DNA from: an uncultured Eggerthellaceae bacterium
GTDB taxonomy: Bacteria > Actinomycetota > Coriobacteriia > Coriobacteriales > Eggerthellaceae
Assembly (NCBI GenBank): GCA_947650915.1
Contig: CANSWY010000003.1
Coordinates: 1 to 64,000, forward strand
Direction: 5' to 3'
DNA length: 64,000 bases
The notes under the pieces were generated by a model, which was given only the letters and a program-made list of their open reading frames with translations, did not search any database and had not been told where the DNA came from. This document shows positions 1 through 64,000 of the stretch, one piece after another. How positions within the stretch are numbered: the stretch's first letter is position 1; every line of letters begins with the position of its first letter. A program made the translations under genes and the position numbers.

Positions 1-593
1 ACTTCGGTGCCTTCGTGGACCTGGGCGGCATCGACGGCCTGGTGCACATCTCCGAACTGTCCTGGAACCACGTGAACCACCCCTCCGAGGTGGTCAAGGT
101 GGGCGACGAGGTGGAAGTGGAAGTGCTGGATGTGGATCTGCAGCGTGAACGCATCTCCCTCGGCCTCAAGCAGACCACTGAAGACCCGTGGATCAAGCTG
201 GTGCAGAACTACCCGGTGGGCACCATCGTGGACGGTCATGTCACCAAGATCGTGCCGTTCGGCGCCTTCGTGGAACTGGGAGAAGCCGTGGAAGGCCTCG
301 TGCACATCTCCGAAATGTCCCCGAAGCACATTGACACGCCGGCTCAGGTGGTCAAGCAGGGCGAGGACGTCAAGGTCAAGGTCATGGAGATCAACCCGGA
401 TCGCCGGCGCATCAGCTTGTCCATGAAGGCTGCCGCTGAGGAACTGGGCTTTGAGATCGAAGTGGATGAGTCCATCCAAGCACCTGAGCCGAAGCCGCGC
501 AAGAAGGATGAAGCTGAGGTTGCGGAAACCGCTTCCGATGACGCAGCGGAAGTGGAAGAGGCCATCATCGAGGACACCAGCGCCACCGAATAG
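1..593 (+). CDS. rpsA: 30S ribosomal protein S1, C-terminal part (5' truncated by the window edge)
   Basis: The reading frame is open from base 3, so the gene starts upstream of the window. About 196 residues remain. They hold the end of one S1 RNA-binding domain (GAFVDL then GLVHISELSW) and one complete S1 domain (VPFGAFVELG, then EGLVHISEM and RRRISLSMK), followed by an acidic Glu/Asp/Ala-rich tail of about 50 residues. S1 binds mRNA on the small ribosomal subunit and assists initiation. The neighbouring coaE starts 23 bases after the stop, which suggests co-transcription. Identity as RpsA rather than another multi-S1 protein rests on the repeated domains and the rpsA-coaE order typical of Actinomycetota. 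Confidence 0.9.
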   Translation, partial: FGAFVDLGGIDGLVHISELSWNHVNHPSEVVKVGDEVEVEVLDVDLQRERISLGLKQTTEDPWIKLVQNYPVGTIVDGHVTKIVPFGAFVELGEAVEGLVHISEMSPKHIDTPAQVVKQGEDVKVKVMEINPDRRRISLSMKAAAEELGFEIEVDESIQAPEPKPRKKDEAEVAETASDDAAEVEEAIIEDTSATE

Positions 594-616
594 GCGCAAG
601 AACCAGGGGGACGGCC

Positions 617-1210
617 TTGAAGAAGCTATTCATCATCGGAGGCATGGGGGCAGGGAAGTCAACGGCAAGCCGCGCGTTGACCGACCAAGGGCTTCCGCTG
701 ATCGACTTGGACAAGGTCGGTCACGACATCCTCATGTGGGAGGTCGTGAAGGAGGAGCTGGGCGAAGCGTTCGGGGATGACATCTTCGGGAATGATGGAG
801 AGGTCATCCGTCCGGCGCTCGCCGCCAAAGCGTTCCGGACTCCGGCTGACACGCGCAAGCTCAACCGCATCACCATGCCGCGCATCGAAGAGGCCTACAC
901 TGACCGCATGCGCGAACTGGAGGCAGCGGGCACGGATGCCGTGGTCGTGGAGTATTCCGCATTCAAGAACCGCGAAACGTCCTTGGCCTATTCGGCGGAT
1001 GTGGTCATCGCGGTGTTGGCGCCCACGGATGTGCGCATCGAACGCGCCGTGGCTTCCGGGTTCGAAGAAGATGACGTGCGCCGCCGCATCGCCCGCCAGA
1101 TCACGGACGCCGATCGCGTGGAAGCTGCCGATGTGGTGTTCAACAACAATTCCTCCAAGGACGAGCTTTACAACAAAGTGTTGGCTTGGTGGGAATCCTA
1201 CGCTGAGTAG
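617..1210 (+). CDS. coaE: Dephospho-CoA kinase
   Basis: A 197-residue P-loop kinase that phosphorylates the 3'-hydroxyl of dephospho-CoA in the last step of coenzyme A synthesis. The Walker A loop GGMGAGKST is at residues 8-16, followed by the LIDLDKVGHDIL segment characteristic of CoaE, and the RIARQITDADRVEAADVVFNN region near the end matches the family C-terminus. The start is TTG at 617, preceded by a purine-rich AGGGGGA ribosome-binding site; no better ATG exists nearby. Length is normal for the family. It lies directly after rpsA and before a strong intrinsic terminator that separates it from uvrB. Confidence 0.92.
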   Translation: MKKLFIIGGMGAGKSTASRALTDQGLPLIDLDKVGHDILMWEVVKEELGEAFGDDIFGNDGEVIRPALAAKAFRTPADTRKLNRITMPRIEEAYTDRMRELEAAGTDAVVVEYSAFKNRETSLAYSADVVIAVLAPTDVRIERAVASGFEEDDVRRRIARQITDADRVEAADVVFNNNSSKDELYNKVLAWWESYAE

Positions 1211-1230
1211 CGGAAAGACGTATAGTCTGA

Positions 1231-1266
1231 AGCCCGATGCGGAAACGCTTTCCGCATCGGGCTTTT
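1231..1266 (+). terminator. Intrinsic terminator after coaE
   Basis: A perfect 15-bp stem (left arm 1231-1245, right arm 1249-1263) closes a 3-base loop and runs into TTTT. It begins 20 bases after the coaE stop and ends the rpsA-coaE transcript. Confidence 0.9.
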
Positions 1267-1307
1267 TCAATTGACGGCGCGGAGGCGCAGGAGAGGGGAG
1301 GGCTGGC

Positions 1308-3437
1308 ATGTCCACGCACTTGCAGAACATCGAAGGCGTTCCCATGGCGGGCAAGCTCCCAGAGGTGCGTCTGTCGGACACGCCCCTTGAGGTCGTCTCT
1401 CCCTATCAGCCCTCAGGCGACCAGCCCGAAGCCATCGCTGCGCTGGCCAAGGGCGTGGAAGAGGGGCTGCGCTACCAGACGCTTCTGGGCGTGACGGGTT
1501 CGGGCAAGACGTTCACCATGGCGAAGACGATAGAGGCGGTGCAGAAGCCCACGTTGGTCATGGCGCCGAACAAGACGCTGGCCGCGCAACTGGCCTCAGA
1601 GCTGAAGGAGCTCTTTCCGAACAACGCCGTGGTGTATTTCGTCAGCTACTATGATTACTATCAGCCGGAGGCCTACGTTCCCTCCTCTGATACGTTCATT
1701 GAAAAGGACGCTTCCATCAATGAAGAGGTGGAGAAGCTGCGCCATGCGGCCACCAGCGCGCTCTTGTCCCGGCGCGACGTCATCGTGGTGGCATCCGTCA
1801 GCTGCATCTACGGCATCGGGTCCCCCCAGGATTACGCGGGCATGGCCGTGTTCGTGGACAAGCAGGTGCCGCAGGACCGTGATGACGTCATCTACGGCCT
1901 GATAGACATCCAATACGACCGCAATGACTATGAGCTCTCGCGCGGCACGTTCCGCGTGCGCGGGGATTCGCTGGACGTCTTCCCGCCTTATGCTGACAAT
2001 CCCATCCGGATAGATTTCTGGGGGGATGAGATCGAAGAGATCGCAGAGGTGAGCAACGTCACGGGCGAGGTGCTCAACACCTACCAGGCGCTCCCCATCT
2101 GGCCGGCATCGCACTATGTCACCGCGCGTCCGAAGATGGACCGCGCTCTCACCACCATCCGGGATGAGCTGCGCGGCCGTCTGCAGGAGTTCAACGAAGA
2201 GGGCAAGCTTCTGGAGGCGCAGCGGCTGGAGATGCGCACGAATTATGACCTGGAGATGCTGGAGACCATGGGCTTCTGTTCCGGCATCGAGAACTATTCC
2301 CGGCATCTGGACGGCCGCGCGCCGGGCGAGCCTCCCTACACTCTCATAGATTATTTCCCGAAGGATTTCCTCTGCATCATAGATGAGTCCCACGTCACGG
2401 TGCCGCAGATCCGCGGCATGCACGAGGGAGACCGCTCCCGCAAGGTGACGCTGGCAGAGCATGGGTTCCGTTTGCCGTCGGCGCTGGACAACCGCCCTCT
2501 TCGGTTCAATGAGTTCGAAGACCGCGTGCCGCAGTTCATCTACGTGAGCGCTACGCCGGGGGATTACGAAGAGAAGGTCAGCCAGGCGAAGGTGGACCAG
2601 ATCATTCGCCCCACCGGCCTTCTGGACCCTGAGATCATCGTGCGCACCTCCAAGAGCCAGATCGACGACATCATCGATGAAGCGAAGGAGCGCGCCGCCA
2701 GAAACGAACGCGTGCTCATCACCACGCTCACGAAGAAGATGGCCGAAGACCTGACGGACCATCTGCTGGACCAGGGCGTGAAGGCGCGCTACATGCATTC
2801 GGACATCGCCACGCTGGACCGCGTTGAGATCCTGCGCGATCTGCGCTTGGGCGAATTCGATGTGCTCGTCGGCATCAACCTTCTGCGCGAGGGGCTTGAC
2901 CTTCCGGAAGTCAGTTTGGTGGCCATCCTGGATGCGGACAAGGAGGGCTTCTTGCGCAATCACCGCTCGCTCATCCAGACCATCGGGCGAGCGGCCCGCA
3001 ACGTGTCCGGCCAGGTGATCATGTACGCCGACCGCGAAACGGATTCCATGAAGCGCGCCATCACGGAAACGCGCCGCCGCCGCGCCATCCAGATGGCCTA
3101 CAACGAAGAGCACGGCATCCAGCCGGAGACCATCCGCAAGGCCATCAACGACATCATGGGCGCCATCACCGAAGACTCCAAAGGCGTGGACGCCGTGGAT
3201 ATCAACAAGGAACTGGCAGAGCTTTCGCGCGAAGAGGTCATGCGCATGATCATGTCCATGGAAGAAGAGATGCAGGCCGCCTCTGCCGGCATGGATTTCG
3301 AAGAGGCGGCGCGCTTGCGCGACCAGGTGGTCTCTCTCCGCTCGGCCTTCGAGGGCACCACCGAAGAGGACGCGCTCAAGAACCTGAAGAAGAATGCCCG
3401 CAAGGGTTCCAAGTATGGAAGGCGGAAGCACGGTTGA
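1308..3437 (+). CDS. uvrB: UvrABC excinuclease subunit B
   Basis: A 709-residue damage-verifying helicase-like subunit of nucleotide excision repair; it is loaded by UvrA and recruits UvrC. Visible motifs are Walker A ([12 protein letters not shown], about residue 60), the UvrB beta-hairpin region [12 protein letters not shown], the DESHV Walker B box, and the helicase motif region QTIGRAARN. The C-terminal UVR motif ([15 protein letters not shown]) that contacts UvrC is present. ATG 1308 has a GAGGGGAGGG Shine-Dalgarno; ATG 1344 is an alternative that would drop 12 residues. The stop overlaps the recN start by 4 bases, so the two repair genes are translationally coupled. Confidence 0.97.
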
Positions 3438-5089
3438 TCGACGAGATCTGCGTACATGACATCGCGCTCATCGAAGAGGCGTCCATCGAACCGGCGCCGG
3501 GTCTCACGGCCATCACCGGAGAGACGGGCGCGGGCAAAACGGCGCTCTTGAATGCCTGCCGGCTCTTGTCCGGCCAGCGCGGAGACAAGACCATGGTCCG
3601 CGAAGGGCAGCCAGAAGCGGTGGTGTCCGGGCGCTTCTTCGTGCCGCGGGACGTCGGCGAAGGCGTGGAGGGAGCGGCCGACGGCGCGCCTGAACAGGAG
3701 CTGGCCGTGGTGCGCCGCATGAGCGCGGATGGGCGCACGCGCGTCAAGCTGGACGGGCAGGTGGCCACCGTGGCGGAACTGGCGGATCTGGTGGCACCGC
3801 TGATAGACCTTTGCAGCCAGCATGACCAACAGGCGCTCTTGCATCGGGGTGCCCACCGTCGCGTGCTGGACCTGTTCGCGGGCGAAGCTGCGACTGCGGC
3901 GCTGGCTGACTTCTCCCAAGCGTTCGCGCGGGCCCGACGGGCGCAGGCTCAGCTGGATGAGATCCTTGAGGCCAAGCGCACCTCGGACGCGCGTTTGGAA
4001 GAGGCGCGCTTCACGCTGTCTCAGATAGAACCGGTGAGTCCCAGCCTTGCTGATTACGAAGAGCTCACCGCATTCGTGCGCAAGTCGGAGCACGCGGAGG
4101 CTCTGGCGCGCGCGTCCAATGACGCCTACGATGCGCTCTGTTCGGATGAGGGCGCGCTGGATGGGCTGAACGCGGCGGTGGCGCTGGTGGAAGAGGGTGC
4201 CCGCTATGACGAAGGGCTGAAGGAGCACGCGGAATCCCTGCGGGAGGCCACGTATCTGGCAGAGGACGTTTCACGTGAACTGCTTCGGTACCGGGACGCC
4301 ATAGACCTGGACATGTCCACGCTGGATCAATGCCAGGCGCGCGTGGCGGAATATCAGAACCTCATCCGCAAGTACGGTCCTGCCTTGGAGGACGTCATCG
4401 CGCGGGCGGACGAGGCCCGGCGCGTGGTGGCCATGATGGAGGACACCGAAGGCGCGGAGGCGGCAGCGCGCGCGGTCCTCGCCGAAGCAGAAGAGGCGCT
4501 GGCAGAGGCGGCGGCCACGTTGCATGATGTGCGGGCAGAGGCGGCCCCTGATCTAGCGGCGCAGGCCACGAAGGTGATGGAAGGCCTCCAGATGGGAAGC
4601 GCTTCAGTGGAATGCGAAGTGCGCCTGCTTTCGCGGGAAGCCTGGACGGAATCAGGCGCGGATGAGGTGGAGCTCCTCTTCAAGCCGTCTGCCGGCATGG
4701 GCGCGCGCCCGCTGGCGAAGGTGGCTTCTGGAGGCGAGCTTTCGCGCATCATGCTGGCGCTGCACGTGGTCATGGGGGAGGCCGGCGGCACCTCCACGCT
4801 GGTGTTCGATGAGATAGATGCCGGCGTGGGCGGCGCGGTGGCGAACGCCTTGGCGGACGTGCTCGGGCGCTTGGCGGCAACGCATCAGGTGATCGTGGTG
4901 ACCCACCTGGCGCAGGTGGCATCCCGCGCCCAGAAGCACTACGTGGTCTCCAAGCAGGAAACGGACGGTGTGGCGGCCACCACCATCACTCAGGTGACCG
5001 GGGATGCTCGCGTGGCGGAGGTGGCGCGCATGCTCTCCGGCACGGAAAGCGCGGCATCCCTGGCCCATGCTGAAGAGCTCCTTGCGTGA
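3434..5089 (+). CDS. recN: DNA repair protein RecN
   Basis: A 551-residue SMC-like ATPase involved in double-strand break repair. The N-terminal half of the ATP site is [19 protein letters not shown]; long coiled-coil arms rich in Ala, Glu and Arg fill the middle; the C-terminal half has the ABC signature [13 protein letters not shown] and Walker [14 protein letters not shown], followed by [11 protein letters not shown]. Translation starts at TTG 3434 inside the uvrB stop (TTGA overlap). In many Actinomycetota recN follows nadK; here nadK lies about 58 kb away and uvrB takes that place. Confidence 0.95.
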
Positions 5090-5153
5090 TGTCTCTGTGA
5101 ACTTCGCATCCCATCTTGCCAAACCGGTTGTTTTACGGGATGATTCAGAAGAT

Positions 5154-6248
5154 ATGGCAAAACGCAGCACATACTTGGAATGCCTGGCTCGCGCAGCGTT
5201 CGCTGTCGCGTGTTCCGCAGCGCTCGCGCTCACCGGTCCTTTGGAGGCGCTGGCCACCTCTTCAGAGGTGGATGCAGCTGAAGCCGCCTATGGCGGCGCA
5301 GAGGAGGCGCTGGATGCGGCGGAAGAGAAGCTGTCCGCCATTTCTGCCGAATACGAAGCGCTCTCCGCTGAAGTGGACGCCCTCCAGGTCAAGATAGATG
5401 AATTGGCAACGCAGGTGCTGGAGGCGCAGACTTCCATGCTGGAAGGCCGCAGCGCTCTGGCGAACGCGGCGGTCTACGAATACCGCTCTTCGTCCCTCTC
5501 CACGTTCTTGAGCTCCCTTCTGGGGGCCCGCAGCTGGAACGAGCTGTCGCGCAACGTGGACTACGTGGATAAGATCATGGACCAGCAGAGCGAAGAGATA
5601 GCCCAGCAGAAAGAACTGAAGGACCAGTTCACGAAGGCTTCTGACCAGCTCACAGCCCAGAAGAACCAGCAGGATGAGAAGCTTGAAGTGCTGAACGGCA
5701 AGCGCACTGAGGCGGCTGCTGTGGTAGAGGAGGCTGCGCGCTATGCTGACGAGAGCTCTGAGAAACTGGCGGATCTGAAGCAGCAGGCTGAGCAGTTCAT
5801 CTGGAAGTCAGAGGCTCCAGAGCCTGAGGTGGATCCGGATGCCACCACCACCGAACGGGATGATGCCGTCTCTCCCAGCACGCCGGTGATCCCCGACCCA
5901 GCTCCAGCTCCGGATGCGGGCGAATATCGCTCCGGCGTGGCGTCGGCCTATGGAGGATCATCCGATCCGTACACGGACAATCCCGGCACCACGGCCACGG
6001 GAGCCGTTTGCGATGACTATTCCATGGGCGTGGCCGTCCCCATGTCGATGCCGAATTTCCGCAGCTATTTCGGGCGCACGGTAGAGATCGTCTACAACGG
6101 CATGACGGTCTACGCCACGGTGAACGACTGCGGATCGATGGGCGGCGGTTCCCGTGCTCTGGACTTGCAGCCCGGCGTCTTCAAGGCGTTCGGCTACCCT
6201 GATTGCTACGCGTGGGGCCTGCGCACGGTCAAGTACCGCTTTCTGTAG
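5154..6248 (+). CDS. Secreted coiled-coil protein with C-terminal 3D/RlpA-like double-psi beta-barrel domain
   Basis: 364 residues from ATG 5154. The N-terminus is a Sec signal peptide (basic MAKR, hydrophobic core ending near ALATS, about residues 1-37). Residues about 40-225 form a Glu/Ala/Gln-rich coiled coil like that of PcsB/CwlO-type wall proteins. A Pro/Asp-rich linker leads to about 105 residues starting at GVASAYGG, with TATGAVCDD, VNDCGSMGGGSRALDL and FKAFGYPD, the conserved Asp-containing blocks of 3D (MltA/RlpA-like) domains that cleave or bind peptidoglycan. The same coiled-coil plan with a different catalytic end is seen in the three NlpC/P60 genes at 50.0-53.5 kb. An in-frame GTG/ATG further upstream would start inside recN and is unlikely. 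Confidence 0.8.
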   Translation: MAKRSTYLECLARAAFAVACSAALALTGPLEALATSSEVDAAEAAYGGAEEALDAAEEKLSAISAEYEALSAEVDALQVKIDELATQVLEAQTSMLEGRSALANAAVYEYRSSSLSTFLSSLLGARSWNELSRNVDYVDKIMDQQSEEIAQQKELKDQFTKASDQLTAQKNQQDEKLEVLNGKRTEAAAVVEEAARYADESSEKLADLKQQAEQFIWKSEAPEPEVDPDATTTERDDAVSPSTPVIPDPAPAPDAGEYRSGVASAYGGSSDPYTDNPGTTATGAVCDDYSMGVAVPMSMPNFRSYFGRTVEIVYNGMTVYATVNDCGSMGGGSRALDLQPGVFKAFGYPDCYAWGLRTVKYRFL

Positions 6249-6301
6249 CGCATCGTTCCTGAAACCGTCATCTCTCGCGTGCGGTCAGGCGCGCAGATGC
6301 T

Positions 6302-6307
6302 TATAAT
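6302..6307 (+). promoter_or_regulatory. Candidate -10 box for pheST
   Basis: A perfect TATAAT lies 37 bases before the pheS start. No good -35 box is visible at 16-18 bases, so this is a partial match only. Confidence 0.45.
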
Positions 6308-6343
6308 CGGATGCCATCCATGCTCCATCCATCCAAAGGGGAT

Positions 6344-7408
6344 ATGATGACCACCGCTGAAGAGCTCAGCTCTCTGAAGGAGAGCGTCCTGGCCCAGATC
6401 GCCAGCGCTGAAAACACCGCCCAGCTGGAAGCCATCCGCGTTGCCGTTCTGGGGAAATCCGGAACGCTCACGGCGCACCTGCGCAACATGGGTTCTGTGC
6501 CGAAGGAGCGGAAGGCGGAGATCGGTCGCGCGGTGAACCAGGTGAAAGCGGCCGTGGAGGAAGCGCTGGATGCGGCGAAGGCATCGCTTGCGGCCCAAGA
6601 GCTGGCTGCTTCCATCGCCTCTGATGCAGTGGACGTGACGCTGCCGGGCCGCGCGCAGCATATCGGAACGCGCCACCTCATCAACGCCATCACGGACGAG
6701 ATAGCAGACATCTTCCTGGGGCTGGGCTATTCGGTCATCGAAGGCCCGGAAGTGGAAACGGACTACTACAACTTCGAGGCGCTGAATGCGCCGGCAGACC
6801 ATCCTTCCCGCTCCATGCAGGACACGTTCTATGTGCGCGACATGACGGGACGCGAAGCCGCTGTCAAGGGCGAATCGGACATCCTTCTGCGCACGCAGAC
6901 CTCAGGCGTGCAGGTGCATGCCATGGAAGACGAAGAACTGCCCATCTACGTCATCGCGCCGGGCAAGGTGTACCGGCGTGATGTGGCGGACGCGTCACAT
7001 CTGCCCCAGTTCCACCAGATCGAAGGCTTGGTGGTGGACAAGGGCATCACCTTCGGAGACTTGAAGGGCACGTTGGATTTCCTCTGCAAGGAAGTCTTCG
7101 GGCCTGACCGCAAGACGCGCTTCCGCGCCCACTACTTCCCGTTCACGGAACCCTCCGCAGAGGTGGACGTGAGCTGCGGCATCTGCGGCGGCGAGGGCTG
7201 CCGGATGTGCAAGCACACCGGCTGGCTCGAGATCTTGGGCTGCGGCATGGTGGACCCCAACGTCTTGTCCATGAGCGGAATAGACCCGGAAGTCTACTCC
7301 GGCTTCGCGTTCGGCATGGGCGTGGAGCGCATCGCGTGCTTGAAGTACGACGTGCCCGATCTGCGCATGCTGCTGGACGGGGACATGCGCTTCCTCAGGC
7401 AATTCTGA
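6344..7408 (+). CDS. pheS: Phenylalanine--tRNA ligase alpha subunit
   Basis: 354 residues. PheS carries the catalytic core of the (alpha-beta)2 enzyme that charges tRNA-Phe. The N-terminal coiled coil (about residues 1-85) is followed by the class II core: HPSRSMQDTFYV, the motif 2 region FHQIEGLVVD, and motif 3 FGMGVERIACLKY near the C-terminus. A Cys cluster (CGICGGEGCRMC) sits between motifs 2 and 3. ATG 6344 follows AAAGGGG; an earlier in-frame ATG at 6311 lacks such a site. pheT begins 42 bases downstream, the standard operon. Confidence 0.96.
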   Translation: MMTTAEELSSLKESVLAQIASAENTAQLEAIRVAVLGKSGTLTAHLRNMGSVPKERKAEIGRAVNQVKAAVEEALDAAKASLAAQELAASIASDAVDVTLPGRAQHIGTRHLINAITDEIADIFLGLGYSVIEGPEVETDYYNFEALNAPADHPSRSMQDTFYVRDMTGREAAVKGESDILLRTQTSGVQVHAMEDEELPIYVIAPGKVYRRDVADASHLPQFHQIEGLVVDKGITFGDLKGTLDFLCKEVFGPDRKTRFRAHYFPFTEPSAEVDVSCGICGGEGCRMCKHTGWLEILGCGMVDPNVLSMSGIDPEVYSGFAFGMGVERIACLKYDVPDLRMLLDGDMRFLRQF

Positions 7409-7450
7409 AAAGGCTTCCACAAGTTTTACTGTTTGACAGAGGAGAGGGCA

Positions 7451-9925
7451 ATGAAGCTGTCGCTTGATTGGGTTCGCGAATACGTGAAGGTGCCGGATGA
7501 CCTCCAGGCGTTCTGCGACCGGCTGGATCTCACGGGCACGGGCGTGGAAGGCGCTGAGATCATCGGGGATGCCTTCGAGCACGTCTACACCGCGCGCATC
7601 CTCACGAAGGAGAAGCACCCGGACTCGGATCACATGTGGGTCTGCACCGTGGACGTGGGCGCGGCGAACCTGGATGACGACGGCAACCCCGCACCGCTGC
7701 AGATTGTCTGCGGCGCCCAGAACTTCGAAGCGGGAGACCATATCGTCACGGCGCTGCCGGGAGCGGTGCTTCCCGGGGATGTGAAGATCAAGAAGTCCAA
7801 GCTCCGCGGCGTGGTGAGCTGCGGCATGAACTGCTCTGAGCGGGAGCTGGGCCTGGGGAACGGCCATGACGGCATCATCATCCTGCCAAAGGACGCGCCG
7901 GTGGGCGTGCTCTATTCGGAGTACCTGGCGAACACGGACACCGTGCTGGACCTGGAGATCACGCCGAACCGCCCGGATTGCCTGTCCGTCACCGGCCTGG
8001 CGCGGGAGATCGGCGCCATGTATCAGGAGGACGTGGCCAATCCGCTGCCAGAGGCGGCCGCGCGGCTTGAGAGCCTCATCGAAGGGCGGCCGGTGTCTGA
8101 AGATGTCACCGTCACCATCGCCGACGAGGCGCGTTGCGCCCGTTACAACGCGCGCGTGGTGGAAGGCGTGAAGGTGGGTCCGTCACCGGATTGGCTGGCC
8201 CAGCGCGTGACCGCGGCCGGTGCGCGTTCCATCAACAACATCGTGGACGTGACGAACTACATCCTGTTCCTCTATGGCCAGCCCTTGCACGCCTTCGATT
8301 ACGATCGTTTGAAGGGGGAGGGCGGCACAGTGGACGTCATCGTGCGCCCGGCGGAAGAAGGGGAGGAGTTCACCACGCTGGACGGGCAGGACCGCGTGCT
8401 GAACCCGGACATGACCGTCATCGCCACGCCGGAGCGGGCGGTGGCGCTGGCCGGCGTCATGGGCGGCCTTGATTCGGAAGTGGAGGATGACACCACCTGC
8501 GTGCTATTGGAGACGGCGACGTTCTCCCGCGCCCACACCTCGCGCACTTCCCGCAGCTTGGGGTTGATCTCTGAGGCGTCTTTGCGCTACGAGCGCGGGG
8601 TGGATGCTGCCCCTATCGACGAGATATCGAAAGCGGCCGCCGCGCTCATGGCGGAAGTGTCCGGCGGCCATGCGCGTCCGGGGTGCGTGGATGAATACCT
8701 GGAGCGCCCCGAAGGCCATGACCTGCGGTTCCGCATGCAGCGCTTCAACGCCATGATGGGCGCGGACATCCCTGAGGATTTCGTGCGGGATTCCCTGACG
8801 CGGCTGGGCTGCACGGTGGAAACCACCGGGGATGCGGACGTGCTCCGCGTGCTCACGCCCACGTTCCGCCCTGATCTGGAGCGTGAAGTGGACCTCTATG
8901 AAGAGGCGCTGCGCCTGTGGGGCATGGACCGCATCCCGCCCACGCTGCCGGCATCCCCTGAACGCGTGGGGCGCCGCACCCGGGCGGAGGGCATCCGCCG
9001 TACGGTGGATGCCACGCTGCGCGCCTGCGGGCTTTCGGAGACCATGACCTATTCCTTCGCAGATGCGCTGGATCTGGAGCGGCTGCGCATGGACGGCGTG
9101 GCAGCGGGGCAGGCGGTGGAGCTGCTGAACCCCATGAATGCCGACCACGCCATCATGCGCCGCTCCATCTTCCCGGGCCTTCTGCGTTCGGTGGCGCACA
9201 ACCAGGCGCACGGCGTGGCGGACGTGCAGCTCTATGAGATCGGCACCGTTTTTTCCACCACTGAAGGGCGCCAGAAGCCGAAGGAGTCCACGAAGGTGGC
9301 GGCTGTGCTGGTGGGCGCCATGGAACCGGGCGGCTGGAACGCTGCGCGCGTCCCGTTCGATTTCTTCGACGCGAAGGGCATCTGTGAAGCGCTCTTGCAC
9401 GAACTGGCCTGCGCGAAGGTGCGCTTCAAGCCGCTCTCGGAAGAAGAAGCGCCGTACCTGCAGCCGGGTCGCGCCGCAGTCATCATGGCGAACGGGGCGG
9501 AGCTGGGCTGGGTGGGAGAGCTGCACCCGCTTGCCGTGGCCGCCTTCGACGTCACGGGGCCGGTGGCCGCGTTCGAGCTGGACTTGGCGGCGCTCACGAA
9601 GGCCGCGCGTCCGGCACGTGATTACGTGGACGTGCCCACGCACCCGGCCGTTGAGGTGGATCAGGCGTTCGTGGTGGCGGAGGGCGTCACCCACGAGAAG
9701 ATGCAGCAGGTCATGGCCTCTGCGGGCGGCAAGCTTCTGGAGAGCGTGGCGCTCTTCGATGTGTACCGGGATGAGGAACGCGTGGGCGCTGGCAAGAAAT
9801 CCCTGGCGTATCGCCTGACCTACCGTGCGGACGGCCGCACGCTCACCGCTGACGAGGTGGACAAGGCTCACGCCAAGCTGGTGCAGAAAGTCCAGTCCGC
9901 CACCGGAGCCGAAGTCCGCGCCTGA
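7451..9925 (+). CDS. pheT: Phenylalanine--tRNA ligase beta subunit
   Basis: 824 residues, normal length. It starts with MKLSLDWVREYVK, then an EMAP/OB-type tRNA-binding domain (about 40-155, with ILTKEKHPDSDHM and VCGAQNF), the B3/B4 editing region, B5 region, and the C-terminal FDX-ACB anticodon-binding domain (from about DYVDVPTHPAVEVDQAFVV). ATG 7451 has AGGAGAG upstream; a TTG 18 bases earlier is possible but lies on the ribosome-binding site. It forms a heterotetramer with PheS. Confidence 0.96.
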   Translation: MKLSLDWVREYVKVPDDLQAFCDRLDLTGTGVEGAEIIGDAFEHVYTARILTKEKHPDSDHMWVCTVDVGAANLDDDGNPAPLQIVCGAQNFEAGDHIVTALPGAVLPGDVKIKKSKLRGVVSCGMNCSERELGLGNGHDGIIILPKDAPVGVLYSEYLANTDTVLDLEITPNRPDCLSVTGLAREIGAMYQEDVANPLPEAAARLESLIEGRPVSEDVTVTIADEARCARYNARVVEGVKVGPSPDWLAQRVTAAGARSINNIVDVTNYILFLYGQPLHAFDYDRLKGEGGTVDVIVRPAEEGEEFTTLDGQDRVLNPDMTVIATPERAVALAGVMGGLDSEVEDDTTCVLLETATFSRAHTSRTSRSLGLISEASLRYERGVDAAPIDEISKAAAALMAEVSGGHARPGCVDEYLERPEGHDLRFRMQRFNAMMGADIPEDFVRDSLTRLGCTVETTGDADVLRVLTPTFRPDLEREVDLYEEALRLWGMDRIPPTLPASPERVGRRTRAEGIRRTVDATLRACGLSETMTYSFADALDLERLRMDGVAAGQAVELLNPMNADHAIMRRSIFPGLLRSVAHNQAHGVADVQLYEIGTVFSTTEGRQKPKESTKVAAVLVGAMEPGGWNAARVPFDFFDAKGICEALLHELACAKVRFKPLSEEEAPYLQPGRAAVIMANGAELGWVGELHPLAVAAFDVTGPVAAFELDLAALTKAARPARDYVDVPTHPAVEVDQAFVVAEGVTHEKMQQVMASAGGKLLESVALFDVYRDEERVGAGKKSLAYRLTYRADGRTLTADEVDKAHAKLVQKVQSATGAEVRA

Positions 9926-9944
9926 CCCTGCGTCATCGTCCCGT

Positions 9945-9970
9945 GGGTGCGCAAACTGGTTTGCGCACCC
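9945..9970. repeat. 26-bp palindrome A after pheT (operator or hairpin)
   Basis: Arms GGGTGCGCAAAC and GTTTGCGCACCC pair perfectly around a two-base centre. It starts 19 bases after the pheT stop. No T-run follows, so it is a poor intrinsic terminator. It shares its inner arms with palindrome B, 38 bp away centre to centre. Confidence 0.75.
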
Positions 9971-10000
9971 TTGACTCGGCCAAGATGCGCAAACTAGTTT
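9971..10000 (+). promoter_or_regulatory. Possible promoter between the twin palindromes
   Basis: TTGACT at 9971-9976 and TAGTTT at 9995-10000 are 18 bases apart. The -35 box abuts palindrome A and the -10 box lies inside palindrome B, as expected for a repressed promoter. The -10 match is weak, so this is a hypothesis. Confidence 0.3.
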
Positions 10001-10008
10001 GCGCATCT
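9983..10008. repeat. 26-bp perfect palindrome B (operator candidate)
   Basis: The 20-bp core TGCGCAAACTAGTTTGCGCA is fully self-complementary and the symmetry extends 3 bp further on each side. It repeats the inner arms of palindrome A. Both lie in the 383-base gap 9926-10308, which otherwise holds one REP-like element and no gene. Confidence 0.75.
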
Positions 10009-10118
10009 ACGAAGGACATATGACCGGTTGACCATAGGGGAGGACCGGCTTGGCGAAGACCGCAACAGGTGGGCACGGCGGCTGACGCCAAGCGCCGCAC
10101 CTCCCATACCTGCACCCG

Positions 10119-10215
10119 ATGTGCAAAAGGGACGTCCCAAATTGCACATAGGATCAGTCTTTCAGTGCGCATGCTCTATTCCTATGTGCGATTTGGAACG
10201 TCCCTTTTGCACATC
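10119..10215. repeat. REP-doublet (REPIN-like) element, copy 1
   Basis: The left arm starts TGTGCAAAAGGGACGTCCCA and reaches GCACATAGG. The linker contains CAGTCTTTCAGTGCGCA. The right arm is the near-exact reverse complement, ending CCCTTTTGCACATC. Each arm has a self-complementary core of the GGGACGTCCC type, so the whole folds as a long hairpin. It lies between the twin palindromes and the flavin oxidoreductase start. Confidence 0.9.
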
Positions 10216-10308
10216 CGGCGACAAGGGGCTCCCTCTTTGCAGGGCGAAGGCTTGTCCTTGCCGGCTGTCCGGCGTAACCTGTGCGCATCGGACGGAATGG
10301 AGGCGCTC

Positions 10309-12300
10309 ATGAACCGAGACTATCCGAACCTCGCGAAGCCCATCCAGATCGGCGGCCTCACGTTCAGGAACCGCATGGCATCCGCCCCCATGGGCGCCAC
10401 TGACATCCTGGCGGACGGCACTCCTGGCCCGCGCACGCTCGGGTTCTATGAGGCCCGCGCCAAGGGCGGCGCAGCCTCCGTCACGGTGAGCGAACTGGTG
10501 GTGCATCCGGAAACGGACGGATCCCAGATGCTGCATCTCTCCTTGTCCACCCCCGGCCAGCTGGGCGCGTTCGCCTACGTGGCAGACGCCATCAAGCGCC
10601 ACGGCGCCGTGGCGTCCATCGAACTGTCCCATTCCGGCCAGTACGCAGGCACCTACATGGTTGACAAAAAGGCCAAAGGAGAACTTGTCCAATACGGGCC
10701 CAGCGACAGCGAACGTCCAGACGGGCTGCCGGTGCGTGCGCTCACCGAAGAACAGATCGCGCATGTCGTGGAAGCCTATGGCACCGCCGCCGCTCTGGCG
10801 AAGCGGGCAGGGTTCCAGATGTGCATGGTGCACGCGGGTCATGGATGGCTCATCAATCAATTCCTCTCACCCTATTTCAACAAACGAACCGACGGCTATG
10901 GTGGGCCCCTTGAGAATCGTCTGCGCCTGGCTCGGGAGGTGCTGAGCGCTGTGCGCAAGGCTGTGGGTCCGCGTTTCCCTATAGAGTTGCGCATGAGCGG
11001 ATCCGAGCTCTTCCCGGGCGGTTACGATATCGAAGAGGGCTGCCGTATCGCCCAGGCCCTAGAGGACCTGGTGGATATCATCCATGTATCTGCAGGGTCC
11101 TATCAGTTTGGTTTTTCTGTCACTCATCCCTCCATGTTTCGAGAGCATGGATGCAATGTGCACCTGGCGGCGCGCATCAAGCAATGCGTGAGCGTTCCGG
11201 TGGCTGCTGTCGGTGGCCTATCCGATCCAGCTCAGATGGAATCCATTCTCGCCTCTGGCAAGGCGGATATCGTCGCCATGGCTCGCGGGCTTCTGGCTGA
11301 TCCGGAGTTGCCGAACAAGGTCATGGCGAATAGGGGAGATGACGTGGTGAAGTGCGTACGCTGCTTCACCTGCATGGCTGAGCGCCCGGTCACCCAAACG
11401 CGTCGCTGTGCGGTGAACCCGCTCATCGGACGTGAGCTGGAAGGGCTGGAAGTACGCCCGGTCGTATTGCCCCAGCAGAACCTGATCGCAGAGATCGCCC
11501 TTCGAAGGAAGCGCGTGCTGGTGGCAGGTGGAGGCATTGCGGGCATGAAGGCGGCTCATACCGCTGCTCTGCGCGGTCATGATGTGACCCTCTGCGAAGC
11601 GGGGGCGCGTCTGGGTGGTATCTTGAACACCGAAGAAGCGCTGCCCTTCAAGCATGACATGTATGATCTAGCGCGTACCTATGAGCGTCTGTGCGAAGAG
11701 GCGGGCGTGCATATCTGTTTGAACCGAGCTGTTGATGCCGCTTTCTGCGATGCGTTCAAGCCCGATGCCCTCATCATCGCGGTGGGCTCTGATGAGCTTG
11801 GGCTGCCTATGCCCGTAGCAGAGGGCGCGTGGGTGATATCCATCGATGAGCTGTACCTAGAGGACGCTGGCCCCGGTGATGATGTCGTGATCATCGGGGG
11901 CGGCCTCACCGGTTGCGAATGCGCCCTGCTCATGGCTCAGCAGGGCAGGAATGCCCATCTGATCGAGATGGGGCCTGAACTGGCGCCGGATGCGAACATG
12001 CGTCACAGGCCCATTCTCCTGTCTCAGCTTGAAGAAGCAGGGGTGGAGGTGCTGACGGATTCTCGGGCCGAAGCGGTCACCTTGAACGGCGTGAAGGTGG
12101 CGCTTGCGGATGGGAGCGAACGTATGGTTGGTGGCATCGGATCATCCGTGGTGGCTGCCATCGGACGACGCAGCCGCAGCGACGCTGTTGATGCCCTGCG
12201 AGACGGTGCCCCCTTCGTACGCGTGGTGGGAGACGCTTTGCGTCCGGCCAACATCACCTTCGCCATCTACGAGGCCTACCACGCTGCCCTGGACATCTGA
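10309..12300 (+). CDS. FMN/FAD/4Fe-4S NADH:flavin oxidoreductase of the 2,4-dienoyl-CoA reductase/BaiCD family
   Basis: 663 residues from ATG 10309 (GGAATGGAGG upstream). Residues about 1-360 are an Old Yellow Enzyme TIM barrel (PIQIGGLTFRNRMASAPMG; HAGHGWLINQFLSPYFN; RTDGYGGPLENR). A Cys cluster CVRCFTCMAERPVTQTRRC follows and should bind a 4Fe-4S cluster. The C-terminal half has two dinucleotide folds, VLVAGGGIAGMKAA (FAD) and VVIIGGGLTGCECA (NAD). Relatives reduce activated C=C bonds in dienoyl-CoAs, bile acid intermediates or diet and drug enones. The substrate cannot be read from sequence. It stands alone between two REP-like elements, with twin palindromes upstream that may control it. 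Confidence 0.85.
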   Translation: MNRDYPNLAKPIQIGGLTFRNRMASAPMGATDILADGTPGPRTLGFYEARAKGGAASVTVSELVVHPETDGSQMLHLSLSTPGQLGAFAYVADAIKRHGAVASIELSHSGQYAGTYMVDKKAKGELVQYGPSDSERPDGLPVRALTEEQIAHVVEAYGTAAALAKRAGFQMCMVHAGHGWLINQFLSPYFNKRTDGYGGPLENRLRLAREVLSAVRKAVGPRFPIELRMSGSELFPGGYDIEEGCRIAQALEDLVDIIHVSAGSYQFGFSVTHPSMFREHGCNVHLAARIKQCVSVPVAAVGGLSDPAQMESILASGKADIVAMARGLLADPELPNKVMANRGDDVVKCVRCFTCMAERPVTQTRRCAVNPLIGRELEGLEVRPVVLPQQNLIAEIALRRKRVLVAGGGIAGMKAAHTAALRGHDVTLCEAGARLGGILNTEEALPFKHDMYDLARTYERLCEEAGVHICLNRAVDAAFCDAFKPDALIIAVGSDELGLPMPVAEGAWVISIDELYLEDAGPGDDVVIIGGGLTGCECALLMAQQGRNAHLIEMGPELAPDANMRHRPILLSQLEEAGVEVLTDSRAEAVTLNGVKVALADGSERMVGGIGSSVVAAIGRRSRSDAVDALRDGAPFVRVVGDALRPANITFAIYEAYHAALDI

Positions 12301-12305
12301 CGCAT

Positions 12306-12503
12306 GCGAGGTTGCCTGATGTGCGAAAGGGACGTTCCAAATCGCACCCGCGAGGTTGCCTGATGTGCAGAAGGGACGTTCCAAATCGCACCCGCGAGGT
12401 TGCCTGATGTGCAGAAGGGACGTCCCAAATTGCACATAGGAACAGTCTTTCAATGCGCAAAACCTTTTCCTATGTGCAATTTGGAACGTCCCTTCTGCAC
12501 ATC
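12306..12503. repeat. REP-like element copy 2, with tandem 44-bp units
   Basis: The block GCGAGGTTGCCTGATGTGC plus a half-element recurs with a 44-bp period at 12306, 12350 and 12394. The third unit continues into a complete inverted doublet with linker ACAGTCTTTCAATGCGC and right arm ending CCCTTCTGCACATC at 12503. It fills the convergent gap between the flavoprotein and the metallo-hydrolase. Confidence 0.9.
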
Positions 12504-12513
12504 GAGGCCCTGC

Positions 12514-13329
12514 TCAGAGGGGGAGGGTCAGGCCGTCCTTCGCCATTTTCACGCGGCCGCCGTACTGTTCCAGGTACGTCTCCAATTCCGCGCAGGTGAT
12601 GGGTTCGTCATAGTGCATGCACAGATGCGTGAGGTAGATGGTGCCCGCATCCAGCGCCAGGCCCTCTTCGATGCACTCCTGCACCGAATGGTGCGCCTCC
12701 GCGTTCCAGTTCCGCTTCCAGAACGTGGCGTCCATGGCCAGGATGTCCACGCCGCGCACGGCCTCTGTCGTCTCCGGCGGCAAGGGCCCGGTGTCTGACG
12801 CGTAGAACAGGCGTGTGGCGTCCGTCTCCACCAGATACCCGTAGGTGCCCGGCGCATGGGTGACCGGCAGCGCCGTGTAGCGCACCCCGTCGAAGACGTG
12901 CGTCTCGAAGGGCGCGATGCCCTGGAAATCCAGGCACCAGTCCATGTAATGGAACTCCGCCCGGATGCCCGCCTGCGCTTCCGCAGAGGCGAACGCGGGC
13001 AACGGAACCCCCCCGCGCACGAGTCCCACCAGGTACTCGTATTCCCCCAGGCCGCCGATATGGTCGAAGTGGCAGTGGGTGAACAGCACCTCATCCACAT
13101 GATGGACGCCCTCGCGCAGAAGCTGGTGGCGCGCATCCGGCGGCGTGTCGATCACCACCGTGGGCGTTTCCGCTTCGGGAAGCCCGGTCCGGCGCACCAT
13201 GACGCCGCAGTCCCCGCGCGCGAGGGTGGGGTCGGCCCGCGCCTCTTCGCAAGCCGGGCACGTGCAGAAGAACGAGGGCACGCCACAGCCGGCCGCGGTG
13301 CCCATGAACGTGAACAGGTGCTCCTTCAT
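12514..13329 (-). CDS. MBL-fold metallo-hydrolase, PhnP-like
   Basis: 271 residues from ATG at 13329, with AAGGAG upstream on the minus strand. The N-terminus (FMGTAAGCGVPSFFCTCPAC) carries a CxCxxC cluster like the structural zinc site of PhnP. The zinc-hydrolase motif THCHFDHIGGL is at about residues 84-94, later ligands lie in LPVTHAPG and YASDTG, and TYLTHL-type IYLTHL is near the end. PhnP relatives hydrolyse cyclic phosphodiesters; the actual substrate is unknown, since no phn genes are nearby. It is divergent from the molybdoenzyme operon. Confidence 0.8.
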   Translation of the reverse strand: MKEHLFTFMGTAAGCGVPSFFCTCPACEEARADPTLARGDCGVMVRRTGLPEAETPTVVIDTPPDARHQLLREGVHHVDEVLFTHCHFDHIGGLGEYEYLVGLVRGGVPLPAFASAEAQAGIRAEFHYMDWCLDFQGIAPFETHVFDGVRYTALPVTHAPGTYGYLVETDATRLFYASDTGPLPPETTEAVRGVDILAMDATFWKRNWNAEAHHSVQECIEEGLALDAGTIYLTHLCMHYDEPITCAELETYLEQYGGRVKMAKDGLTLPL

Positions 13330-13449
13330 GCTGCTCCTTCGCTCAGAAGGGCGGGGCGGGTGCCGCTCATCGGTGCGTCCGCATCCGCCGTTCGCCCCAT
13401 CTCGGGGGAAAATGTGGCCTGATTGTCCCCGATTATACGTGCCAGCCGC

Positions 13450-13455
13450 TATAAT
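13450..13455 (+). promoter_or_regulatory. -10 box of the first molybdoenzyme operon
   Basis: A perfect TATAAT 127 bases before the start codon. TTGTCC at 13424-13429 could be the -35 box but the spacer is 20 bases. The 252-base divergent gap 13330-13581 shows no other clear signal. Confidence 0.45.
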
Positions 13456-13581
13456 CCGGAGCAACAGGGGGAGGACTGCGCTCTCATGCCCGCACGCTTG
13501 CGCTGCCGGCATCGGAGCGCTCCCTTGCAGAGCACGCCGGGTCTCCGGCGTGGACTGAGCGAGAAGAAGAGAGGAAGGTAT

Positions 13582-16500
13582 ATGGCGGAGATCGATATCC
13601 ACGCAGAGGGAGTCGAGATGGTGAAGTCGCTTTGCTACTTCTGCCATGCGAACTGCGGCGTTCTTGCCTATGTCAAGGACGGGGATGTGATCAAGATCGA
13701 AGGCGATCCTGATTATTCCAGCCAGGGCGGCCTGTGCTGCCGCGGCACCAGCGCCCTTTTGCACGTGAACCACCCGGCCCGCATCAACCATGCGCTCAAG
13801 CGCGTGGGGGAGAAGGGCGAAGGCAAGTGGGAGCAGATTCCCTATGACCAGGCCATCCAAGAAGTGGCTGACAAGCTCAACCAGATCAAGGAAGAGTCTG
13901 GCGCTGAGTACGTGGCATCCGCTGGCGGCACCACGCGCACGGACGACTGGGCGCGCCGCCGCTTCCTGAACCAGTTCGGCACGCCTAACGGCTTCCATAA
14001 CGCGCTTCTGTGCTGGATCCCCACCTTCATGGCGGAGACCTGCGTGGCGGGCTGGTCGCCCTTCGAAACGGACTTGGGCGCTGCGCGCAGCCTGATCCTC
14101 TGGGGCATGAACCCGGGCGCTTCCACCCTGGGCGGCATGCACGGCTACACCGATCTGCAGATGGCCGGCCTCAAGATCATCGTGGTGGATCCGCGCTACT
14201 CTGAAACCGCTGCGAAGGCGGATCTCTGGCTTCCGCTGCGCCCCGGCTCTGACGCGGCGCTGGCCATGGCCATGCTGCACACGCTCATCTTCGAAGGCCT
14301 CTACGACGTGGAATTCGTCACGAAGTGGTGCGACGGCTTCGAAGAGCTCATGGGCCACATGGCGGATTATTCTCCGGAGTGGGCTTCTGAGATCACCTGG
14401 CTGGAGCCGGATCAGATCCGCAACGCCGCTCGCATGTACGCCATGAACAAGCCCGGCTGCATCCAGTGGGGCTGCACGTGGGACCAGAACGGCTCCACGT
14501 CCACTACGGCCAGCCACGCGCTGGCGCTCTGCCGCGCCATCTGCGGCAACCTGGACGTTCCCGGTGGCGACGGCATGCCGGGCCCGGCGCTCAACTTCCT
14601 CACGGACGAAGAGATGGAAGCCAACGAGTGCCTGCCGGAGGAGATGAAGTCCAAGCAGATCGGCTCCGACAAGTTCAAGCTCACCAGTTGGCCGGGCTAT
14701 CAGAAAATCTCTGATAACGCCATGCGCAAGTGGGGCAAGACGCTCCCGGTGGAGTGGTTCTGCGAGGCCCACGGGCCGTCCGTGTTCAAGGCCATCCTCA
14801 CCGGAGACCCGTACAAGGTGCGCGCGCTCATCTGCAACGCCACCAACCCCGTGAACTCTTATGGTGATGCGAAGATGGTCCTGGCGGCGCTCAAGGAAGT
14901 GGAGTTCTTGGTCACCGTCGATTACTGGATGACGCCGACGGCGCTCTTCTCTGACTACGTCTTCCCGGCGGCCGGCGCGCTGGAGCGTCCCACCATCATC
15001 ACCCACTATGGCGCCACGGACTCCCTCATGGCGGGCCGTCGCGCCATCCAGCCGAAGTACGATCGTCATACGGACATGGTGTTCTGGCGCAAGCTGGGCC
15101 TGGCCTGCGGCCAGGATCCGGAGATGTGGCCGTGGGAGACCGAAGAGGAAGCCTACTGGCACATCATGGAGGGCATCGGGCTGCCCATCGACAACTACAA
15201 TGATTTCGTCGACATGGTGCGCATGTACTACCCGCCGCTGCACCAGACGAAGTACGAACAGAACGGCGGCTTCTGGACGCCGTCCGGCAAGGTGGAGTGC
15301 AACTCCTCCATCCTGCGCGAACTGGGATACTCCGGCATGCCCATCTATACCGGCATGGCCGAATCCGAACTGACCACGCCGGAAGTGGCTGCGGAATATC
15401 CCATCGTGCTCACCACCGGCGGCGGCTTCATGCCGTACCACCACTCTGAGCACTTCAACATGCAGGCCATCCGTTACCTGTACCCCGATCCGTACTTCTT
15501 CATCAACCCGCATCTGGCGGAGGATCTGGGCATCGAACAGGGTGACTGGTGCTGGATCGAGACGCGCCGCGGCCGCATCAAGATGCGCGCGAACGTGGAG
15601 CCCATCGTGGATCCGCGCGTGGTCATGTGCCCGCGCGGTTGGTGGTTCCCCGAACGCGATGGCTCGGCTGACCTGGACAACCCGTTCGGCTGCCTGGAGT
15701 CCAACGTCAACACCTTGACCTGCGTGGACGATCCTGACTGCGATCCCATGGGCGGTTCGTGGAACAACCGCGGCCTCATGTGCAAGGTCTACAAGTGCGG
15801 TGAGATCGATTCCAAGTTCACCGCTGAGGATGCGCAGTTCTCTATCCCGGGCAACGCGCCCACGCCGGGCATCCACATGAAGCCCTCTGAGATGAAGCTC
15901 TGCCGTGAGCCCATCCCGTTCGAGGAGCCGCAGCCCACGCGCGAAGTTCCGGAAGGATATGTGTGGACGTGGCAGGATGACCAGATCTATCAGAAGGGCA
16001 CGGGTTTCCGTCTGGACGAGTCCGGCTGGCTGGTGGACCCGAAGGACAAGAGCTACGTGGATTCCTACACGGGCTGGCGCTATGATGCCAACATGGATTG
16101 CCTGGTGGATGTGAGCACCGGCAAGAAGTACACCATGGACCGTGAAGAGATCATCGAAGTGGCCGGCATCCGCACCTATCCTGGTCAGGATGCGCCCTAT
16201 GAGATCACCGGCCAGGCGCTGGTGTGGGACAAGGAGAAGGGCTATGCCACGCTGGCCGGCAAGGCGGGCGAAGGCAAGATCTTCAACCCTGACACCCAGT
16301 GGGTCATCGGCATTGAGGACAACGTCTACTACGACCAGCACCGCGGGTACGCCTACGATCCCACGGAGAACAACCTGGTGGATATGGAGACGGGCCTTCG
16401 CTACACCATGAACTATGAACAGATCACCGGCAATGAGGAGCTGCCCGTGAACGAGGCCGCCATCGAGGCTGAGGCGAGCACCGATGCTGCGGCTGCGGAC

Positions 16501-16623
16501 GCTGCGCAGGCTGAGGTGGATGCGGCTGCGGCCACGGCGGCGGACGCGGGCGATGAGGCGCTGGCCCAAGAGCTGGCTGAGGCCTCATCAGATCCGGCTG
16601 CGGTGAATGAGGAGGTCAAATAA
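13582..16623 (+). CDS. Molybdopterin oxidoreductase (DMSO reductase family), catalytic subunit with unusual C-terminal extension
   Basis: 1013 residues from ATG 13582 (GAGGAAGG upstream). The N-terminal 4Fe-4S ligands are C18, C21, C25 and C52 or C53 (CYFCHANCGV; GGLCCRGT). The molybdopterin domains follow (WGMNPG; VVDPRYSET; LPLRPGSDAAL). Cys144 in NALLCWIPTF is the likely Mo ligand by alignment position. The dinucleotide-binding C-terminal domain ends near residue 775. The next ~150 residues hold a Tyr/Trp/Gly-rich repeated region and the last ~55 are Ala/Glu/Asp-rich. There is no Tat signal, even in the longest upstream reading, so the enzyme should stay in the cytoplasm. With the next two genes it forms a PsrABC-like complex exchanging electrons with the quinone pool. 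The substrate is unknown. Confidence 0.88.
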   Translation: MAEIDIHAEGVEMVKSLCYFCHANCGVLAYVKDGDVIKIEGDPDYSSQGGLCCRGTSALLHVNHPARINHALKRVGEKGEGKWEQIPYDQAIQEVADKLNQIKEESGAEYVASAGGTTRTDDWARRRFLNQFGTPNGFHNALLCWIPTFMAETCVAGWSPFETDLGAARSLILWGMNPGASTLGGMHGYTDLQMAGLKIIVVDPRYSETAAKADLWLPLRPGSDAALAMAMLHTLIFEGLYDVEFVTKWCDGFEELMGHMADYSPEWASEITWLEPDQIRNAARMYAMNKPGCIQWGCTWDQNGSTSTTASHALALCRAICGNLDVPGGDGMPGPALNFLTDEEMEANECLPEEMKSKQIGSDKFKLTSWPGYQKISDNAMRKWGKTLPVEWFCEAHGPSVFKAILTGDPYKVRALICNATNPVNSYGDAKMVLAALKEVEFLVTVDYWMTPTALFSDYVFPAAGALERPTIITHYGATDSLMAGRRAIQPKYDRHTDMVFWRKLGLACGQDPEMWPWETEEEAYWHIMEGIGLPIDNYNDFVDMVRMYYPPLHQTKYEQNGGFWTPSGKVECNSSILRELGYSGMPIYTGMAESELTTPEVAAEYPIVLTTGGGFMPYHHSEHFNMQAIRYLYPDPYFFINPHLAEDLGIEQGDWCWIETRRGRIKMRANVEPIVDPRVVMCPRGWWFPERDGSADLDNPFGCLESNVNTLTCVDDPDCDPMGGSWNNRGLMCKVYKCGEIDSKFTAEDAQFSIPGNAPTPGIHMKPSEMKLCREPIPFEEPQPTREVPEGYVWTWQDDQIYQKGTGFRLDESGWLVDPKDKSYVDSYTGWRYDANMDCLVDVSTGKKYTMDREEIIEVAGIRTYPGQDAPYEITGQALVWDKEKGYATLAGKAGEGKIFNPDTQWVIGIEDNVYYDQHRGYAYDPTENNLVDMETGLRYTMNYEQITGNEELPVNEAAIEAEASTDAAAADAAQAEVDAAAATAADAGDEALAQELAEASSDPAAVNEEVK

Positions 16624-17202
16624 ATGACGAGATATTGCATGGTCATCGATCAGCGTCGCTGCATCGGCTGCCATTCATGCACGGTGGCTTGCCGCACGTG
16701 GAACGATCTTCCGATGGACATCGTGTACAACCCGGTGCTCACCGAAGGCGTGCAGGGAGAGTGGCCCAACGTCCATCGCAATTGGACGCCCACCCTCTGC
16801 ATGCACTGCGAGAAGCCGGCCTGCGTGCCCTGCTGCCCCACCGGTGCCAGCCAGCAGGATGCTGATGGCACCGTCTGGATCGAATACGACAAGTGCATGG
16901 CCTGTCTGGCCTGCGTGAACGCCTGCCCCTATGGCATGCGCGATCAGAGCAAGATGCAGCCGCATCTGCACCGTTTCGTCCGCAAGTGCACGTTCTGCCG
17001 TGACAAGCGTGAGATGGATCCGGACGCCCAGCCCTACTGCGTGCTTACCTGCCATCAGAAGGCGCGCATCTTCGGGGATCTGGACGATCCGAACTCCGAG
17101 GTGTCCAAGCTCGTGAATTCCGTTGAGACCGTGCGTCTTTTGGAGGACATGGGCACCGGCCCGCAGATCTACTACATCCCTGATCTTGGAGGTACCCGAT
17201 GA
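16624..17202 (+). CDS. Four-cluster 4Fe-4S ferredoxin subunit (PsrB/DmsB-like)
   Basis: 192 residues. Four Cys groups are visible: CIGCHSCTVAC (residues 13-23), CMHCEKPACVPCCP, CMACLACVNACP and the C-terminal CTFCRDKR/CVLTCHQKA set, the pattern of electron-transfer subunits carrying four cubane clusters. It moves electrons between the molybdoenzyme and the NrfD-type membrane subunit. It starts right after the molybdoenzyme stop (TAA ATG) and its stop overlaps the next gene by 4 bases, so the three genes are one tightly coupled operon. Confidence 0.92.
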   Translation: MTRYCMVIDQRRCIGCHSCTVACRTWNDLPMDIVYNPVLTEGVQGEWPNVHRNWTPTLCMHCEKPACVPCCPTGASQQDADGTVWIEYDKCMACLACVNACPYGMRDQSKMQPHLHRFVRKCTFCRDKREMDPDAQPYCVLTCHQKARIFGDLDDPNSEVSKLVNSVETVRLLEDMGTGPQIYYIPDLGGTR

Positions 17203-18200
17203 GAAGACACTTCTGGAAATGGCCGATCCCCACGTATCTGTTCCTGGGCGGCCTGGGCGGCGGCATCTTCTGCCTCATCGCCGTGCTGTCTCTGTGCGTC
17301 TACCCCACGGTGGAGGCGGTGCCTGCGGCCATGGCATGGCCGGGCTTCTTGGCCATCGTGGCGCTGGGCTTCGGCTGCCTGATGCTGGTGGCCGACCTGG
17401 GCCAGCCCATGGTGTTCTATCGCGCGTTCGTGAAGTCCACCAGCGTGCTGGCTTGGGGCGCCCGTCTGCTCACGGTCTGCATGATCTTCGGACTGCTGTG
17501 GTTCGTGAGCTACATCCCCTGGGAGTGGTTCCTGCCCGTGGCTGATTTCTTCGTGCCGTTCCGCGCGTTCAATCTGGCCATCGCGGGCGTGGCGGGCACC
17601 TGCATCATGCTGTATACCGGCATCTTCCTGTCCACGCTGAAGGCGCACGCCTTCTGGGCCACGCCGGCGCTGCCGGTGCTGTTCACCGTCTCCGCGCTCT
17701 CCACGGCCTGCGCTGCCATCTCGCTGTCCGCGGGCTGGTGGCCGGCACCGCAGGGCATTTACTCTGAATCGGCTCTGCTGAACCTGCTGGCTGCTGAAGT
17801 GGTGCATGAGATGGTGCACATCGTGGACGTCATCCTGGTGGTGTGCGAGATCGTGGTCCTCTTGGTCATGGTGCTCTCCTTCCTGGGCGCTGGCAACAAG
17901 ACGGCGAACCGCGTGGCGCACAAGTGGGTGCACGGCTCTTACGCCTTCGCGTTCTGGGGCGGCATGATCGCCATGGGCCTGGTCATCCCGGAATTGCTCT
18001 ACATCGGTCTGCCGCACACCGTGGGCTCCACGGTCATCGCGCCCATCCTGGTGCTCTGTGGCGGCCTCTTGCTCCGCTTCATGGTGGTCAACTCTGATGA
18101 GCGCGCGCCGCTGCCCGGCGAGGATCTGTACTTCAAGAAGCTCCCGCCGAAGGACGCTGAATTCATCACCAAATGGACCTACGGTGAGAACCTGTTCTAA
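17199..18200 (+). CDS. NrfD/PsrC-type polytopic membrane subunit
   Basis: 333 residues with about eight hydrophobic spans, starting MRRHFWKWPIPTYLFLGGLGGG, the typical NrfD opening. The family anchors FeS/molybdoenzyme complexes and carries the quinone site. The stop-start overlap with the ferredoxin gene places it as the membrane anchor of the 13.6-18.2 kb complex. The loop VVHEMVHIVD contains two His residues within the membrane region. An intrinsic terminator follows the stop. Confidence 0.9.
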   Translation: MRRHFWKWPIPTYLFLGGLGGGIFCLIAVLSLCVYPTVEAVPAAMAWPGFLAIVALGFGCLMLVADLGQPMVFYRAFVKSTSVLAWGARLLTVCMIFGLLWFVSYIPWEWFLPVADFFVPFRAFNLAIAGVAGTCIMLYTGIFLSTLKAHAFWATPALPVLFTVSALSTACAAISLSAGWWPAPQGIYSESALLNLLAAEVVHEMVHIVDVILVVCEIVVLLVMVLSFLGAGNKTANRVAHKWVHGSYAFAFWGGMIAMGLVIPELLYIGLPHTVGSTVIAPILVLCGGLLLRFMVVNSDERAPLPGEDLYFKKLPPKDAEFITKWTYGENLF

Positions 18201-18218
18201 GTCCTCTCACGTCCTGCC

Positions 18219-18252
18219 GAACACCCCGCCCAGCGCGGGGTGTTCTTTTTTT
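18219..18252 (+). terminator. Intrinsic terminator of the molybdoenzyme-NrfD operon
   Basis: An 11-bp stem (18219-18229 with 18235-18245) with a 5-base loop is followed by a long T-run. It starts 18 bases after the NrfD stop. Confidence 0.92.
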
Positions 18253-18303
18253 GCCCCGGGCTCCTCGTCTCCTCCGCGTCCCATTCCGTCATATTGAGCG
18301 CAG

Positions 18304-18335
18304 CGTGCGCGAAAGGGATGTCCCAGATCGTCTGC
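18304..18335. repeat. Degenerate REP-like fragment
   Basis: GCGCGAAAGGGATGTCCCAG resembles one arm of the dispersed element but has decayed. It belongs to the 452-base gap 18201-18652, which holds the terminator, this fragment, element copy 3 and the next promoter, but no gene. Confidence 0.5.
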
Positions 18336-18420
18336 AGCGCACGTGAGGGACAGGCCCCAAAAAAGCATCAGCGCGAACGCGAACGGCCTCGGCTCATCCA
18401 TGCCCCCTGTTCGCTGTCGC

Positions 18421-18558
18421 CATGTGCAAAAGGGACGTCCCAAATTGCACATAGGAATGGTCTTTCCTCACAGATGCTCTTTTTCTATGTGCGATTTGGA
18501 ACGTCCCTTTTACACATGGGAGGTCGTGCGTGCAATTTGGGACGTCCCTTTTGCATAT
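18421..18558. repeat. REP-like element copy 3, with an extra half unit
   Basis: A complete doublet: left arm TGTGCAAAAGGGACGTCCCA, linker with TGGTCTTTCCTCACAGATGC, right arm ending CCCTTTTACACATG near 18519. A further right half unit (GCAATTTGGGACGTCCCTTT) ends at 18558. Confidence 0.9.
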
Positions 18559-18580
18559 GGGGGGGCTTTCTGCGCGCTCC

Positions 18581-18610
18581 TTGCGCCTCCTGCTGGCCTC
18601 ACCGTATAAT
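18581..18610 (+). promoter_or_regulatory. Promoter of the HdrB-like/molybdoenzyme operon
   Basis: TTGCGC (18581-18586) and TATAAT (18605-18610) are separated by 18 bases, about 43 bases before the first start codon. Confidence 0.6.
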
Positions 18611-18652
18611 CTCTCGGAACATAGGACACGGTCTCATAGGGGAGGTGGGACG

Positions 18653-19594
18653 ATGGCTGACTGCACGTTCACGGATGCGCTGACCGGGGACATCATCGGG
18701 TTCGACTACGCCACGGGCAGCGTTGAGGTCGATCGCAGCTCTGCGGGACACGTGGATGAGGCATGCACGTCGCTCTTCTTCCCGGGTTGCTCGTTCATCA
18801 ACTACGCCATGCCGCTGGTGCCGGCGGTCCATGACCTGTTGCACAAGGCGGGCGCGGTGGATGGCATCTCCATACTCTGTTGCGGCAAGATCCTCTCCTA
18901 TGAGGAGGACGGCGCGCAGGTGCGCGAGGCTTTCGAATGCCAGCTGCGCGACCACATCGCCCTCATGCAGCCGGAGCGCATCGTCTGCGCGTGCCCGAAT
19001 TGCGTGCGTGCGCTGCGGGAGGCGCTCAGCCTGGATTCACGGACGAAGGACGTGCAGCTGGTAGCGCTCCCTGAGGTGCTGGCGGATCTGGGCTATCGGC
19101 TTGATGCGCAGACCTGCGCGCGCATGATCAAAGGAAGCGTTGATGCGCCCGTGCTGCTCTGTCCGCACGATTCGTGCCCTGACCGTGAATGGGGAGCGTT
19201 CGCGGACGGGTTGCGCGCGCTCTTGCCAGAAGGGTGCTGGCAGGACCCGGAACACTGCCGCAACCGTTCGGTCTGCTGCGGGTCTCTCCCGCGCGCCGCG
19301 GGCAAGACGGCCCAAGCGGACAAGTGCGCGCATCTCTGCGGCCAGGAATCGGAAGCGGTGGGAGCCGATGCCATCGTCTGCGCCTGCATGAGCTGCACGT
19401 TCCAGCTGAACATGGCGCAGCCGTATCTGCAGTGCGTGCACTATCTGGAACTCCTCTTCAGTTGGCGCATAGATTGGTCCCGGGTGGGCGCGTGGATGAA
19501 GCTGCGCTTCCTTTTCGAGGACACGCCGGGGCAAGCCACGGAGAGCGGCCGTTCGTTCGACGGCCTCACCAACGCGGTAAAGGAGCAGCAGTGA
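18653..19594 (+). CDS. CCG-domain FeS protein, heterodisulfide reductase subunit B-like
   Basis: 313 residues from ATG 18653 (GGGGAGGTGGG upstream). Two Cys-rich units are visible: FFPGCSF, LCCGKIL and CACPNCV in the first half, then CPHDSCPD, CCGSLPR and CACMSCTF in the second. This repeated CCG arrangement is that of HdrB/GlpC/LutA-type proteins, which bind unusual FeS clusters and pass electrons or act on thiols. There is no membrane segment or signal. Its stop overlaps the start of the second molybdoenzyme by one base, so it is probably that enzyme's electron partner. The actual partner and substrate are unknown. Confidence 0.8.
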   Translation: MADCTFTDALTGDIIGFDYATGSVEVDRSSAGHVDEACTSLFFPGCSFINYAMPLVPAVHDLLHKAGAVDGISILCCGKILSYEEDGAQVREAFECQLRDHIALMQPERIVCACPNCVRALREALSLDSRTKDVQLVALPEVLADLGYRLDAQTCARMIKGSVDAPVLLCPHDSCPDREWGAFADGLRALLPEGCWQDPEHCRNRSVCCGSLPRAAGKTAQADKCAHLCGQESEAVGADAIVCACMSCTFQLNMAQPYLQCVHYLELLFSWRIDWSRVGAWMKLRFLFEDTPGQATESGRSFDGLTNAVKEQQ

Positions 19595-21852
19595 TGGCAG
19601 AGGCGCGCAAGACCAACTGCCATTTCTGCGGGTATCTCTGTGGTTTCACGGCCCAGGTGGAGGATGGCCGCATCACTGCCTTGAAACCGGATCCTGAGCG
19701 TTACCCCTACGACGAGCAGGTGCTCAACGGATGCCAGCGCTGGCGCATGAACCTGGACGTGCTGGATGGCGCTGATCGCGTGAACCATCCGCTCAAGCGG
19801 GTGGGAGAGCGCGGCAGCGGACAGTGGGAGCGCGTGAGCTGGGAAGCGGCGTTGGATGACATCGCGGACAAGCTGATGGCATTGCGCGTAGAGCACAACT
19901 CCGGCGTGGTGGCTTCTATGATCGGCGGCCCGCACACCTCGTTCTGGCCGCTGCACCGCTTCATGTCGTTGTTCGGTTCGCCCAACAATGCGGGCATCGG
20001 GCAGATCTGCTGGAATCCGCGCATCTGGTCCGATGTGTTGGCCTACGGTTGGACCATCGAACCGGACATCACGGAAGACACGAACTGTCTCATCATCTGG
20101 GGAACGGATCCGGCCGAATCGGACAACTCGGTCTTTTGGCGCAGCCTTCTCAGGATGCACAAGGCAGGACGTCCGAAACTGGTGGTCATAGATCCGCGCC
20201 TCACGAAGACGGCGCGCATCGCCGATGTGTGGGTGCCCTTGCTGCCTGGCACGGACAGCACGTTCGCGCTGGGGCTGTTGAATGTGATCATCAATGAGGG
20301 GCTCTCTGATGCCGCGTTCGTGGAGCGCTGGTGCATAGGCTTCGAAGAGCTGGCGGCTCATGTGGCGCCCTACGCACCAGAGGCGGTGGCGGGCGTCTGC
20401 GGAATCCCGGCGGATGTGGTGCGGGAGGTTGCGCGCGCTTTCGCGCAGAGGCCTTCCACCATCATCACCGGACGCGGGATCGACCAGGTGGGGGAGAACG
20501 TGCTGCCCACCCATCGGGCGCGCACGGCGCTCTTGGCCATCTGCGGGAACCTGGACCGCCCTGGCGGCAGCTCGCTTCTCCAGACCAGCGATTTCATCTC
20601 AGAGTTGGACCTGGAATGCACGCTGGATAACTGGGAGGTCCTTGCAGATCTGAGCCTGAACACGGGCCATACGCCGCTCCAGAGCTATGCCGGGTATGCG
20701 CACGTGAAGGAGAGCATGGACGCCGACGGCCGGCGCTTGCCCGCGCGCTATCTCACCAGCGTGCATCCTGATCTTCTGCTGCGCGCCATGGAGGGCGCGG
20801 GGCCCTATCCCATCCGCGCTGTCATCGTGGAGGCCACGAACCCCTTGGTCACCTATGCGGACACGCACCGCATGCTGGCGGCGCTTTCAGGACTGGATCT
20901 GCTGGTGGTGCTGGATTACTACGTGACGCCCACGGCGGCGCTGGCGGATTACGTGCTGCCCGCGGCCGGTGCCATGGAGCGCGCCACGTTCCAGGCCCAT
21001 GGCGGGGTGGCGAACTTCGTCTACGGCGGCGCGAAAGCGGTGGAACCCTACCATGAGCGCAAGGCGGACTACGAAGTGTTCCGTGAGCTGGGCATCCGCT
21101 GTGGCCAGGCGGAGCACTGGCCGGACGCCACCTTCGAAGAGGCCTGCGAACGGACGCTGGCGCCCACGGGCCTTGACTGGGACGGCTACTGCCAGATGGG
21201 CATGTACGCCATGCCGAACCCGCCTTTCAAGCACGAACAGCTGGACGAGGATGGCAGCCCGCGCGGGTTCGCCACGCCTTCCGGCAAGGTGGAGCTGGCG
21301 AGCGCGTACCTGGATTCCCTGGGCGGCGGCGCATTGCCGGCGCCGGGGAGCAGCTATCGCCTTTGTTCTGATGAGTTCATCCAGGATCGCCAGGCGGAAG
21401 GCTGGACGCATCTCACGCTGATCACCGGCGGGCGGCGCCAGCCCTACAACGCGTCCATGTATCTGAACCATCCGCCCTTCCGCGCGCAGCGTCCGCTCCC
21501 TTTGGCGGAGGTCAGCCAGGCCACGGCTGATATGCTGGGGGCGGCCCCGGGAGATGTGGTCACGCTGGCCACGGACAAAGGGGAGGCCCGGTTCGTCCTG
21601 GATGTGATCCGGATGGCCGACGGCGTCATCCATGCTGACTACGGCTGGTGGCATCCGGAAGGCCCGGTGCAGGCACCGGATTTCGGCGGCATCTTCGAGA
21701 GCAACGTGAACGTGCTCACCAGCTGCAGCTTGGAGGGGGCGGAGCCCCTGATCGGCACCTGGGCCTACAACGACATGGATTGCATGGTGCGCGCGGGCGG
21801 GGAGGCGCTCACGTTCGGTAGCCCCATTGAAAAGCAGGCTGCGCCCGCTTGA
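19594..21852 (+). CDS. Second molybdopterin oxidoreductase (DMSO reductase family)
   Basis: 752 residues. 4Fe-4S ligands are C9, C12, C16 and C47 (CHFCGYLCGF; NGCQRW). The core reads as MopB: LIIWGTDPAES, VVIDPRLTKTA, WVPLLPGTDS, then GRGIDQVGENV. C139 in GQICWNPR occupies the same place as C144 of the first molybdoenzyme, so Cys is the probable Mo/W ligand. No Tat signal is present, so it is cytoplasmic. It is about 260 residues shorter than the first enzyme, mainly because it lacks the C-terminal extension. The context (HdrB-like protein, ferredoxin, no NrfD) suggests soluble electron transfer rather than a quinone-linked role. The substrate is unknown. Confidence 0.87.
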   Translation: MAEARKTNCHFCGYLCGFTAQVEDGRITALKPDPERYPYDEQVLNGCQRWRMNLDVLDGADRVNHPLKRVGERGSGQWERVSWEAALDDIADKLMALRVEHNSGVVASMIGGPHTSFWPLHRFMSLFGSPNNAGIGQICWNPRIWSDVLAYGWTIEPDITEDTNCLIIWGTDPAESDNSVFWRSLLRMHKAGRPKLVVIDPRLTKTARIADVWVPLLPGTDSTFALGLLNVIINEGLSDAAFVERWCIGFEELAAHVAPYAPEAVAGVCGIPADVVREVARAFAQRPSTIITGRGIDQVGENVLPTHRARTALLAICGNLDRPGGSSLLQTSDFISELDLECTLDNWEVLADLSLNTGHTPLQSYAGYAHVKESMDADGRRLPARYLTSVHPDLLLRAMEGAGPYPIRAVIVEATNPLVTYADTHRMLAALSGLDLLVVLDYYVTPTAALADYVLPAAGAMERATFQAHGGVANFVYGGAKAVEPYHERKADYEVFRELGIRCGQAEHWPDATFEEACERTLAPTGLDWDGYCQMGMYAMPNPPFKHEQLDEDGSPRGFATPSGKVELASAYLDSLGGGALPAPGSSYRLCSDEFIQDRQAEGWTHLTLITGGRRQPYNASMYLNHPPFRAQRPLPLAEVSQATADMLGAAPGDVVTLATDKGEARFVLDVIRMADGVIHADYGWWHPEGPVQAPDFGGIFESNVNVLTSCSLEGAEPLIGTWAYNDMDCMVRAGGEALTFGSPIEKQAAPA

Positions 21853-21876
21853 GGCGGCCTTGAGAAGGAGGAGAAG

Positions 21877-22740
21877 ATGGCAGAGAGAAAGCAAGCGCTC
21901 TTGGTGTTCAGCAAGCCGCCCATCCCGGGCATGGTGAAGACGCGCCTCACTCAGAAACACGGCGGCTTCATGACGGATGAGCAGGCGGCGGAGTTCTTCA
22001 AGCTGTGCCTGTACGATGTGTGCGAACTGTCCATGCATGCGCTGATAGAGATGCAGCGTGAGAACGACGCGCTGGTGGCGGCTGATCCGTCTGCTGACAA
22101 GATCACCTATGACTTCTTCGTGTCCACCACGCCGGCGGAGAACCTGGAGCTGATGCGCCAGACCTTCGACGCCATCGGGCCGTGGCCCATGGAGATCCAC
22201 TACATGACGGATGCCGGTCCCACGTTCGATGACCACTTCGATGACGCCATCGCGCAGATCTTCGCCCAAGGCTATGAGCATATCGTGGCTATCAGCGGAG
22301 ACATCCCCACGCTGCCGAAATCGCACCTGAAGCAGGCGTTCCAGTGGCTGGATTACTTCCATGCCACGGGCAAGCCCGGCTTCGTCATGGCGCCGTGCCA
22401 GGAATGCGGCACGTCGCTGATCGGGCAGTCCTTCGACACGCCCATCGACAATCAAGGCGTGTACTACAACATGGACGGCGTGCCGGCGCTGGACGGCTAC
22501 ATGGTCAAGATAGAGGAGAAGGACATCCCGGTGGCGTACTTCTCGCCGGTGGCCGACATCGACGAGGCCACGGACCTGGCCCACGCCATCTCCTGTATGA
22601 AGGCCATCAAGAAGGCTGCTGAGATGCAGCAGGACCTGTTCGTGCCGAACCGCGTGCTGCTCTGGTGCGACATGATGGGCATCCAGGTGTCCACGCCGCC
22701 CAATGAAGAACACGATCCCCGGCAATATATAGATCAGTGA
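21877..22740 (+). CDS. DUF2064 nucleotide-diphospho-sugar-transferase-like protein
   Basis: 287 residues from ATG 21877 with GAAGGAGGAG upstream. The N-terminus LLVFSKPPIPGMVKTRLTQK is the signature of the DUF2064/CofC-like GT-A fold, and ISGDIPTLP is the expected metal-binding/donor region. Members sit beside radical SAM genes in several genomes and are thought to transfer nucleotidyl or sugar groups, but their substrates are mostly unproven. It is 24 bases after the molybdoenzyme and 3 bases before the radical SAM gene, so it is probably co-translated. A role in building a cofactor, or a lipid or sugar head group, is inference. Confidence 0.75.
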   Translation: MAERKQALLVFSKPPIPGMVKTRLTQKHGGFMTDEQAAEFFKLCLYDVCELSMHALIEMQRENDALVAADPSADKITYDFFVSTTPAENLELMRQTFDAIGPWPMEIHYMTDAGPTFDDHFDDAIAQIFAQGYEHIVAISGDIPTLPKSHLKQAFQWLDYFHATGKPGFVMAPCQECGTSLIGQSFDTPIDNQGVYYNMDGVPALDGYMVKIEEKDIPVAYFSPVADIDEATDLAHAISCMKAIKKAAEMQQDLFVPNRVLLWCDMMGIQVSTPPNEEHDPRQYIDQ

Positions 22741-22743
22741 TCT

Positions 22744-24069
22744 ATGAACGAGGAGGCATTGTTGTTAGCCCGGATCCACTTGCATGACACGGGGGCGCTC
22801 TGCCCGGATTGCTTGCGCGAACTGCCCGCAGAGGTGTATGCGGACGCAGAGGGCGTGGTCTGGATGGAACGCACCTGTCCCGAACACGGGATGCTGGCCA
22901 CGCGCATGTGGCCGGATGCCAGCCATTACCAATGGTTGCGATCTGAGGCGTTCCCGAAGACGCGTCCGCAGAACACCATCCCGGCGAGGGCGGCGTGCCC
23001 CTTCGGTTGCGGCACCTGCGCGCGCCATGAGCGGCGCGGCACGCTCCTGGAGATAGAGGTCACGCGCAACTGCAACCTGCATTGCCCGGTCTGCTTCGCC
23101 TCTGCTGAGAACGGAGAAGACGATCCGTCCCTGGAAGAGATCCGCGCCATGTACCAGGTCATCGCGGACGCGGTTGGAACGGACGGCGCTGTGCAGCTCA
23201 CGGGGGGAGAGCCCACCTGCCGGAAAGACCTCAAGGACATCATCTACCTGGGCCGCCAGATGGGCTTCTGGGGCATCGAGGTGAACACGAACGGCCTGGT
23301 CATCGCGAACAAGCCAGGGTATCTGGAAGATCTGGTGGGCGCGGGCCTCACCGGCGTGTACCTTTCCTTTGACGGCCTCACGCCTGAGGCGTATGAGGCC
23401 ACGTGCGGACGGGACATCCTGGATGTGAAGCTGCGCGCCATCGAACGCTGCCGGGAATGCGGCATCCAGGTGGTGCTCTCCGTGGCCGTGGTGGCCGGCG
23501 TGAATGATGGGCAGCTGGGTGACCTTCTGCGGTTCGCTCTGAAGAATTCGGATGTGGTGGCGGGCTTGGCGCTCCAGCCGGCGTTCACCTCCGGCCGTTT
23601 CGAGGCGCACCGTGTGATCCCCATGTCTTCAGGGGATGTCATCTTCGGCCTGTGCGAACAGTCCGAAGGGCTGCTGGATGTCCGGGATGTGTGGCCACTG
23701 GGCTGTTCGCACCCGTTGTGCGACACGGGCGTGTTTCTGCTGAGATCAGCGGATGCGCCGCATGAGAGCGGCTTCGTGCCAGCCACGCGCCTCATGTCCA
23801 TGGAAGAGTACGCCGAAGGCTACAGCCCGGATTCGCCCCAGGGGTCCGTCTTTTTGGACATCCTGCACAAGAAGGGCATGCCGGTCTCTGACGGCCTTTC
23901 TGTCATCGTCATGAACTACATGGACGCCTACAGCATGGACACCGAACGCCTCAGGGATTGCTCCATGATGGTCTGCGTGCCGGACGGCCGCGCCATTCCG
24001 TTCTGTTCATACCACCTGACGGACAGCGCGGGCAAGCGCATCTACGCCCCCTGGTGCAAAGAGCTCTAG
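22744..24069 (+). CDS. Radical SAM protein with Cys-rich N-terminal domain (Tes/MJ0619-like)
   Basis: 441 residues. The radical SAM cluster motif is CNLHCPVC (C110, C114, C117), followed by QLTGGEPTCRKDL and the SAM-site strand EVNTNGLVI. Before it lie two further Cys groups: C20/C23 and C45 (CPDC; TCPEHG) and C85/C89/C92 (CPFGCGTC), a layout like that of the archaeal tetraether synthase/MJ0619 group and related bacterial proteins. Cys residues near the C-terminus (CSMMVCVPDG; FCSYH) could bind auxiliary clusters. The chemistry is unknown. Its tight link to DUF2064 and a molybdoenzyme suggests modification of a cofactor, lipid or sulfur-bearing metabolite. Confidence 0.8.
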   Translation: MNEEALLLARIHLHDTGALCPDCLRELPAEVYADAEGVVWMERTCPEHGMLATRMWPDASHYQWLRSEAFPKTRPQNTIPARAACPFGCGTCARHERRGTLLEIEVTRNCNLHCPVCFASAENGEDDPSLEEIRAMYQVIADAVGTDGAVQLTGGEPTCRKDLKDIIYLGRQMGFWGIEVNTNGLVIANKPGYLEDLVGAGLTGVYLSFDGLTPEAYEATCGRDILDVKLRAIERCRECGIQVVLSVAVVAGVNDGQLGDLLRFALKNSDVVAGLALQPAFTSGRFEAHRVIPMSSGDVIFGLCEQSEGLLDVRDVWPLGCSHPLCDTGVFLLRSADAPHESGFVPATRLMSMEEYAEGYSPDSPQGSVFLDILHKKGMPVSDGLSVIVMNYMDAYSMDTERLRDCSMMVCVPDGRAIPFCSYHLTDSAGKRIYAPWCKEL

Positions 24070-24148
24070 GCGCTTCGTGATGCAGGCCCGTGCCGTGCGC
24101 CTCTACCGCAATGCCCGTACCGTGAAACTCGTACTGAATGTTGCGTAG

Positions 24149-24167
24149 CGCAGGCTTCAGCCTGCGA
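24149..24167. other. Small hairpin between the radical SAM and ferredoxin-DUF169 genes
   Basis: GCGCAGGCTTCAGCCTGCG forms an 8-bp stem without a T-run, so it is probably not a terminator; it may mark mRNA processing. The 136-base gap holds nothing else clear. Confidence 0.35.
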
Positions 24168-24205
24168 AGCGACCAAGAGGAACCAGGTGACAAAGGAAGG
24201 ACCCT

Positions 24206-25183
24206 ATGGCTGAATACCAGATCACGAACCACCCGGACCGTTGTGTGAAATGCGGCCTGTGCGTGGCGTTCTGCCCCATCCCGAACGTCCTGGAGGTGGG
24301 ACCTGAGGGGTATCCTCAGGTGGTGGACGCCGAACCCTGCGTGGGCTGTCAGACCTGTTCCGGCAACTGTCCGCGCCGCGCGCTCACGGTGGAGGCCACG
24401 GGAGACGCCGTCTACGACCCGTTCGCGGATGAGCCGCGGGCAGAGCCCATCCCGTTTGAACGTCAGCAGCATCTGGCAAAGTTGCAGCGCTCCATCATGG
24501 ACAGCCTGGGGCTGCGGTGGCAGCCGGTGGCCGTGGGGTTGATCGGCGCGGATGAGCCGCTGCCGGATGCGCCCATCCCGTCTGAGAACCTGCGCTTCTG
24601 CCAGGCCATGATGGCGGCCCGCCGCGGCGCATCCATCCTGCAGCCGCCGCATCGCCATTCGTGCCCGGACGGCACGTCCATCTTCGGTATGACCGGAGTC
24701 CCGGAGAAGCTGGCCACGGGAGAGATCTACGTGCTCTTCCACAAGGTGGTGGACGCGGAGGCGGCGGCGCGCATGGTGGCCGAACGCCCCACGCTGCCGC
24801 CGAAGAGCCGCCGGGCCACCTACGTGGCGCCGCTGGCGAAGACGGTGCGCGAGCCGGACGTGGTGGTGTTCACGGGCACGCCGGAGCAGATGATGTGGCT
24901 CTGCATGTCCATGAGCTACTACGACGGCCACCGCTTCGATTTCGCAGCCAGCGGCTTCAACTCCATGTGCGTGGAGGCGGTCTTGCTGCCGTTGGAGAAG
25001 GATGAGCCCAACATCACGTTCGGCTGCTATGGCTGCCGCGCGGCCTCTGACATAGGCGAGGACATGATGTTCATGGGCGTGCCCACGGACCGCCTGGAGA
25101 CCATCGCACAGGGCGCAGCGGAACTGGCGAAGAAGGCCATCCCGGATTCGCGCAACAAGATCTACGTCGAACCCATCATGTAG
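24206..25183 (+). CDS. Ferredoxin-DUF169 fusion protein
   Basis: 325 residues from ATG 24206 with AAAGGAAGG upstream. The N-terminal ~65 residues are a two-cluster ferredoxin (CVKCGLCVAFCPIP, then CVGCQTCSGNCPR). The remainder is DUF169-like: DSLGLRWQPVAVGLI, FCQAMMAARRGAS, YVAPLAKTVREPDVVVFTG and FGCYGCRAASD. DUF169 is common in anaerobes and archaea but has no assigned reaction. As the last full member of the 18.65-25.2 kb run, it could deliver electrons to the radical SAM protein or the molybdoenzyme. The 136-base gap before it may mean a separate transcript. Confidence 0.75.
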   Translation: MAEYQITNHPDRCVKCGLCVAFCPIPNVLEVGPEGYPQVVDAEPCVGCQTCSGNCPRRALTVEATGDAVYDPFADEPRAEPIPFERQQHLAKLQRSIMDSLGLRWQPVAVGLIGADEPLPDAPIPSENLRFCQAMMAARRGASILQPPHRHSCPDGTSIFGMTGVPEKLATGEIYVLFHKVVDAEAAARMVAERPTLPPKSRRATYVAPLAKTVREPDVVVFTGTPEQMMWLCMSMSYYDGHRFDFAASGFNSMCVEAVLLPLEKDEPNITFGCYGCRAASDIGEDMMFMGVPTDRLETIAQGAAELAKKAIPDSRNKIYVEPIM

Positions 25184-25188
25184 CCCCC

Positions 25189-25632
25189 ATGGATGCGCTC
25201 TTCACTTTACGTCCCGCCCGGGAAGCCGACCGGCCGTACCTCAACGCGTACTGCTACGGGGAGGGGATGGACAACCTGCCATCCTTGCAGGACGTCACCG
25301 TGGCGCAGAACGCGGACGGCGAGCCGGTGGGATTCATCCGGCTGGCGCTGGGCGCCAACGGGGCGTGGCACGTGAACCCGGTAGTGGTGCACGCCTCCTG
25401 GCGCGGTCATGGTGTCGGTCAGGCGCTCACGGAATGGGCGCTCACGGAGAAGGGGGAGCTGCGCCTGGTGGCGCGCGGGCAGGCCGTGCCGTTCTACGAG
25501 CGCTTGGGCTTCGTGCCCTGCTCCTGGGAGGACGTGGACACCGCCGTCACCGAAGAGTGCGACGGCTGCCCTTTGGCAGCAGAGTGCCACCCCAAGCCCA
25601 TGTGCAAAAGACACATCCCAGATCGCCCCTGA
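25189..25632 (+). CDS. GNAT-family N-acetyltransferase
   Basis: 147 residues. The acetyl-CoA fold is visible as LRPAREADRPYLNAY, VGFIRLALGANG, VNPVVVHASWRGHGVGQAL (the Q/RxxGxG/A site) and AVPFYERLGF. A Cys set CDGCPLAAEC follows. The final residues (MCKRHIPDRP) and the stop are encoded by a decayed copy of the dispersed repeat, so the ancestral C-terminus was probably different. It starts 5 bases after the DUF169 gene, so it is likely co-transcribed with it. The acceptor substrate is unknown. Confidence 0.78.
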   Translation: MDALFTLRPAREADRPYLNAYCYGEGMDNLPSLQDVTVAQNADGEPVGFIRLALGANGAWHVNPVVVHASWRGHGVGQALTEWALTEKGELRLVARGQAVPFYERLGFVPCSWEDVDTAVTEECDGCPLAAECHPKPMCKRHIPDRP

Positions 25633-25846
25633 ATGTGCAAAAGGGACGTCCCAAATCGCACCTGCAACGGATGAATGTGCAAAAGGGACGTTCCAAATCG
25701 CATATAGGAAAAGAGAACCAGCACTGAAAGACTGTTCCTATGTGCAATTTGGGACGTCCCTTTTGCACATCCCGCATCGTTCATCCTATGTGCGGTTTGG
25801 GACGTCCCTTTTGCACATCAAGCGGATGTCCCTTTTGCATATTCAG
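25603..25846. repeat. REP-like element copy 4, composite, with central doublet inverted
   Basis: Five or more half units lie in tandem: a decayed one inside the GNAT 3' end, GTGCAAAAGGGACGTCCCAA at 25634, a doublet whose linker reads GCACTGAAAGACTGTTCC (the reverse complement of the linker in copies 1, 2 and 8), another right arm ending near 25818, and a truncated one to 25846. It lies between convergent genes. Confidence 0.9.
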
Positions 25847-25857
25847 GGACGCGGCCC

Positions 25858-26292
25858 TTATTCGTGCATGCAGGTGGGCGTGGGGGGCAGGTCTATCCCC
25901 AGCGCGGTGGCGGCTTGGCCGCGCAGCTCTTCGATGGTCACCTCATAGCACGCCAGCGCATCGATCCAGCGGCGCAGACAGTCATAGCCCTTCTGCGTCA
26001 GCGAGAACATCCGTTTGGCGGAACCCTGTTCGGGCGTGGCCCATTCGCTGGTGACGTATCCTGCGTTCTCCATGCGCTTGAGCGCGCGGTAGATGCCCGT
26101 GGCATCCGGCTTCTTGCCGCCGAACATGGGGGAGGCGGCCGCTTTTTGCACGATGATGTAGCCGTGCATGGGCTCACCCGCTTGCGCCAAGAGCGTCAAG
26201 ATGGTGGGCTGCGAAAGCCTGCTCAGCGACTTTCCCAGCTCAGAGCATTCGGCCAGATCGGCATCGGATTTCGGGTGACAGCTGCTCCACAT
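25858..26292 (-). CDS. PadR-family transcriptional regulator
   Basis: 144 residues. The winged helix is recognisable: SQPTILTLLAQAGEPMHGYIIVQ, then DATGIYRALKRMENAGYVTSEW and RMFSLTQKGYDCLRRW. This is the PadR DNA-binding domain, with a short C-terminal dimer helix and a Cys/His-containing N-terminal extension (SSCHPKSDADLAECSELGKS). PadR proteins usually repress stress or efflux genes in response to small ligands. It is divergent from glmS across a 220-base gap and may regulate itself; its target cannot be told from the sequence. Confidence 0.82.
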   Translation of the reverse strand: MWSSCHPKSDADLAECSELGKSLSRLSQPTILTLLAQAGEPMHGYIIVQKAAASPMFGGKKPDATGIYRALKRMENAGYVTSEWATPEQGSAKRMFSLTQKGYDCLRRWIDALACYEVTIEELRGQAATALGIDLPPTPTCMHE

Positions 26293-26462
26293 GGCGCATC
26301 CTTTTCGTCGAGTCTGGAAACACGGGAAATAATCTCACAACTATGCGGGCGCTGTCGATATTTCGTTGCATGAACAATGGCAGACTGACAATATTCCTCG
26401 GTGGAACGCCCACTTGTCTTCCACACGCCGCTCTCAGCGTGTCCCGGCGATCGCAGATGCAC

Positions 26463-26468
26463 TAGAAT
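26463..26468 (+). promoter_or_regulatory. Possible -10 box of glmS
   Basis: TAGAAT lies 45 bases before the glmS start; no good -35 is seen. The gap 26293-26512 shows no glmS ribozyme-like core. Confidence 0.3.
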
Positions 26469-26512
26469 CCTGATGGCACGAACATCATGCAAGCTCCCTT
26501 CAAGGAGGCGCC

Positions 26513-28444
<1,932 letters not shown>

Positions 28445-28449
28445 CGCCC

Positions 28450-28983
28450 ATGGCTCGGACGAAGAAGGCACAGGCCGCCATCGAAGGGGCGCTCTCCCTG
28501 GATCAAGCGGTGGCGAACGTGGGATTGGGCGTGGATTTGGTGGAAGTGGCGCGCATGGAGGCCATCTTGGCACGAACGCCCTCCTTCGCGCGCAAGGTCT
28601 TCAGCGAAGAGGAGCGCGCCTACTGCGACGGCAAGGCGCGCCCGGCCATGCATTATGCGGCGCGGTTCGCGGCGAAAGAAGCCGTGGTGAAGGCGCTCGG
28701 CCTGGGCTTTTCCCGCGGCATCTCCGTGCGGGACGTGGAAGTGGTCCGCGAAGAAGGGGGGCGCCCGCGCGCGGTGCTCTCCGGCCGCGCACAAGAGGTC
28801 GCGCGGGAGATGGGCGTGACGGAGGTGCCGGTCTCTCTGTCCCACACGGCCACGGACGCCATCGCCTGCGCCATGGCGCTCACGGCTGACGCTGTCCGCA
28901 AGCAAGAGCCGAAGCTCTCGCCTGATGAAGAACTGGCGCAGCAGTTCAAAGGCGCCCGGGCCATGTTGGATGATCTGCCGTGA
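28450..28983 (+). CDS. acpS: Holo-[acyl-carrier-protein] synthase
   Basis: 177 residues, longer than the usual ~125. The core is GLGVDLVEVARMEAIL (metal-binding Asp) and FAAKEAVVKALG, with SLSHTATDAIACAMAL at its end. It transfers 4'-phosphopantetheine from CoA to apo-ACP. It has a 25-residue N-terminal and a ~30-residue C-terminal extension of unknown role. It sits between glmS and nnrD, with a GTGA overlap to the latter; acpS-nnrD pairing is common. Confidence 0.92.
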   Translation: MARTKKAQAAIEGALSLDQAVANVGLGVDLVEVARMEAILARTPSFARKVFSEEERAYCDGKARPAMHYAARFAAKEAVVKALGLGFSRGISVRDVEVVREEGGRPRAVLSGRAQEVAREMGVTEVPVSLSHTATDAIACAMALTADAVRKQEPKLSPDEELAQQFKGARAMLDDLP

Positions 28984-29900
28984 CGCATCGCGCAGCATCT
29001 TCTGTCAAGGTGGTCCGCTTCCCCTCTGAGCGGCTCGCGTCAGCGCTGCCGCTCCCGGCGGCGGATGCGGACAAATGCACGCGCGGCAAGCTCACGGTCA
29101 TCGGCGGATCGGATGCGTATCCGGGCTCGGTCTGCTTGGCTTCGAAGGCGGGGCTCTATGGGGGCGCGGGATACGTGGCCTGTGCCTGCAGCGCCGCTGC
29201 CGTGCCGATTCTGCGCGCGTTCGCGCCCTCGTGCGTGGTGCGCGTTTGGGAGGGCGCAGACGCGACGGTGCTCAAGCTGGATGCGCAGGACGGGCGGCAT
29301 CCCCAGGCCTGCGCCATGGGTTGCGGGATGGCCTCTGATGGGGGCTTCCAGGATGCGCTGGTGGCGCAGATGATCGATGGATGCGCAGCTCCGCTCTTGT
29401 TGGATGGCGGCGCTTTGCGAACCCTCGCCGAACGCGGGCTTTCTGAGCCCTTGCAGGCGCGCGGGCGGGCGGGACGGCAGACGGTGCTCACGCCGCACGG
29501 GGGAGAGGCGGCCGCCCTTGCCCGGGCGGTGGGCATCCCGGTGCCCGGCCGCCATGCGCCCGAACAAGAGCTGGCTGCCTTCGCGGCGGCCCTTGCGGAG
29601 GCCTTCGCCGCGCACGTGCTCCTCAAAGGCCCGGTGTCGTTCATTGCTTCGCCTGCTTCAGCAGAGGTCTTCCTCATGGATCGAGGCACGCCTGCGCTCG
29701 CGAAAGCGGGCACCGGGGATGTGCTGGTGGGCGTGGTGGGCGCGCTCTTGGCGCAAGGGCTGCATCCGGCCACGGCTTGCGTGATGGGCGCCACCGTGCA
29801 CGCCGAAGCAGGACGCGCGGCCGCAGAGGAGCGGGGCGTCATCAGCGTGACGGCAGAAGACGTCCTGGAGGCGCTTCCGTGCGCTTTCCAAGCTCTCTGA
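28980..29900 (+). CDS. nnrD: ADP-dependent NAD(P)H-hydrate dehydratase
   Basis: 306 residues starting at GTG 28980, overlapping the acpS stop by 4 bases. This is the C-terminal YjeF/carbohydrate-kinase-like domain only; no NnrE epimerase domain is attached. Diagnostic segments are KLTVIGGSDAYPGSVCLA, VLTPHGGEAAALARA and LAKAGTGDVLVGVVGALLAQG. It repairs hydrated NADH/NADPH using ADP. The stand-alone form means a separate epimerase gene should exist elsewhere, or the epimerisation is spontaneous. Confidence 0.92.
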   Translation: MTHRAASSVKVVRFPSERLASALPLPAADADKCTRGKLTVIGGSDAYPGSVCLASKAGLYGGAGYVACACSAAAVPILRAFAPSCVVRVWEGADATVLKLDAQDGRHPQACAMGCGMASDGGFQDALVAQMIDGCAAPLLLDGGALRTLAERGLSEPLQARGRAGRQTVLTPHGGEAAALARAVGIPVPGRHAPEQELAAFAAALAEAFAAHVLLKGPVSFIASPASAEVFLMDRGTPALAKAGTGDVLVGVVGALLAQGLHPATACVMGATVHAEAGRAAAEERGVISVTAEDVLEALPCAFQAL

Positions 29901-30006
29901 CGGCAGCGGTCTTGCGGCTGTCTCTGCCGCTAGCGCATCTACCTGAAACGGACCTGAAGCAGGAGCGTTGATTCTGTGAGGATACGCGAACGCGTGTTCA
30001 GGGGCG

Positions 30007-30012
30007 TATAAT
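30007..30012 (+). promoter_or_regulatory. -10 box immediately before the 30.0-kb membrane protein gene
   Basis: TATAAT ends 9 bases before ATG 30022. If used, transcription would begin around 30019, giving an almost leaderless mRNA. No clear -35 is visible. Confidence 0.45.
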
Positions 30013-30021
30013 GCGAAAGCA

Positions 30022-31761
30022 ATGCATGCTGGATACACATATGATGAGGGCAACCATGCCGGCTCCGGTTCGGGCATCAAGCTGAAGGCATCCGAGCCGT
30101 TGTCACCGAATGCGTTCGTGCAGATCCCAGCCGAGGTCGTTCCTGTCCAGACCACGGTCCAGACGCCCATCAGCCGTCAGAAGAGGATGCGCGTCCCGCG
30201 CGGTGGCAGCGTGGAGCGGCCGGTCCAGCGCACGCCACGCCGCGCTGCTGATTCCATGCGCCTTGACGAGACGCCTTCCGCTCCGCTCTCGCCTTCGTTG
30301 CACATCTTCTTGGAACCTGACCCTGAAGAAGAAGCGCCGATCCAGGAGGAAGAACCGGAAAGCCTCGCGCAGTTCGTCTCCAGCTTCCCTAAGATCCCGA
30401 ACGGCCTCATCTTCCAAACGCCGGAAGGTGATGACGAAGACGAAGCCAGCGCTTCCGAAGACGCGGCGCATGAGGAAGATGCAGGCAGCTTTGACCAGCT
30501 TGACGATGAAGGCACGCGCACCATCCGGCTCGACGAAGGAGAGCTGCCGGGTGCTGCACCGTGGCGGGGCGGCGGAGCAGTCGTGCGCAGCGACCCCCGT
30601 GCGGCAGAGCGGCGCCGCACGCGCGCTGCGGCGGCTTCTGAGCGCTTGGTGCCTGACGGCAACCCGCGCTTTGAGAAGATGATCAAGGACGCAACGGCCC
30701 AGCGGACCGGACTGCAGTCTGTGGCGCGCCCAGCAGCGCCCAGCGTGTTCGAGGGCAAAGGCGCAGGTGCGGGCATCCGTGCGGGTCAAGGCGCTTTCGC
30801 CGGTGCCGCGGCGGCCTCGTTCGGGCGCACCTCTGGTCCGTTGTCCGCCTCTGTGCCCGAGCGTCCCGGTCCGTTCTCTGCGTGCAGGCCCGCTGCCAAC
30901 ACGGGCATGTCCGTGAACGCGCCTTCCGCCTCAGGCTCCCTCGGTCCGCGCATGGCGGCATCCGCTGCCGCGCCCGCGCGTCCGTATGGAGCACCGGGGC
31001 GCACTTCGCGCTTGAACATTCCCAAGCCATTGCTGCCCACTTCGGGGCCCATCCCTCTGAAGCCCGCAGGCGCTGTTGCGGGGGCGGCTCCGGCCACCGG
31101 TTCGCTCATGCCCACGCCGGGCAAGCCGCTCTTGGATCCGCACGCCATCGAGGAGAGCACCATTTTCGACGAGCCGCCCGTTCCCATCCATGAGGGCATG
31201 AAGGATGCCGACAAGAGCAGATCCAAGGGGCGCACGCTCATCATCGTTTTCTTGCTTCTGGTCATCGCAGCCCTGGTGGGCGGATTCATCTTCTTCAGCA
31301 GCCATGGCAGCATCACCATCCCCGAGATCAACATCACCACCACCGACCGTGGGACTTCGGGCTCTTCTGACGAGAGTGGATCCTCTTCCACATCCGACCA
31401 GTCCTCCGCTTCGGGGGAGGACGGCAATGCCGCTCCTGTCACCGGTGCGGGCACGGTCACGTACAAGTACACGGCGAAGACGCCCGGCGGCGTGGAGTAC
31501 AACGTTGAGGAGAGCACCACGTTCGATGCCCAAGGCAACTGCACGTTCACCACCATGAAGATGCAGTTCCCATCGGATGCTGCGGCGAAGGACTTCACGG
31601 ACGATCTGGCGCGCGACCTGGGCTCCAAGTACACGTTGGACAGCCTGAACGGCGCGAATGCCACGGTCACGGTGGACAACAGCGCGCTGGGGCTCAACCG
31701 GGAGGATTATGAGAACGCGCTCCGCTACAGCGTGGATGACCTGGTCATCCTGAAGAAGTGA
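30022..31761 (+). CDS. Membrane protein of unknown function: disordered cytoplasmic region, one TM helix, exported C-terminal domain
   Basis: 579 residues from ATG 30022; no Shine-Dalgarno is seen. Residues 1 to ~395 are low complexity, rich in Ala, Pro, Ser, Arg and acidic runs. One strong TM helix (TLIIVFLLLVIAALVGGFIF) lies near 408-428, a Ser/Gly/Asp-rich linker follows, and the last ~110 residues are a compact domain (GTVTYKYTAKTPGGVEYNVE to the end). The C-terminal domain resembles that of the gene at 32523 and, loosely, YehR-type DUF1307 lipoproteins. The positively charged region before the TM puts the N-terminus inside. I do not recognise the protein. It heads a cluster of three membrane proteins. 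Confidence 0.7.
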   Translation: MHAGYTYDEGNHAGSGSGIKLKASEPLSPNAFVQIPAEVVPVQTTVQTPISRQKRMRVPRGGSVERPVQRTPRRAADSMRLDETPSAPLSPSLHIFLEPDPEEEAPIQEEEPESLAQFVSSFPKIPNGLIFQTPEGDDEDEASASEDAAHEEDAGSFDQLDDEGTRTIRLDEGELPGAAPWRGGGAVVRSDPRAAERRRTRAAAASERLVPDGNPRFEKMIKDATAQRTGLQSVARPAAPSVFEGKGAGAGIRAGQGAFAGAAAASFGRTSGPLSASVPERPGPFSACRPAANTGMSVNAPSASGSLGPRMAASAAAPARPYGAPGRTSRLNIPKPLLPTSGPIPLKPAGAVAGAAPATGSLMPTPGKPLLDPHAIEESTIFDEPPVPIHEGMKDADKSRSKGRTLIIVFLLLVIAALVGGFIFFSSHGSITIPEINITTTDRGTSGSSDESGSSSTSDQSSASGEDGNAAPVTGAGTVTYKYTAKTPGGVEYNVEESTTFDAQGNCTFTTMKMQFPSDAAAKDFTDDLARDLGSKYTLDSLNGANATVTVDNSALGLNREDYENALRYSVDDLVILKK

Positions 31762-31803
31762 TGCGGATGCGCCTTGGCCAGGAAAGGGTCGCATCACGGC
31801 CTT

Positions 31804-31818
31804 CTTTCTGATATCATA
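31804..31818 (+). promoter_or_regulatory. Extended -10 candidate before the 208-residue membrane protein
   Basis: CTTTCTGATATCATAC contains TGATATCAT; a similar string (CTTCTGATATCATC) precedes murJ. No -35 is assigned. Confidence 0.3.
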
Positions 31819-31870
31819 CAAAAAACACACATTCTCAAAACGAACCATCAACGAATGAGGAGAATGCAAC

Positions 31871-32497
31871 TTGCGCATGGGCAGCACAGCCAGCACTCGC
31901 ACAAGGGTCCAACTTGCAGCTGAAAGGCGAGCTCATGCTCGCCGTGCGCTGCGCGCGAAGATGACAGGGGCGCTCTTGCTCCTGTTGTCCATGATGCTCG
32001 TCGTTTTCGCGGTGCCCTGTTTCGCAGCCAGCATCTGGGATGAAGGCCTCACTTCGCAGCGAGGTGCCACGGTGTTCGCTGGCCCCATCAATGACAACGC
32101 GTATCAGGATGAAGTCTCCGAAGAGCCAACGCAGGATGCTGGAGCAGCATCCGCCGATGAAGGCGCGGCCATGTCGGTGCGCGCGGCTTCCAAAGTGAAC
32201 GCTTCGGTCACGGAGACCACGGGCCCCGGCATCGCGCTGGATGATGAAGCGGTCACCGCTGCCAAGAAGCGCGTCCAGGCGGTCACTGCTGCCACGGCTG
32301 AGCGGAACGCCGTCATCGGCGCCATCTCCGTCAATCAGCCCGCGCAGCCTGATCGCACGTTGGAGCTTCTGTGCGGCACGTTCGCGCTGCTGGTCTCTTT
32401 CCTTCTGGGCATCGTGGGCATGCGCTCCATCGTCAGAGCTCGTCGGATGCGCGCTGCCCTGGCTTCATACTCCTACGGGAATGCTCTGAAAGCATGA
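31871..32497 (+). CDS. Membrane protein of unknown function with signal-like N-terminus and C-terminal TM helix
   Basis: 208 residues from TTG 31871, placed 8-9 bases after GAGGAG; ATG 31877 is an alternative. A basic N-terminus leads to a hydrophobic segment (GALLLLLSMMLVVFAVPCFA, about 33-52) that could be a signal peptide. About 110 exported residues, rich in Ala/Thr/Val/Glu, follow. A second hydrophobic span (LELLCGTFALLVSFLLGIVG) and a short basic cytoplasmic tail end the protein. Not recognised. It lies between two proteins of similar architecture, which suggests a shared envelope function. Confidence 0.65.
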   Translation: MRMGSTASTRTRVQLAAERRAHARRALRAKMTGALLLLLSMMLVVFAVPCFAASIWDEGLTSQRGATVFAGPINDNAYQDEVSEEPTQDAGAASADEGAAMSVRAASKVNASVTETTGPGIALDDEAVTAAKKRVQAVTAATAERNAVIGAISVNQPAQPDRTLELLCGTFALLVSFLLGIVGMRSIVRARRMRAALASYSYGNALKA

Positions 32498-32522
32498 CAT
32501 CCTCGCGCACGATAGGACTTCC

Positions 32523-34418
32523 ATGACAAGCCCTGATGACGATCTGATCTCCCTTGACGATCTTTTCGCTGCTGTCGGCGTCAGCGCATCCGCTGGCGAT
32601 GCATCGGCGGCTCCTGCCACAAAGGCGCAGGATTCGAAAGACACCACCGAGCAGGACCTGCTGACCGCGCTCGGCATCTCGCAGACAGCGGCTTGTGAAA
32701 AGCGAACGGCCGCGGCCGCCAGCGTTGATGGGCTGGCACCGGAGGAGTCCCAGCAGAGCGGGTCTCAAGCCGACCGCGCACGCCAATGGCGGCAGGAGCT
32801 GCAGGCTGCTGGCGGACAGCCTGCAGCGGCTCCGGTCACGGCAGCGCAACCCGCTCAGGCCAGCGTCTCCGCACTGCCTTCGCTCTCTTCAGGCTCCATC
32901 CAGCCTTTCGGTGCTGCCGCGCAACCTGCGCGCATCGGTGTTCTGGAAGGTTCGGCCCAGCCGCAAGCGCAACAGCAGCCTCAGCCCGTTCAAGGGATGG
33001 GGCAGTCCGGTGCCGGTGCAGGCGTCCCTCTGGGCCAGGGCGGTGTGCCTTTCCCGCAGCAGGCGCAGGGTCAGCAGCAGGTGCCTGTCGCTCAAGGCGT
33101 GCAGCAAGCGCCTCGGTCAGCGCTCCAGCAGGCCCAGCAGATGCCGTTGCAGCCGCTGCAGCCGGTGGATGCAGCGACGGGCTCCATCCAGCCCATGCAG
33201 CAGTCACCGCTTCCTCATCAGGCATTGCAGCAGCAGACGCTGGAGAGTGCGCCGCTGCAGCCGCTCGAGCGCGCGTCTGCAGCGTCATCGGTTCCGGTGG
33301 TGGATCAAGCGGCTTCGCAGCAAAGGATGCAACAGCCGATCCCGGGCGCTGCTCCGCAGCAGAGGGCGCAACCGTTCCAGCCCGCTGTCGTCGCTCCGTG
33401 GCAGCAGCAGATGGCCCAGCAGGTCAGCGCCGCGCATGCTGCGGCAGCTGTGGACAGCGCATCCGCAGATGCGCAGGCTCAAGTCGCACCGCCGGTCCAG
33501 GCTGTATCTCAGATCTCCGCTCAAACCCAGCCTCAGCCTTCAGCGCAGCCTCTGCCGGAGCAGCCGGCAACGCTTGCTGCGCAAGGGGAGGACGCTGATG
33601 CCCTTCAGGCTGCGCAGTTCGCTCAAGCGTCGGAGATGCCGGCCCCCTCTCCGGCTGCCATGGCTTCGGTTCCTGAAGGAGCGCAGACGCAACAGATGCC
33701 CCAGGCCGTTGCCGGGCCCGCTGCAGAAACTGCTTTCCAGCAGCCTTCGTTCGCTCCGCCCACTCCTGCTGCGCCCAGCATGCCGGCCGCTCCGCCCTAT
33801 GTCGAACCGGTCATCCAGCCTCCTACGGGTGAAGCCCTGGAGGACCTGGAGCGCGGGCAAGCTTCTTCGAGAGTGGCGCAGATCGTGGGAGCCATCCTGA
33901 TTCTCATCGCCACCGTGTGCGTTGCGTTCGCCATTTGCCTGCTCACTGGCGTCATCGATCTTTCGGCTATCAATTCGAACCCGGCGGCCCAGTCTTCTTC
34001 TTCTGATTCGCAGCTTTCCAGCCAGGCGTCTCCCAGCGCAACTGGTTCGAGTGATGGCGGCACGACCGATCAGCCGGCCATGACGTCGCAGTCGGGGAGC
34101 AAGTCGGGCCAAGTGGTCTATTCGTACGTGGTGCGCGGCGTCGATGGCGGCACGCATGAGGCGATGGAGACGGCCACGTTCAATGAAGACGGCAAGCTCA
34201 CCTCCAGCACGCTGGAGATCAAGGCGGAATCCCAGATGGATGCTGAGAAGCTGTTGGACCAGCTGAAGCAGGAATTCGGTGAGAGCTTGACCGAAGGGGA
34301 GGCCACAGAGAATGGCGTCACCTGCACGGTGGTGCTCCCGCGCGATGACCTTGACCGGGATTCCTACACCGAGCTGCTCTCCACCAACGCCCCCGAATTC
34401 AAGATCATCTCCCAATGA
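32523..34418 (+). CDS. Gln/Ala/Pro-rich membrane protein with exported C-terminal domain
   Basis: 631 residues. An acidic N-terminus (MTSPDDDLISLDDLFAAVGV) is followed by ~350 residues dominated by Gln, Ala and Pro, a TM helix (IVGAILILIATVCVAFAICL, about 458-478), a Ser-rich linker and a ~100-residue C-terminal domain (SGQVVYSYVVRGVDGGTHEA onward). That domain parallels the end of the 30022 protein: start of the Y-x-Y strand, an E-x-A-T-F-x-x-x-G hairpin, an amphipathic D-A-A-K/E helix, a V-T-V/T-C-T-V strand and a D-R-D/E-D-Y helix. The Gln-rich segment looks like a disordered interaction region. No function can be assigned. Confidence 0.7.
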   Translation: MTSPDDDLISLDDLFAAVGVSASAGDASAAPATKAQDSKDTTEQDLLTALGISQTAACEKRTAAAASVDGLAPEESQQSGSQADRARQWRQELQAAGGQPAAAPVTAAQPAQASVSALPSLSSGSIQPFGAAAQPARIGVLEGSAQPQAQQQPQPVQGMGQSGAGAGVPLGQGGVPFPQQAQGQQQVPVAQGVQQAPRSALQQAQQMPLQPLQPVDAATGSIQPMQQSPLPHQALQQQTLESAPLQPLERASAASSVPVVDQAASQQRMQQPIPGAAPQQRAQPFQPAVVAPWQQQMAQQVSAAHAAAAVDSASADAQAQVAPPVQAVSQISAQTQPQPSAQPLPEQPATLAAQGEDADALQAAQFAQASEMPAPSPAAMASVPEGAQTQQMPQAVAGPAAETAFQQPSFAPPTPAAPSMPAAPPYVEPVIQPPTGEALEDLERGQASSRVAQIVGAILILIATVCVAFAICLLTGVIDLSAINSNPAAQSSSSDSQLSSQASPSATGSSDGGTTDQPAMTSQSGSKSGQVVYSYVVRGVDGGTHEAMETATFNEDGKLTSSTLEIKAESQMDAEKLLDQLKQEFGESLTEGEATENGVTCTVVLPRDDLDRDSYTELLSTNAPEFKIISQ

Positions 34419-34421
34419 CAT

Positions 34422-34560
34422 GATGTGCAGAAGGGGCGCCCAAATCGCACCCGCAGCATGCAGATGTGCATAAGGGACGTTCCAAATTGCACATAGGAAA
34501 AGATCATCTGCAAAGAATGGGAATTCCTATGTGCGATTTGGGACGTCCCTTTTGCACATC
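34422..34560. repeat. REP-like element copy 5
   Basis: A decayed half unit (GATGTGCAGAAGGGGCGCCC) precedes a full doublet whose left arm starts GATGTGCATAAGGGACGTTC and whose right arm ends CCCTTTTGCACATC. The linker differs from copy 1. It lies in a convergent gap. Confidence 0.9.
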
Positions 34561-34567
34561 AGGCATG

Positions 34568-34595
34568 AAAAAGGCCCGCCGGAGCGGGCCTTTTC
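34568..34595. terminator. Bidirectional intrinsic terminator
   Basis: GGCCCGC (34573-34579) pairs with GCGGGCC (34584-34590), flanked by A5 on the left and T4 on the right. It can end both the 32523 gene and the minus-strand gene at 34619. Confidence 0.88.
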
Positions 34596-34618
34596 GAGTG
34601 CTTGATAAGCCTTGAGGC

Positions 34619-34849
34619 TTATTCGCCAGCGCGAGAAGCGGCGAACTTCTCAACGGTGCTGACGAAAGTGTTGTACAGATCAGGGGAGATCAGCACGGTG
34701 GACACCTGGCCGTCAGTGATCATGACCTTGACCTTCTGGTCCTTCACGATGTCGATCAGCTCGGATTCAGACATGCGGTCGATCTCAGACTTGGTGACCA
34801 TCCAGTCGTTCAGGCTTTGCAGGCGTGGGAGATTCAGTCCCTCATTCAT
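34619..34849 (-). CDS. Small Phd/YefM-antitoxin-like protein without adjacent toxin
   Basis: 76 residues from ATG at 34849, with GAAGGAG upstream on the minus strand. The segment VKVMITDGQVSTVLISPDLY resembles the beta-hairpin and LIS-P-x-x-Y core of Phd/YefM-type antitoxins, here preceded by MVTKSEIDRMSESELIDIVK. There is no toxin gene on either side: ligA lies divergently and an unrelated membrane protein converges. It may be an orphan antitoxin-fold regulator or a different small protein. The longer upstream reading lacks a ribosome-binding site. Confidence 0.55.
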   Translation of the reverse strand: MNEGLNLPRLQSLNDWMVTKSEIDRMSESELIDIVKDQKVKVMITDGQVSTVLISPDLYNTFVSTVEKFAASRAGE

Positions 34850-34912
34850 GTAGCTGCTCCTTCTCACGTAAACGTTCGGCAAGCAATCCATGCCTGCACA
34901 CGGTCTTTTTGA

Positions 34913-34918
34913 ATTATA
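34913..34918 (-). promoter_or_regulatory. -10 box for the Phd-like gene
   Basis: TATAAT on the minus strand, 64 bases before its ATG; the -35 is weak. Confidence 0.4.
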
Positions 34919-34926
34919 GTCAATAA

Positions 34927-37119
<2,193 letters not shown>

Positions 37120-37214
37120 TGCAGCGTTCAAGAACGAACTGGAACACGTTGCCCACGGCGTCCAGGATCCGCTGATCCTGCGCCCTGAGAGGATCGGTTG
37201 GCCTGTCATCGCCC

Positions 37215-38945
37215 ATGGCTTCGCGGCACGGAAATCCACGTGACAGATCGGCATCGGACGTGCCGCGCCATTCACGCAGCGTGCGCCACGTCCAGTTGGC
37301 GGGGTCCCCACGGTCTTCGAAAGAGGAAGCGCCGCAGACCGCTGACGCCCCTTCGGTCCGAGCGGAACGCTCGCCCCGCGCAGTCCAGAGGAAGTCTTCC
37401 GTCCACAAGCGGGGCGCGCATGACTCGGCCGATCTTGGCCGCGCGCCGGCCCATTCAGCGGACGTCATCCGCAGCCGCACGGCAGCGTCCCGCCCGTCCC
37501 GGGCCTCGGCCGCTCCCGGCTCAGCAGCAGAGGACGACGCCTATGAGCGTCTGAGGCGCAAGGATGGCAGCGCTGGCCATGCGCGCAGCTACACCTCTGA
37601 GCCGGCGGACCTTGATTCGAACGTGCGCGCAGCCTCGCGCAAGAAGCGTCGGCGTCGGAAGATCTTGGTCGGCACGCTGGTGTCCGTCCTGTCCGTCCTG
37701 GTCATCGGGGCGGGCGCGGCGTTCGCTTACATCTATTCCATCAATGAGAACCTGCAGAGCCGCGTGGATGACGCGCTCCTCTCCGTGCTGCAACCGGTGG
37801 ACACGCCCACCGATCCGTTCTACGTGCTGCTGCTGGGAACGGACGGCTCGGCCCAGCGCGAGGCTGAAGAGGGTCTGGACGAAGGATCGTATCGCAGCGA
37901 CTCCATGATGCTGGCGCGGGTGGACCCGCAAGGCAAGAAAGCGGCCATCATCTCCATCCCGCGAGACACCCAGGTCGCCATTCCCGGTCATGGCGAACAG
38001 AAGATCAATGCGGCCCTCGCGTTCGGCGGCCCCTCCTTGGCAGTGCAGACGGTCTCCCGCCTGGCAGGGGTGCCCATCACCCATTATGCCGAAGTGAACT
38101 TCGATGGATTCTCGGCGGTGGTGGATGCGCTCGGGGGCATCGAAGTGGACGTGCCCATCCCCATCGATGACGATGAGGCGGGCGGCTCTTTGGAGGCGGG
38201 AGAACAGGTGCTGGACGGCGCGGGCGCGCTGATCTTGTGCCGCACGCGCCACACCTACGATGATTATGGCGCGGGAGACCTGTACCGGGCTGCCAACCAG
38301 CGCATGGTGATCTCCGCCATTGCGCAGAAGATGCTCGCGGCTGATCCGTTCAGCTTGAGCGGTTCGGTCAGTTCGCTCTCCCAATACATCACCACGGATC
38401 TTGACGTGGCTGCCATCGTGGGCATCGCCCAGAGCATGCGCGGCATAGACGCGGTCGAAGACATCTACACGGCCGTGGCGCCCACCACCTCCGAATACAA
38501 GGACGGCGTCTGGTACGAGATCTTGGATCAGGCCGAATGGAAGGACATGATCCGCCGCATGGACGCGGGGCTGCCTCCGGTGGCGAACGGCGAGGTGGAC
38601 CTGAGCACTGGCACCATTCTGTCCTCGGCGGGCGGCGAATCCGAGGGCAGCACCTACAAGGTGAACAAGGGCACTTCTTTGCGCGTGCGCAACGGCAGCG
38701 GCGTGAACGGTGTGTGCGAGGAAGCCCAGAAGAAGCTCCAGAAGATGGGGTATGAGCTGATCAACACCGGCAATGCGGACAACTTCGATTACACCGAGAC
38801 GCTGGTCATCTACAAAAAGGACTCGCAGGCATCTGAAGCGCAGGCCATCGCGAACGCGCTGGGCGGCAAGCCTGAGAAGGATGATGGCGCATTCCTCTTC
38901 GAGAGCGATTTCCTCATCGTCATCGGCTCTGACTGGCAGTCCTGA
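37215..38945 (+). CDS. LytR-CpsA-Psr (LCP) family cell-wall polymer ligase with LytR_C domain
   Basis: 576 residues. A long basic, disordered cytoplasmic region (~150 residues) ends in KKRRRRKILVG and one TM helix (VSVLSVLVIGAGAAFAYIY). The extracellular LCP domain shows FYVLLLGTDGS, YRSDSMMLARVDPQ, AIISIPRDTQVAIPG, KINAALAFGG and DALGGIEVDV, with Arg/Asp sites for polyprenyl phosphate. A C-terminal LytR_C domain starts at SLRVRNGSGVNG. The family attaches teichoic acids or other glycopolymers to peptidoglycan. The start is uncertain: ATG 37215 has only a distant GAGAGGA. ligA lies 95 bases upstream; a short hairpin at 37163-37180 lies between. Confidence 0.88.
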   Translation: MASRHGNPRDRSASDVPRHSRSVRHVQLAGSPRSSKEEAPQTADAPSVRAERSPRAVQRKSSVHKRGAHDSADLGRAPAHSADVIRSRTAASRPSRASAAPGSAAEDDAYERLRRKDGSAGHARSYTSEPADLDSNVRAASRKKRRRRKILVGTLVSVLSVLVIGAGAAFAYIYSINENLQSRVDDALLSVLQPVDTPTDPFYVLLLGTDGSAQREAEEGLDEGSYRSDSMMLARVDPQGKKAAIISIPRDTQVAIPGHGEQKINAALAFGGPSLAVQTVSRLAGVPITHYAEVNFDGFSAVVDALGGIEVDVPIPIDDDEAGGSLEAGEQVLDGAGALILCRTRHTYDDYGAGDLYRAANQRMVISAIAQKMLAADPFSLSGSVSSLSQYITTDLDVAAIVGIAQSMRGIDAVEDIYTAVAPTTSEYKDGVWYEILDQAEWKDMIRRMDAGLPPVANGEVDLSTGTILSSAGGESEGSTYKVNKGTSLRVRNGSGVNGVCEEAQKKLQKMGYELINTGNADNFDYTETLVIYKKDSQASEAQAIANALGGKPEKDDGAFLFESDFLIVIGSDWQS

Positions 38946-38984
38946 TCTTCTTCGTCGGGACGGTCCTGGCGTCCGATGTGCGAT

Positions 38985-39050
38985 CCGATATATATTCACA
39001 TGAGAATATAACCTTTTGAAGATATTATGTACATTCAAGAATATATATGT
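38985..39050. promoter_or_regulatory. AT-rich operator/promoter region of the mod operon
   Basis: A sharply AT-rich stretch in a GC-rich genome. It contains the inverted repeat TATATTC-ACATGA-GAATATA and, about 30 bases on, a tighter ATTC-AA-GAAT. TTGAAG near 39016 and TATATA near 39042 are promoter-like but 20 bases apart. Location before modA suggests molybdate-responsive control, but the sites do not clearly match the E. coli ModE consensus I remember. Confidence 0.45.
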
Positions 39051-39129
39051 GCTACGCTTCAGATCGTGATGGCGAAGGAGGCCTGTCCCCTCAGGGCTCC
39101 TCCGCGAAGACGAATCGCAAGGAGGAAAC

Positions 39130-40023
39130 GTGAAAGCATCGTTCAAGAAGGTGACCGCCAGCGCTGCCGCCCTGGCCTTGACGGCCACTGTGGCCCTCGC
39201 GGGCTGCACGGGGCAGAGCGCATCCAGCGCGAGCTCTGCGGCGGAGAGCTCCGACGCTGCCGAGAGCGGCGTGGAGCTGCAGATCTTCGCAGCCAATTCG
39301 CTGTCGAAGGCCATGGAGGAGGTCCAGGCCATCTACGCCGAGCAGACCGGGGTCGCCTTCGCCGACACCCAGTACGAGGCGTCCGGCACGCTGAATGAGA
39401 TGCTGGGCGGCGGCGCCTACGCCGACGCGCTCATCACGGCCTCCAAAGCCACCATGGACACTGCGGTGAAAGAGGGCTATGTGGACGATTCCACGCGTTT
39501 CGACATGTTCACGAACGATCTGGTCATTGTGTCCGCGCTGGATTCTTCGCTGGAGAACGTGACCCTGGAGGACATCGCTTCTGGAGACTACACGCTGGCC
39601 GTGGGAGACGCATCCGTTCCGGCTGGCAACTATGCCAAGCAGTCCCTGTCCACCACCACGCCGCCTTGCTGGATCAGCGCTGATGGCGCCATCGGCGCGG
39701 AAAGCGCCGGCAAGGACGGCACGTTCGACGGCACGCCGCTTGCGGGCAAGGTCACGGAAGGCTCCAGCGTGGGCAACGTCTGCAATTATGCGAACTCCGG
39801 TGACGTGGATCTGGCCATGGTGTACAGCTCTGACGTGTACCGCTTCGGCAACGTGAAGACGGTGGGCGTGGCCCCGAACGACACCCACAAGGCCATCCTG
39901 TACCCGGCCGCGGTGTGCGTTGATTCTGCCTATCCTGAGGAGACCGAAGCTTTCCTGCAGTGGTGCTTCACCAACGAAGACGCCATCAAGGTTTGGCAGG
40001 AATGGGGCTTTGAAATGGCATAG
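39130..40023 (+). CDS. modA: Molybdate ABC transporter substrate-binding lipoprotein
   Basis: 297 residues from GTG 39130 after AAGGAGG. The signal peptide ends in the lipobox LAGC, so the protein is lipid-anchored. The mature part has the ModA look: ELQIFAANSLSKAMEEVQAIY, TQYEASGTLNEMLGGGAYAD, FTNDLVIVSALDS, then VCNYANSGDVDLAMVYSSD and AFLQWCFTNEDAIKVWQEWGF. It captures molybdate (possibly tungstate) for the following ModBC. Genes modA, modB, modC, moaA and moaC follow each other in one direction. Confidence 0.9.
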   Translation: MKASFKKVTASAAALALTATVALAGCTGQSASSASSAAESSDAAESGVELQIFAANSLSKAMEEVQAIYAEQTGVAFADTQYEASGTLNEMLGGGAYADALITASKATMDTAVKEGYVDDSTRFDMFTNDLVIVSALDSSLENVTLEDIASGDYTLAVGDASVPAGNYAKQSLSTTTPPCWISADGAIGAESAGKDGTFDGTPLAGKVTEGSSVGNVCNYANSGDVDLAMVYSSDVYRFGNVKTVGVAPNDTHKAILYPAAVCVDSAYPEETEAFLQWCFTNEDAIKVWQEWGFEMA

Positions 40024-40065
40024 GCGCTCCGATCCGGAGTCGAGAATCGCGTATCATCGTTCCTG

Positions 40066-41391
40066 ATGACCAGCTTCAAGAAAATAGCAGCTCTGGCAGC
40101 GGCGCTCCTGTTCGTGGGGGCGCTGCTGCCGTGCGTTGCGCTGGCGGAAGACGCCTATGAGGTGGTGGTCTCCGAAGGGGCGGACGCGGCCAAGATAGAG
40201 GGCGCCACCTTCGCAGTGGATGGATTCTCCCGTGCGCAGAAGGGCTCTGCCAACGAGCGCGGCGGCCAGGACATCGGCTACAACTACTATACGGGCGGGA
40301 GCGCTGATGCGGCCGTGGCGCTCGTGTTCGCAGACGGGGTCATCTGTTACGTCCCACAGAGCTTGCATGCTCTGTGCGACGTGTCGGATTCCACGTCCCG
40401 CGAAGAGCTCAAGGCCTATTTCCTGGCATTGGATGCGGCGGCTGACAAGGGGAGCGGCGCCATCGCCGCTGATGCGGCGTGGGAATTCACCAGCGAACGC
40501 ACGGCTGCATTCGCTGGTCTTGACATCACGTTCGGGCTGGATGTGGACGGCAGTTTCTACACCGGCATGCTGCCGGCAGGGGGCCAGGCTGACCCCGATT
40601 GGACCGTCTTGCGGCCAGACCATGCGGACATCCTCACCATCGCGGATCCGGGGGACGTGGCCATCCAAATGCCCGCCACCGGCTTGGCGGCTTTCTTCGA
40701 ATTCTTGGCCGGCATTGATCTGAGCCCGCTTTGGGTCACGCTCAAGACCACGGGCTGCGCCATCGTGCTCATCTTCGTGCTGGGCTTGGCAGCCGCGTAC
40801 TTCACCATGCGCATCCCGAAGCGCGCGCAAGACATCTTCGACACCATCTTCACCATCCCCATGGTGCTGCCGCCCACCGTCTGCGGCTTCCTGCTGCTGT
40901 TGCTGCTGGGCCGCAACACCGCCGTGGGCCAATGGTTCATCGACATCGGCTTCCCGCTCATCTTCTCTTGGCCGGCCACGGTCATCGCGGCCACGGTGGT
41001 GGCGTTCCCGCTGATGTACCGCTCCAGCCGGGGCGCGTTCGAGAACCTGGACCCGAACATGTTGGATGCGGCGCGCACCTTGGGCTGGTCGAACGCGCGC
41101 ATCTTCTTCCGTCTCATGATCCCGCTCACCTGGAGCTCCATCGCGGCGGCCACGGTGCTGGCGTTCGCGCGCGCCTTGGGCGAATTCGGCGCCACGCTGT
41201 TCTTGGCAGGCAACTACGTGGGCATCACGCGCACCATTCCCATCGCCATCTACTTCGAATGGATGAGCGGCAACACGGATGTGGCCATCTTCTGGACGGT
41301 GGTCATCCTCATCTTCTCGTTCGCGGTCATCCTGTTCATCAATCTATGGGGCAGGCGCACCACGCGCTACCGGAAGCGGGGTGATGGGTGA
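40066..41391 (+). CDS. modB: Molybdate ABC transporter permease with an extra N-terminal exported domain
   Basis: 441 residues, about twice the usual ModB size. It starts with a signal peptide (MTSFKKIAALAAALLFVGAL to about ALAE), followed by ~190 exported residues with no recognised domain. The permease proper starts near residue 222 (LSPLWVTLKTTGCAIVLIFV) and has five to six TM helices and the ABC-binding loop RTLGWSNARIFFRLMIPLTW. Ribosome-binding signal before ATG 40066 is weak. It couples substrate delivery by ModA to ATP hydrolysis by ModC. The extra domain could be a second substrate-binding or sensing module. Confidence 0.88.
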   Translation: MTSFKKIAALAAALLFVGALLPCVALAEDAYEVVVSEGADAAKIEGATFAVDGFSRAQKGSANERGGQDIGYNYYTGGSADAAVALVFADGVICYVPQSLHALCDVSDSTSREELKAYFLALDAAADKGSGAIAADAAWEFTSERTAAFAGLDITFGLDVDGSFYTGMLPAGGQADPDWTVLRPDHADILTIADPGDVAIQMPATGLAAFFEFLAGIDLSPLWVTLKTTGCAIVLIFVLGLAAAYFTMRIPKRAQDIFDTIFTIPMVLPPTVCGFLLLLLLGRNTAVGQWFIDIGFPLIFSWPATVIAATVVAFPLMYRSSRGAFENLDPNMLDAARTLGWSNARIFFRLMIPLTWSSIAAATVLAFARALGEFGATLFLAGNYVGITRTIPIAIYFEWMSGNTDVAIFWTVVILIFSFAVILFINLWGRRTTRYRKRGDG

Positions 41392-42503
41392 TGGCGTTGG
41401 AAGCGCGCATCCGCAAGGACTTCGGCAGCTTCTGTCTGGATGTGGACATCCAGGCCGGCGCTGAGACGCTGGGATTTCTGGGTGCGTCCGGCTGTGGGAA
41501 ATCGCTCACCATGCGCTGCATCGCGGGGATCGAACGGCCTGATGAGGGCTATATCAAGGTGGACGGGCGCGTGTTCTACGATTCTGCGGCGGGGATCAAC
41601 CTCACGCCGCAGGAGCGCAAGACCGCGCTCCTGTTCCAGAACTACATGCTGTTCCCCAACATGACCATCGAGCAGAACGTGGCCGCGGGCATCGGACGGG
41701 AGGTGCCGAAGGCGGAAGCGGCGGCCATCGTGGAACGTGAGCTGGCGCGCTTCAGCCTCGCCGGGTTCCAGAAGCGCTACCCCGCGCAGCTCTCCGGCGG
41801 CCAGCAGCAGCGCGTGGCCTTGGCGCGCATGCTGGCGGCCAAGCCCGACATCCTTATGCTGGATGAGCCGTTCAGCGCGCTGGATTCACACTTGAAGGGC
41901 GTGCTGGAACAGAATCTGGTGGACCTGTTCGCCGCCTTCGAGGGCACGGTGCTCTACGTGAGCCATGACATAGATGAGGCGCTTCGTTTCTGTGATCGCA
42001 TCGCGGTGGTGGACAAAGGGCGCATCCTTGAGGTGGACACCGCCGATGAACTGGTGAACGATCCGAAATCTGAGGCCGCGCTCAAGCTTTCCGGGTGCAA
42101 GAACGCCGTTGCGTATGCGAAGTCGGGCCCGCGTGAGGTATGGGTCCCGCGCTGGGGCGTTCATGTGGGCACCGAAGAGGAGGTCCCGTTCGAGACAGGC
42201 GTGCTGGGCGTGCGCGCGTTCTTCTTGGAACGCGCCGCGGGGCCAGGGGAGAACTGCTACCGGATGCGGGTCGATCGCGTGAGCGATTCGCGGTTCGATC
42301 GATCGGTGCTCTTGGCATTCGTCGATCGCGCAGAGCAGGACTGTGCCACGGTCAGCCGGGAAGACGACGAGATGCGCTTTCTGCATCAGCATCTGTTCTG
42401 GCGCGTGGACAAGCTGGCGTGCCCGGAAGATGGGCTGCCGCGCGTGGGCGATGAGCTCTGGATCCGCATTCCGAAGGGCCGCATCTATCTGGTCTCAGGC
42501 TGA
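41391..42503 (+). CDS. modC: Molybdate ABC transporter ATP-binding protein
   Basis: 370 residues from ATG 41391 (TGATG overlap with modB; GTG 41388 is an alternative). Walker A is LGASGCGKS, the signature LSGGQQQRVALARML, Walker B ILMLDEPFSALD, and the H-loop YVSHDIDEA. The C-terminal ~130 residues form a regulatory TOBE-like region (REVWVPRWGVHVGTEEEVPF onward). It energises molybdate import through ModB. The order modA-modB-modC and the overlaps show one operon. Confidence 0.92.
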   Translation: MALEARIRKDFGSFCLDVDIQAGAETLGFLGASGCGKSLTMRCIAGIERPDEGYIKVDGRVFYDSAAGINLTPQERKTALLFQNYMLFPNMTIEQNVAAGIGREVPKAEAAAIVERELARFSLAGFQKRYPAQLSGGQQQRVALARMLAAKPDILMLDEPFSALDSHLKGVLEQNLVDLFAAFEGTVLYVSHDIDEALRFCDRIAVVDKGRILEVDTADELVNDPKSEAALKLSGCKNAVAYAKSGPREVWVPRWGVHVGTEEEVPFETGVLGVRAFFLERAAGPGENCYRMRVDRVSDSRFDRSVLLAFVDRAEQDCATVSREDDEMRFLHQHLFWRVDKLACPEDGLPRVGDELWIRIPKGRIYLVSG

Positions 42504-42527
42504 ACGTGCGAATCCTTCGCAGTTGTA

Positions 42528-42533
42528 TATAAT
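42528..42533 (+). promoter_or_regulatory. -10 box of moaA-moaC
   Basis: TATAAT ends 8 bases before ATG 42541 of a tiny leader ORF, so a transcript would begin at or next to that codon. The -35 is unclear. Confidence 0.45.
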
Positions 42534-42540
42534 CTCAACC

Positions 42541-42573
42541 ATGAACAGCAGCGGACCGAAAGGCACTCCGTGA
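42541..42573 (+). CDS. Possible 10-residue leader peptide overlapping the moaA start
   Basis: ATG 42541 opens the frame [10 protein letters not shown] and its TGA stop overlaps the GTG start of moaA (GTGA). With a -10 box directly before it, the mini-ORF would be leaderless and translation of moaA could be coupled to it. It may also be chance, since moaA has its own GAAAGG ribosome-binding site at 42559. Confidence 0.3.
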   Translation: MNSSGPKGTP

Positions 42574-43568
42574 AAGACTCGCACGGCAGAGTGATAGATT
42601 ATCTGCGCATCTCGCTCACTGATCGGTGCAACTTCCGGTGCATCTATTGCATGCCCGAAGAGGGCGTCTGTCAGATGAGCCACGATGAGATCCTGTCTCT
42701 TGAAGAGATCGAACGCTTGGTGGCCATTGCGGCTGAGCATGGCATCAAGAGCGTGCGTCTCACCGGCGGTGAACCGCTCGTGCGCAAGGGCGTGGAAGAC
42801 CTCATCAGCTCCATCACGCGCATGCCGGGGATAGAGAACGTCTCCATGACCACGAACGGTGTTCTGCTGCCGAAGATGGCCGACGGCCTGAAAGCGGCGG
42901 GGCTCTCGCGGGTGAACATCTCGCTGGACACGCTTGACCCGCAGCAATTCCGGGAGGTCACGCGCGTGGGGCGTCTGGAAGACACGCTCGCGGGCATCGA
43001 TGCGGCGCTGGAGGTGGGCTTCAGCCCCGTGAAGGTGAACGCCGTCACGGTGCGACGCCTGGACCAGGACTTCCTGGGCTTCGCGAAGCTCTCTGTGGAC
43101 CGTCCGCTGCATGTGCGCTTCATCGAATACATGCCTTTGGGCCAAGAGGCGGGGGATGGCCTTGCGGGTTGGGGCAAGGAGGACGTCATCTCCAGCCAGG
43201 AGCTTTTAGAGCGCATCAATGCGGATGCGGTGGCTGCTGGGATGGAGCCGCTCGCGCCTGCGGACAAGAACCCGCTCGGGTGGGGTCCGGCAAAGTACAT
43301 GGCGTTCCCGGGCGCCCAGGGCACCGTCGGGTTCATATCGCCGCTGTCCCGCCATTTCTGCAGCGAATGCAACCGCTTGCGCTTGACGGCTGACGGGAAG
43401 ATCCGCCCGTGCCTGTTCTCGGATGAAGAATACGACGTGCGCGCGGCTCTCCGCGCGGGGGATGATGCCCAGGTGGCGCGCGTGCTCTTGCAGGCCTTGG
43501 GCGCGAAGCCGGACGAGCATCATGATAAGGTGGGCACCGAACGCAACATGAGCGCCATAGGAGGCTGA
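42570..43568 (+). CDS. moaA: GTP 3',8-cyclase (molybdenum cofactor biosynthesis protein A)
   Basis: 332 residues from GTG 42570. The radical SAM cluster motif CNFRCIYC is at about residues 20-27; [13 protein letters not shown] follows; the second 4Fe-4S site is C-x2-C-x13-C (CSECNRL ... RPC) near residues 265-282. The protein ends in the expected Gly-Gly (SAIGG), which helps catalysis. It converts GTP to 3',8-cyclo-GTP, the first step of molybdopterin synthesis. It precedes moaC by 2 bases and follows the molybdate transporter. Confidence 0.96.
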
Positions 43569-43570
43569 TC

Positions 43571-44059
43571 GTGGAACTCACGCACATAGACTCAAAGGGC
43601 GACGTCCGGATGGTGGACGTGTCCCAGAAAGCTGACACGGAACGCATCGCGGTGGCAGAGGGGTTCATCTTCATGCACCCTGAAACGCTGGATCTCATCA
43701 CGTCCGGTGAGGCGGCGAAAGGAGACGTGCTGGCCTGCGCGCGCGTGGCGGGCGTCATGGGCGCGAAGCGCACGTCTGACCTGATCCCCATGTGCCACCC
43801 GCTGAACATCACGAAAGCGAAAGTGGAGCTGGAGCCGGTCCGGACAGGAGAGCGCGAAGACGGGCGCGTGGGAATCCATGTCATCACCACCTGCGGCGTC
43901 ACCGGCAAGACGGGGATCGAGATGGAGGCGCTCACGGCGGCGTCCGTGGCCTGCCTCACCATCTACGACATGTGCAAGGCGGTGGACCGCGGCATGGAGA
44001 TCTGTGACGTGCGCCTCCTCAAGAAAGACGGCGGCAAGAGCGGCCTCTGGACCCGCTGA
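43571..44059 (+). CDS. moaC: Cyclic pyranopterin monophosphate synthase
   Basis: 162 residues from GTG 43571, two bases after the moaA stop. Recognisable segments are [19 protein letters not shown], the metal/active-site block [34 protein letters not shown] and the C-terminal [12 protein letters not shown]. It turns the MoaA product into cPMP. No moaE, moaD or mogA is present in this window, so the later steps are encoded elsewhere. Confidence 0.96.
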
Positions 44060-44069
44060 CCCGAGCGCA

Positions 44070-44097
44070 CGCAAAAGGAACGTCCCTTTTGCACATT
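44070..44097. repeat. REP-like element copy 6, minimal hairpin remnant
   Basis: GCAAAAGGAACGTCCCTTTT continues to GCACAT: the two outer arms are fused with no linker, leaving a short hairpin 10 bases after the moaC stop. The rest of the gap 44060-44240 shows no clear signal. Confidence 0.7.
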
Positions 44098-44240
44098 CCT
44101 GACGCGGCATTCGCGTGATTCGTGACACCCTTTCGCGCAGGGGGAATCTGACAGACTGGTTTCCCTTGCATCCGCACCGGCGCTGCCCGCGGGCGCGTTC
44201 GCTACCATGCTCGTTAAGGGCGAATCTGCAAGGAGGCATC

Positions 44241-45770
44241 ATGGACAAGCGAACGCGGATCATCTGCACGATGGGCCCGGCGGTGGACGACGACGAGACG
44301 CTGCGCGCGTTGGTGGACGCGGGCATGGACGTGGCGCGTCTGAACTTCTCTCACGGCACCCATGCGGAACATGCGGAGCGCATCAGGCGCATCAAACGCG
44401 TCCGCGAAGAGGCGTGCACGCCCACGGCCATCATGCTGGACACGAAGGGCCCTGAGATCCGCATCGGCGCGCTAGAGGCGCCCGTCACGCTGGAGCAAGG
44501 CCAAGAGGTCATCCTGGTGCCAGAGGATCAGGCGCGGCCAGGTGCGCTTCCGCAGACTTATGCCGATCTTGCCCGTTACGTGCACGCGGGGGACCAGATC
44601 CTTTTGGATGACGGCCTCATCGGGCTTTCCATCACGGCAACGGAAGGCGCGGACGTCATCTGCCAGGTGGTGGACCCGGGTGAGCTCAAGTCTCGGAAAT
44701 CCCTCAACGTACCGGGCGTGTCCATCCCGTTCCCGCCCATCACCGAACAGGATGAGAAGGATATCGCCTTCGGCATCCAGCAAGGCGTGGATTTCGTGGC
44801 GCTCTCGTTCGTGAAATCCGCGGAGGCCGTGCGCCGGGCGCGCGCGTTCATCCAAAGCTGCACGGACGAACATGTGGGCATCATCGCCAAGATAGAGAAC
44901 GCGGACGCGGTGGCGAACGTGGATGGGATCATCAAAGCAGCGGACGCGGTCATGGTGGCGCGCGGGGATCTGGGCGTGGAGGTGCCGGAGTACGAGGTGC
45001 CGCATCTGCAGAAGCGCATCATTCGCGCCTGCAATGCCGAACACAAGCCCGTCATCATCGCCACGCAGATGCTGGAATCCATGACGGCCAACCCGCGCCC
45101 CACACGGGCTGAGGCCACGGACGTGGCGAACGCCATCTATGACGGCGCTGATTGCGTGATGCTCTCTGGCGAGACGGCTGCGGGCAAGCACCCGCTGGAA
45201 GCGGTCACCGTCATGCGCAAGATAGCCGAAGTGACAGAAGCAAACAGGTACGAGGATGGTTTCAAGCCTCAGGAAGACGCGGGGCTCAAGAGCGTTTCCC
45301 ATGCCGTGGGCATAGCCGCGGTGCAGACGGCGCTGGACATACATGCGCGCTGCATCGTGTGTCCCACCATGACGGGCCGCTCTGCGCGCCTCATCTCCTC
45401 CCTCCGGCCGCCCGTGCCCATCTACGCCGTGTCCCCCAATCGGCGCGTCATGCGCTCCATGCAGCTGTTCTGGGGCGTTGCGCCCATGCTGGGAGACGTT
45501 CAAGGCTCCATGAAGTCCGTGATAGATAACGCGCGGGATGTAGTCGTCGCAGCGGGGCGCCTGGAGGTGGGGGACATCGCCGTCTTCACCTGCGGCGACC
45601 GCTTCACCAGCCCTGTCAAGCACAACCCTGACGGCACTGTGGAGCGCTTCGCGCCCGCGAACGTGATGTATGTGGTGCAGATCCGTCCTGAAGAGGTGGC
45701 GGCTGCGGTGAACGAGGGCTCAGAGGATGCGCTCATGAGCTACGAGTTCTTCCGCGCAGAATCCCGCTAG
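44241..45770 (+). CDS. pyk: Pyruvate kinase
   Basis: 509 residues from ATG 44241 after GCAAGGAGG. It makes pyruvate and ATP from phosphoenolpyruvate and ADP. Motifs: RIICTMGPAVDD, VARLNFSHG, LDTKGPEIRIG, the catalytic lysine in IIAKIENADAVANVD, VMVARGDLGVEVP, ATQMLESMTANPRPTRAEA and MLSGETAAGKHPLEA, then the C-terminal allosteric domain. It is ~30 residues longer than typical, ending EDALMSYEFFRAESR. Confidence 0.96.
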   Translation: MDKRTRIICTMGPAVDDDETLRALVDAGMDVARLNFSHGTHAEHAERIRRIKRVREEACTPTAIMLDTKGPEIRIGALEAPVTLEQGQEVILVPEDQARPGALPQTYADLARYVHAGDQILLDDGLIGLSITATEGADVICQVVDPGELKSRKSLNVPGVSIPFPPITEQDEKDIAFGIQQGVDFVALSFVKSAEAVRRARAFIQSCTDEHVGIIAKIENADAVANVDGIIKAADAVMVARGDLGVEVPEYEVPHLQKRIIRACNAEHKPVIIATQMLESMTANPRPTRAEATDVANAIYDGADCVMLSGETAAGKHPLEAVTVMRKIAEVTEANRYEDGFKPQEDAGLKSVSHAVGIAAVQTALDIHARCIVCPTMTGRSARLISSLRPPVPIYAVSPNRRVMRSMQLFWGVAPMLGDVQGSMKSVIDNARDVVVAAGRLEVGDIAVFTCGDRFTSPVKHNPDGTVERFAPANVMYVVQIRPEEVAAAVNEGSEDALMSYEFFRAESR

Positions 45771-45829
45771 CGCACTGTGGTACCATCAGCGGGTTCCAAG
45801 AGCCATGCATATCTGAAAGGGCACGTCTT

Positions 45830-46627
45830 ATGTCAGGACATTCAAAGTGGGCCACCACCAAGCATCGCAAAGCGGCACAGGATGCGAAGCGGTCGGCGCT
45901 CTTCTCCAAGCTTTCGCGCAACATCACCGTGGCAGCGAAGGAGGGTGGAGACCCGAACCCTGACAACAACGCTTCTTTGGCGGCTGCCATCGAAAAGGCG
46001 AAGGGCTATTCGCTTCCCAAGGACAAGATCAAGACCGCCATCGACAAAGCGTTCGGTTCCGGCAAGGACGCTGCGAACTACGAGACGGTGGTGTATGAGG
46101 GGTACGGCCCGGCGGGCATCGCCGTGTACTGCGAAGCCCTGACGGACAACCGCAACCGCACCGCGGCTGACGTGCGCAGCGCCTTCTCCCATGCGGGCGG
46201 CAGCCTGGGCACCTCCGGCTCTGTGGCCTTCCAGTTCGAGAAGAAGGGCCAGATCATGGTCCCGAAGGAAGTGGAGACGGGGGATAAGAAGAACCCCACC
46301 GGCCCGAACGGCGCTGCGGCTGACGAAGACGATTTCATGATGGCCGTGGCGGAAGCCGGCGGTGACGATTACGAAGATGCCGAAGACGAGTGGATCGTCT
46401 ACACCGGTCCCACTGACTTGGCGGCCGTGAAGGAAGCCCTCCATGCCCAGGGCGTGGAGACGAAGGGCGCGGAACTCACCATGATCGCGTCCAACCCCAC
46501 GGAAGTGTCTTTGTCTGATGCGAAGAAGGTCATGCGTTTGGTGGACAAGCTGGAGGAGCTGGAAGACCTGCAGAACGTCTACCACACCGCCGACATCACG
46601 GATGAGATAGCCGAACAGCTGGATTAG
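45830..46627 (+). CDS. YebC/PmpR-family protein
   Basis: 265 residues. It begins MSGHSKWATTKHRKAAQDAK and keeps the NITVAAKEGG, NASLAAAIEKAKGYSLPKD and YEGYGPAGIAVYCEALTDN blocks of the family. YebC proteins act as DNA-binding regulators or, for the YebC1 type, help ribosomes at proline stretches. It carries a slightly longer acidic loop (TGPNGAAADEDDFMMAVAEA) before YEDAEDEWIVYT. It lies 59 bases after pyk and could share its transcript. Confidence 0.93.
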   Translation: MSGHSKWATTKHRKAAQDAKRSALFSKLSRNITVAAKEGGDPNPDNNASLAAAIEKAKGYSLPKDKIKTAIDKAFGSGKDAANYETVVYEGYGPAGIAVYCEALTDNRNRTAADVRSAFSHAGGSLGTSGSVAFQFEKKGQIMVPKEVETGDKKNPTGPNGAAADEDDFMMAVAEAGGDDYEDAEDEWIVYTGPTDLAAVKEALHAQGVETKGAELTMIASNPTEVSLSDAKKVMRLVDKLEELEDLQNVYHTADITDEIAEQLD

Positions 46628-46689
46628 TTTTCAGCCCATCTGTCCCAGAACGCGCGAAAGGCGCGTTTCAAATCGCGTAGGGCAACAGA

Positions 46690-46788
46690 ATGTGCAAAAG
46701 GGACGTCCCAAATCGCACATAGGAATGCCGTTTCTTTTGGCGAAGGTCTTTTCCTATGTGCAATTTGGAACGTCCCTTTTGCACATTA
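46690..46788. repeat. REP-like element copy 7
   Basis: A complete doublet: left arm TGTGCAAAAGGGACGTCCCA to GCACATAGGAA, a linker unlike copy 1 (TGCCGTTTCTTTTGGCGAAG), right arm to CCCTTTTGCACAT. A decayed arm (CGCGAAAGGCGCGTTTCAAA) lies just upstream near 46653. Convergent gap between yebC and the aminotransferase. Confidence 0.9.
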
Positions 46789-46804
46789 TGGACGCAGGGG
46801 GGGG

Positions 46805-48091
46805 TTAGGCGGTCAGCGTCTCCAGGGCGGCCAGCTTCACGCAGCAGCAGAACACCGAAAGCGCCTGCGCAAGCTCATCCAGCGTGGGCATGGTGGGTGC
46901 GATGCGGATGTTCGCGTCTTCCGGATCCTGTCCATAGGGCCAGGTGGCACCGGCATCCGTGAGCACTACGCCGGCCTCCCGTGCCAGGGCCACCGTGCGC
47001 TTCGCGGTTCCCGGCAGTCCCTGGAAGGACACGAAGTACCCGCCCCGCGGGTCGGTCCAGCACCCCACGCCCAAGCCGTCCAGTTCCTCTCCCAGCACGT
47101 GCTGCACCAATTCGAACTTTGGGCGCATGATGTCCGCGTGGGCCGCCATGTGGCGCGCGAGCGCATCCGCATCCGGCAGGAAGCGCGCGTGCCGCAGCTG
47201 GTTCAGCTTGTCATGGCCGATCATCTGAGAGCCACAGAGCCGCTTCGCCTCCGCCAGGTTCGCGGTGGAGGCCGCCATGGCGGAAACTCCCGCGCCCGGG
47301 AACGTGATCTTGGAGGTGCTGGCGAACTTCAGGCATCGATCGGGGTTTCCCGCCTCAATGCAGGCCCGTCTGATGTCCAGCACGCGGTCCTGCCGTCCGG
47401 CATCCGGGTGCAGGTGGTGCACGCAGTAGGCGTTGTCCCAGAAGATGCGGAAGTCTTCCGCCGCGCACTCCATGCGCGCCAGCCGGTGCACGGTCTCATC
47501 TGAATAGGTGGCGCCGGAGGGGTTGGAGTACTTCGGCACGCACCAGATGCCCTTTACGGACGCATCAGCGGCCGCCAGGCGCTCCACCTCATCCATGTCC
47601 GGGCCCCTCTCATCCATGGGCACCGCGATCATGCGGATGCCGAACTGCTCAAGGATGGCGAAGTGGCGGTCATAGCCGGGCACGGGGCAGAGGAAGGAGA
47701 CTTCAGGCAGCTGCGCCCAAGGCGTGCTTCCCAAGCATCCGTGGTCCAGGCAGCGCGCGATGGCGTCATGCATCACGGTCAAGGAGGCGTTCCCGAACAC
47801 GAAGACGTTGTCCGGTTCGTCATCCAGCAAGAGCGCCATCAGCCGCTTCGCTTCCGGGATACCGTCGATCACCCCGTAGTTGCGGCAGTCCGTGCCATCT
47901 TCGGAGAAGCAGTCCTCAGGGGTGCTCAACTGCGTCAACAGCGGCGTTGACAGGTCAAGCTGAGCTGCGGCGGGCTTGCCGCGCGCCATGTTGAGGGAAA
48001 GCCCAGCTTCGCAGAAGCCGACATAGGTGTGGCGCGCCTCTTGGAGCGCGGCCCGTCTTTGGTCTTCGGACATCTCTGCGTAGGTTGCCAT
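46805..48091 (-). CDS. Class I/II aminotransferase, type Ic aspartate-aminotransferase-like (PF12897-type)
   Basis: 428 residues. The fold-type I PLP enzyme is recognisable by FVFGNASLTVMHDAI, CPVPGYDRHFAILEQFGI, GIWCVPKYSNPSGATYSDE, DNAYCVHHL and the Schiff-base lysine in KFASTSKITFPGAG, with RIAPTMPTLDEL near the end. The N-terminal LNMARGKPAAAQLDLS and the GVIDGIPEAKRLMA block fit the subgroup that includes a corynebacterial aspartate aminotransferase. It moves amino groups between amino acids and 2-oxoacids; aspartate is the likely substrate, but this is inferred. A TCCTTT on the plus strand just above the start gives AAAGGA as ribosome-binding site. Confidence 0.85.
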   Translation of the reverse strand: MATYAEMSEDQRRAALQEARHTYVGFCEAGLSLNMARGKPAAAQLDLSTPLLTQLSTPEDCFSEDGTDCRNYGVIDGIPEAKRLMALLLDDEPDNVFVFGNASLTVMHDAIARCLDHGCLGSTPWAQLPEVSFLCPVPGYDRHFAILEQFGIRMIAVPMDERGPDMDEVERLAAADASVKGIWCVPKYSNPSGATYSDETVHRLARMECAAEDFRIFWDNAYCVHHLHPDAGRQDRVLDIRRACIEAGNPDRCLKFASTSKITFPGAGVSAMAASTANLAEAKRLCGSQMIGHDKLNQLRHARFLPDADALARHMAAHADIMRPKFELVQHVLGEELDGLGVGCWTDPRGGYFVSFQGLPGTAKRTVALAREAGVVLTDAGATWPYGQDPEDANIRIAPTMPTLDELAQALSVFCCCVKLAALETLTA

Positions 48092-48145
48092 GGCTGCGTC
48101 CTTTCGCCGAAACGATCCCCGTGGCCGCAGGGATCGGGCTCATCG

Positions 48146-48167
48146 CTTTACTGCGGTAAAGTATAAT
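48146..48167 (+). promoter_or_regulatory. Inverted repeat abutting the -10 box of putP
   Basis: CTTTAC-TGCG-GTAAAG (48146-48161) runs directly into TATAAT (48162-48167). A protein bound there would block or modify RNA polymerase at this promoter. The divergent gap with the aminotransferase is only 117 bases, so both genes could be controlled. Confidence 0.6.
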
Positions 48168-48208
48168 CCCTTGCTCGTTCGCACGCATCAGAAGGAGAGA
48201 TTCAGATC

Positions 48209-49840
48209 ATGGTCGAAGGAGATTTCTGGGTATTGTTCGCGATGCTCGTGTATTTCATCGTGGTGCTCACGATCGGATTCGTGTACGCGAAGCGCTCGAA
48301 CTCATCCACATCCGAATACTTCATCGGAGGACGCAAGGTGGGTCCGTGGCTCACGGCGCTTTCCGCTGAGGCATCCGACATGTCCGGCTACCTCTTGATG
48401 GGCCTGCCGGGCCTGGCATACTTCACCGGCGCGTCGGATGCGGGTTGGACAGCTGTGGGCCTGGCCATCGGCACGTACCTCAACTGGAAGTTCGTGGCGA
48501 AGCGTCTGCGCATGTATTCGGTGAAGGCGGGCAACGCCATCACGCTGCCGGGCTTCTATTCAAAGCGCTTCGGGGACGACAGGAACATCGTCTCCACCAT
48601 CGCCGCGCTCATCATCCTGGTGTTCTTCTGCGTGTACGTGGGCAGCTGTTTCGTGACGTGCGGCAAGCTGTTCAACACGCTCTTCGGGCTGGATTACCTC
48701 ACCATGATGTGCCTGGGCGCCATCATCGTGTTCCTCTACACGCTGGTGGGAGGCTACCTTTCGGTGGTGGCCACTGATTTCGTGCAAGGCTGCCTCATGT
48801 TCTTCGCGCTGTTGGTGGTGCTGATCGGGTCCGTCACCATGGCGGGCGGGGTGGACAACGTGGTCACGTTCCTGAACACCATCCCCGGATTTCTTTCCGG
48901 CGTTGAGATCGCGGTGCCGGTGGTGGGGGAGGACGGTGCGCAGATCATGAACGACAACGCGCCCGTGTTCGACATGCCCGCCGAATACGGCATCCTCTCC
49001 ATCGTGTCCATGTTGGCCTGGGGCTTGGGGTACTTCGGCATGCCGCAGGTGCTGGTGCGCTTCATGGGCATCCGTTCTGCTGAGGAGGTCAAGCAGAGCC
49101 GCATCATCGCGGTCACATGGTGCGCGGTGTCGCTGTTCGCGGCCATCTGCATCGGGTTGGTGGGACGTGCGGCCATCCCGTCCATGTTCGCCACGAATTC
49201 CGCGGCGGAGAACGTCTTCATCGTGCTGTCGCAGATCATGCTGCCCTCCTTCATGTGCGGCATCGTGGTCTCCGGCATCCTGGCGGCCTCCATGTCCTCC
49301 TCTTCTTCGTACCTCTTGATCGCAGGGTCCAGCGTGGCGGAGAACATCTTCCGTGGCGTCATCAAGAAGGACGCCACGGACGCGCAGGTCATGATCGTGG
49401 CGCGCGTGACGCTGATCGTGGTGTTCCTGATCGGCATCTTGGTGGCCGCGGATGAGAACTCCGTCATCTTCTTCGTGGTGAGCTACGCCTGGGCGGGCCT
49501 GGGCGCTTCCTTCGGGCCGCTCACCTTGTGCTGCCTCTATTGGCGGCGCACCACCATGCAGGGCGCCATCGCGGGCATGGTGGCAGGCACGGCCACGGTG
49601 CTCATCTGGCACAACCTCTTGGCACCGCTGGGCGGCATCTTCGGAATCTATGAGCTTCTGCCCGCCTTCATCGTGTCGCTTCTGGCCATCATCGTGGTGA
49701 GCAAGCTCACGCCTGAACCTGCGCCTGAGGTGCTGGAGTTGTTCGACCACTACATGGACGTCACGCCGGAGGACGAGGAACGTGCCGCGCTCACTTCCAT
49801 CGAAGTGGAGAAGACGGCCGCAGAGGCGCTGGGGGACTGA
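48209..49840 (+). CDS. putP: Sodium/proline-type solute symporter (SSS family)
   Basis: 543 residues with 13 predictable TM helices. Family marks are SNSSTSEYFIGGRKVGPWLT, SAEASDMSGYLLMGLPGLAY (the Na+/proline site of PutP), GYLSVVATDFVQGCLMFFAL and SGILAASMSSSSSYLLIAGS. It imports proline or a related solute with Na+. AGAAGGAGAG precedes the ATG. There is no proline dehydrogenase nearby, so proline as substrate rests on motifs only. Confidence 0.9.
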   Translation: MVEGDFWVLFAMLVYFIVVLTIGFVYAKRSNSSTSEYFIGGRKVGPWLTALSAEASDMSGYLLMGLPGLAYFTGASDAGWTAVGLAIGTYLNWKFVAKRLRMYSVKAGNAITLPGFYSKRFGDDRNIVSTIAALIILVFFCVYVGSCFVTCGKLFNTLFGLDYLTMMCLGAIIVFLYTLVGGYLSVVATDFVQGCLMFFALLVVLIGSVTMAGGVDNVVTFLNTIPGFLSGVEIAVPVVGEDGAQIMNDNAPVFDMPAEYGILSIVSMLAWGLGYFGMPQVLVRFMGIRSAEEVKQSRIIAVTWCAVSLFAAICIGLVGRAAIPSMFATNSAAENVFIVLSQIMLPSFMCGIVVSGILAASMSSSSSYLLIAGSSVAENIFRGVIKKDATDAQVMIVARVTLIVVFLIGILVAADENSVIFFVVSYAWAGLGASFGPLTLCCLYWRRTTMQGAIAGMVAGTATVLIWHNLLAPLGGIFGIYELLPAFIVSLLAIIVVSKLTPEPAPEVLELFDHYMDVTPEDEERAALTSIEVEKTAAEALGD

Positions 49841-49938
49841 TGTTCTCCGGTCTTTCGGAGGCTGTTTGTTGATTTCGTGAGGCGCACAGGGAGCTGCATG
49901 TGCGCCTCAGCTTTCAGGGGCGTTCGCGCGTTCATTCG

Positions 49939-49947
49939 TGCTACAAT
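49939..49947 (+). promoter_or_regulatory. Extended -10 promoter before the first NlpC/P60 gene
   Basis: TGCTACAAT fits an extended -10 (TGn plus TACAAT), 61 bases before the start codon. Confidence 0.45.
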
Positions 49948-50007
49948 TCCAAGCTTCACCGTGACGAACTGCCGAATGGCGGTCCAGATCAGAGAGGCTT
50001 GCATTTG

Positions 50008-51126
50008 ATGAGCGATCAAACGTGCAATCTGAGCAGGCGTTCCTTCGTTCGCGGGGCGTCCGTGCTCGGGATATCCGCAGGACTTTGCTCCATCTCACCC
50101 CTCACGGCCCACGCGGCCACCGCATCTGAGAAGCAGGCGGAAGCCAACGCCGCCTTGTCCAAGCTGGATGCGGTCAATGAGAAGCTCCATCAAGCAGAGA
50201 ATGATTTCGAACTGGCTGAATACGAACGCCAGTGCGCGCAAGACGCCATGGATGATGCGCAGGGCCGGATCGACGAAGCGTCCGACCGGATCGGGGACTT
50301 GCAGCTGCAGCTGGGCGAACGCGCCCGCAGCATGTACCGCACGGGCTCCTCCACCTTCATAGACCTGCTGTTGGGCGCCACCACGTTCAAGGCGTTCACC
50401 AACAACTGGGGCCTTCTGAATGACATGAACGAATCTGACGCGGAAATGGTCCAGGAGACGAAGGACCTGCGCGCGGAAGTGGAAGAGCAGAAGGCGGTCT
50501 ACGCCGAACAGGAGAAGCAGGCGGCTGCGAAGGCTGACGAAGCCGAAAAGGTGAAGAACGATGCGGCTGCGCTCCAATCTGAAATGCAGGCCACCTATGA
50601 TTCCTTGTCTGCTGAAGCGGCTGAGCTGGTGGCGGCGGAAGAAGCAGCGCGCCAGGAGGCTGCGGCAGCCGCGGCGGCAGGAGGAACCACGGCATCCAAC
50701 AACGGTGCCTCTTCCTCCGGTTCTTTTTCCGATAAGAAGAAGCCCTCCACCAACAATTCCAGCTCGGGGGACAACCTTCCTGTCATCGGCGGACCAGATG
50801 CCGTGTCCCGTGCGTACAGCTGCATCGGCGTTCCGTACGTGTTGGGCGGCGGCGGCCCTTCCAGCTTCGATTGCTCCGGTTTCGTGAGCTACTGCCTCAC
50901 GGGCCGTACCGGGCGCGTGCTGGGCACCACCTGGTCCATGGCAGGTTACCCTACGGTCAGCAATCCGCAGCCGGGAGACATCTGCTACTGGGATGGCCAT
51001 GTGGGGCTGTATGTGGGCGGAGGCGGCATGGTGCACGCGTCTTTGTCCCAAGGCAAAGTGGTCAGCACCACCGTGGCGTGGAGCGAATCGGCTCTGGGTC
51101 CCTGCACCTACAAGCGCTATCGCTAA
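50008..51126 (+). CDS. Tat-exported coiled-coil NlpC/P60 peptidoglycan hydrolase (paralog 1)
   Basis: 372 residues from ATG 50008. The twin-arginine signal SRRSFVRGASVLG is followed by a hydrophobic stretch ending near AHAAT. Residues ~35-235 form a PcsB/CwlO-like coiled coil. A Ser/Asn/Gly-rich linker leads to the NlpC/P60 domain: Cys289 in SFDCSGFVSYC is the nucleophile and the His lies in DGHVGLYVGGGGMVHAS. Such enzymes cut stem-peptide bonds during wall growth or division, often under FtsEX control. Paralogs 2 and 3 follow in tandem. Confidence 0.88.
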   Translation: MSDQTCNLSRRSFVRGASVLGISAGLCSISPLTAHAATASEKQAEANAALSKLDAVNEKLHQAENDFELAEYERQCAQDAMDDAQGRIDEASDRIGDLQLQLGERARSMYRTGSSTFIDLLLGATTFKAFTNNWGLLNDMNESDAEMVQETKDLRAEVEEQKAVYAEQEKQAAAKADEAEKVKNDAAALQSEMQATYDSLSAEAAELVAAEEAARQEAAAAAAAGGTTASNNGASSSGSFSDKKKPSTNNSSSGDNLPVIGGPDAVSRAYSCIGVPYVLGGGGPSSFDCSGFVSYCLTGRTGRVLGTTWSMAGYPTVSNPQPGDICYWDGHVGLYVGGGGMVHASLSQGKVVSTTVAWSESALGPCTYKRYR

Positions 51127-51146
51127 GCGTGGCATCTGGCGCGCGG

Positions 51147-51174
51147 TTGCGTTCTGCACCGCGCGTGCTATCAT
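51147..51174 (+). promoter_or_regulatory. Promoter of NlpC/P60 paralog 2
   Basis: TTGCGT and TATCAT are 16 bases apart, with TGC directly before the -10 (extended -10). The start codon is 62 bases on. Confidence 0.55.
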
Positions 51175-51236
51175 GGTGAGCCATGTTCACAGAAAAAACA
51201 CTGCATCGCTCATCATTCCACGGAGGTAACAGGATC

Positions 51237-52265
51237 ATGGTTTCTGGCACCCTTGCCAAGAGGGCTTCCGTTCTTGCGTCCTGCGCTGTCGCAGGCGCCA
51301 TGGCTTTCACGCTCATGATGCCCCTTCCTGCCCATGCTGCCACGGCAGCTGAGCTGCAGGCTGAAGCCGCTGCCACGCTGGACAAGCTGGAGGCGCTCCA
51401 GGAAAAGCTGGACGCGGCATCCGCTGAATACGTGGAGGCGCTGGCTGCCCAGGAAGAGGCCCAGGGCAAGATCGAAGATGCCAACGTGCAGATCAAAGAC
51501 CTGCAAGGCAAGCTCAGCGTCCGCGCTCGTGGCATGTACCGTTCCGGTTCTCTTTCCATCTTGGACGTGCTCACGTCTTCCACGTCGTTCCAGGCCTTCA
51601 CCAACAATTGGGACATCCTGAACGACATGAACGAGTCTGACGCGGAAATGGTCCAGGAGACGAAGGACCTGCGCGCGGTGGTGGAAGAGCAGGAGAGGGT
51701 GGAGGCGGAGAAAGCCGCTGCGGCGGAAGAAGCCAAGACGCAGACCGAAGCGCTGGTGGATGAAGCCCAGGCCACCTATGATTCCCTCACGGCGGAAGCG
51801 GCTGAGGCTCTGGAGGCTGAGCGCCAGGCGCGTGCTGCGGCCATGCTCACCACGGTGCAGGCGAACATGGCGGCCACGGGCACGCCTTCGGGTTCCACGT
51901 CTTCGGGCGGTGGAAAAGGATCCACCAATTACTACAATGGCGCCGCCAGCTACAGTCCAGGCAATGCGGTGGCGAACGCCTATGCCATGCTGGGCCAGCC
52001 TTATGTGTCAGGCGGTGCCGCCCCGGGCGGCTTCGATTGCTCCGGCTTGGTGGGCTGGTGCATCGCCGGTGGCCGCCAGGGGAGCGACGCCTTCTATGGC
52101 GCCTGGCCGCAGACCTCTGACCCGCAACCGGGGGACGTGTGTTGGAGGGCAGGGCATGTGGGCATCTACATCGGCGGTGGCCAGATGATCCATGCCTCTG
52201 ACTACGGCGTGGGCGTCATCATCGGCCCGGTGCAGTCCAACATGACCATCCATCGCCAGCCGTAG
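51237..52265 (+). CDS. Sec-exported coiled-coil NlpC/P60 peptidoglycan hydrolase (paralog 2)
   Basis: 342 residues from ATG 51237, 9 bases after GGAGGT (an ATG at 51183 has no such site). The signal peptide lacks twin arginines (AKRASVLASCAVAG ... PAHAAT), so it should use Sec. A ~190-residue coiled coil is followed by a short Ser/Gly linker and the NlpC/P60 domain with Cys268 in GFDCSGLVGWC and the His region AGHVGIYIGGGQMIHAS. It shares nearly identical coiled-coil DNA with paralog 1. A strong terminator follows. Confidence 0.88.
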   Translation: MVSGTLAKRASVLASCAVAGAMAFTLMMPLPAHAATAAELQAEAAATLDKLEALQEKLDAASAEYVEALAAQEEAQGKIEDANVQIKDLQGKLSVRARGMYRSGSLSILDVLTSSTSFQAFTNNWDILNDMNESDAEMVQETKDLRAVVEEQERVEAEKAAAAEEAKTQTEALVDEAQATYDSLTAEAAEALEAERQARAAAMLTTVQANMAATGTPSGSTSSGGGKGSTNYYNGAASYSPGNAVANAYAMLGQPYVSGGAAPGGFDCSGLVGWCIAGGRQGSDAFYGAWPQTSDPQPGDVCWRAGHVGIYIGGGQMIHASDYGVGVIIGPVQSNMTIHRQP

Positions 52266-52296
52266 CCCTGCTTTTCCGGGTCTCGTCAGCAATGTT

Positions 52297-52325
52297 AAAA
52301 AAGCGCCCTTGCCGGGGCGCTTTTT
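52297..52325 (+). terminator. Intrinsic terminator after NlpC/P60 paralog 2
   Basis: A-rich GCGCCC pairs with GGGCGC around a 6-base loop, followed by TTTTT. Confidence 0.9.
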
Positions 52326-52369
52326 CATGTCTCCACGGTTTCTTCAAAAGCGCGAAGGTCATATATGCA

Positions 52370-52383
52370 GATTCAGTTGAATC
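52370..52383. promoter_or_regulatory. Small inverted repeat before NlpC/P60 paralog 3
   Basis: GATTCAGTTGAATC is symmetric (6-bp arms). It lies ~100 bases before the start, in the likely promoter region; a role as operator is only a guess. Confidence 0.3.
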
Positions 52384-52479
52384 ACCTTCATTGAATACGA
52401 AGGCGCTGCGGCCATTGATACCATGCTTGAACTGTTTGCTGAAACATACCAGTTGCTCGATCTAGGAGGATCTACGCTT

Positions 52480-53547
52480 GTGAGCGAGCATTCGAACGCA
52501 CTGAGCAGACGGACGTTCCTTGCATCCGGGCTGGCCACCGTGGCCGGCGCGGGCATCCTTTCTGCGAACCCCATGGAAGCCTTCGCGGTCACGTCCGCTG
52601 AGAAACAGGCCGAAGCTGCGGCCACGCTGGACCGTCTCCAAGCCATGGAAGTGAAGCTTGACCAGGCATCCAATGACTACTTCACGGCGCTCTCCGAACA
52701 GGAAGCGGCGCAGGAGAAGATGGATGAGGCGCAAGTGAAGATCGACGAAGCGTCCGATCAGATCGCCGATCTGCAGGACAAGCTGGGCACCCGCGCCCGC
52801 GGCATGTACCGCTCCGGTTCGTTCTCGTTCTTGGACGTGCTCTTGTCCGCCACCACGTTCCAGGCGTTCACCACCAACTGGGACACGCTGAACCAGATGA
52901 ACGAGAACGATTCCAAGATGGTGGAGGAGACCAAGGCGCTCAAGTCCGAGGTGGAAGCTCAGAAGGCGGAATACGCTGCCCAGGAAGCCGTGGCAGCCGA
53001 ACAGGCCGAACAGGCCGCCGCCGTCAAGGCTGAGGCTGACCAGCTGGTCCGCGAACTGCAGGCCACCTATGACTCTCTCACGGCGGAAGCGGCCCGTTTG
53101 CTGGCCGAAGAGGAGGAAGCCCGTCGTCGTGAGGAAGAGGCGCGCGCTCGTGCTGAGGAGGAAGCGCGTCGCCGTCAGGAGCAGTCCGTCAGCGGCGGCA
53201 GCTCTTCGGTTGACAATTCCAAGGCGCAGACGGTCACTGGCAACGTGGTGGTGGATCGTGCGTACTCCCAGTACGGCAAGCCCTATGTGTGGGCGGCCGT
53301 GGGCCCCAACAGCTTCGATTGCTCCGGTTTCGTGAGCTACTGCTTGACCGGCAGCTTCTCTCGCTTGGGCACCACTTATACGTTCCTCACCTACACGGCC
53401 GTGACCGATCCGCAACCGGGGGACATCTGCGTGAATGCCCAGCATTGCGGCGTCTATGTGGGCAACGGCATGATGGTGCATGCCTCTGTGTCCCGCGGCG
53501 TGGTGGAGGCACCTGTCTGGTCATCCATGGTCTATCGTCGCTACTAG
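52480..53547 (+). CDS. Tat-exported coiled-coil NlpC/P60 peptidoglycan hydrolase (paralog 3)
   Basis: 355 residues from GTG 52480, 10 bases after AGGAGGA. The twin-arginine motif SRRTFLASGLATV is canonical. The coiled coil runs to about residue 230 and ends in an Arg/Glu-rich block (EEEARRREEEARARAEEEAR), then the NlpC/P60 domain with Cys281 in SFDCSGFVSYC and the His region AQHCGVYVGNGMMVHAS. Its linker and catalytic domain are closest to paralog 1. Confidence 0.88.
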   Translation: MSEHSNALSRRTFLASGLATVAGAGILSANPMEAFAVTSAEKQAEAAATLDRLQAMEVKLDQASNDYFTALSEQEAAQEKMDEAQVKIDEASDQIADLQDKLGTRARGMYRSGSFSFLDVLLSATTFQAFTTNWDTLNQMNENDSKMVEETKALKSEVEAQKAEYAAQEAVAAEQAEQAAAVKAEADQLVRELQATYDSLTAEAARLLAEEEEARRREEEARARAEEEARRRQEQSVSGGSSSVDNSKAQTVTGNVVVDRAYSQYGKPYVWAAVGPNSFDCSGFVSYCLTGSFSRLGTTYTFLTYTAVTDPQPGDICVNAQHCGVYVGNGMMVHASVSRGVVEAPVWSSMVYRRY

Positions 53548-53556
53548 CGCCTACAG

Positions 53557-53735
53557 GATGTGCATAAGGGACATCCCGGATCCGCACATAGGAAACGTTG
53601 ATGCTGATGTGCGAAAGGGACGTCCCAAATCGCACATAGGAACAGTCTTTCAGTGCGCAAGATTTTTCCTATGTGCAATTTGGAACGTCCCTTTTGCACA
53701 TCCCTTTCGCACATCCCGGAACATCCCTTTCGCAC
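53557..53735. repeat. REP-like element copy 8, composite
   Basis: A decayed half unit (GATGTGCATAAGGGACATCC) precedes a full doublet with the conserved linker ACAGTCTTTCAGTGCGC, and two truncated CCCTTTCGCAC-type half units follow. It fills most of the 310-base gap 53548-53857, where I see no gene; TGATATCAT at 53821 may be a murJ -10. Confidence 0.9.
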
Positions 53736-53857
53736 GCGCCGTCAGCCTTGAGCCGTCTTCCTGTGGCGGTGGACTCTCAGCCGTAGGTGCGGGCATGCGT
53801 CGTGTGGGTTGCAGCCCTTCTGATATCATCTTCCGGTTGGTCACCGTTGGAGGATGA

Positions 53858-55597
53858 GTGAGCAGGCTCTCGAACAAGCTGGCGCGCGCGAAGCACACTG
53901 AAGAATGGATCCAGCGCCGCCTCATGATGCGCGAGGCGCAGGAGCAGCCGTTTCCGCTGGGCGACCCTGACCTCAACGCGGCCGAAGAGGGGCTTCCTGA
54001 AGCCGTTCCCAACGTGGCAGCCTCTGCGCGCATCATCAGCATCTGCGTGGCCATTTCCCGCATCACCGGGTTCGCTCGCACGTGGTCGATGGCGTTCGCC
54101 TTGGGCGCCACGTTCCTCTCCAGTTCCTATCAGGTGGCGAACAACCTACCGAACCAGCTGTATGAACTGGTGATGGGGGGCATGCTGGTCACGGCGTTCT
54201 TGCCGGTGTATCTGTCGGTCAAGAAACGGGCGGGACGCGAAGCGGGGAACGTTTACGCGTCCAATCTGCTCACGCTGGTGCTCTTGGGGCTTGCCGTGGT
54301 CACCGCGCTCTGCATGGTGTTCCCGCAGGCCATCGTGTACACGCAATCCTTCATGACGGACCAATCCGACATGGGCGTGGCGGTCCTTTTGTTCCAGTTC
54401 TTCGCCATCCAGACGGTGTTCTATGGTGCGTCCACCATCCTTTCGGGGCTCCTGAACGCGAACCGCGAATACCTCTGGTCCTCCGCCGCTCCCATCTTCA
54501 ACAACCTCATCGTCATCGCCACGTTCGCGGCCTATGCCGCCATCGCTCCGGCAGATCCCGAACTGGCGCTTTATGTGATCGCCATCGGGAACCCAGCAGG
54601 CGTGCTGGTGCAGGTGCTCATCCAGGTGCCCGCGCTGAAGAAGTGCGGCATCCGTTTGCGCCCGCGCATATCCCTGGCTGACCCTGCGCTCAAAGAGACG
54701 CTGAGGCTGGGCGTGCCGGCCGTCGCCGTCACCGTGTTCTCGTTCATCACCGTGTCCGTCATGAACGCGGCCTCCTACGCGTTCGCGGACAACGGGCCTT
54801 CGGTCATCGCGTACGCGCGCCTGTGGTACACGCTTCCGTATTCGTTCTTGGCCATCCCCATCACCACGGCCATGTTCACGGAGCTGTCCGATATGCATGC
54901 GGAAGGGGACATGGCTGGCGTCATGCGGGGCGTGCAGACGGGCACGGCCCAGATCCTCTTCCTGCTGGCGCCGTTCATGCTGTATCTCATCGTGTTCGCA
55001 GAGCCGCTGGTGACGCTCTATCACACGGGTGCCTTCACGGCCGACCGCATCGGGCAGATCGCCGGCTTTCTGGCAGCGCTCGCGCTGGCGCTGCCGTTCT
55101 ATGGGGTGCTCGCCTACCTGCAGAAGGCGTTCAGCAGCTTGCGGCGCTTGGGCGTGTTCGCTTGGTTCAACGTTGCGGCATCGGTCGTGCAGGTGGCGCT
55201 CACCATGGGCGCGGCTTGGGCGCACCAAGCGGGCTGGCCGGTGCCCCTTGAGTCCATCGCCTGGGCTTCAGCGGTCTATTACGTGGTGGTGGACGTGCTG
55301 GGGCTGGTCTATCTGCGGATGAGGTTCGGCGGCTTCAGCCTTCTGGCCTTGGTCCGGTCGCTTCTCATGGGGCTCATGCTGGGGGCCTTGGGCGCAGCGG
55401 CGGGGGCTGCGGTGCTCTTCGGGTTCCAGCTTCTCTGGGGGCCGGGTCAAACGGAGATCTGGGCGGCGCTCGTGTCCGTGGTGGCAGGGGGCGTGGTGTC
55501 TTTGGCGGTCACGTTCGGCATCGCACTGGCAGCGAAGATGCCAGAGGCGGCCTTGGTGGCTTCATTCACCAGTGCGTTGAAAAGCCGCGTCCGTTGA
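53858..55597 (+). CDS. murJ: Lipid II flippase MurJ
   Basis: 579 residues from GTG 53858 (TTGGAGG upstream). About 14 TM helices are visible after a ~55-residue hydrophilic N-terminus that is longer than usual. MurJ/MviN marks include ISRITGFARTWSMAFALG, the loop ANNLPNQLYELVMGGMLVTAFLPVYL and GLLNANREYLWSSAAPIFNN. It moves lipid-linked peptidoglycan precursors across the membrane. The next gene encodes a D-Asp-ligase-like enzyme, which fits a wall-synthesis group. Confidence 0.92.
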   Translation: MSRLSNKLARAKHTEEWIQRRLMMREAQEQPFPLGDPDLNAAEEGLPEAVPNVAASARIISICVAISRITGFARTWSMAFALGATFLSSSYQVANNLPNQLYELVMGGMLVTAFLPVYLSVKKRAGREAGNVYASNLLTLVLLGLAVVTALCMVFPQAIVYTQSFMTDQSDMGVAVLLFQFFAIQTVFYGASTILSGLLNANREYLWSSAAPIFNNLIVIATFAAYAAIAPADPELALYVIAIGNPAGVLVQVLIQVPALKKCGIRLRPRISLADPALKETLRLGVPAVAVTVFSFITVSVMNAASYAFADNGPSVIAYARLWYTLPYSFLAIPITTAMFTELSDMHAEGDMAGVMRGVQTGTAQILFLLAPFMLYLIVFAEPLVTLYHTGAFTADRIGQIAGFLAALALALPFYGVLAYLQKAFSSLRRLGVFAWFNVAASVVQVALTMGAAWAHQAGWPVPLESIAWASAVYYVVVDVLGLVYLRMRFGGFSLLALVRSLLMGLMLGALGAAAGAAVLFGFQLLWGPGQTEIWAALVSVVAGGVVSLAVTFGIALAAKMPEAALVASFTSALKSRVR

Positions 55598-55660
55598 GGT
55601 AGGCTGCTTGCGCCCCATCCGGGCTTCACGGCACAGCGAACGGAAGAAGGCGCGCAGCAC

Positions 55661-56899
55661 ATGGAACTGAACGCGAACGACGCGGGATTCTTGCCCGTCA
55701 TCCTGGGATCGGACATCGCCACCTACAGTTTGGCGCGCACCTTCCACGAGCAGTACGGCATCACGTCCGTGGCGCTCAGCAAGGGGAAGTACCACCTCTG
55801 TGGTGATTCCTCCATCATCCATTCCATCTACCAAGAGGACATGGATGACCCCGAGGGCTTCGCGCAGCGCCTGCTGGCCATCGCCGATGAACTGCCGGAA
55901 GAGAAGCTCCTGCTCATGGCTTGCGGGGATTGGTATGTGGATCTGATCATGGAGAACCGCGCAGCGCTGGAGGAGCGCTTCGTCATCCCTTACATCCAGA
56001 AGGACCTGCACGACAGCCTGGTGTTCAAGGACCGCTTCTGCGAGATGTGCGATCGCTTCGGCGTGCCGTATCCGAAGACGCTCGCTCTTGATTGCGCGAA
56101 CCCGCCGGAAGACATCAGCGCAGTGGACATCCCGTTCAGCTTCCCTGTCATCGCGAAAGCGGCCTCAACGCCGGCTTACCATTACGTGGAGTTCGAGGGC
56201 AAGAAGAAGGTCTTCAAATTCAGCGCACGGGAAGAGTTCGATGAGATGTTCCGTCGTCTGGTGGCGAGCGGCTACCACGAGAAGCTGCTGGTGCAGGATT
56301 TCATCCCCGGGGATGACACGAACATGCGAATCCTCACCTGCTACTGTGATCAGGATTCGAAGGTGCGCTTCGCCGCGTTCGGACAGACGCTCATGGAAGA
56401 CCCCACGGACAACGGCATCGGGAACCCCGTGGCCATCATCAATCGGGTGAATCCGGAGGTGGTGGAGCATGCACGGCGGCTCCTGGAAGGCGTGGGCTAC
56501 ACCGGTTTCGCCAACTTCGATGTCAAATACGATGAACGCGACGGCTCATACCGCTTCTTCGAGATCAACCCGCGCCTGGGGCGCAGCAACTACTACGTCA
56601 CCGCGGGCGGGAACAACACGGTGAAGTGGATTGTGGACGACCTCATCTTCCACGAACGGTTCAGTGGCACGAAGATCGCCAATGAAGATGGTTCGAAAGC
56701 GCTGTTCCATGTGGTGCCGAAGAGGATGCTGCTGGAATATGTGAAGGACCCGGCGCTCAAGGAAGAGGTGCGGGAGCTCTTCCGCACCGGGCGCGCAGTG
56801 GACCCGATCGATTACGCGGCCGAGCGCAAGCTGATCCGCCGCATCTACCCCAAGATCTTCCTGAGCAAGCAGACGAAGGCGTTCAAACCCTATCTGTGA
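55661..56899 (+). CDS. ATP-grasp enzyme resembling the D-aspartate ligase of peptidoglycan cross-bridges
   Basis: 412 residues. The blocks LPVILGSDIATYSLARTF, LLLMACGDWYVDLI, VPYPKTL, LLVQDFIPGDDTNMRILTCY, LMEDPTDNGIGNPVAII and YTGFANFDVKYDERDGSYRF with FEINPRLGRSNYY closely follow Aslfm, the Enterococcus faecium enzyme that adds D-Asp to the lysine of the stem peptide (from memory, no alignment run). FEINPRLG holds the Mg-binding Glu/Asn of ATP-grasp folds. Neighbours are murJ and an aspartate racemase, which would supply D-Asp. The convergent racemase gene overlaps its 3' end by 10 bases. Confidence 0.8.
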   Translation: MELNANDAGFLPVILGSDIATYSLARTFHEQYGITSVALSKGKYHLCGDSSIIHSIYQEDMDDPEGFAQRLLAIADELPEEKLLLMACGDWYVDLIMENRAALEERFVIPYIQKDLHDSLVFKDRFCEMCDRFGVPYPKTLALDCANPPEDISAVDIPFSFPVIAKAASTPAYHYVEFEGKKKVFKFSAREEFDEMFRRLVASGYHEKLLVQDFIPGDDTNMRILTCYCDQDSKVRFAAFGQTLMEDPTDNGIGNPVAIINRVNPEVVEHARRLLEGVGYTGFANFDVKYDERDGSYRFFEINPRLGRSNYYVTAGGNNTVKWIVDDLIFHERFSGTKIANEDGSKALFHVVPKRMLLEYVKDPALKEEVRELFRTGRAVDPIDYAAERKLIRRIYPKIFLSKQTKAFKPYL

Positions 56900-57606
56900 G
56901 CCGCATCCTTCACGCGGCCACCGCAGGCGCGCACGCTCTCACGGGCCAGCACGTCCAGCGCGTCGATGACGCGGACGCTGCCGAATGCGGACGGGATGCC
57001 GACGACGGACAGTTCCGTGCATCCCAGGATGGCTGCATCGCATCCTTCTGCTTCCAGCTCTGAGAAGATGGAGGACACGAGCGCATCGGGCGTGGGCACG
57101 CCGGCTTTCACATGATCGTAGATCACCGCCATGACGTCTGCTTGCGTGGCCGGGGAGGGGAGAAAAGAGGCGAGGCCCTCATCTGCCAGCGCATGGTCGT
57201 ACAGCCCGAAGCGCACGGTGCCGTCCGTTGCCAGGATGGCGGTCTTCTGAGCCCCAGTCTCTTTCACCGCTTTCGCGGTGAGGCGCGGCATGTTGAGGAT
57301 GCGCGCACGGCGCAGCGGCGCGGCTATGTCGTCGATCAGCACGTGGGCGGTGGAGCAGGGCATGGCGATGACAGTGCAGCCCGAAGCCTCCAGCTGCGCG
57401 GCCAGCTTCTGCAAGGGCGCGGTGAAATCGGCCGATCCGGGCTTCTTGAGCAAGTGGGCCGTGCGGTCAGGGATGGAAGGGTCGTTCAAGATGGTGATGT
57501 CCAGGTGCTCTTGATCAGTGGCCGCATCGGTGAAGCTCACGATGCGGCTGAAGAGCGATGCGGTGGCTTCCGGTCCCATGCCCCCCAGTATGCCCAGCTT
57601 CTCCAC
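56890..57606 (-). CDS. Aspartate/glutamate racemase family protein
   Basis: 238 residues from GTG at 57606 with GAAGGAGG upstream. LGILGGMGPEATASLFSRIV is the usual start of aspartate racemases. The two catalytic cysteines are C84 (MPCSTAH) and C196 (LGCTELS). The enzyme interconverts L- and D-amino acids without PLP. Aspartate is the likely substrate because of the neighbouring D-Asp-ligase-like gene, with which it overlaps tail to tail. Confidence 0.87.
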   Translation of the reverse strand: MEKLGILGGMGPEATASLFSRIVSFTDAATDQEHLDITILNDPSIPDRTAHLLKKPGSADFTAPLQKLAAQLEASGCTVIAMPCSTAHVLIDDIAAPLRRARILNMPRLTAKAVKETGAQKTAILATDGTVRFGLYDHALADEGLASFLPSPATQADVMAVIYDHVKAGVPTPDALVSSIFSELEAEGCDAAILGCTELSVVGIPSAFGSVRVIDALDVLARESVRACGGRVKDAAHR

Positions 57607-57720
57607 TGACCCTCCTTCGGTCGCGCCACGAAAATCCAGATTCTAGCCCAACGGCAGATTGAAATCCATGCAGGTCAGAGTGCCGTCAGGAGATAGATAC
57701 GCCCGGTGGCGTGTTGAGTG

Positions 57721-57749
57721 TTGACAGGCAATTTTCACTCCCGTATCAT
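57721..57749 (+). promoter_or_regulatory. Strong promoter of the tRNA-tuf cluster
   Basis: TTGACA (57721-57726) and TATCAT (57744-57749) are exactly 17 bases apart, the best sigma-70-type match in the window. It lies ~120 bases before tRNA-Tyr. Confidence 0.8.
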
Positions 57750-57869
57750 TCCACTTCGCTTGCTTGAAGACGAAGCCGTCTGATGCAGGCCGCAACTTGA
57801 AAATCTCACATGGAAATCTTCCCATCTGGGAGGGAGCAGGGAATCCTCCTTGTTCCCGCCATCAAGCAT

Positions 57870-57954
57870 GGGCGTGTGCCCGAGTGGTTAAAGGGGACGG
57901 GCTGTAAACCCGTTGGCTCTGCCTACCTAGGTTCGAATCCTAGCGCGCCCACCA
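57870..57954 (+). tRNA. tRNA-Tyr (GTA)
   Basis: The 7-bp acceptor GGGCGTG pairs with CGCGCCC; anticodon loop CTGTAAA has GTA; a long variable arm (type II tRNA) is present; the CCA end is encoded. Confidence 0.97.
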
Positions 57955-57958
57955 TTTC

Positions 57959-58034
57959 GCCTGTGTAGCTCAGTCGGTAGAGCACTTCGTTGGTAACGAA
58001 GAGGTCACCGGTTCAAGTCCGGTCGCAGGCTCCA
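57959..58034 (+). tRNA. tRNA-Thr (GGT)
   Basis: Acceptor GCCTGTG pairs with CGCAGGC; anticodon loop TTGGTAA has GGT; T-arm CCGGTTCAAGTCCGG; CCA encoded. Four bases separate it from tRNA-Tyr. Confidence 0.97.
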
Positions 58035-58198
58035 TCACCAAGAAAACATCTCTCTTGCAGGTGAGATGTTTTGAGCCTTTCAGGTGCGTCCGATGCAAGG
58101 AAAGCGAAGTTCGACGCGCAGGGAGCAGCCTCAGCGCTGTGACCGAGCATCGAACGAAGCTTGACGCAGCAGCTGGCGTGCATGAAAGGAATCAAAAC

Positions 58199-58275
58199 GG
58201 CGGTGTAGCTCAGTTGGTCAGAGCACACGGTTCATACCCGTGGCGTCACTGGTTCAAATCCAGTCACCGCTACCA
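58199..58275 (+). tRNA. tRNA-Met (CAT), elongator type
   Basis: Acceptor GGCGGTG pairs with CACCGCT (first pair G-U); anticodon loop TTCATAC has CAT; T-arm CTGGTTCAAATCCAG; CCA encoded. It resembles actinobacterial elongator tRNA-Met rather than the initiator. The 164 bases before it hold no clear feature. Confidence 0.92.
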
Positions 58276-58339
58276 GCACTTTCGGCCGCAAGGCCTTTGG
58301 ATATGCTAAAGCAACACAAGACCTTATTAGGAGGATGAA

Positions 58340-59542
58340 ATGGCCAAGGAGAAGTTCGAGCGTTCCAAGCCGCATGTGAATATCGGTACCATCGGTCACG
58401 TCGACCATGGCAAGACCACCCTCACGGCGGCCATCTCCAAGACGCTCTCTGAGAACGATGGCAGCCACGGCACCGCCACCGCTGACTTCACCGCCTTCGA
58501 GGACATCGACAAGGCGCCTGAAGAGCGTGAGCGCGGCATCACCATCTCCATCGCTCACATCGAATACCAGACGGACACGCGCCACTACGCGCACGTTGAC
58601 TGCCCGGGCCACGCTGACTACGTGAAGAACATGATCACCGGCGCTGCTCAGATGGACGGCGCCATCCTGGTCATCGCCGCCACCGACGGCCCCATGGCCC
58701 AGACCCGCGAGCACATCCTGCTCGCCCGTCAGGTGGGCGTCCCCTACATCGTCGTCTTCCTCAACAAGTGCGACATGGTGGATGACGAAGAGCTCATCGA
58801 ACTGGTGGAAATGGAAGTCCGTGAGCTGCTGGACTCCTATGAGTTCCCCGGAGACGACACTCCGATCATCCGCGGCTCTGCGCTGAAGGCGCTGGAGGGC
58901 GACAAGGGCTACCAGGACAAGATCTGGGAGCTCATGGACGCGGTGGACTCCTACATTCCCACGCCGGAGCGCGACGTCGACAAGCCGTTCCTGATGGCTG
59001 TCGAGGACACCATGACCATCACTGGCCGCGGCACCGTCGCCACCGGTCGTGTGGAGCGCGGTGTGCTGCACATGAACGACGAGGTTGAGATCGTGGGCAT
59101 CCGTCCGACGGAGAAGACGGTCTGCACCGGCATCGAGATGTTCCGCAAGCTGCTGGACGAGGCTCAGGCTGGCGACAACATCGGCGTTCTGCTGCGCGGC
59201 GTGAAGCGCGAGGACATCGAGCGCGGCCAGGTTCTCTGCAAGCCGGGCAGCGTGACCCCGCACACTGAGTTCGAGGGCCAGGTCTACATCCTGACCAAGG
59301 ACGAGGGCGGCCGTCACACCCCGTTCTTCGATGGCTATCGTCCGCAGTTCTACTTCCGCACCACCGACATCACCGGTGTTGCGCACCTGCCCGAGGGCAC
59401 GGAAATGGTCATGCCTGGCGACAACGTCACCATCACGGGTGAGCTGATCCACCCCGTGGCCATGGAAGAGGGCCTGAAGTTCGCTATCCGCGAGGGTGGC
59501 CGCACCGTCGGCTCTGGCCGCGTCACCAAGATCATCAAGTAG
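58340..59542 (+). CDS. tuf: Elongation factor Tu
   Basis: 400 residues. G-domain boxes [17 protein letters not shown] and NKCDMVDD are intact; domains 2 and 3 follow ([38 protein letters not shown]). It brings aminoacyl-tRNA to the ribosome. TTAGGAGGATGAA gives a strong ribosome-binding site. It follows tRNA genes and precedes rpmG-secE-nusG, like the E. coli tufB region, rather than lying in the str operon. Confidence 0.98.
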
Positions 59543-59565
59543 CTTCGCTTGAGGCTGCATCGCGC

Positions 59566-59601
59566 ACCGGGTCCGTCCCTTCACCGGACGGGCCCGGTTT
59601 T
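59566..59601 (+). terminator. Terminator after tuf
   Basis: ACCGGGTCCGTCC pairs with GGACGGGCCCGGT (one G-T pair) around a 7-base loop, followed by TTT. Confidence 0.85.
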
Positions 59602-59668
59602 CGCGAAGAGGGATTCCATGTGCAGATCTTCGAAGCTCGCGTTACGTAATGAACCATAAGGAGAGCAA

Positions 59669-59818
59669 ATGCGTACCCTGGTCACGATGGCGTGCACCGA
59701 TTGCAAGCGTCGCAATTACACGACCACCAAGAACAAGCAGAACAACCCCGATCGCCTCGAGTTCAAGAAGTACTGCAAGTGGTGCCAGCATCACACGGTG
59801 CACCGCGAGACTCGCTAG
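59669..59818 (+). CDS. rpmG: 50S ribosomal protein L33
   Basis: 49 residues, from ATG 59669 after AAGGAGAG. The sequence starts [20 protein letters not shown] and ends [17 protein letters not shown]. The two CxxC pairs (CTDC, CKWC) mark the zinc-binding form of L33. Gene position before tRNA-Trp and secE is the usual one. Confidence 0.95.
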
Positions 59819-59843
59819 GCTCGTTGAGATAGGCTTTTTGCAC

Positions 59844-59919
59844 ACGCCAGTAGTTCAATTGGTAGAGCATCGGTCTCCAAAACCGAAAGTTGAGGGTTCG
59901 AGTCCTTCCTGGCGTGCCA
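59844..59919 (+). tRNA. tRNA-Trp (CCA)
   Basis: Acceptor ACGCCAG pairs with CTGGCGT; anticodon loop CTCCAAA has CCA; T-arm GAGGGTTCGAGTCCTTC; CCA encoded. Confidence 0.97.
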
Positions 59920-59934
59920 CTTTTGATCTTCCCG

Positions 59935-59975
59935 AGCAGCCCTTTCCAAGCGGCTGCTTGTTTGGTGTTATAAAG
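59935..59975 (+). promoter_or_regulatory. Hairpin and possible promoter before secE
   Basis: AGCAGCC pairs with GGCTGCT around a 10-base loop, followed by TGTTT, a weak terminator. TTATAA near 59968 could serve as a -10 for secE-nusG. Confidence 0.35.
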
Positions 59976-60007
59976 AAGTTCTCTGTCAGACGCGTTTGAG
60001 GATTCAC

Positions 60008-60646
60008 ATGGCAAAGAAGTCCAAGACCCAGAAAGCCAAGGCATCCGCTGCCCGTCAGGCCCGCAAGGCCGAACGCGAGCAGGAGGAGCTCCTGGAAAAG
60101 GAGCATCCGGAGGCTGTCAAGGCTGCTGAGGAGAAGCCTGAGAAGAAGGGCATCTTCAAGAAGGCCGACGCTGAAAAGAAGCCTGAGCAGGCCAAAGCGG
60201 CAGAAGCCTCCAAGAAGATGAAGAAGGCTGAAGAGAAGCCCAAGAAGAAGCGTTTCCAGTTCTTCCGTGACGTGAAGGCTGAGCTGAAGCGCGTCACCTG
60301 GCCCACCCGCATCGACGTCATGCGTTGGACGGGCGTCGTGGTGGTGGCATTGCTGTTCTTCGGCGTCTTCGTGGCCATCCTGGACAATTTGATCATCACG
60401 CCGTTGTTGATCCTCGTCTCCGGTGCCGATCCGTCTTCTATTGATTGGGGCAGCGTTTTCACCGGCGGCGATTTCTCAACGGATGGCTCATCTGCGGCGG
60501 ACGCTTCCAGTGGCGCGGATGCATCGGCTGATGCTGGTGCGGACGCGGGTTCTGATGCTGGATCCGCTGAAGGCGATGCAGGCGCTGACGCAGGTGCCTC
60601 AGATGCAGGCGATGGAACTGAATCCGAGACCGGTTCGGAGGGCTAG
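60008..60646 (+). CDS. secE: Preprotein translocase subunit SecE with long N- and C-terminal extensions
   Basis: 212 residues from ATG 60008 (TTTGAGG upstream), versus 60-130 usual. Residues 1-80 are Lys/Glu/Ala-rich. The SecE core is [19 protein letters not shown] plus one TM helix ([20 protein letters not shown]). The last ~65 residues after the TM are an Asp/Ala/Ser/Gly-rich tail that should lie outside the cell. It holds SecY in the translocon. It is two bases before nusG. Confidence 0.9.
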
Positions 60647-60648
60647 GA

Positions 60649-61179
60649 ATGGCACGGAAATGGTATGTCCTCCACACCTATTCCGGGTATGAGGACAAGG
60701 TCAAGCAGAACCTGGAAACGCGCATCGAGACCATGGGTCTTGAGAACAACGTCTTCAAGATCGAGATTCCCAAGGAGAAGGTCTCTGAGATCCGCGATGA
60801 CGGCAAGCGCAAAGAGGTGGAGAAGAAGGTCTTCCCGGGATACGTCCTGGTGAAGATGGAAATGGATGACCGCAGCTGGGCTGCGGTGCGCAACACTCAA
60901 GGCGTCACCGGATTCGTCGGGAGCCAGGGCAACCCCTCTCCCTTGACCCGCGACGAATACAACAAGATCATGCGGCGCACCAGCGTCACCGCTCCCAAGA
61001 AGACCACCACCAGCATGGAGGTGGGCCAGGCCGTGCATGTGACCTCCGGTCCTTTGAAGGATTTCGACGGCATGGTCTCAGAGGTCATGCCTGAGGCCGG
61101 CAAGGTCAAGGTCATGGTCTCCATCTTCGGCCGCGAGACTCCGGTGGAGCTCACGTTCGAGCAGGTGGAGAAGATCTAG
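60649..61179 (+). CDS. nusG: Transcription termination/antitermination protein NusG
   Basis: 176 residues. The NGN domain ([45 protein letters not shown]) and the KOW domain ([20 protein letters not shown]) are complete. It binds RNA polymerase and links it to Rho or the ribosome. It follows secE directly, as in most bacteria. Confidence 0.97.
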
Positions 61180-61291
61180 CTCACAAGAGCGCTCACCAAA
61201 CGCGTGCCCGAGTGGACCGGGGCTTCTCACGCGGCTGGAGCGCTTTGTGGATATACAGAAAAGACAAGGTTCAAGCGAGGTATAGACGATC

Positions 61292-61810
61292 ATGGCTGAC
61301 AAGAACGTATCTGGATTCATCAAACTGCAGATACCTGCAGGACAGGCGAACCCCGCGCCTCCGGTGGGCCCGGCGCTGGGCGCTCAGGGCGTCAACATCA
61401 TGCAGTTCTGCCAAGCGTTCAACGCGCAGACGCAGGACCAGGCAGGCACCATCATCCCCGTTGAGATCACGGTCTATGAGGACAAGTCCTTCGACTTCAT
61501 CTGCAAGACGCCTCCGGCGGCCGTGCTGATCAAGGAGAAGCTGGGCATCGAGCACGGTGCTGGCATCCCGCAGCTCCAGACCGTGGGCACCCTTACGGAT
61601 GCGCAGCTGACGGAGATCGCGGAGATCAAGATGCCGGACCTCAACGCGAACGACATTGATGCCGCAAAGGAGATCATCGCTGGTACCGCGCGTTCCATGG
61701 GCGTGCGCATCGAGGGCCGCGAGATGAAGAAGAAGTACGAGGTCACCCGCAAGCTCGCCGCGCTTCTGAAGGGCGAGAGCGTTGACGAGGGCGAAGGCAG
61801 CGCTGCCTAA
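61292..61810 (+). CDS. rplK: 50S ribosomal protein L11
   Basis: 172 residues, about 30 longer than usual. It shows the L11 N-terminal [35 protein letters not shown], and the rRNA-binding C-terminal domain ending [13 protein letters not shown] 25-30 residue tail ([20 protein letters not shown] and acidic end) follows. It belongs to the GTPase-associated centre of the ribosome. Confidence 0.97.
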
Positions 61811-61887
61811 GGCGAGCACTGCTGGAACAGAACAGTTGAAGTGGGAGAGCGCTCTGCGCTCGCCATCCACCACGAAAGGAAGACACG
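61811..61887 (+). promoter_or_regulatory. Possible L1-binding structure between rplK and rplA
   Basis: GGCGAGC at the start can pair with GCTCGCC near the end, and the internal GTGGGAG opposite CATCCAC resembles the L1 site of 23S rRNA. L1 autoregulation through an mRNA mimic is known in other bacteria. A fold has not been computed. Confidence 0.3.
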
Positions 61888-62601
61888 ATGGCTAAGAAAT
61901 CAAAGAAGTACCTGGAAGCTGAGAAGCAGATCCCTCAGGAGGAGGTGGCTCCTCTTGAGGCCATGAAGCTGGTGAAGGAGATCTCCACTGCGAATTTCGA
62001 TGAGACCGTGACGGCTGATTTCCGTCTGGGCATCGACACGCGCCAGGCAGACCAGCAGCTCCGCGGCACGGTCAGCCTGCCGAATGGCTCTGGCAAGACC
62101 GTTCGCGTGGCCGTGTTCGCTGAAGGAGAAGCTGCGAAAGCCGCTGAAGAGGCCGGGGCAGACCTGGTGGGCACCGATGACATCATCGAACAGATCAACG
62201 CCGGCAACATCGATTTCGATGCAGCTGTGGCCACTCCTGACCAGATGGGCAAGGTGGGCCGCCTGGGCAAGATCCTTGGCCCCCGCAACCTCATGCCGAA
62301 TCCGAAGCTGGGCACTGTCACCAATGATGTGGCGAAGGCCATCTCTGACCTGAAGGGCGGCCGTGTGGAGTATCGTGCCGACCGCTATGGCATCTGCCAT
62401 GTCATCTTGGGCAAGGAGAGCTTCACCCCTGAGGCGCTGGCTGAGAACTATGGCGCGGTCTATGATGAGATCTTGCGCATGAAGCCAGCGGCAGCCAAGG
62501 GCAAGTACGTGAAGTCCATCACCGTGTCTTCTACCATGAGCCCGGGCGTTCCGGTTGACCCGGCAGTGCAGCGCAACTATACCGGCGCTGCAGAAGAATA
62601 A
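61888..62601 (+). CDS. rplA: 50S ribosomal protein L1
   Basis: 237 residues after GAAAGGAAG. Family blocks: FDETVTADFRLGIDTRQADQ, RGTVSLPNGSGKTVRVAVFA, GRLGKILGPRNLMPNPKLGT and RVEYRADRYGICHVILGK. L1 forms the ribosome stalk at the E site and represses its own operon. A terminator follows it directly, so rplJ and rplL are not in the usual next place. Confidence 0.97.
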   Translation: MAKKSKKYLEAEKQIPQEEVAPLEAMKLVKEISTANFDETVTADFRLGIDTRQADQQLRGTVSLPNGSGKTVRVAVFAEGEAAKAAEEAGADLVGTDDIIEQINAGNIDFDAAVATPDQMGKVGRLGKILGPRNLMPNPKLGTVTNDVAKAISDLKGGRVEYRADRYGICHVILGKESFTPEALAENYGAVYDEILRMKPAAAKGKYVKSITVSSTMSPGVPVDPAVQRNYTGAAEE

Positions 62602-62622
62602 CCGGGATTTTCTGTATATCTT

Positions 62623-62660
62623 GAAAGAGCGCTGCGCCGTATGAGGTGCAGCGCTCTTTC
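62623..62660 (+). terminator. Intrinsic terminator after rplA
   Basis: GAAAGAGCGCTGC pairs perfectly with GCAGCGCTCTTTC (13 bp) around a 12-base loop; the right arm supplies the TTT. Confidence 0.85.
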
Positions 62661-62688
62661 GTATCAGAGGCCCTGACGAGGATGTTCG

Positions 62689-62830
62689 GATGTGCGAAAG
62701 GGACGTCCCAAATCGCACCCGTGAGGTTGCCGGATGTGCAAAAGGGACGTCCCAAATCGCACATAGGAATGCACTTTCTGTGCTCATTCTCTTTTGCTAT
62801 GTACGATTTGGAACGTCCCTTTTGCACATC
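62689..62830. repeat. REP-like element copy 9, with a leading half unit
   Basis: A half unit GATGTGCGAAAGGGACGTCC ends in CACCCGTGAGGTTGCC, like the tandem units of copy 2. A full doublet follows, with right arm ending CCCTTTTGCACATC. Gap between rplA and nadK. Confidence 0.9.
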
Positions 62831-62881
62831 CCAAAGGGTCGCATCGAATGGGATGATGCTTCATCGGAAAGGAAGAAGCCC

Positions 62882-63730
62882 ATGCGCGTGCTCATCGTGC
62901 GGAACCAAGCCAACAGCGAAGCGTCCGAAGCTGCGTTCATGCTGTGCGCCTATCTTGATTCCGAGGGGCACGAGCGCCAGATGTTCGATGCGACGGCCTT
63001 TGAAGGCATCGTTCGGCGCGAAAGCCTTGCTGATCGCGTGGATGGAGTGGACCTGGTGGTGGTGTTGGGAGGCGATGGCACCATCATCCGCACGGCATCT
63101 GTGGTGCGCGATTCTGCTCCCATCCTGGGCATCAACTTCGGTCACCTGGGATTCTTGGCCAATGACAGCCACGAGGGGGTCATCTCATTGGTGAGCCGCG
63201 CGCTGGCTGATGAGCTGCATCGCTCTCGGCGCTCTTGCTTGGAGGTCAAGCTCCGAGATGAGCAAGGGCAAGTGGCGGGTAGCTGCTTCGCTGTGAACGA
63301 GGTGGCCATCACCCGTGGCGTGTCGGGCAGATCGTTGGAGTTCGCTTTCAGTATCTCAGATGTGCCCATGGCATCCCTCAAAGGGGACGGGCTCATCGTG
63401 TCCACGGCCACAGGATCCACGGGCTATTCGCTTGCAGCGGGTGGGCCGCTGGTGACGCCTGGGTTCCCAGGTATGGTGGTCCAGCCTCTGGCGCCTCATG
63501 CGCTGCGCTCTCGCGCATTGCTGACGGATGCGAATGACGTGGTGGAGGTCCGTCTCTCTCGGGATGAGGACGAGCGCTGTGCGCTCATCTTGGTGGATGG
63601 GGATGCGGTGCCACTGGAGGGTCCCATCACGTCTGTAGAGGTGGTGCGCGCATCTGAGAGCATCACGCTCTTGTACGTGCAGCAGGATCATTTCTTGAGC
63701 TATTCGGCTGAGAAGTTCTTCGGTGCCTGA
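62882..63730 (+). CDS. nadK: NAD kinase
   Basis: 282 residues from ATG 62882 (GGAAAGGAAGAAG upstream). It phosphorylates NAD to NADP. The nucleotide motif is VVVLGGDGTIIRTAS (about residue 60), with GINFGHLGFLAND, CFAVNEVAITRG and the catalytic DGLIVSTATGSTGYSLAAGG. The frame is open further upstream through the repeat element, but that part is not protein-like. Its position here, far from recN, is atypical. Confidence 0.95.
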   Translation: MRVLIVRNQANSEASEAAFMLCAYLDSEGHERQMFDATAFEGIVRRESLADRVDGVDLVVVLGGDGTIIRTASVVRDSAPILGINFGHLGFLANDSHEGVISLVSRALADELHRSRRSCLEVKLRDEQGQVAGSCFAVNEVAITRGVSGRSLEFAFSISDVPMASLKGDGLIVSTATGSTGYSLAAGGPLVTPGFPGMVVQPLAPHALRSRALLTDANDVVEVRLSRDEDERCALILVDGDAVPLEGPITSVEVVRASESITLLYVQQDHFLSYSAEKFFGA

Positions 63731-63749
63731 TCTCAGGTGGGGCCGTGCG

Positions 63750-64000
63750 TCATTTATGGTAATACCGATGGGATTCGAACCGCGGTTCGCAACAGACGTT
63801 CACGCCCAACGTGCGGTAGAGCTTCTCATCCGTGCCGGAGATGATGACGGAGAAATACGCGTCGCAGCCCTTCAGCTTGTCCGCGTTGTCGATCAACTGC
63901 TCTGCCAGTGGGTTGGAAGCGGAGCTCACCGAAAGCGCCAGCAGCGTCTCATCGGAATGCAGCCGCGGGTTCGAATTGCCCAAATGCTCTGATTTCAGAT
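63750..64000 (-). CDS. DUF1846 (UPF0371) family protein, C-terminal part (5' end outside the window)
   Basis: The frame is open to the window edge on the minus strand and ends at 63750. The visible ~83 residues (HLGNSNPRLHSDETLLALSV, NPLAEQLIDNADKLKGCDAY, VIISGTDEKLYRTLGVNVCC and EPRFESHRYYHK) match my memory of the C-terminus of DUF1846 proteins, a large Rossmann-like family of anaerobes and Firmicutes with no proven function. It converges on nadK with a 19-base gap. Confidence 0.78.
   Translation of the reverse strand, partial: LKSEHLGNSNPRLHSDETLLALSVSSASNPLAEQLIDNADKLKGCDAYFSVIISGTDEKLYRTLGVNVCCEPRFESHRYYHK

Follow-up and report, generated by a model that had tools for sequence, protein, structure and literature searches.

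A conserved gene island with two molybdopterin/tungstopterin enzymes, an NrfC/NrfD pair, a long DUF2064 protein and a ferredoxin-DUF169 fusion in Eggerthellaceae and distant anaerobes

Gene content and layout of the island

The window (the whole stretch of DNA analyzed, 64,000 nucleotides) carries an island of about 11 neighboring genes extending from position 12514 to position 25632. It starts with a minus-strand gene encoding a PhnP-like MBL-fold metallo-hydrolase (MBL; 12514–13329, 271 aa) with an HCHFDH zinc motif and a CxCxxC motif; all the remaining genes lie on the plus strand. The next three encode a molybdopterin/tungstopterin (Mo/W) enzyme resembling acetylene hydratase and PsrA, hereafter upMoly (13582–16623, 1013 aa), which would be the catalytic subunit of a three-part complex, an NrfC-like [4Fe-4S] electron-transfer subunit (16624–17202), and an NrfD-type membrane anchor (17199–18200), quinone-linked by family. 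After a gap, the gene order continues with an HdrB-like protein in which both CCG motifs are complete (18653–19594; Pfam CCG), a second Mo/W enzyme, Moly2 (19594–21852, 752 aa; Pfam Molybdopterin and Molydop_binding), a DUF2064 GT-A nucleotidyltransferase-like enzyme (21877–22740, 287 aa; Pfam DUF2064), a radical SAM enzyme of the Tes/TrsS superfamily (rSAM; 22744–24069; Pfam Radical_SAM and HMPTM zinc ribbon), a fusion of a 2x[4Fe-4S] ferredoxin with DUF169 (24206–25183; Pfam Fer4 and DUF169), and a GNAT acetyltransferase with a cysteine-rich tail (25189–25632). An OYE/BaiCD-like Fe–S flavoenzyme of 663 aa (10309–12300, plus strand), a homolog of which adjoins MBL in four Bacillota islands, perhaps belongs to the island as well, its membership being uncertain.

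The initial annotation had delimited a system of five genes, from HdrB to ferredoxin-DUF169. These five open reading frames are intact, the family assignments of all five proteins hold in Pfam, and the spacing is exactly as described, with a 1-base overlap followed by gaps of 24 and 3 bases and then 136 bases before ferredoxin-DUF169. The boundary itself was drawn too narrowly, leaving out GNAT, MBL, the upMoly–NrfC–NrfD trio, and perhaps OYE. In particular, the statement that the system has no NrfD anchor is misleading, since an NrfD gene (17199–18200) lies on the same strand only 452 bases upstream, preceded by genes for NrfC and a further molybdoenzyme, and the conserved neighborhood includes this trio. 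The idea of a purely soluble pathway finds no support, because a Psr-type NrfC/NrfD complex belongs to the system. The reported lack of a Tat signal was confirmed, the twin-arginine motif being absent from every one of the proteins, and on this basis upMoly and Moly2 are predicted to be cytoplasmic.

In this genome, the trio and the five-gene block likely form two transcripts, because a strong terminator-like hairpin (18219–18245, plus strand; 11 pairs followed by seven T), which is probably the end of the trio transcript, and copies of a dispersed palindromic repeat (18420–18560) separate them. With the repeat inserted, the NrfD–HdrB gap measures 452 bases here versus 53 to 300 in most relatives. 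The single promoter formerly proposed at 18581–18610 was not borne out: a perfect TATAAT is present at 18605, but the −35 element TTGCGC (18581) matches at only three of six positions, and a sigma-70 scan of the region returned one site, against 1.6 expected by chance, located elsewhere.

The repeat, which stands outside the system, is REP-like (AAAAGGGACGTCCCAAATTGCA) and occurs in the window at 10125, 18420–18560, and 25600–25851. Allowing up to three mismatches, it has 524 + 517 matches in the 1.98-Mb genome, or about one per 1.9 kb, against 0 for a control. Among the 137 family genomes searched, the second member of the genus has none and two others have only 7–10; the burst is seen in one species.

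Conservation within the family and across phyla

Across 138 genomes of the family, rSAM was detected in 64 (26 of the 48 genera), ferredoxin-DUF169 in 62, and upMoly in 56. The presence of rSAM and of ferredoxin-DUF169 agrees in all but four of the 138 genomes (Fisher p = 2.6e-34), and rSAM and upMoly are likewise associated (p = 2.4e-23); these tests ignore shared ancestry, and the cross-phylum data described below argue against shared ancestry as the whole cause. Several exceptions correspond to incomplete assemblies, while four genomes (G324, G325, G341, and G414) represent a real variant without the upMoly–NrfC–NrfD trio. The order MBL, upMoly–NrfC–NrfD–HdrB–Moly2–DUF2064–rSAM–ferredoxin-DUF169–GNAT persists from genus to genus, frequently with HdrCB, another HdrB-like protein, after it, and MBL is divergent and adjoins upMoly in nine of the related loci. 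In some genomes ferredoxin-DUF169 lies apart from the island, either on another contig (G377) or about 8 kb away (Gordonibacter pamelaeae). Unlinked genes in relatives would have refuted the initial annotation; instead, at least 26 genera of the family show both linkage and co-occurrence. One genus (g6) includes genomes with and without the island. A plasmid origin was considered and discarded, there being no match in 72,556 plasmids.

Linkage in distant anaerobes, which the initial annotation had named as support for a joint function, was also observed: it is found in other families of Coriobacteriia, in Bacillota, in Desulfuromonas and Geobacter, and in other metagenome-assembled genomes (MAGs). 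A scan of species-representative genomes with the rSAM alignment recovered members at 44–59% identity from Peptococcaceae, another Clostridia MAG, a Selenomonadales MAG, Desulfuromonas, Geobacter, another 'Deltaproteobacteria' MAG, and Dehalococcoidia, below which identity drops to 38%, the level of archaeal Tes and bacterial TrsS-like proteins. Many of the loci analyzed belong to MAGs, and gene calls in the fetched loci are rough. At distant loci of sufficient length, rSAM adjoins Moly2, mostly after upMoly–NrfC–NrfD, and upMoly is 56–62% identical in the Peptococcaceae, Selenomonadales, and Desulfuromonas MAGs. DUF2064 and ferredoxin-DUF169, mostly adjacent or close to each other, are present in all ten non-Coriobacteriia genomes with rSAM, for which completeness data are lacking, compared with a rate of 17 in 299 Bacillota for DUF169 at E ≤ 1e-20. 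GNAT, HdrCB, and MBL are also found in several of the ten. One 33-kb contig (G696) carries GNAT–DUF2064–RpoN–HdrCB–ferredoxin-DUF169–MBL–ABC transporter–APH–upMoly–NrfC–NrfD–rSAM–Moly2, while in the Dehalococcoidia MAG the rSAM–Moly2 and DUF2064–DUF169 pairs are on two short contigs.

Among the 299 Bacillota genomes, nine encode a ferredoxin-DUF169 at E ≤ 1e-80, two of which (G695 and G701) were known before, leaving seven new carriers. The island lies beside ferredoxin-DUF169 in all seven, each time with DUF2064 and MBL, the latter adjoining DUF169 in Bacillota; HdrCB and upMoly are present in six, the exception (G746) being a short contig. For five of the seven islands, rSAM and Moly2 were not in the stretch read, while G827 and G746 have both. 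One weaker DUF169 carrier of the same draw (G909) has no such island near its DUF169 gene. Linkage of the five genes is thus kept far beyond chance. The conserved core consists of upMoly–NrfC–NrfD, GNAT, DUF2064, HdrB or HdrCB, ferredoxin-DUF169, and MBL, and rSAM–Moly2 is a linked optional pair which, because it is missing from five of the seven Bacillota islands, is ruled out as the pathway's core. Gene fusions also join members of this core, namely GNAT–HdrCB (L065) and GNAT–MBL (L117).

Additional genes accompany some islands. A YnjB-type ABC importer lies inside the Peptococcaceae MAG island and beside five Eggerthellaceae islands, an APH kinase occurs in three Bacillota loci, and a PAS/sigma-54 activator in one (L157); none of the three accompanies every island, and all are absent from this window. 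In G827 (MoeA, MobB, MoaC, and MOSC) and in L157 (MoeA, MoaA, and MoaC), Moly2 is immediately followed by molybdenum cofactor (Moco) genes. The G827 island further holds a full trigger-factor gene (L265:18573–19862) between APH and a second HdrCB.

Closest relatives of the encoded proteins

For both Mo/W enzymes, the closest PDB entry is the acetylene hydratase of Pelobacter acetylenicus (2E7Z; E = 9e-104 and 1e-86). Identity with acetylene hydratase was rejected, as the alignments show that the position of its Asp13, after the second cluster cysteine, is occupied by His in upMoly and by Gly in Moly2; unlike acetylene hydratase and the gut catechol dehydroxylases (PMC7028382), the island enzymes accompany NrfCD, HdrB, rSAM, and DUF2064. 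The [4Fe-4S] cysteines and the putative metal-ligand Cys139 of Moly2 are invariant in 27 sequences, and the cluster cysteines and putative metal-ligand cysteine of upMoly are kept in nearly all sequences, some of which are fragments. The island shares with Psr/Phs-type molybdoenzymes the order catalytic subunit–NrfC–NrfD (13582–18200) and the Cys at the metal-ligand position, and upMoly obtains PhsA-like profile scores. It differs from them in a catalytic subunit that is closer to acetylene hydratase and lacks a Tat motif, which would leave the active site in the cytoplasm, and in about eight extra partner genes. The upMoly C-terminus (window 15800–16620) is longer by about 250 residues, which contain W/Y/G repeats and a sub-threshold OCRE match, and this extension is absent from the Bacillota proteins (~746 aa). 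In HdrB, both C...CC...CxxC motifs are present (C46, C76–77, C114, and C117; C175, C208–209, C245, and C248), with all ten cysteines invariant across 18 loci.

The only close solved relative of the rSAM is Tes (7TOL; profile match, E = 2e-119), with which it shares the radical SAM core and the N-terminal zinc-ribbon-like and auxiliary-cluster cysteines. The profile alignment to 7TOL indicated that the Tes cysteine ligands of the radical SAM and auxiliary clusters are kept, and they are conserved in the rSAM alignment; the cysteine of alignment column 316 falls beyond the blocks aligned to 7TOL, and its pairing was made by eye. Unlike Tes, the island enzyme has other genomic partners, scores 301 bits against the Tes model NF045702, under its curated cut-off of 450, and forms its own clade (support 99, together with the paralogs of the L062 type described below), apart from archaeal Tes (100) and from TrsS, in a tree made by a quick method with SH-aLRT support only.

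The Trs cassette (TrsS, NF045663, and DVU_1551–1556) likewise combines a related rSAM with an HdrB-like partner (NF045663), a molybdoenzyme, and a GT-A nucleotidyltransferase. It alone has a xanthine-oxidase-type aldehyde oxidoreductase, a methyltransferase, an AMP ligase, and a C-GCAxxG-C-C protein. Membership in this system was rejected, given a score of 348 bits against TrsS NF045646, under its curated cut-off of 490, the separate clade, and the missing cassette partners: the DVU_1556 methyltransferase, the DVU_1553 ligase, the DVU_1555 protein, and the aldehyde oxidoreductase are all absent from the window island and present in a Desulfuromonas locus (L193). The Trs cassette of that locus, comprising the NF045668 aldehyde oxidoreductase, NF045663, DVU_1556, DVU_1555, TrsS, DVU_1553, XdhC, DVU_1551, a CobC-like protein, and ModE, is an uncharacterized sister system.

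The DUF2064 protein keeps the FxKxPxPGxVKTRL and GDxP motifs and DxD-like residues. Its structural model (pLDDT 94) has 3CGX as its first match, followed by the F420 guanylyltransferases 7P97, 6BWG, and 2I5E, so that it is predicted to fold like guanylyltransferases of the F420 pathway, with CofC/FbiD the nearest folds of known function. CofC/FbiD, the arsenosugar glycosyltransferase family TIGR04282, and 3CGX have the fold and the PGxVKTRL and GDxP motifs in common with the island protein, which differs in its length (287 aa versus about 200) and in scoring below both curated cut-offs (25 bits versus 105 for CofC TIGR03552; 60.5 versus 134 for TIGR04282). No F420 or arsenosugar genes were recognized in the island, and MobA-like genes exist besides DUF2064 (L115). 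The DUF169 part of the fusion has four conserved cysteines; the model of the whole protein (pLDDT 90) gave credible Foldseek and VIA matches that cover the ferredoxin part only, and the lack of a PDB match for the DUF169 part should not be read as a sign of a new fold. MBL scores 104.6 bits against PhnP, whose cut-off is 272.

Candidate pathway and alternative readings

The island genes almost certainly constitute one functional unit. In our preferred reading, which we hold tentatively, they could quite well encode a quinone-linked Mo/W pathway of the cytoplasm, with a small molecule handled by DUF2064, GNAT, and MBL and optional radical steps added by rSAM–Moly2. Judging from the families involved, upMoly would carry out a hydration, dehydroxylation, or oxido-reduction of a small organic molecule on the cytoplasmic side, NrfC/NrfD would pass electrons to or from menaquinone, and HdrB/HdrCB and ferredoxin-DUF169 may carry thiol/disulfide or low-potential electrons. 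DUF2064 (by CofC/FbiD-like nucleotidyl transfer), GNAT (by acetyl transfer), and MBL (by PhnP-like hydrolysis of an ester or cyclic phosphate) might activate, protect, and release the molecule. In islands that have it, the rSAM could generate a carbon radical on its auxiliary [4Fe-4S] cluster, Tes being described to act with a substrate carbon bound to that cluster (PMC11186832), and so join or alkylate an unactivated carbon, and Moly2 could process the product. The YnjB-type importer, the APH kinase, and the PAS/sigma-54 activator favor the use of an imported compound, while the Moco genes beside Bacillota islands would also agree with the making of a cofactor. Dissimilation of an imported compound seems somewhat more likely than cofactor biosynthesis for upMoly and Moly2. 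Points against the preferred reading are that the importer, kinase, and regulator accompany only some islands, that ferredoxin-DUF169 lies apart in some genomes, and that the G324-type variant lacks the upMoly–NrfC–NrfD trio.

That DUF2064, rSAM, MBL, GNAT, and ferredoxin-DUF169 jointly produce a cofactor for both Mo/W enzymes, be it a modified pyranopterin or another one, is rather unlikely. A cyclic-phosphate hydrolase, a nucleotidyltransferase, and a carbon-alkylating rSAM would suit a molybdenum cofactor variant, and the likeness of DUF2064 to CofC/FbiD guanylyltransferases and of MBL to PhnP, the Moco genes in G827 and L157, and the sister Trs cassette, which likewise joins a molybdoenzyme, a nucleotidyltransferase, and a related rSAM, all speak for it. 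However, Moco genes commonly sit by molybdoenzymes, rSAM–Moly2 is optional while upMoly and DUF2064 stay, and DUF2064 would not be the standard dinucleotide step because MobA-like genes are present as well. Quite improbable is the respiration of an inorganic or simple acceptor by upMoly–NrfC–NrfD as a cytoplasmic reductase, the other genes serving repair, detoxification, or regulation: the Psr-type order, the PhsA-like scores, and the provenance of the carriers from anaerobic groups agree with it, but it leaves the nucleotidyl-, acetyl-, and radical enzymes without an obvious role, and the active site would face the cytoplasm because there is no Tat signal.

For the rSAM as a bacterial Tes making membrane-spanning or otherwise coupled lipids, Tes being its only close solved relative, the prospects are very poor in view of its separation from the archaeal Tes clade, its score of 301 bits versus a cut-off of 450, its constant Mo/W partner, and the existence of the rest of the island without it. 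That unrelated redox genes merely lie near each other in a molybdoenzyme-rich region is scarcely conceivable. Many Eggerthellaceae genomes hold large numbers of molybdoenzymes (first-look candidates) and gene calls are rough, but cross-phylum synteny at dozens of loci, the co-occurrence statistics, the fusions, and the blind Bacillota draw contradict it.

Returning to the preferred quinone-linked pathway, it is conceivable, if on balance doubtful, that the island represents an undescribed anaerobic pathway of several phyla uniting a cytoplasmic, quinone-linked W/Mo enzyme, a nucleotidylated small molecule (as substrate or cofactor source), and a third Tes-type rSAM subfamily forming a C–C or C–alkyl bond beside a second W/Mo enzyme. 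The claim of an undescribed system stands as far as the literature searched shows, in which no text links these families or describes the system. A nitrate-fitness screen in Desulfovibrio (PMC4001038) and a table of Slackia selenium genes (PMC5322559) each include a DUF169 gene, and TIGR04282 flanks an iodate-reduction island (PMC8801600), none of which is decisive. DUF169, the long DUF2064, the new Tes-like rSAM clade, and two acetylene-hydratase-like enzymes are here tied into one conserved unit, carried by anaerobes of the gut, rumen, and sediment, Gordonibacter pamelaeae and Adlercreutzia among them; the unit as a whole is now open to testing, which could assign functions at once to several families whose role is unknown or unproven.

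Two sets of paralogs were seen besides the island. A second DUF2064 paralog, 34–40% identical (L108; G000:C1:9684–10517), is found in most island genomes and almost none without; as a second pathway locus in Coriobacteriia it was rejected, its neighbors not being conserved (in G000, HtpG, an amino-acid ABC transporter, and HtrA). Adlercreutzia-like genomes have a paralogous locus (L062 and L063; also L165) with a molybdoenzyme, an AAA ATPase, HdrCB, a Tes/TrsS-like rSAM, a B12-binding rSAM, and proteins resembling NuoE, NuoF, and trigger factor, but no DUF2064; it looks like another undescribed set.
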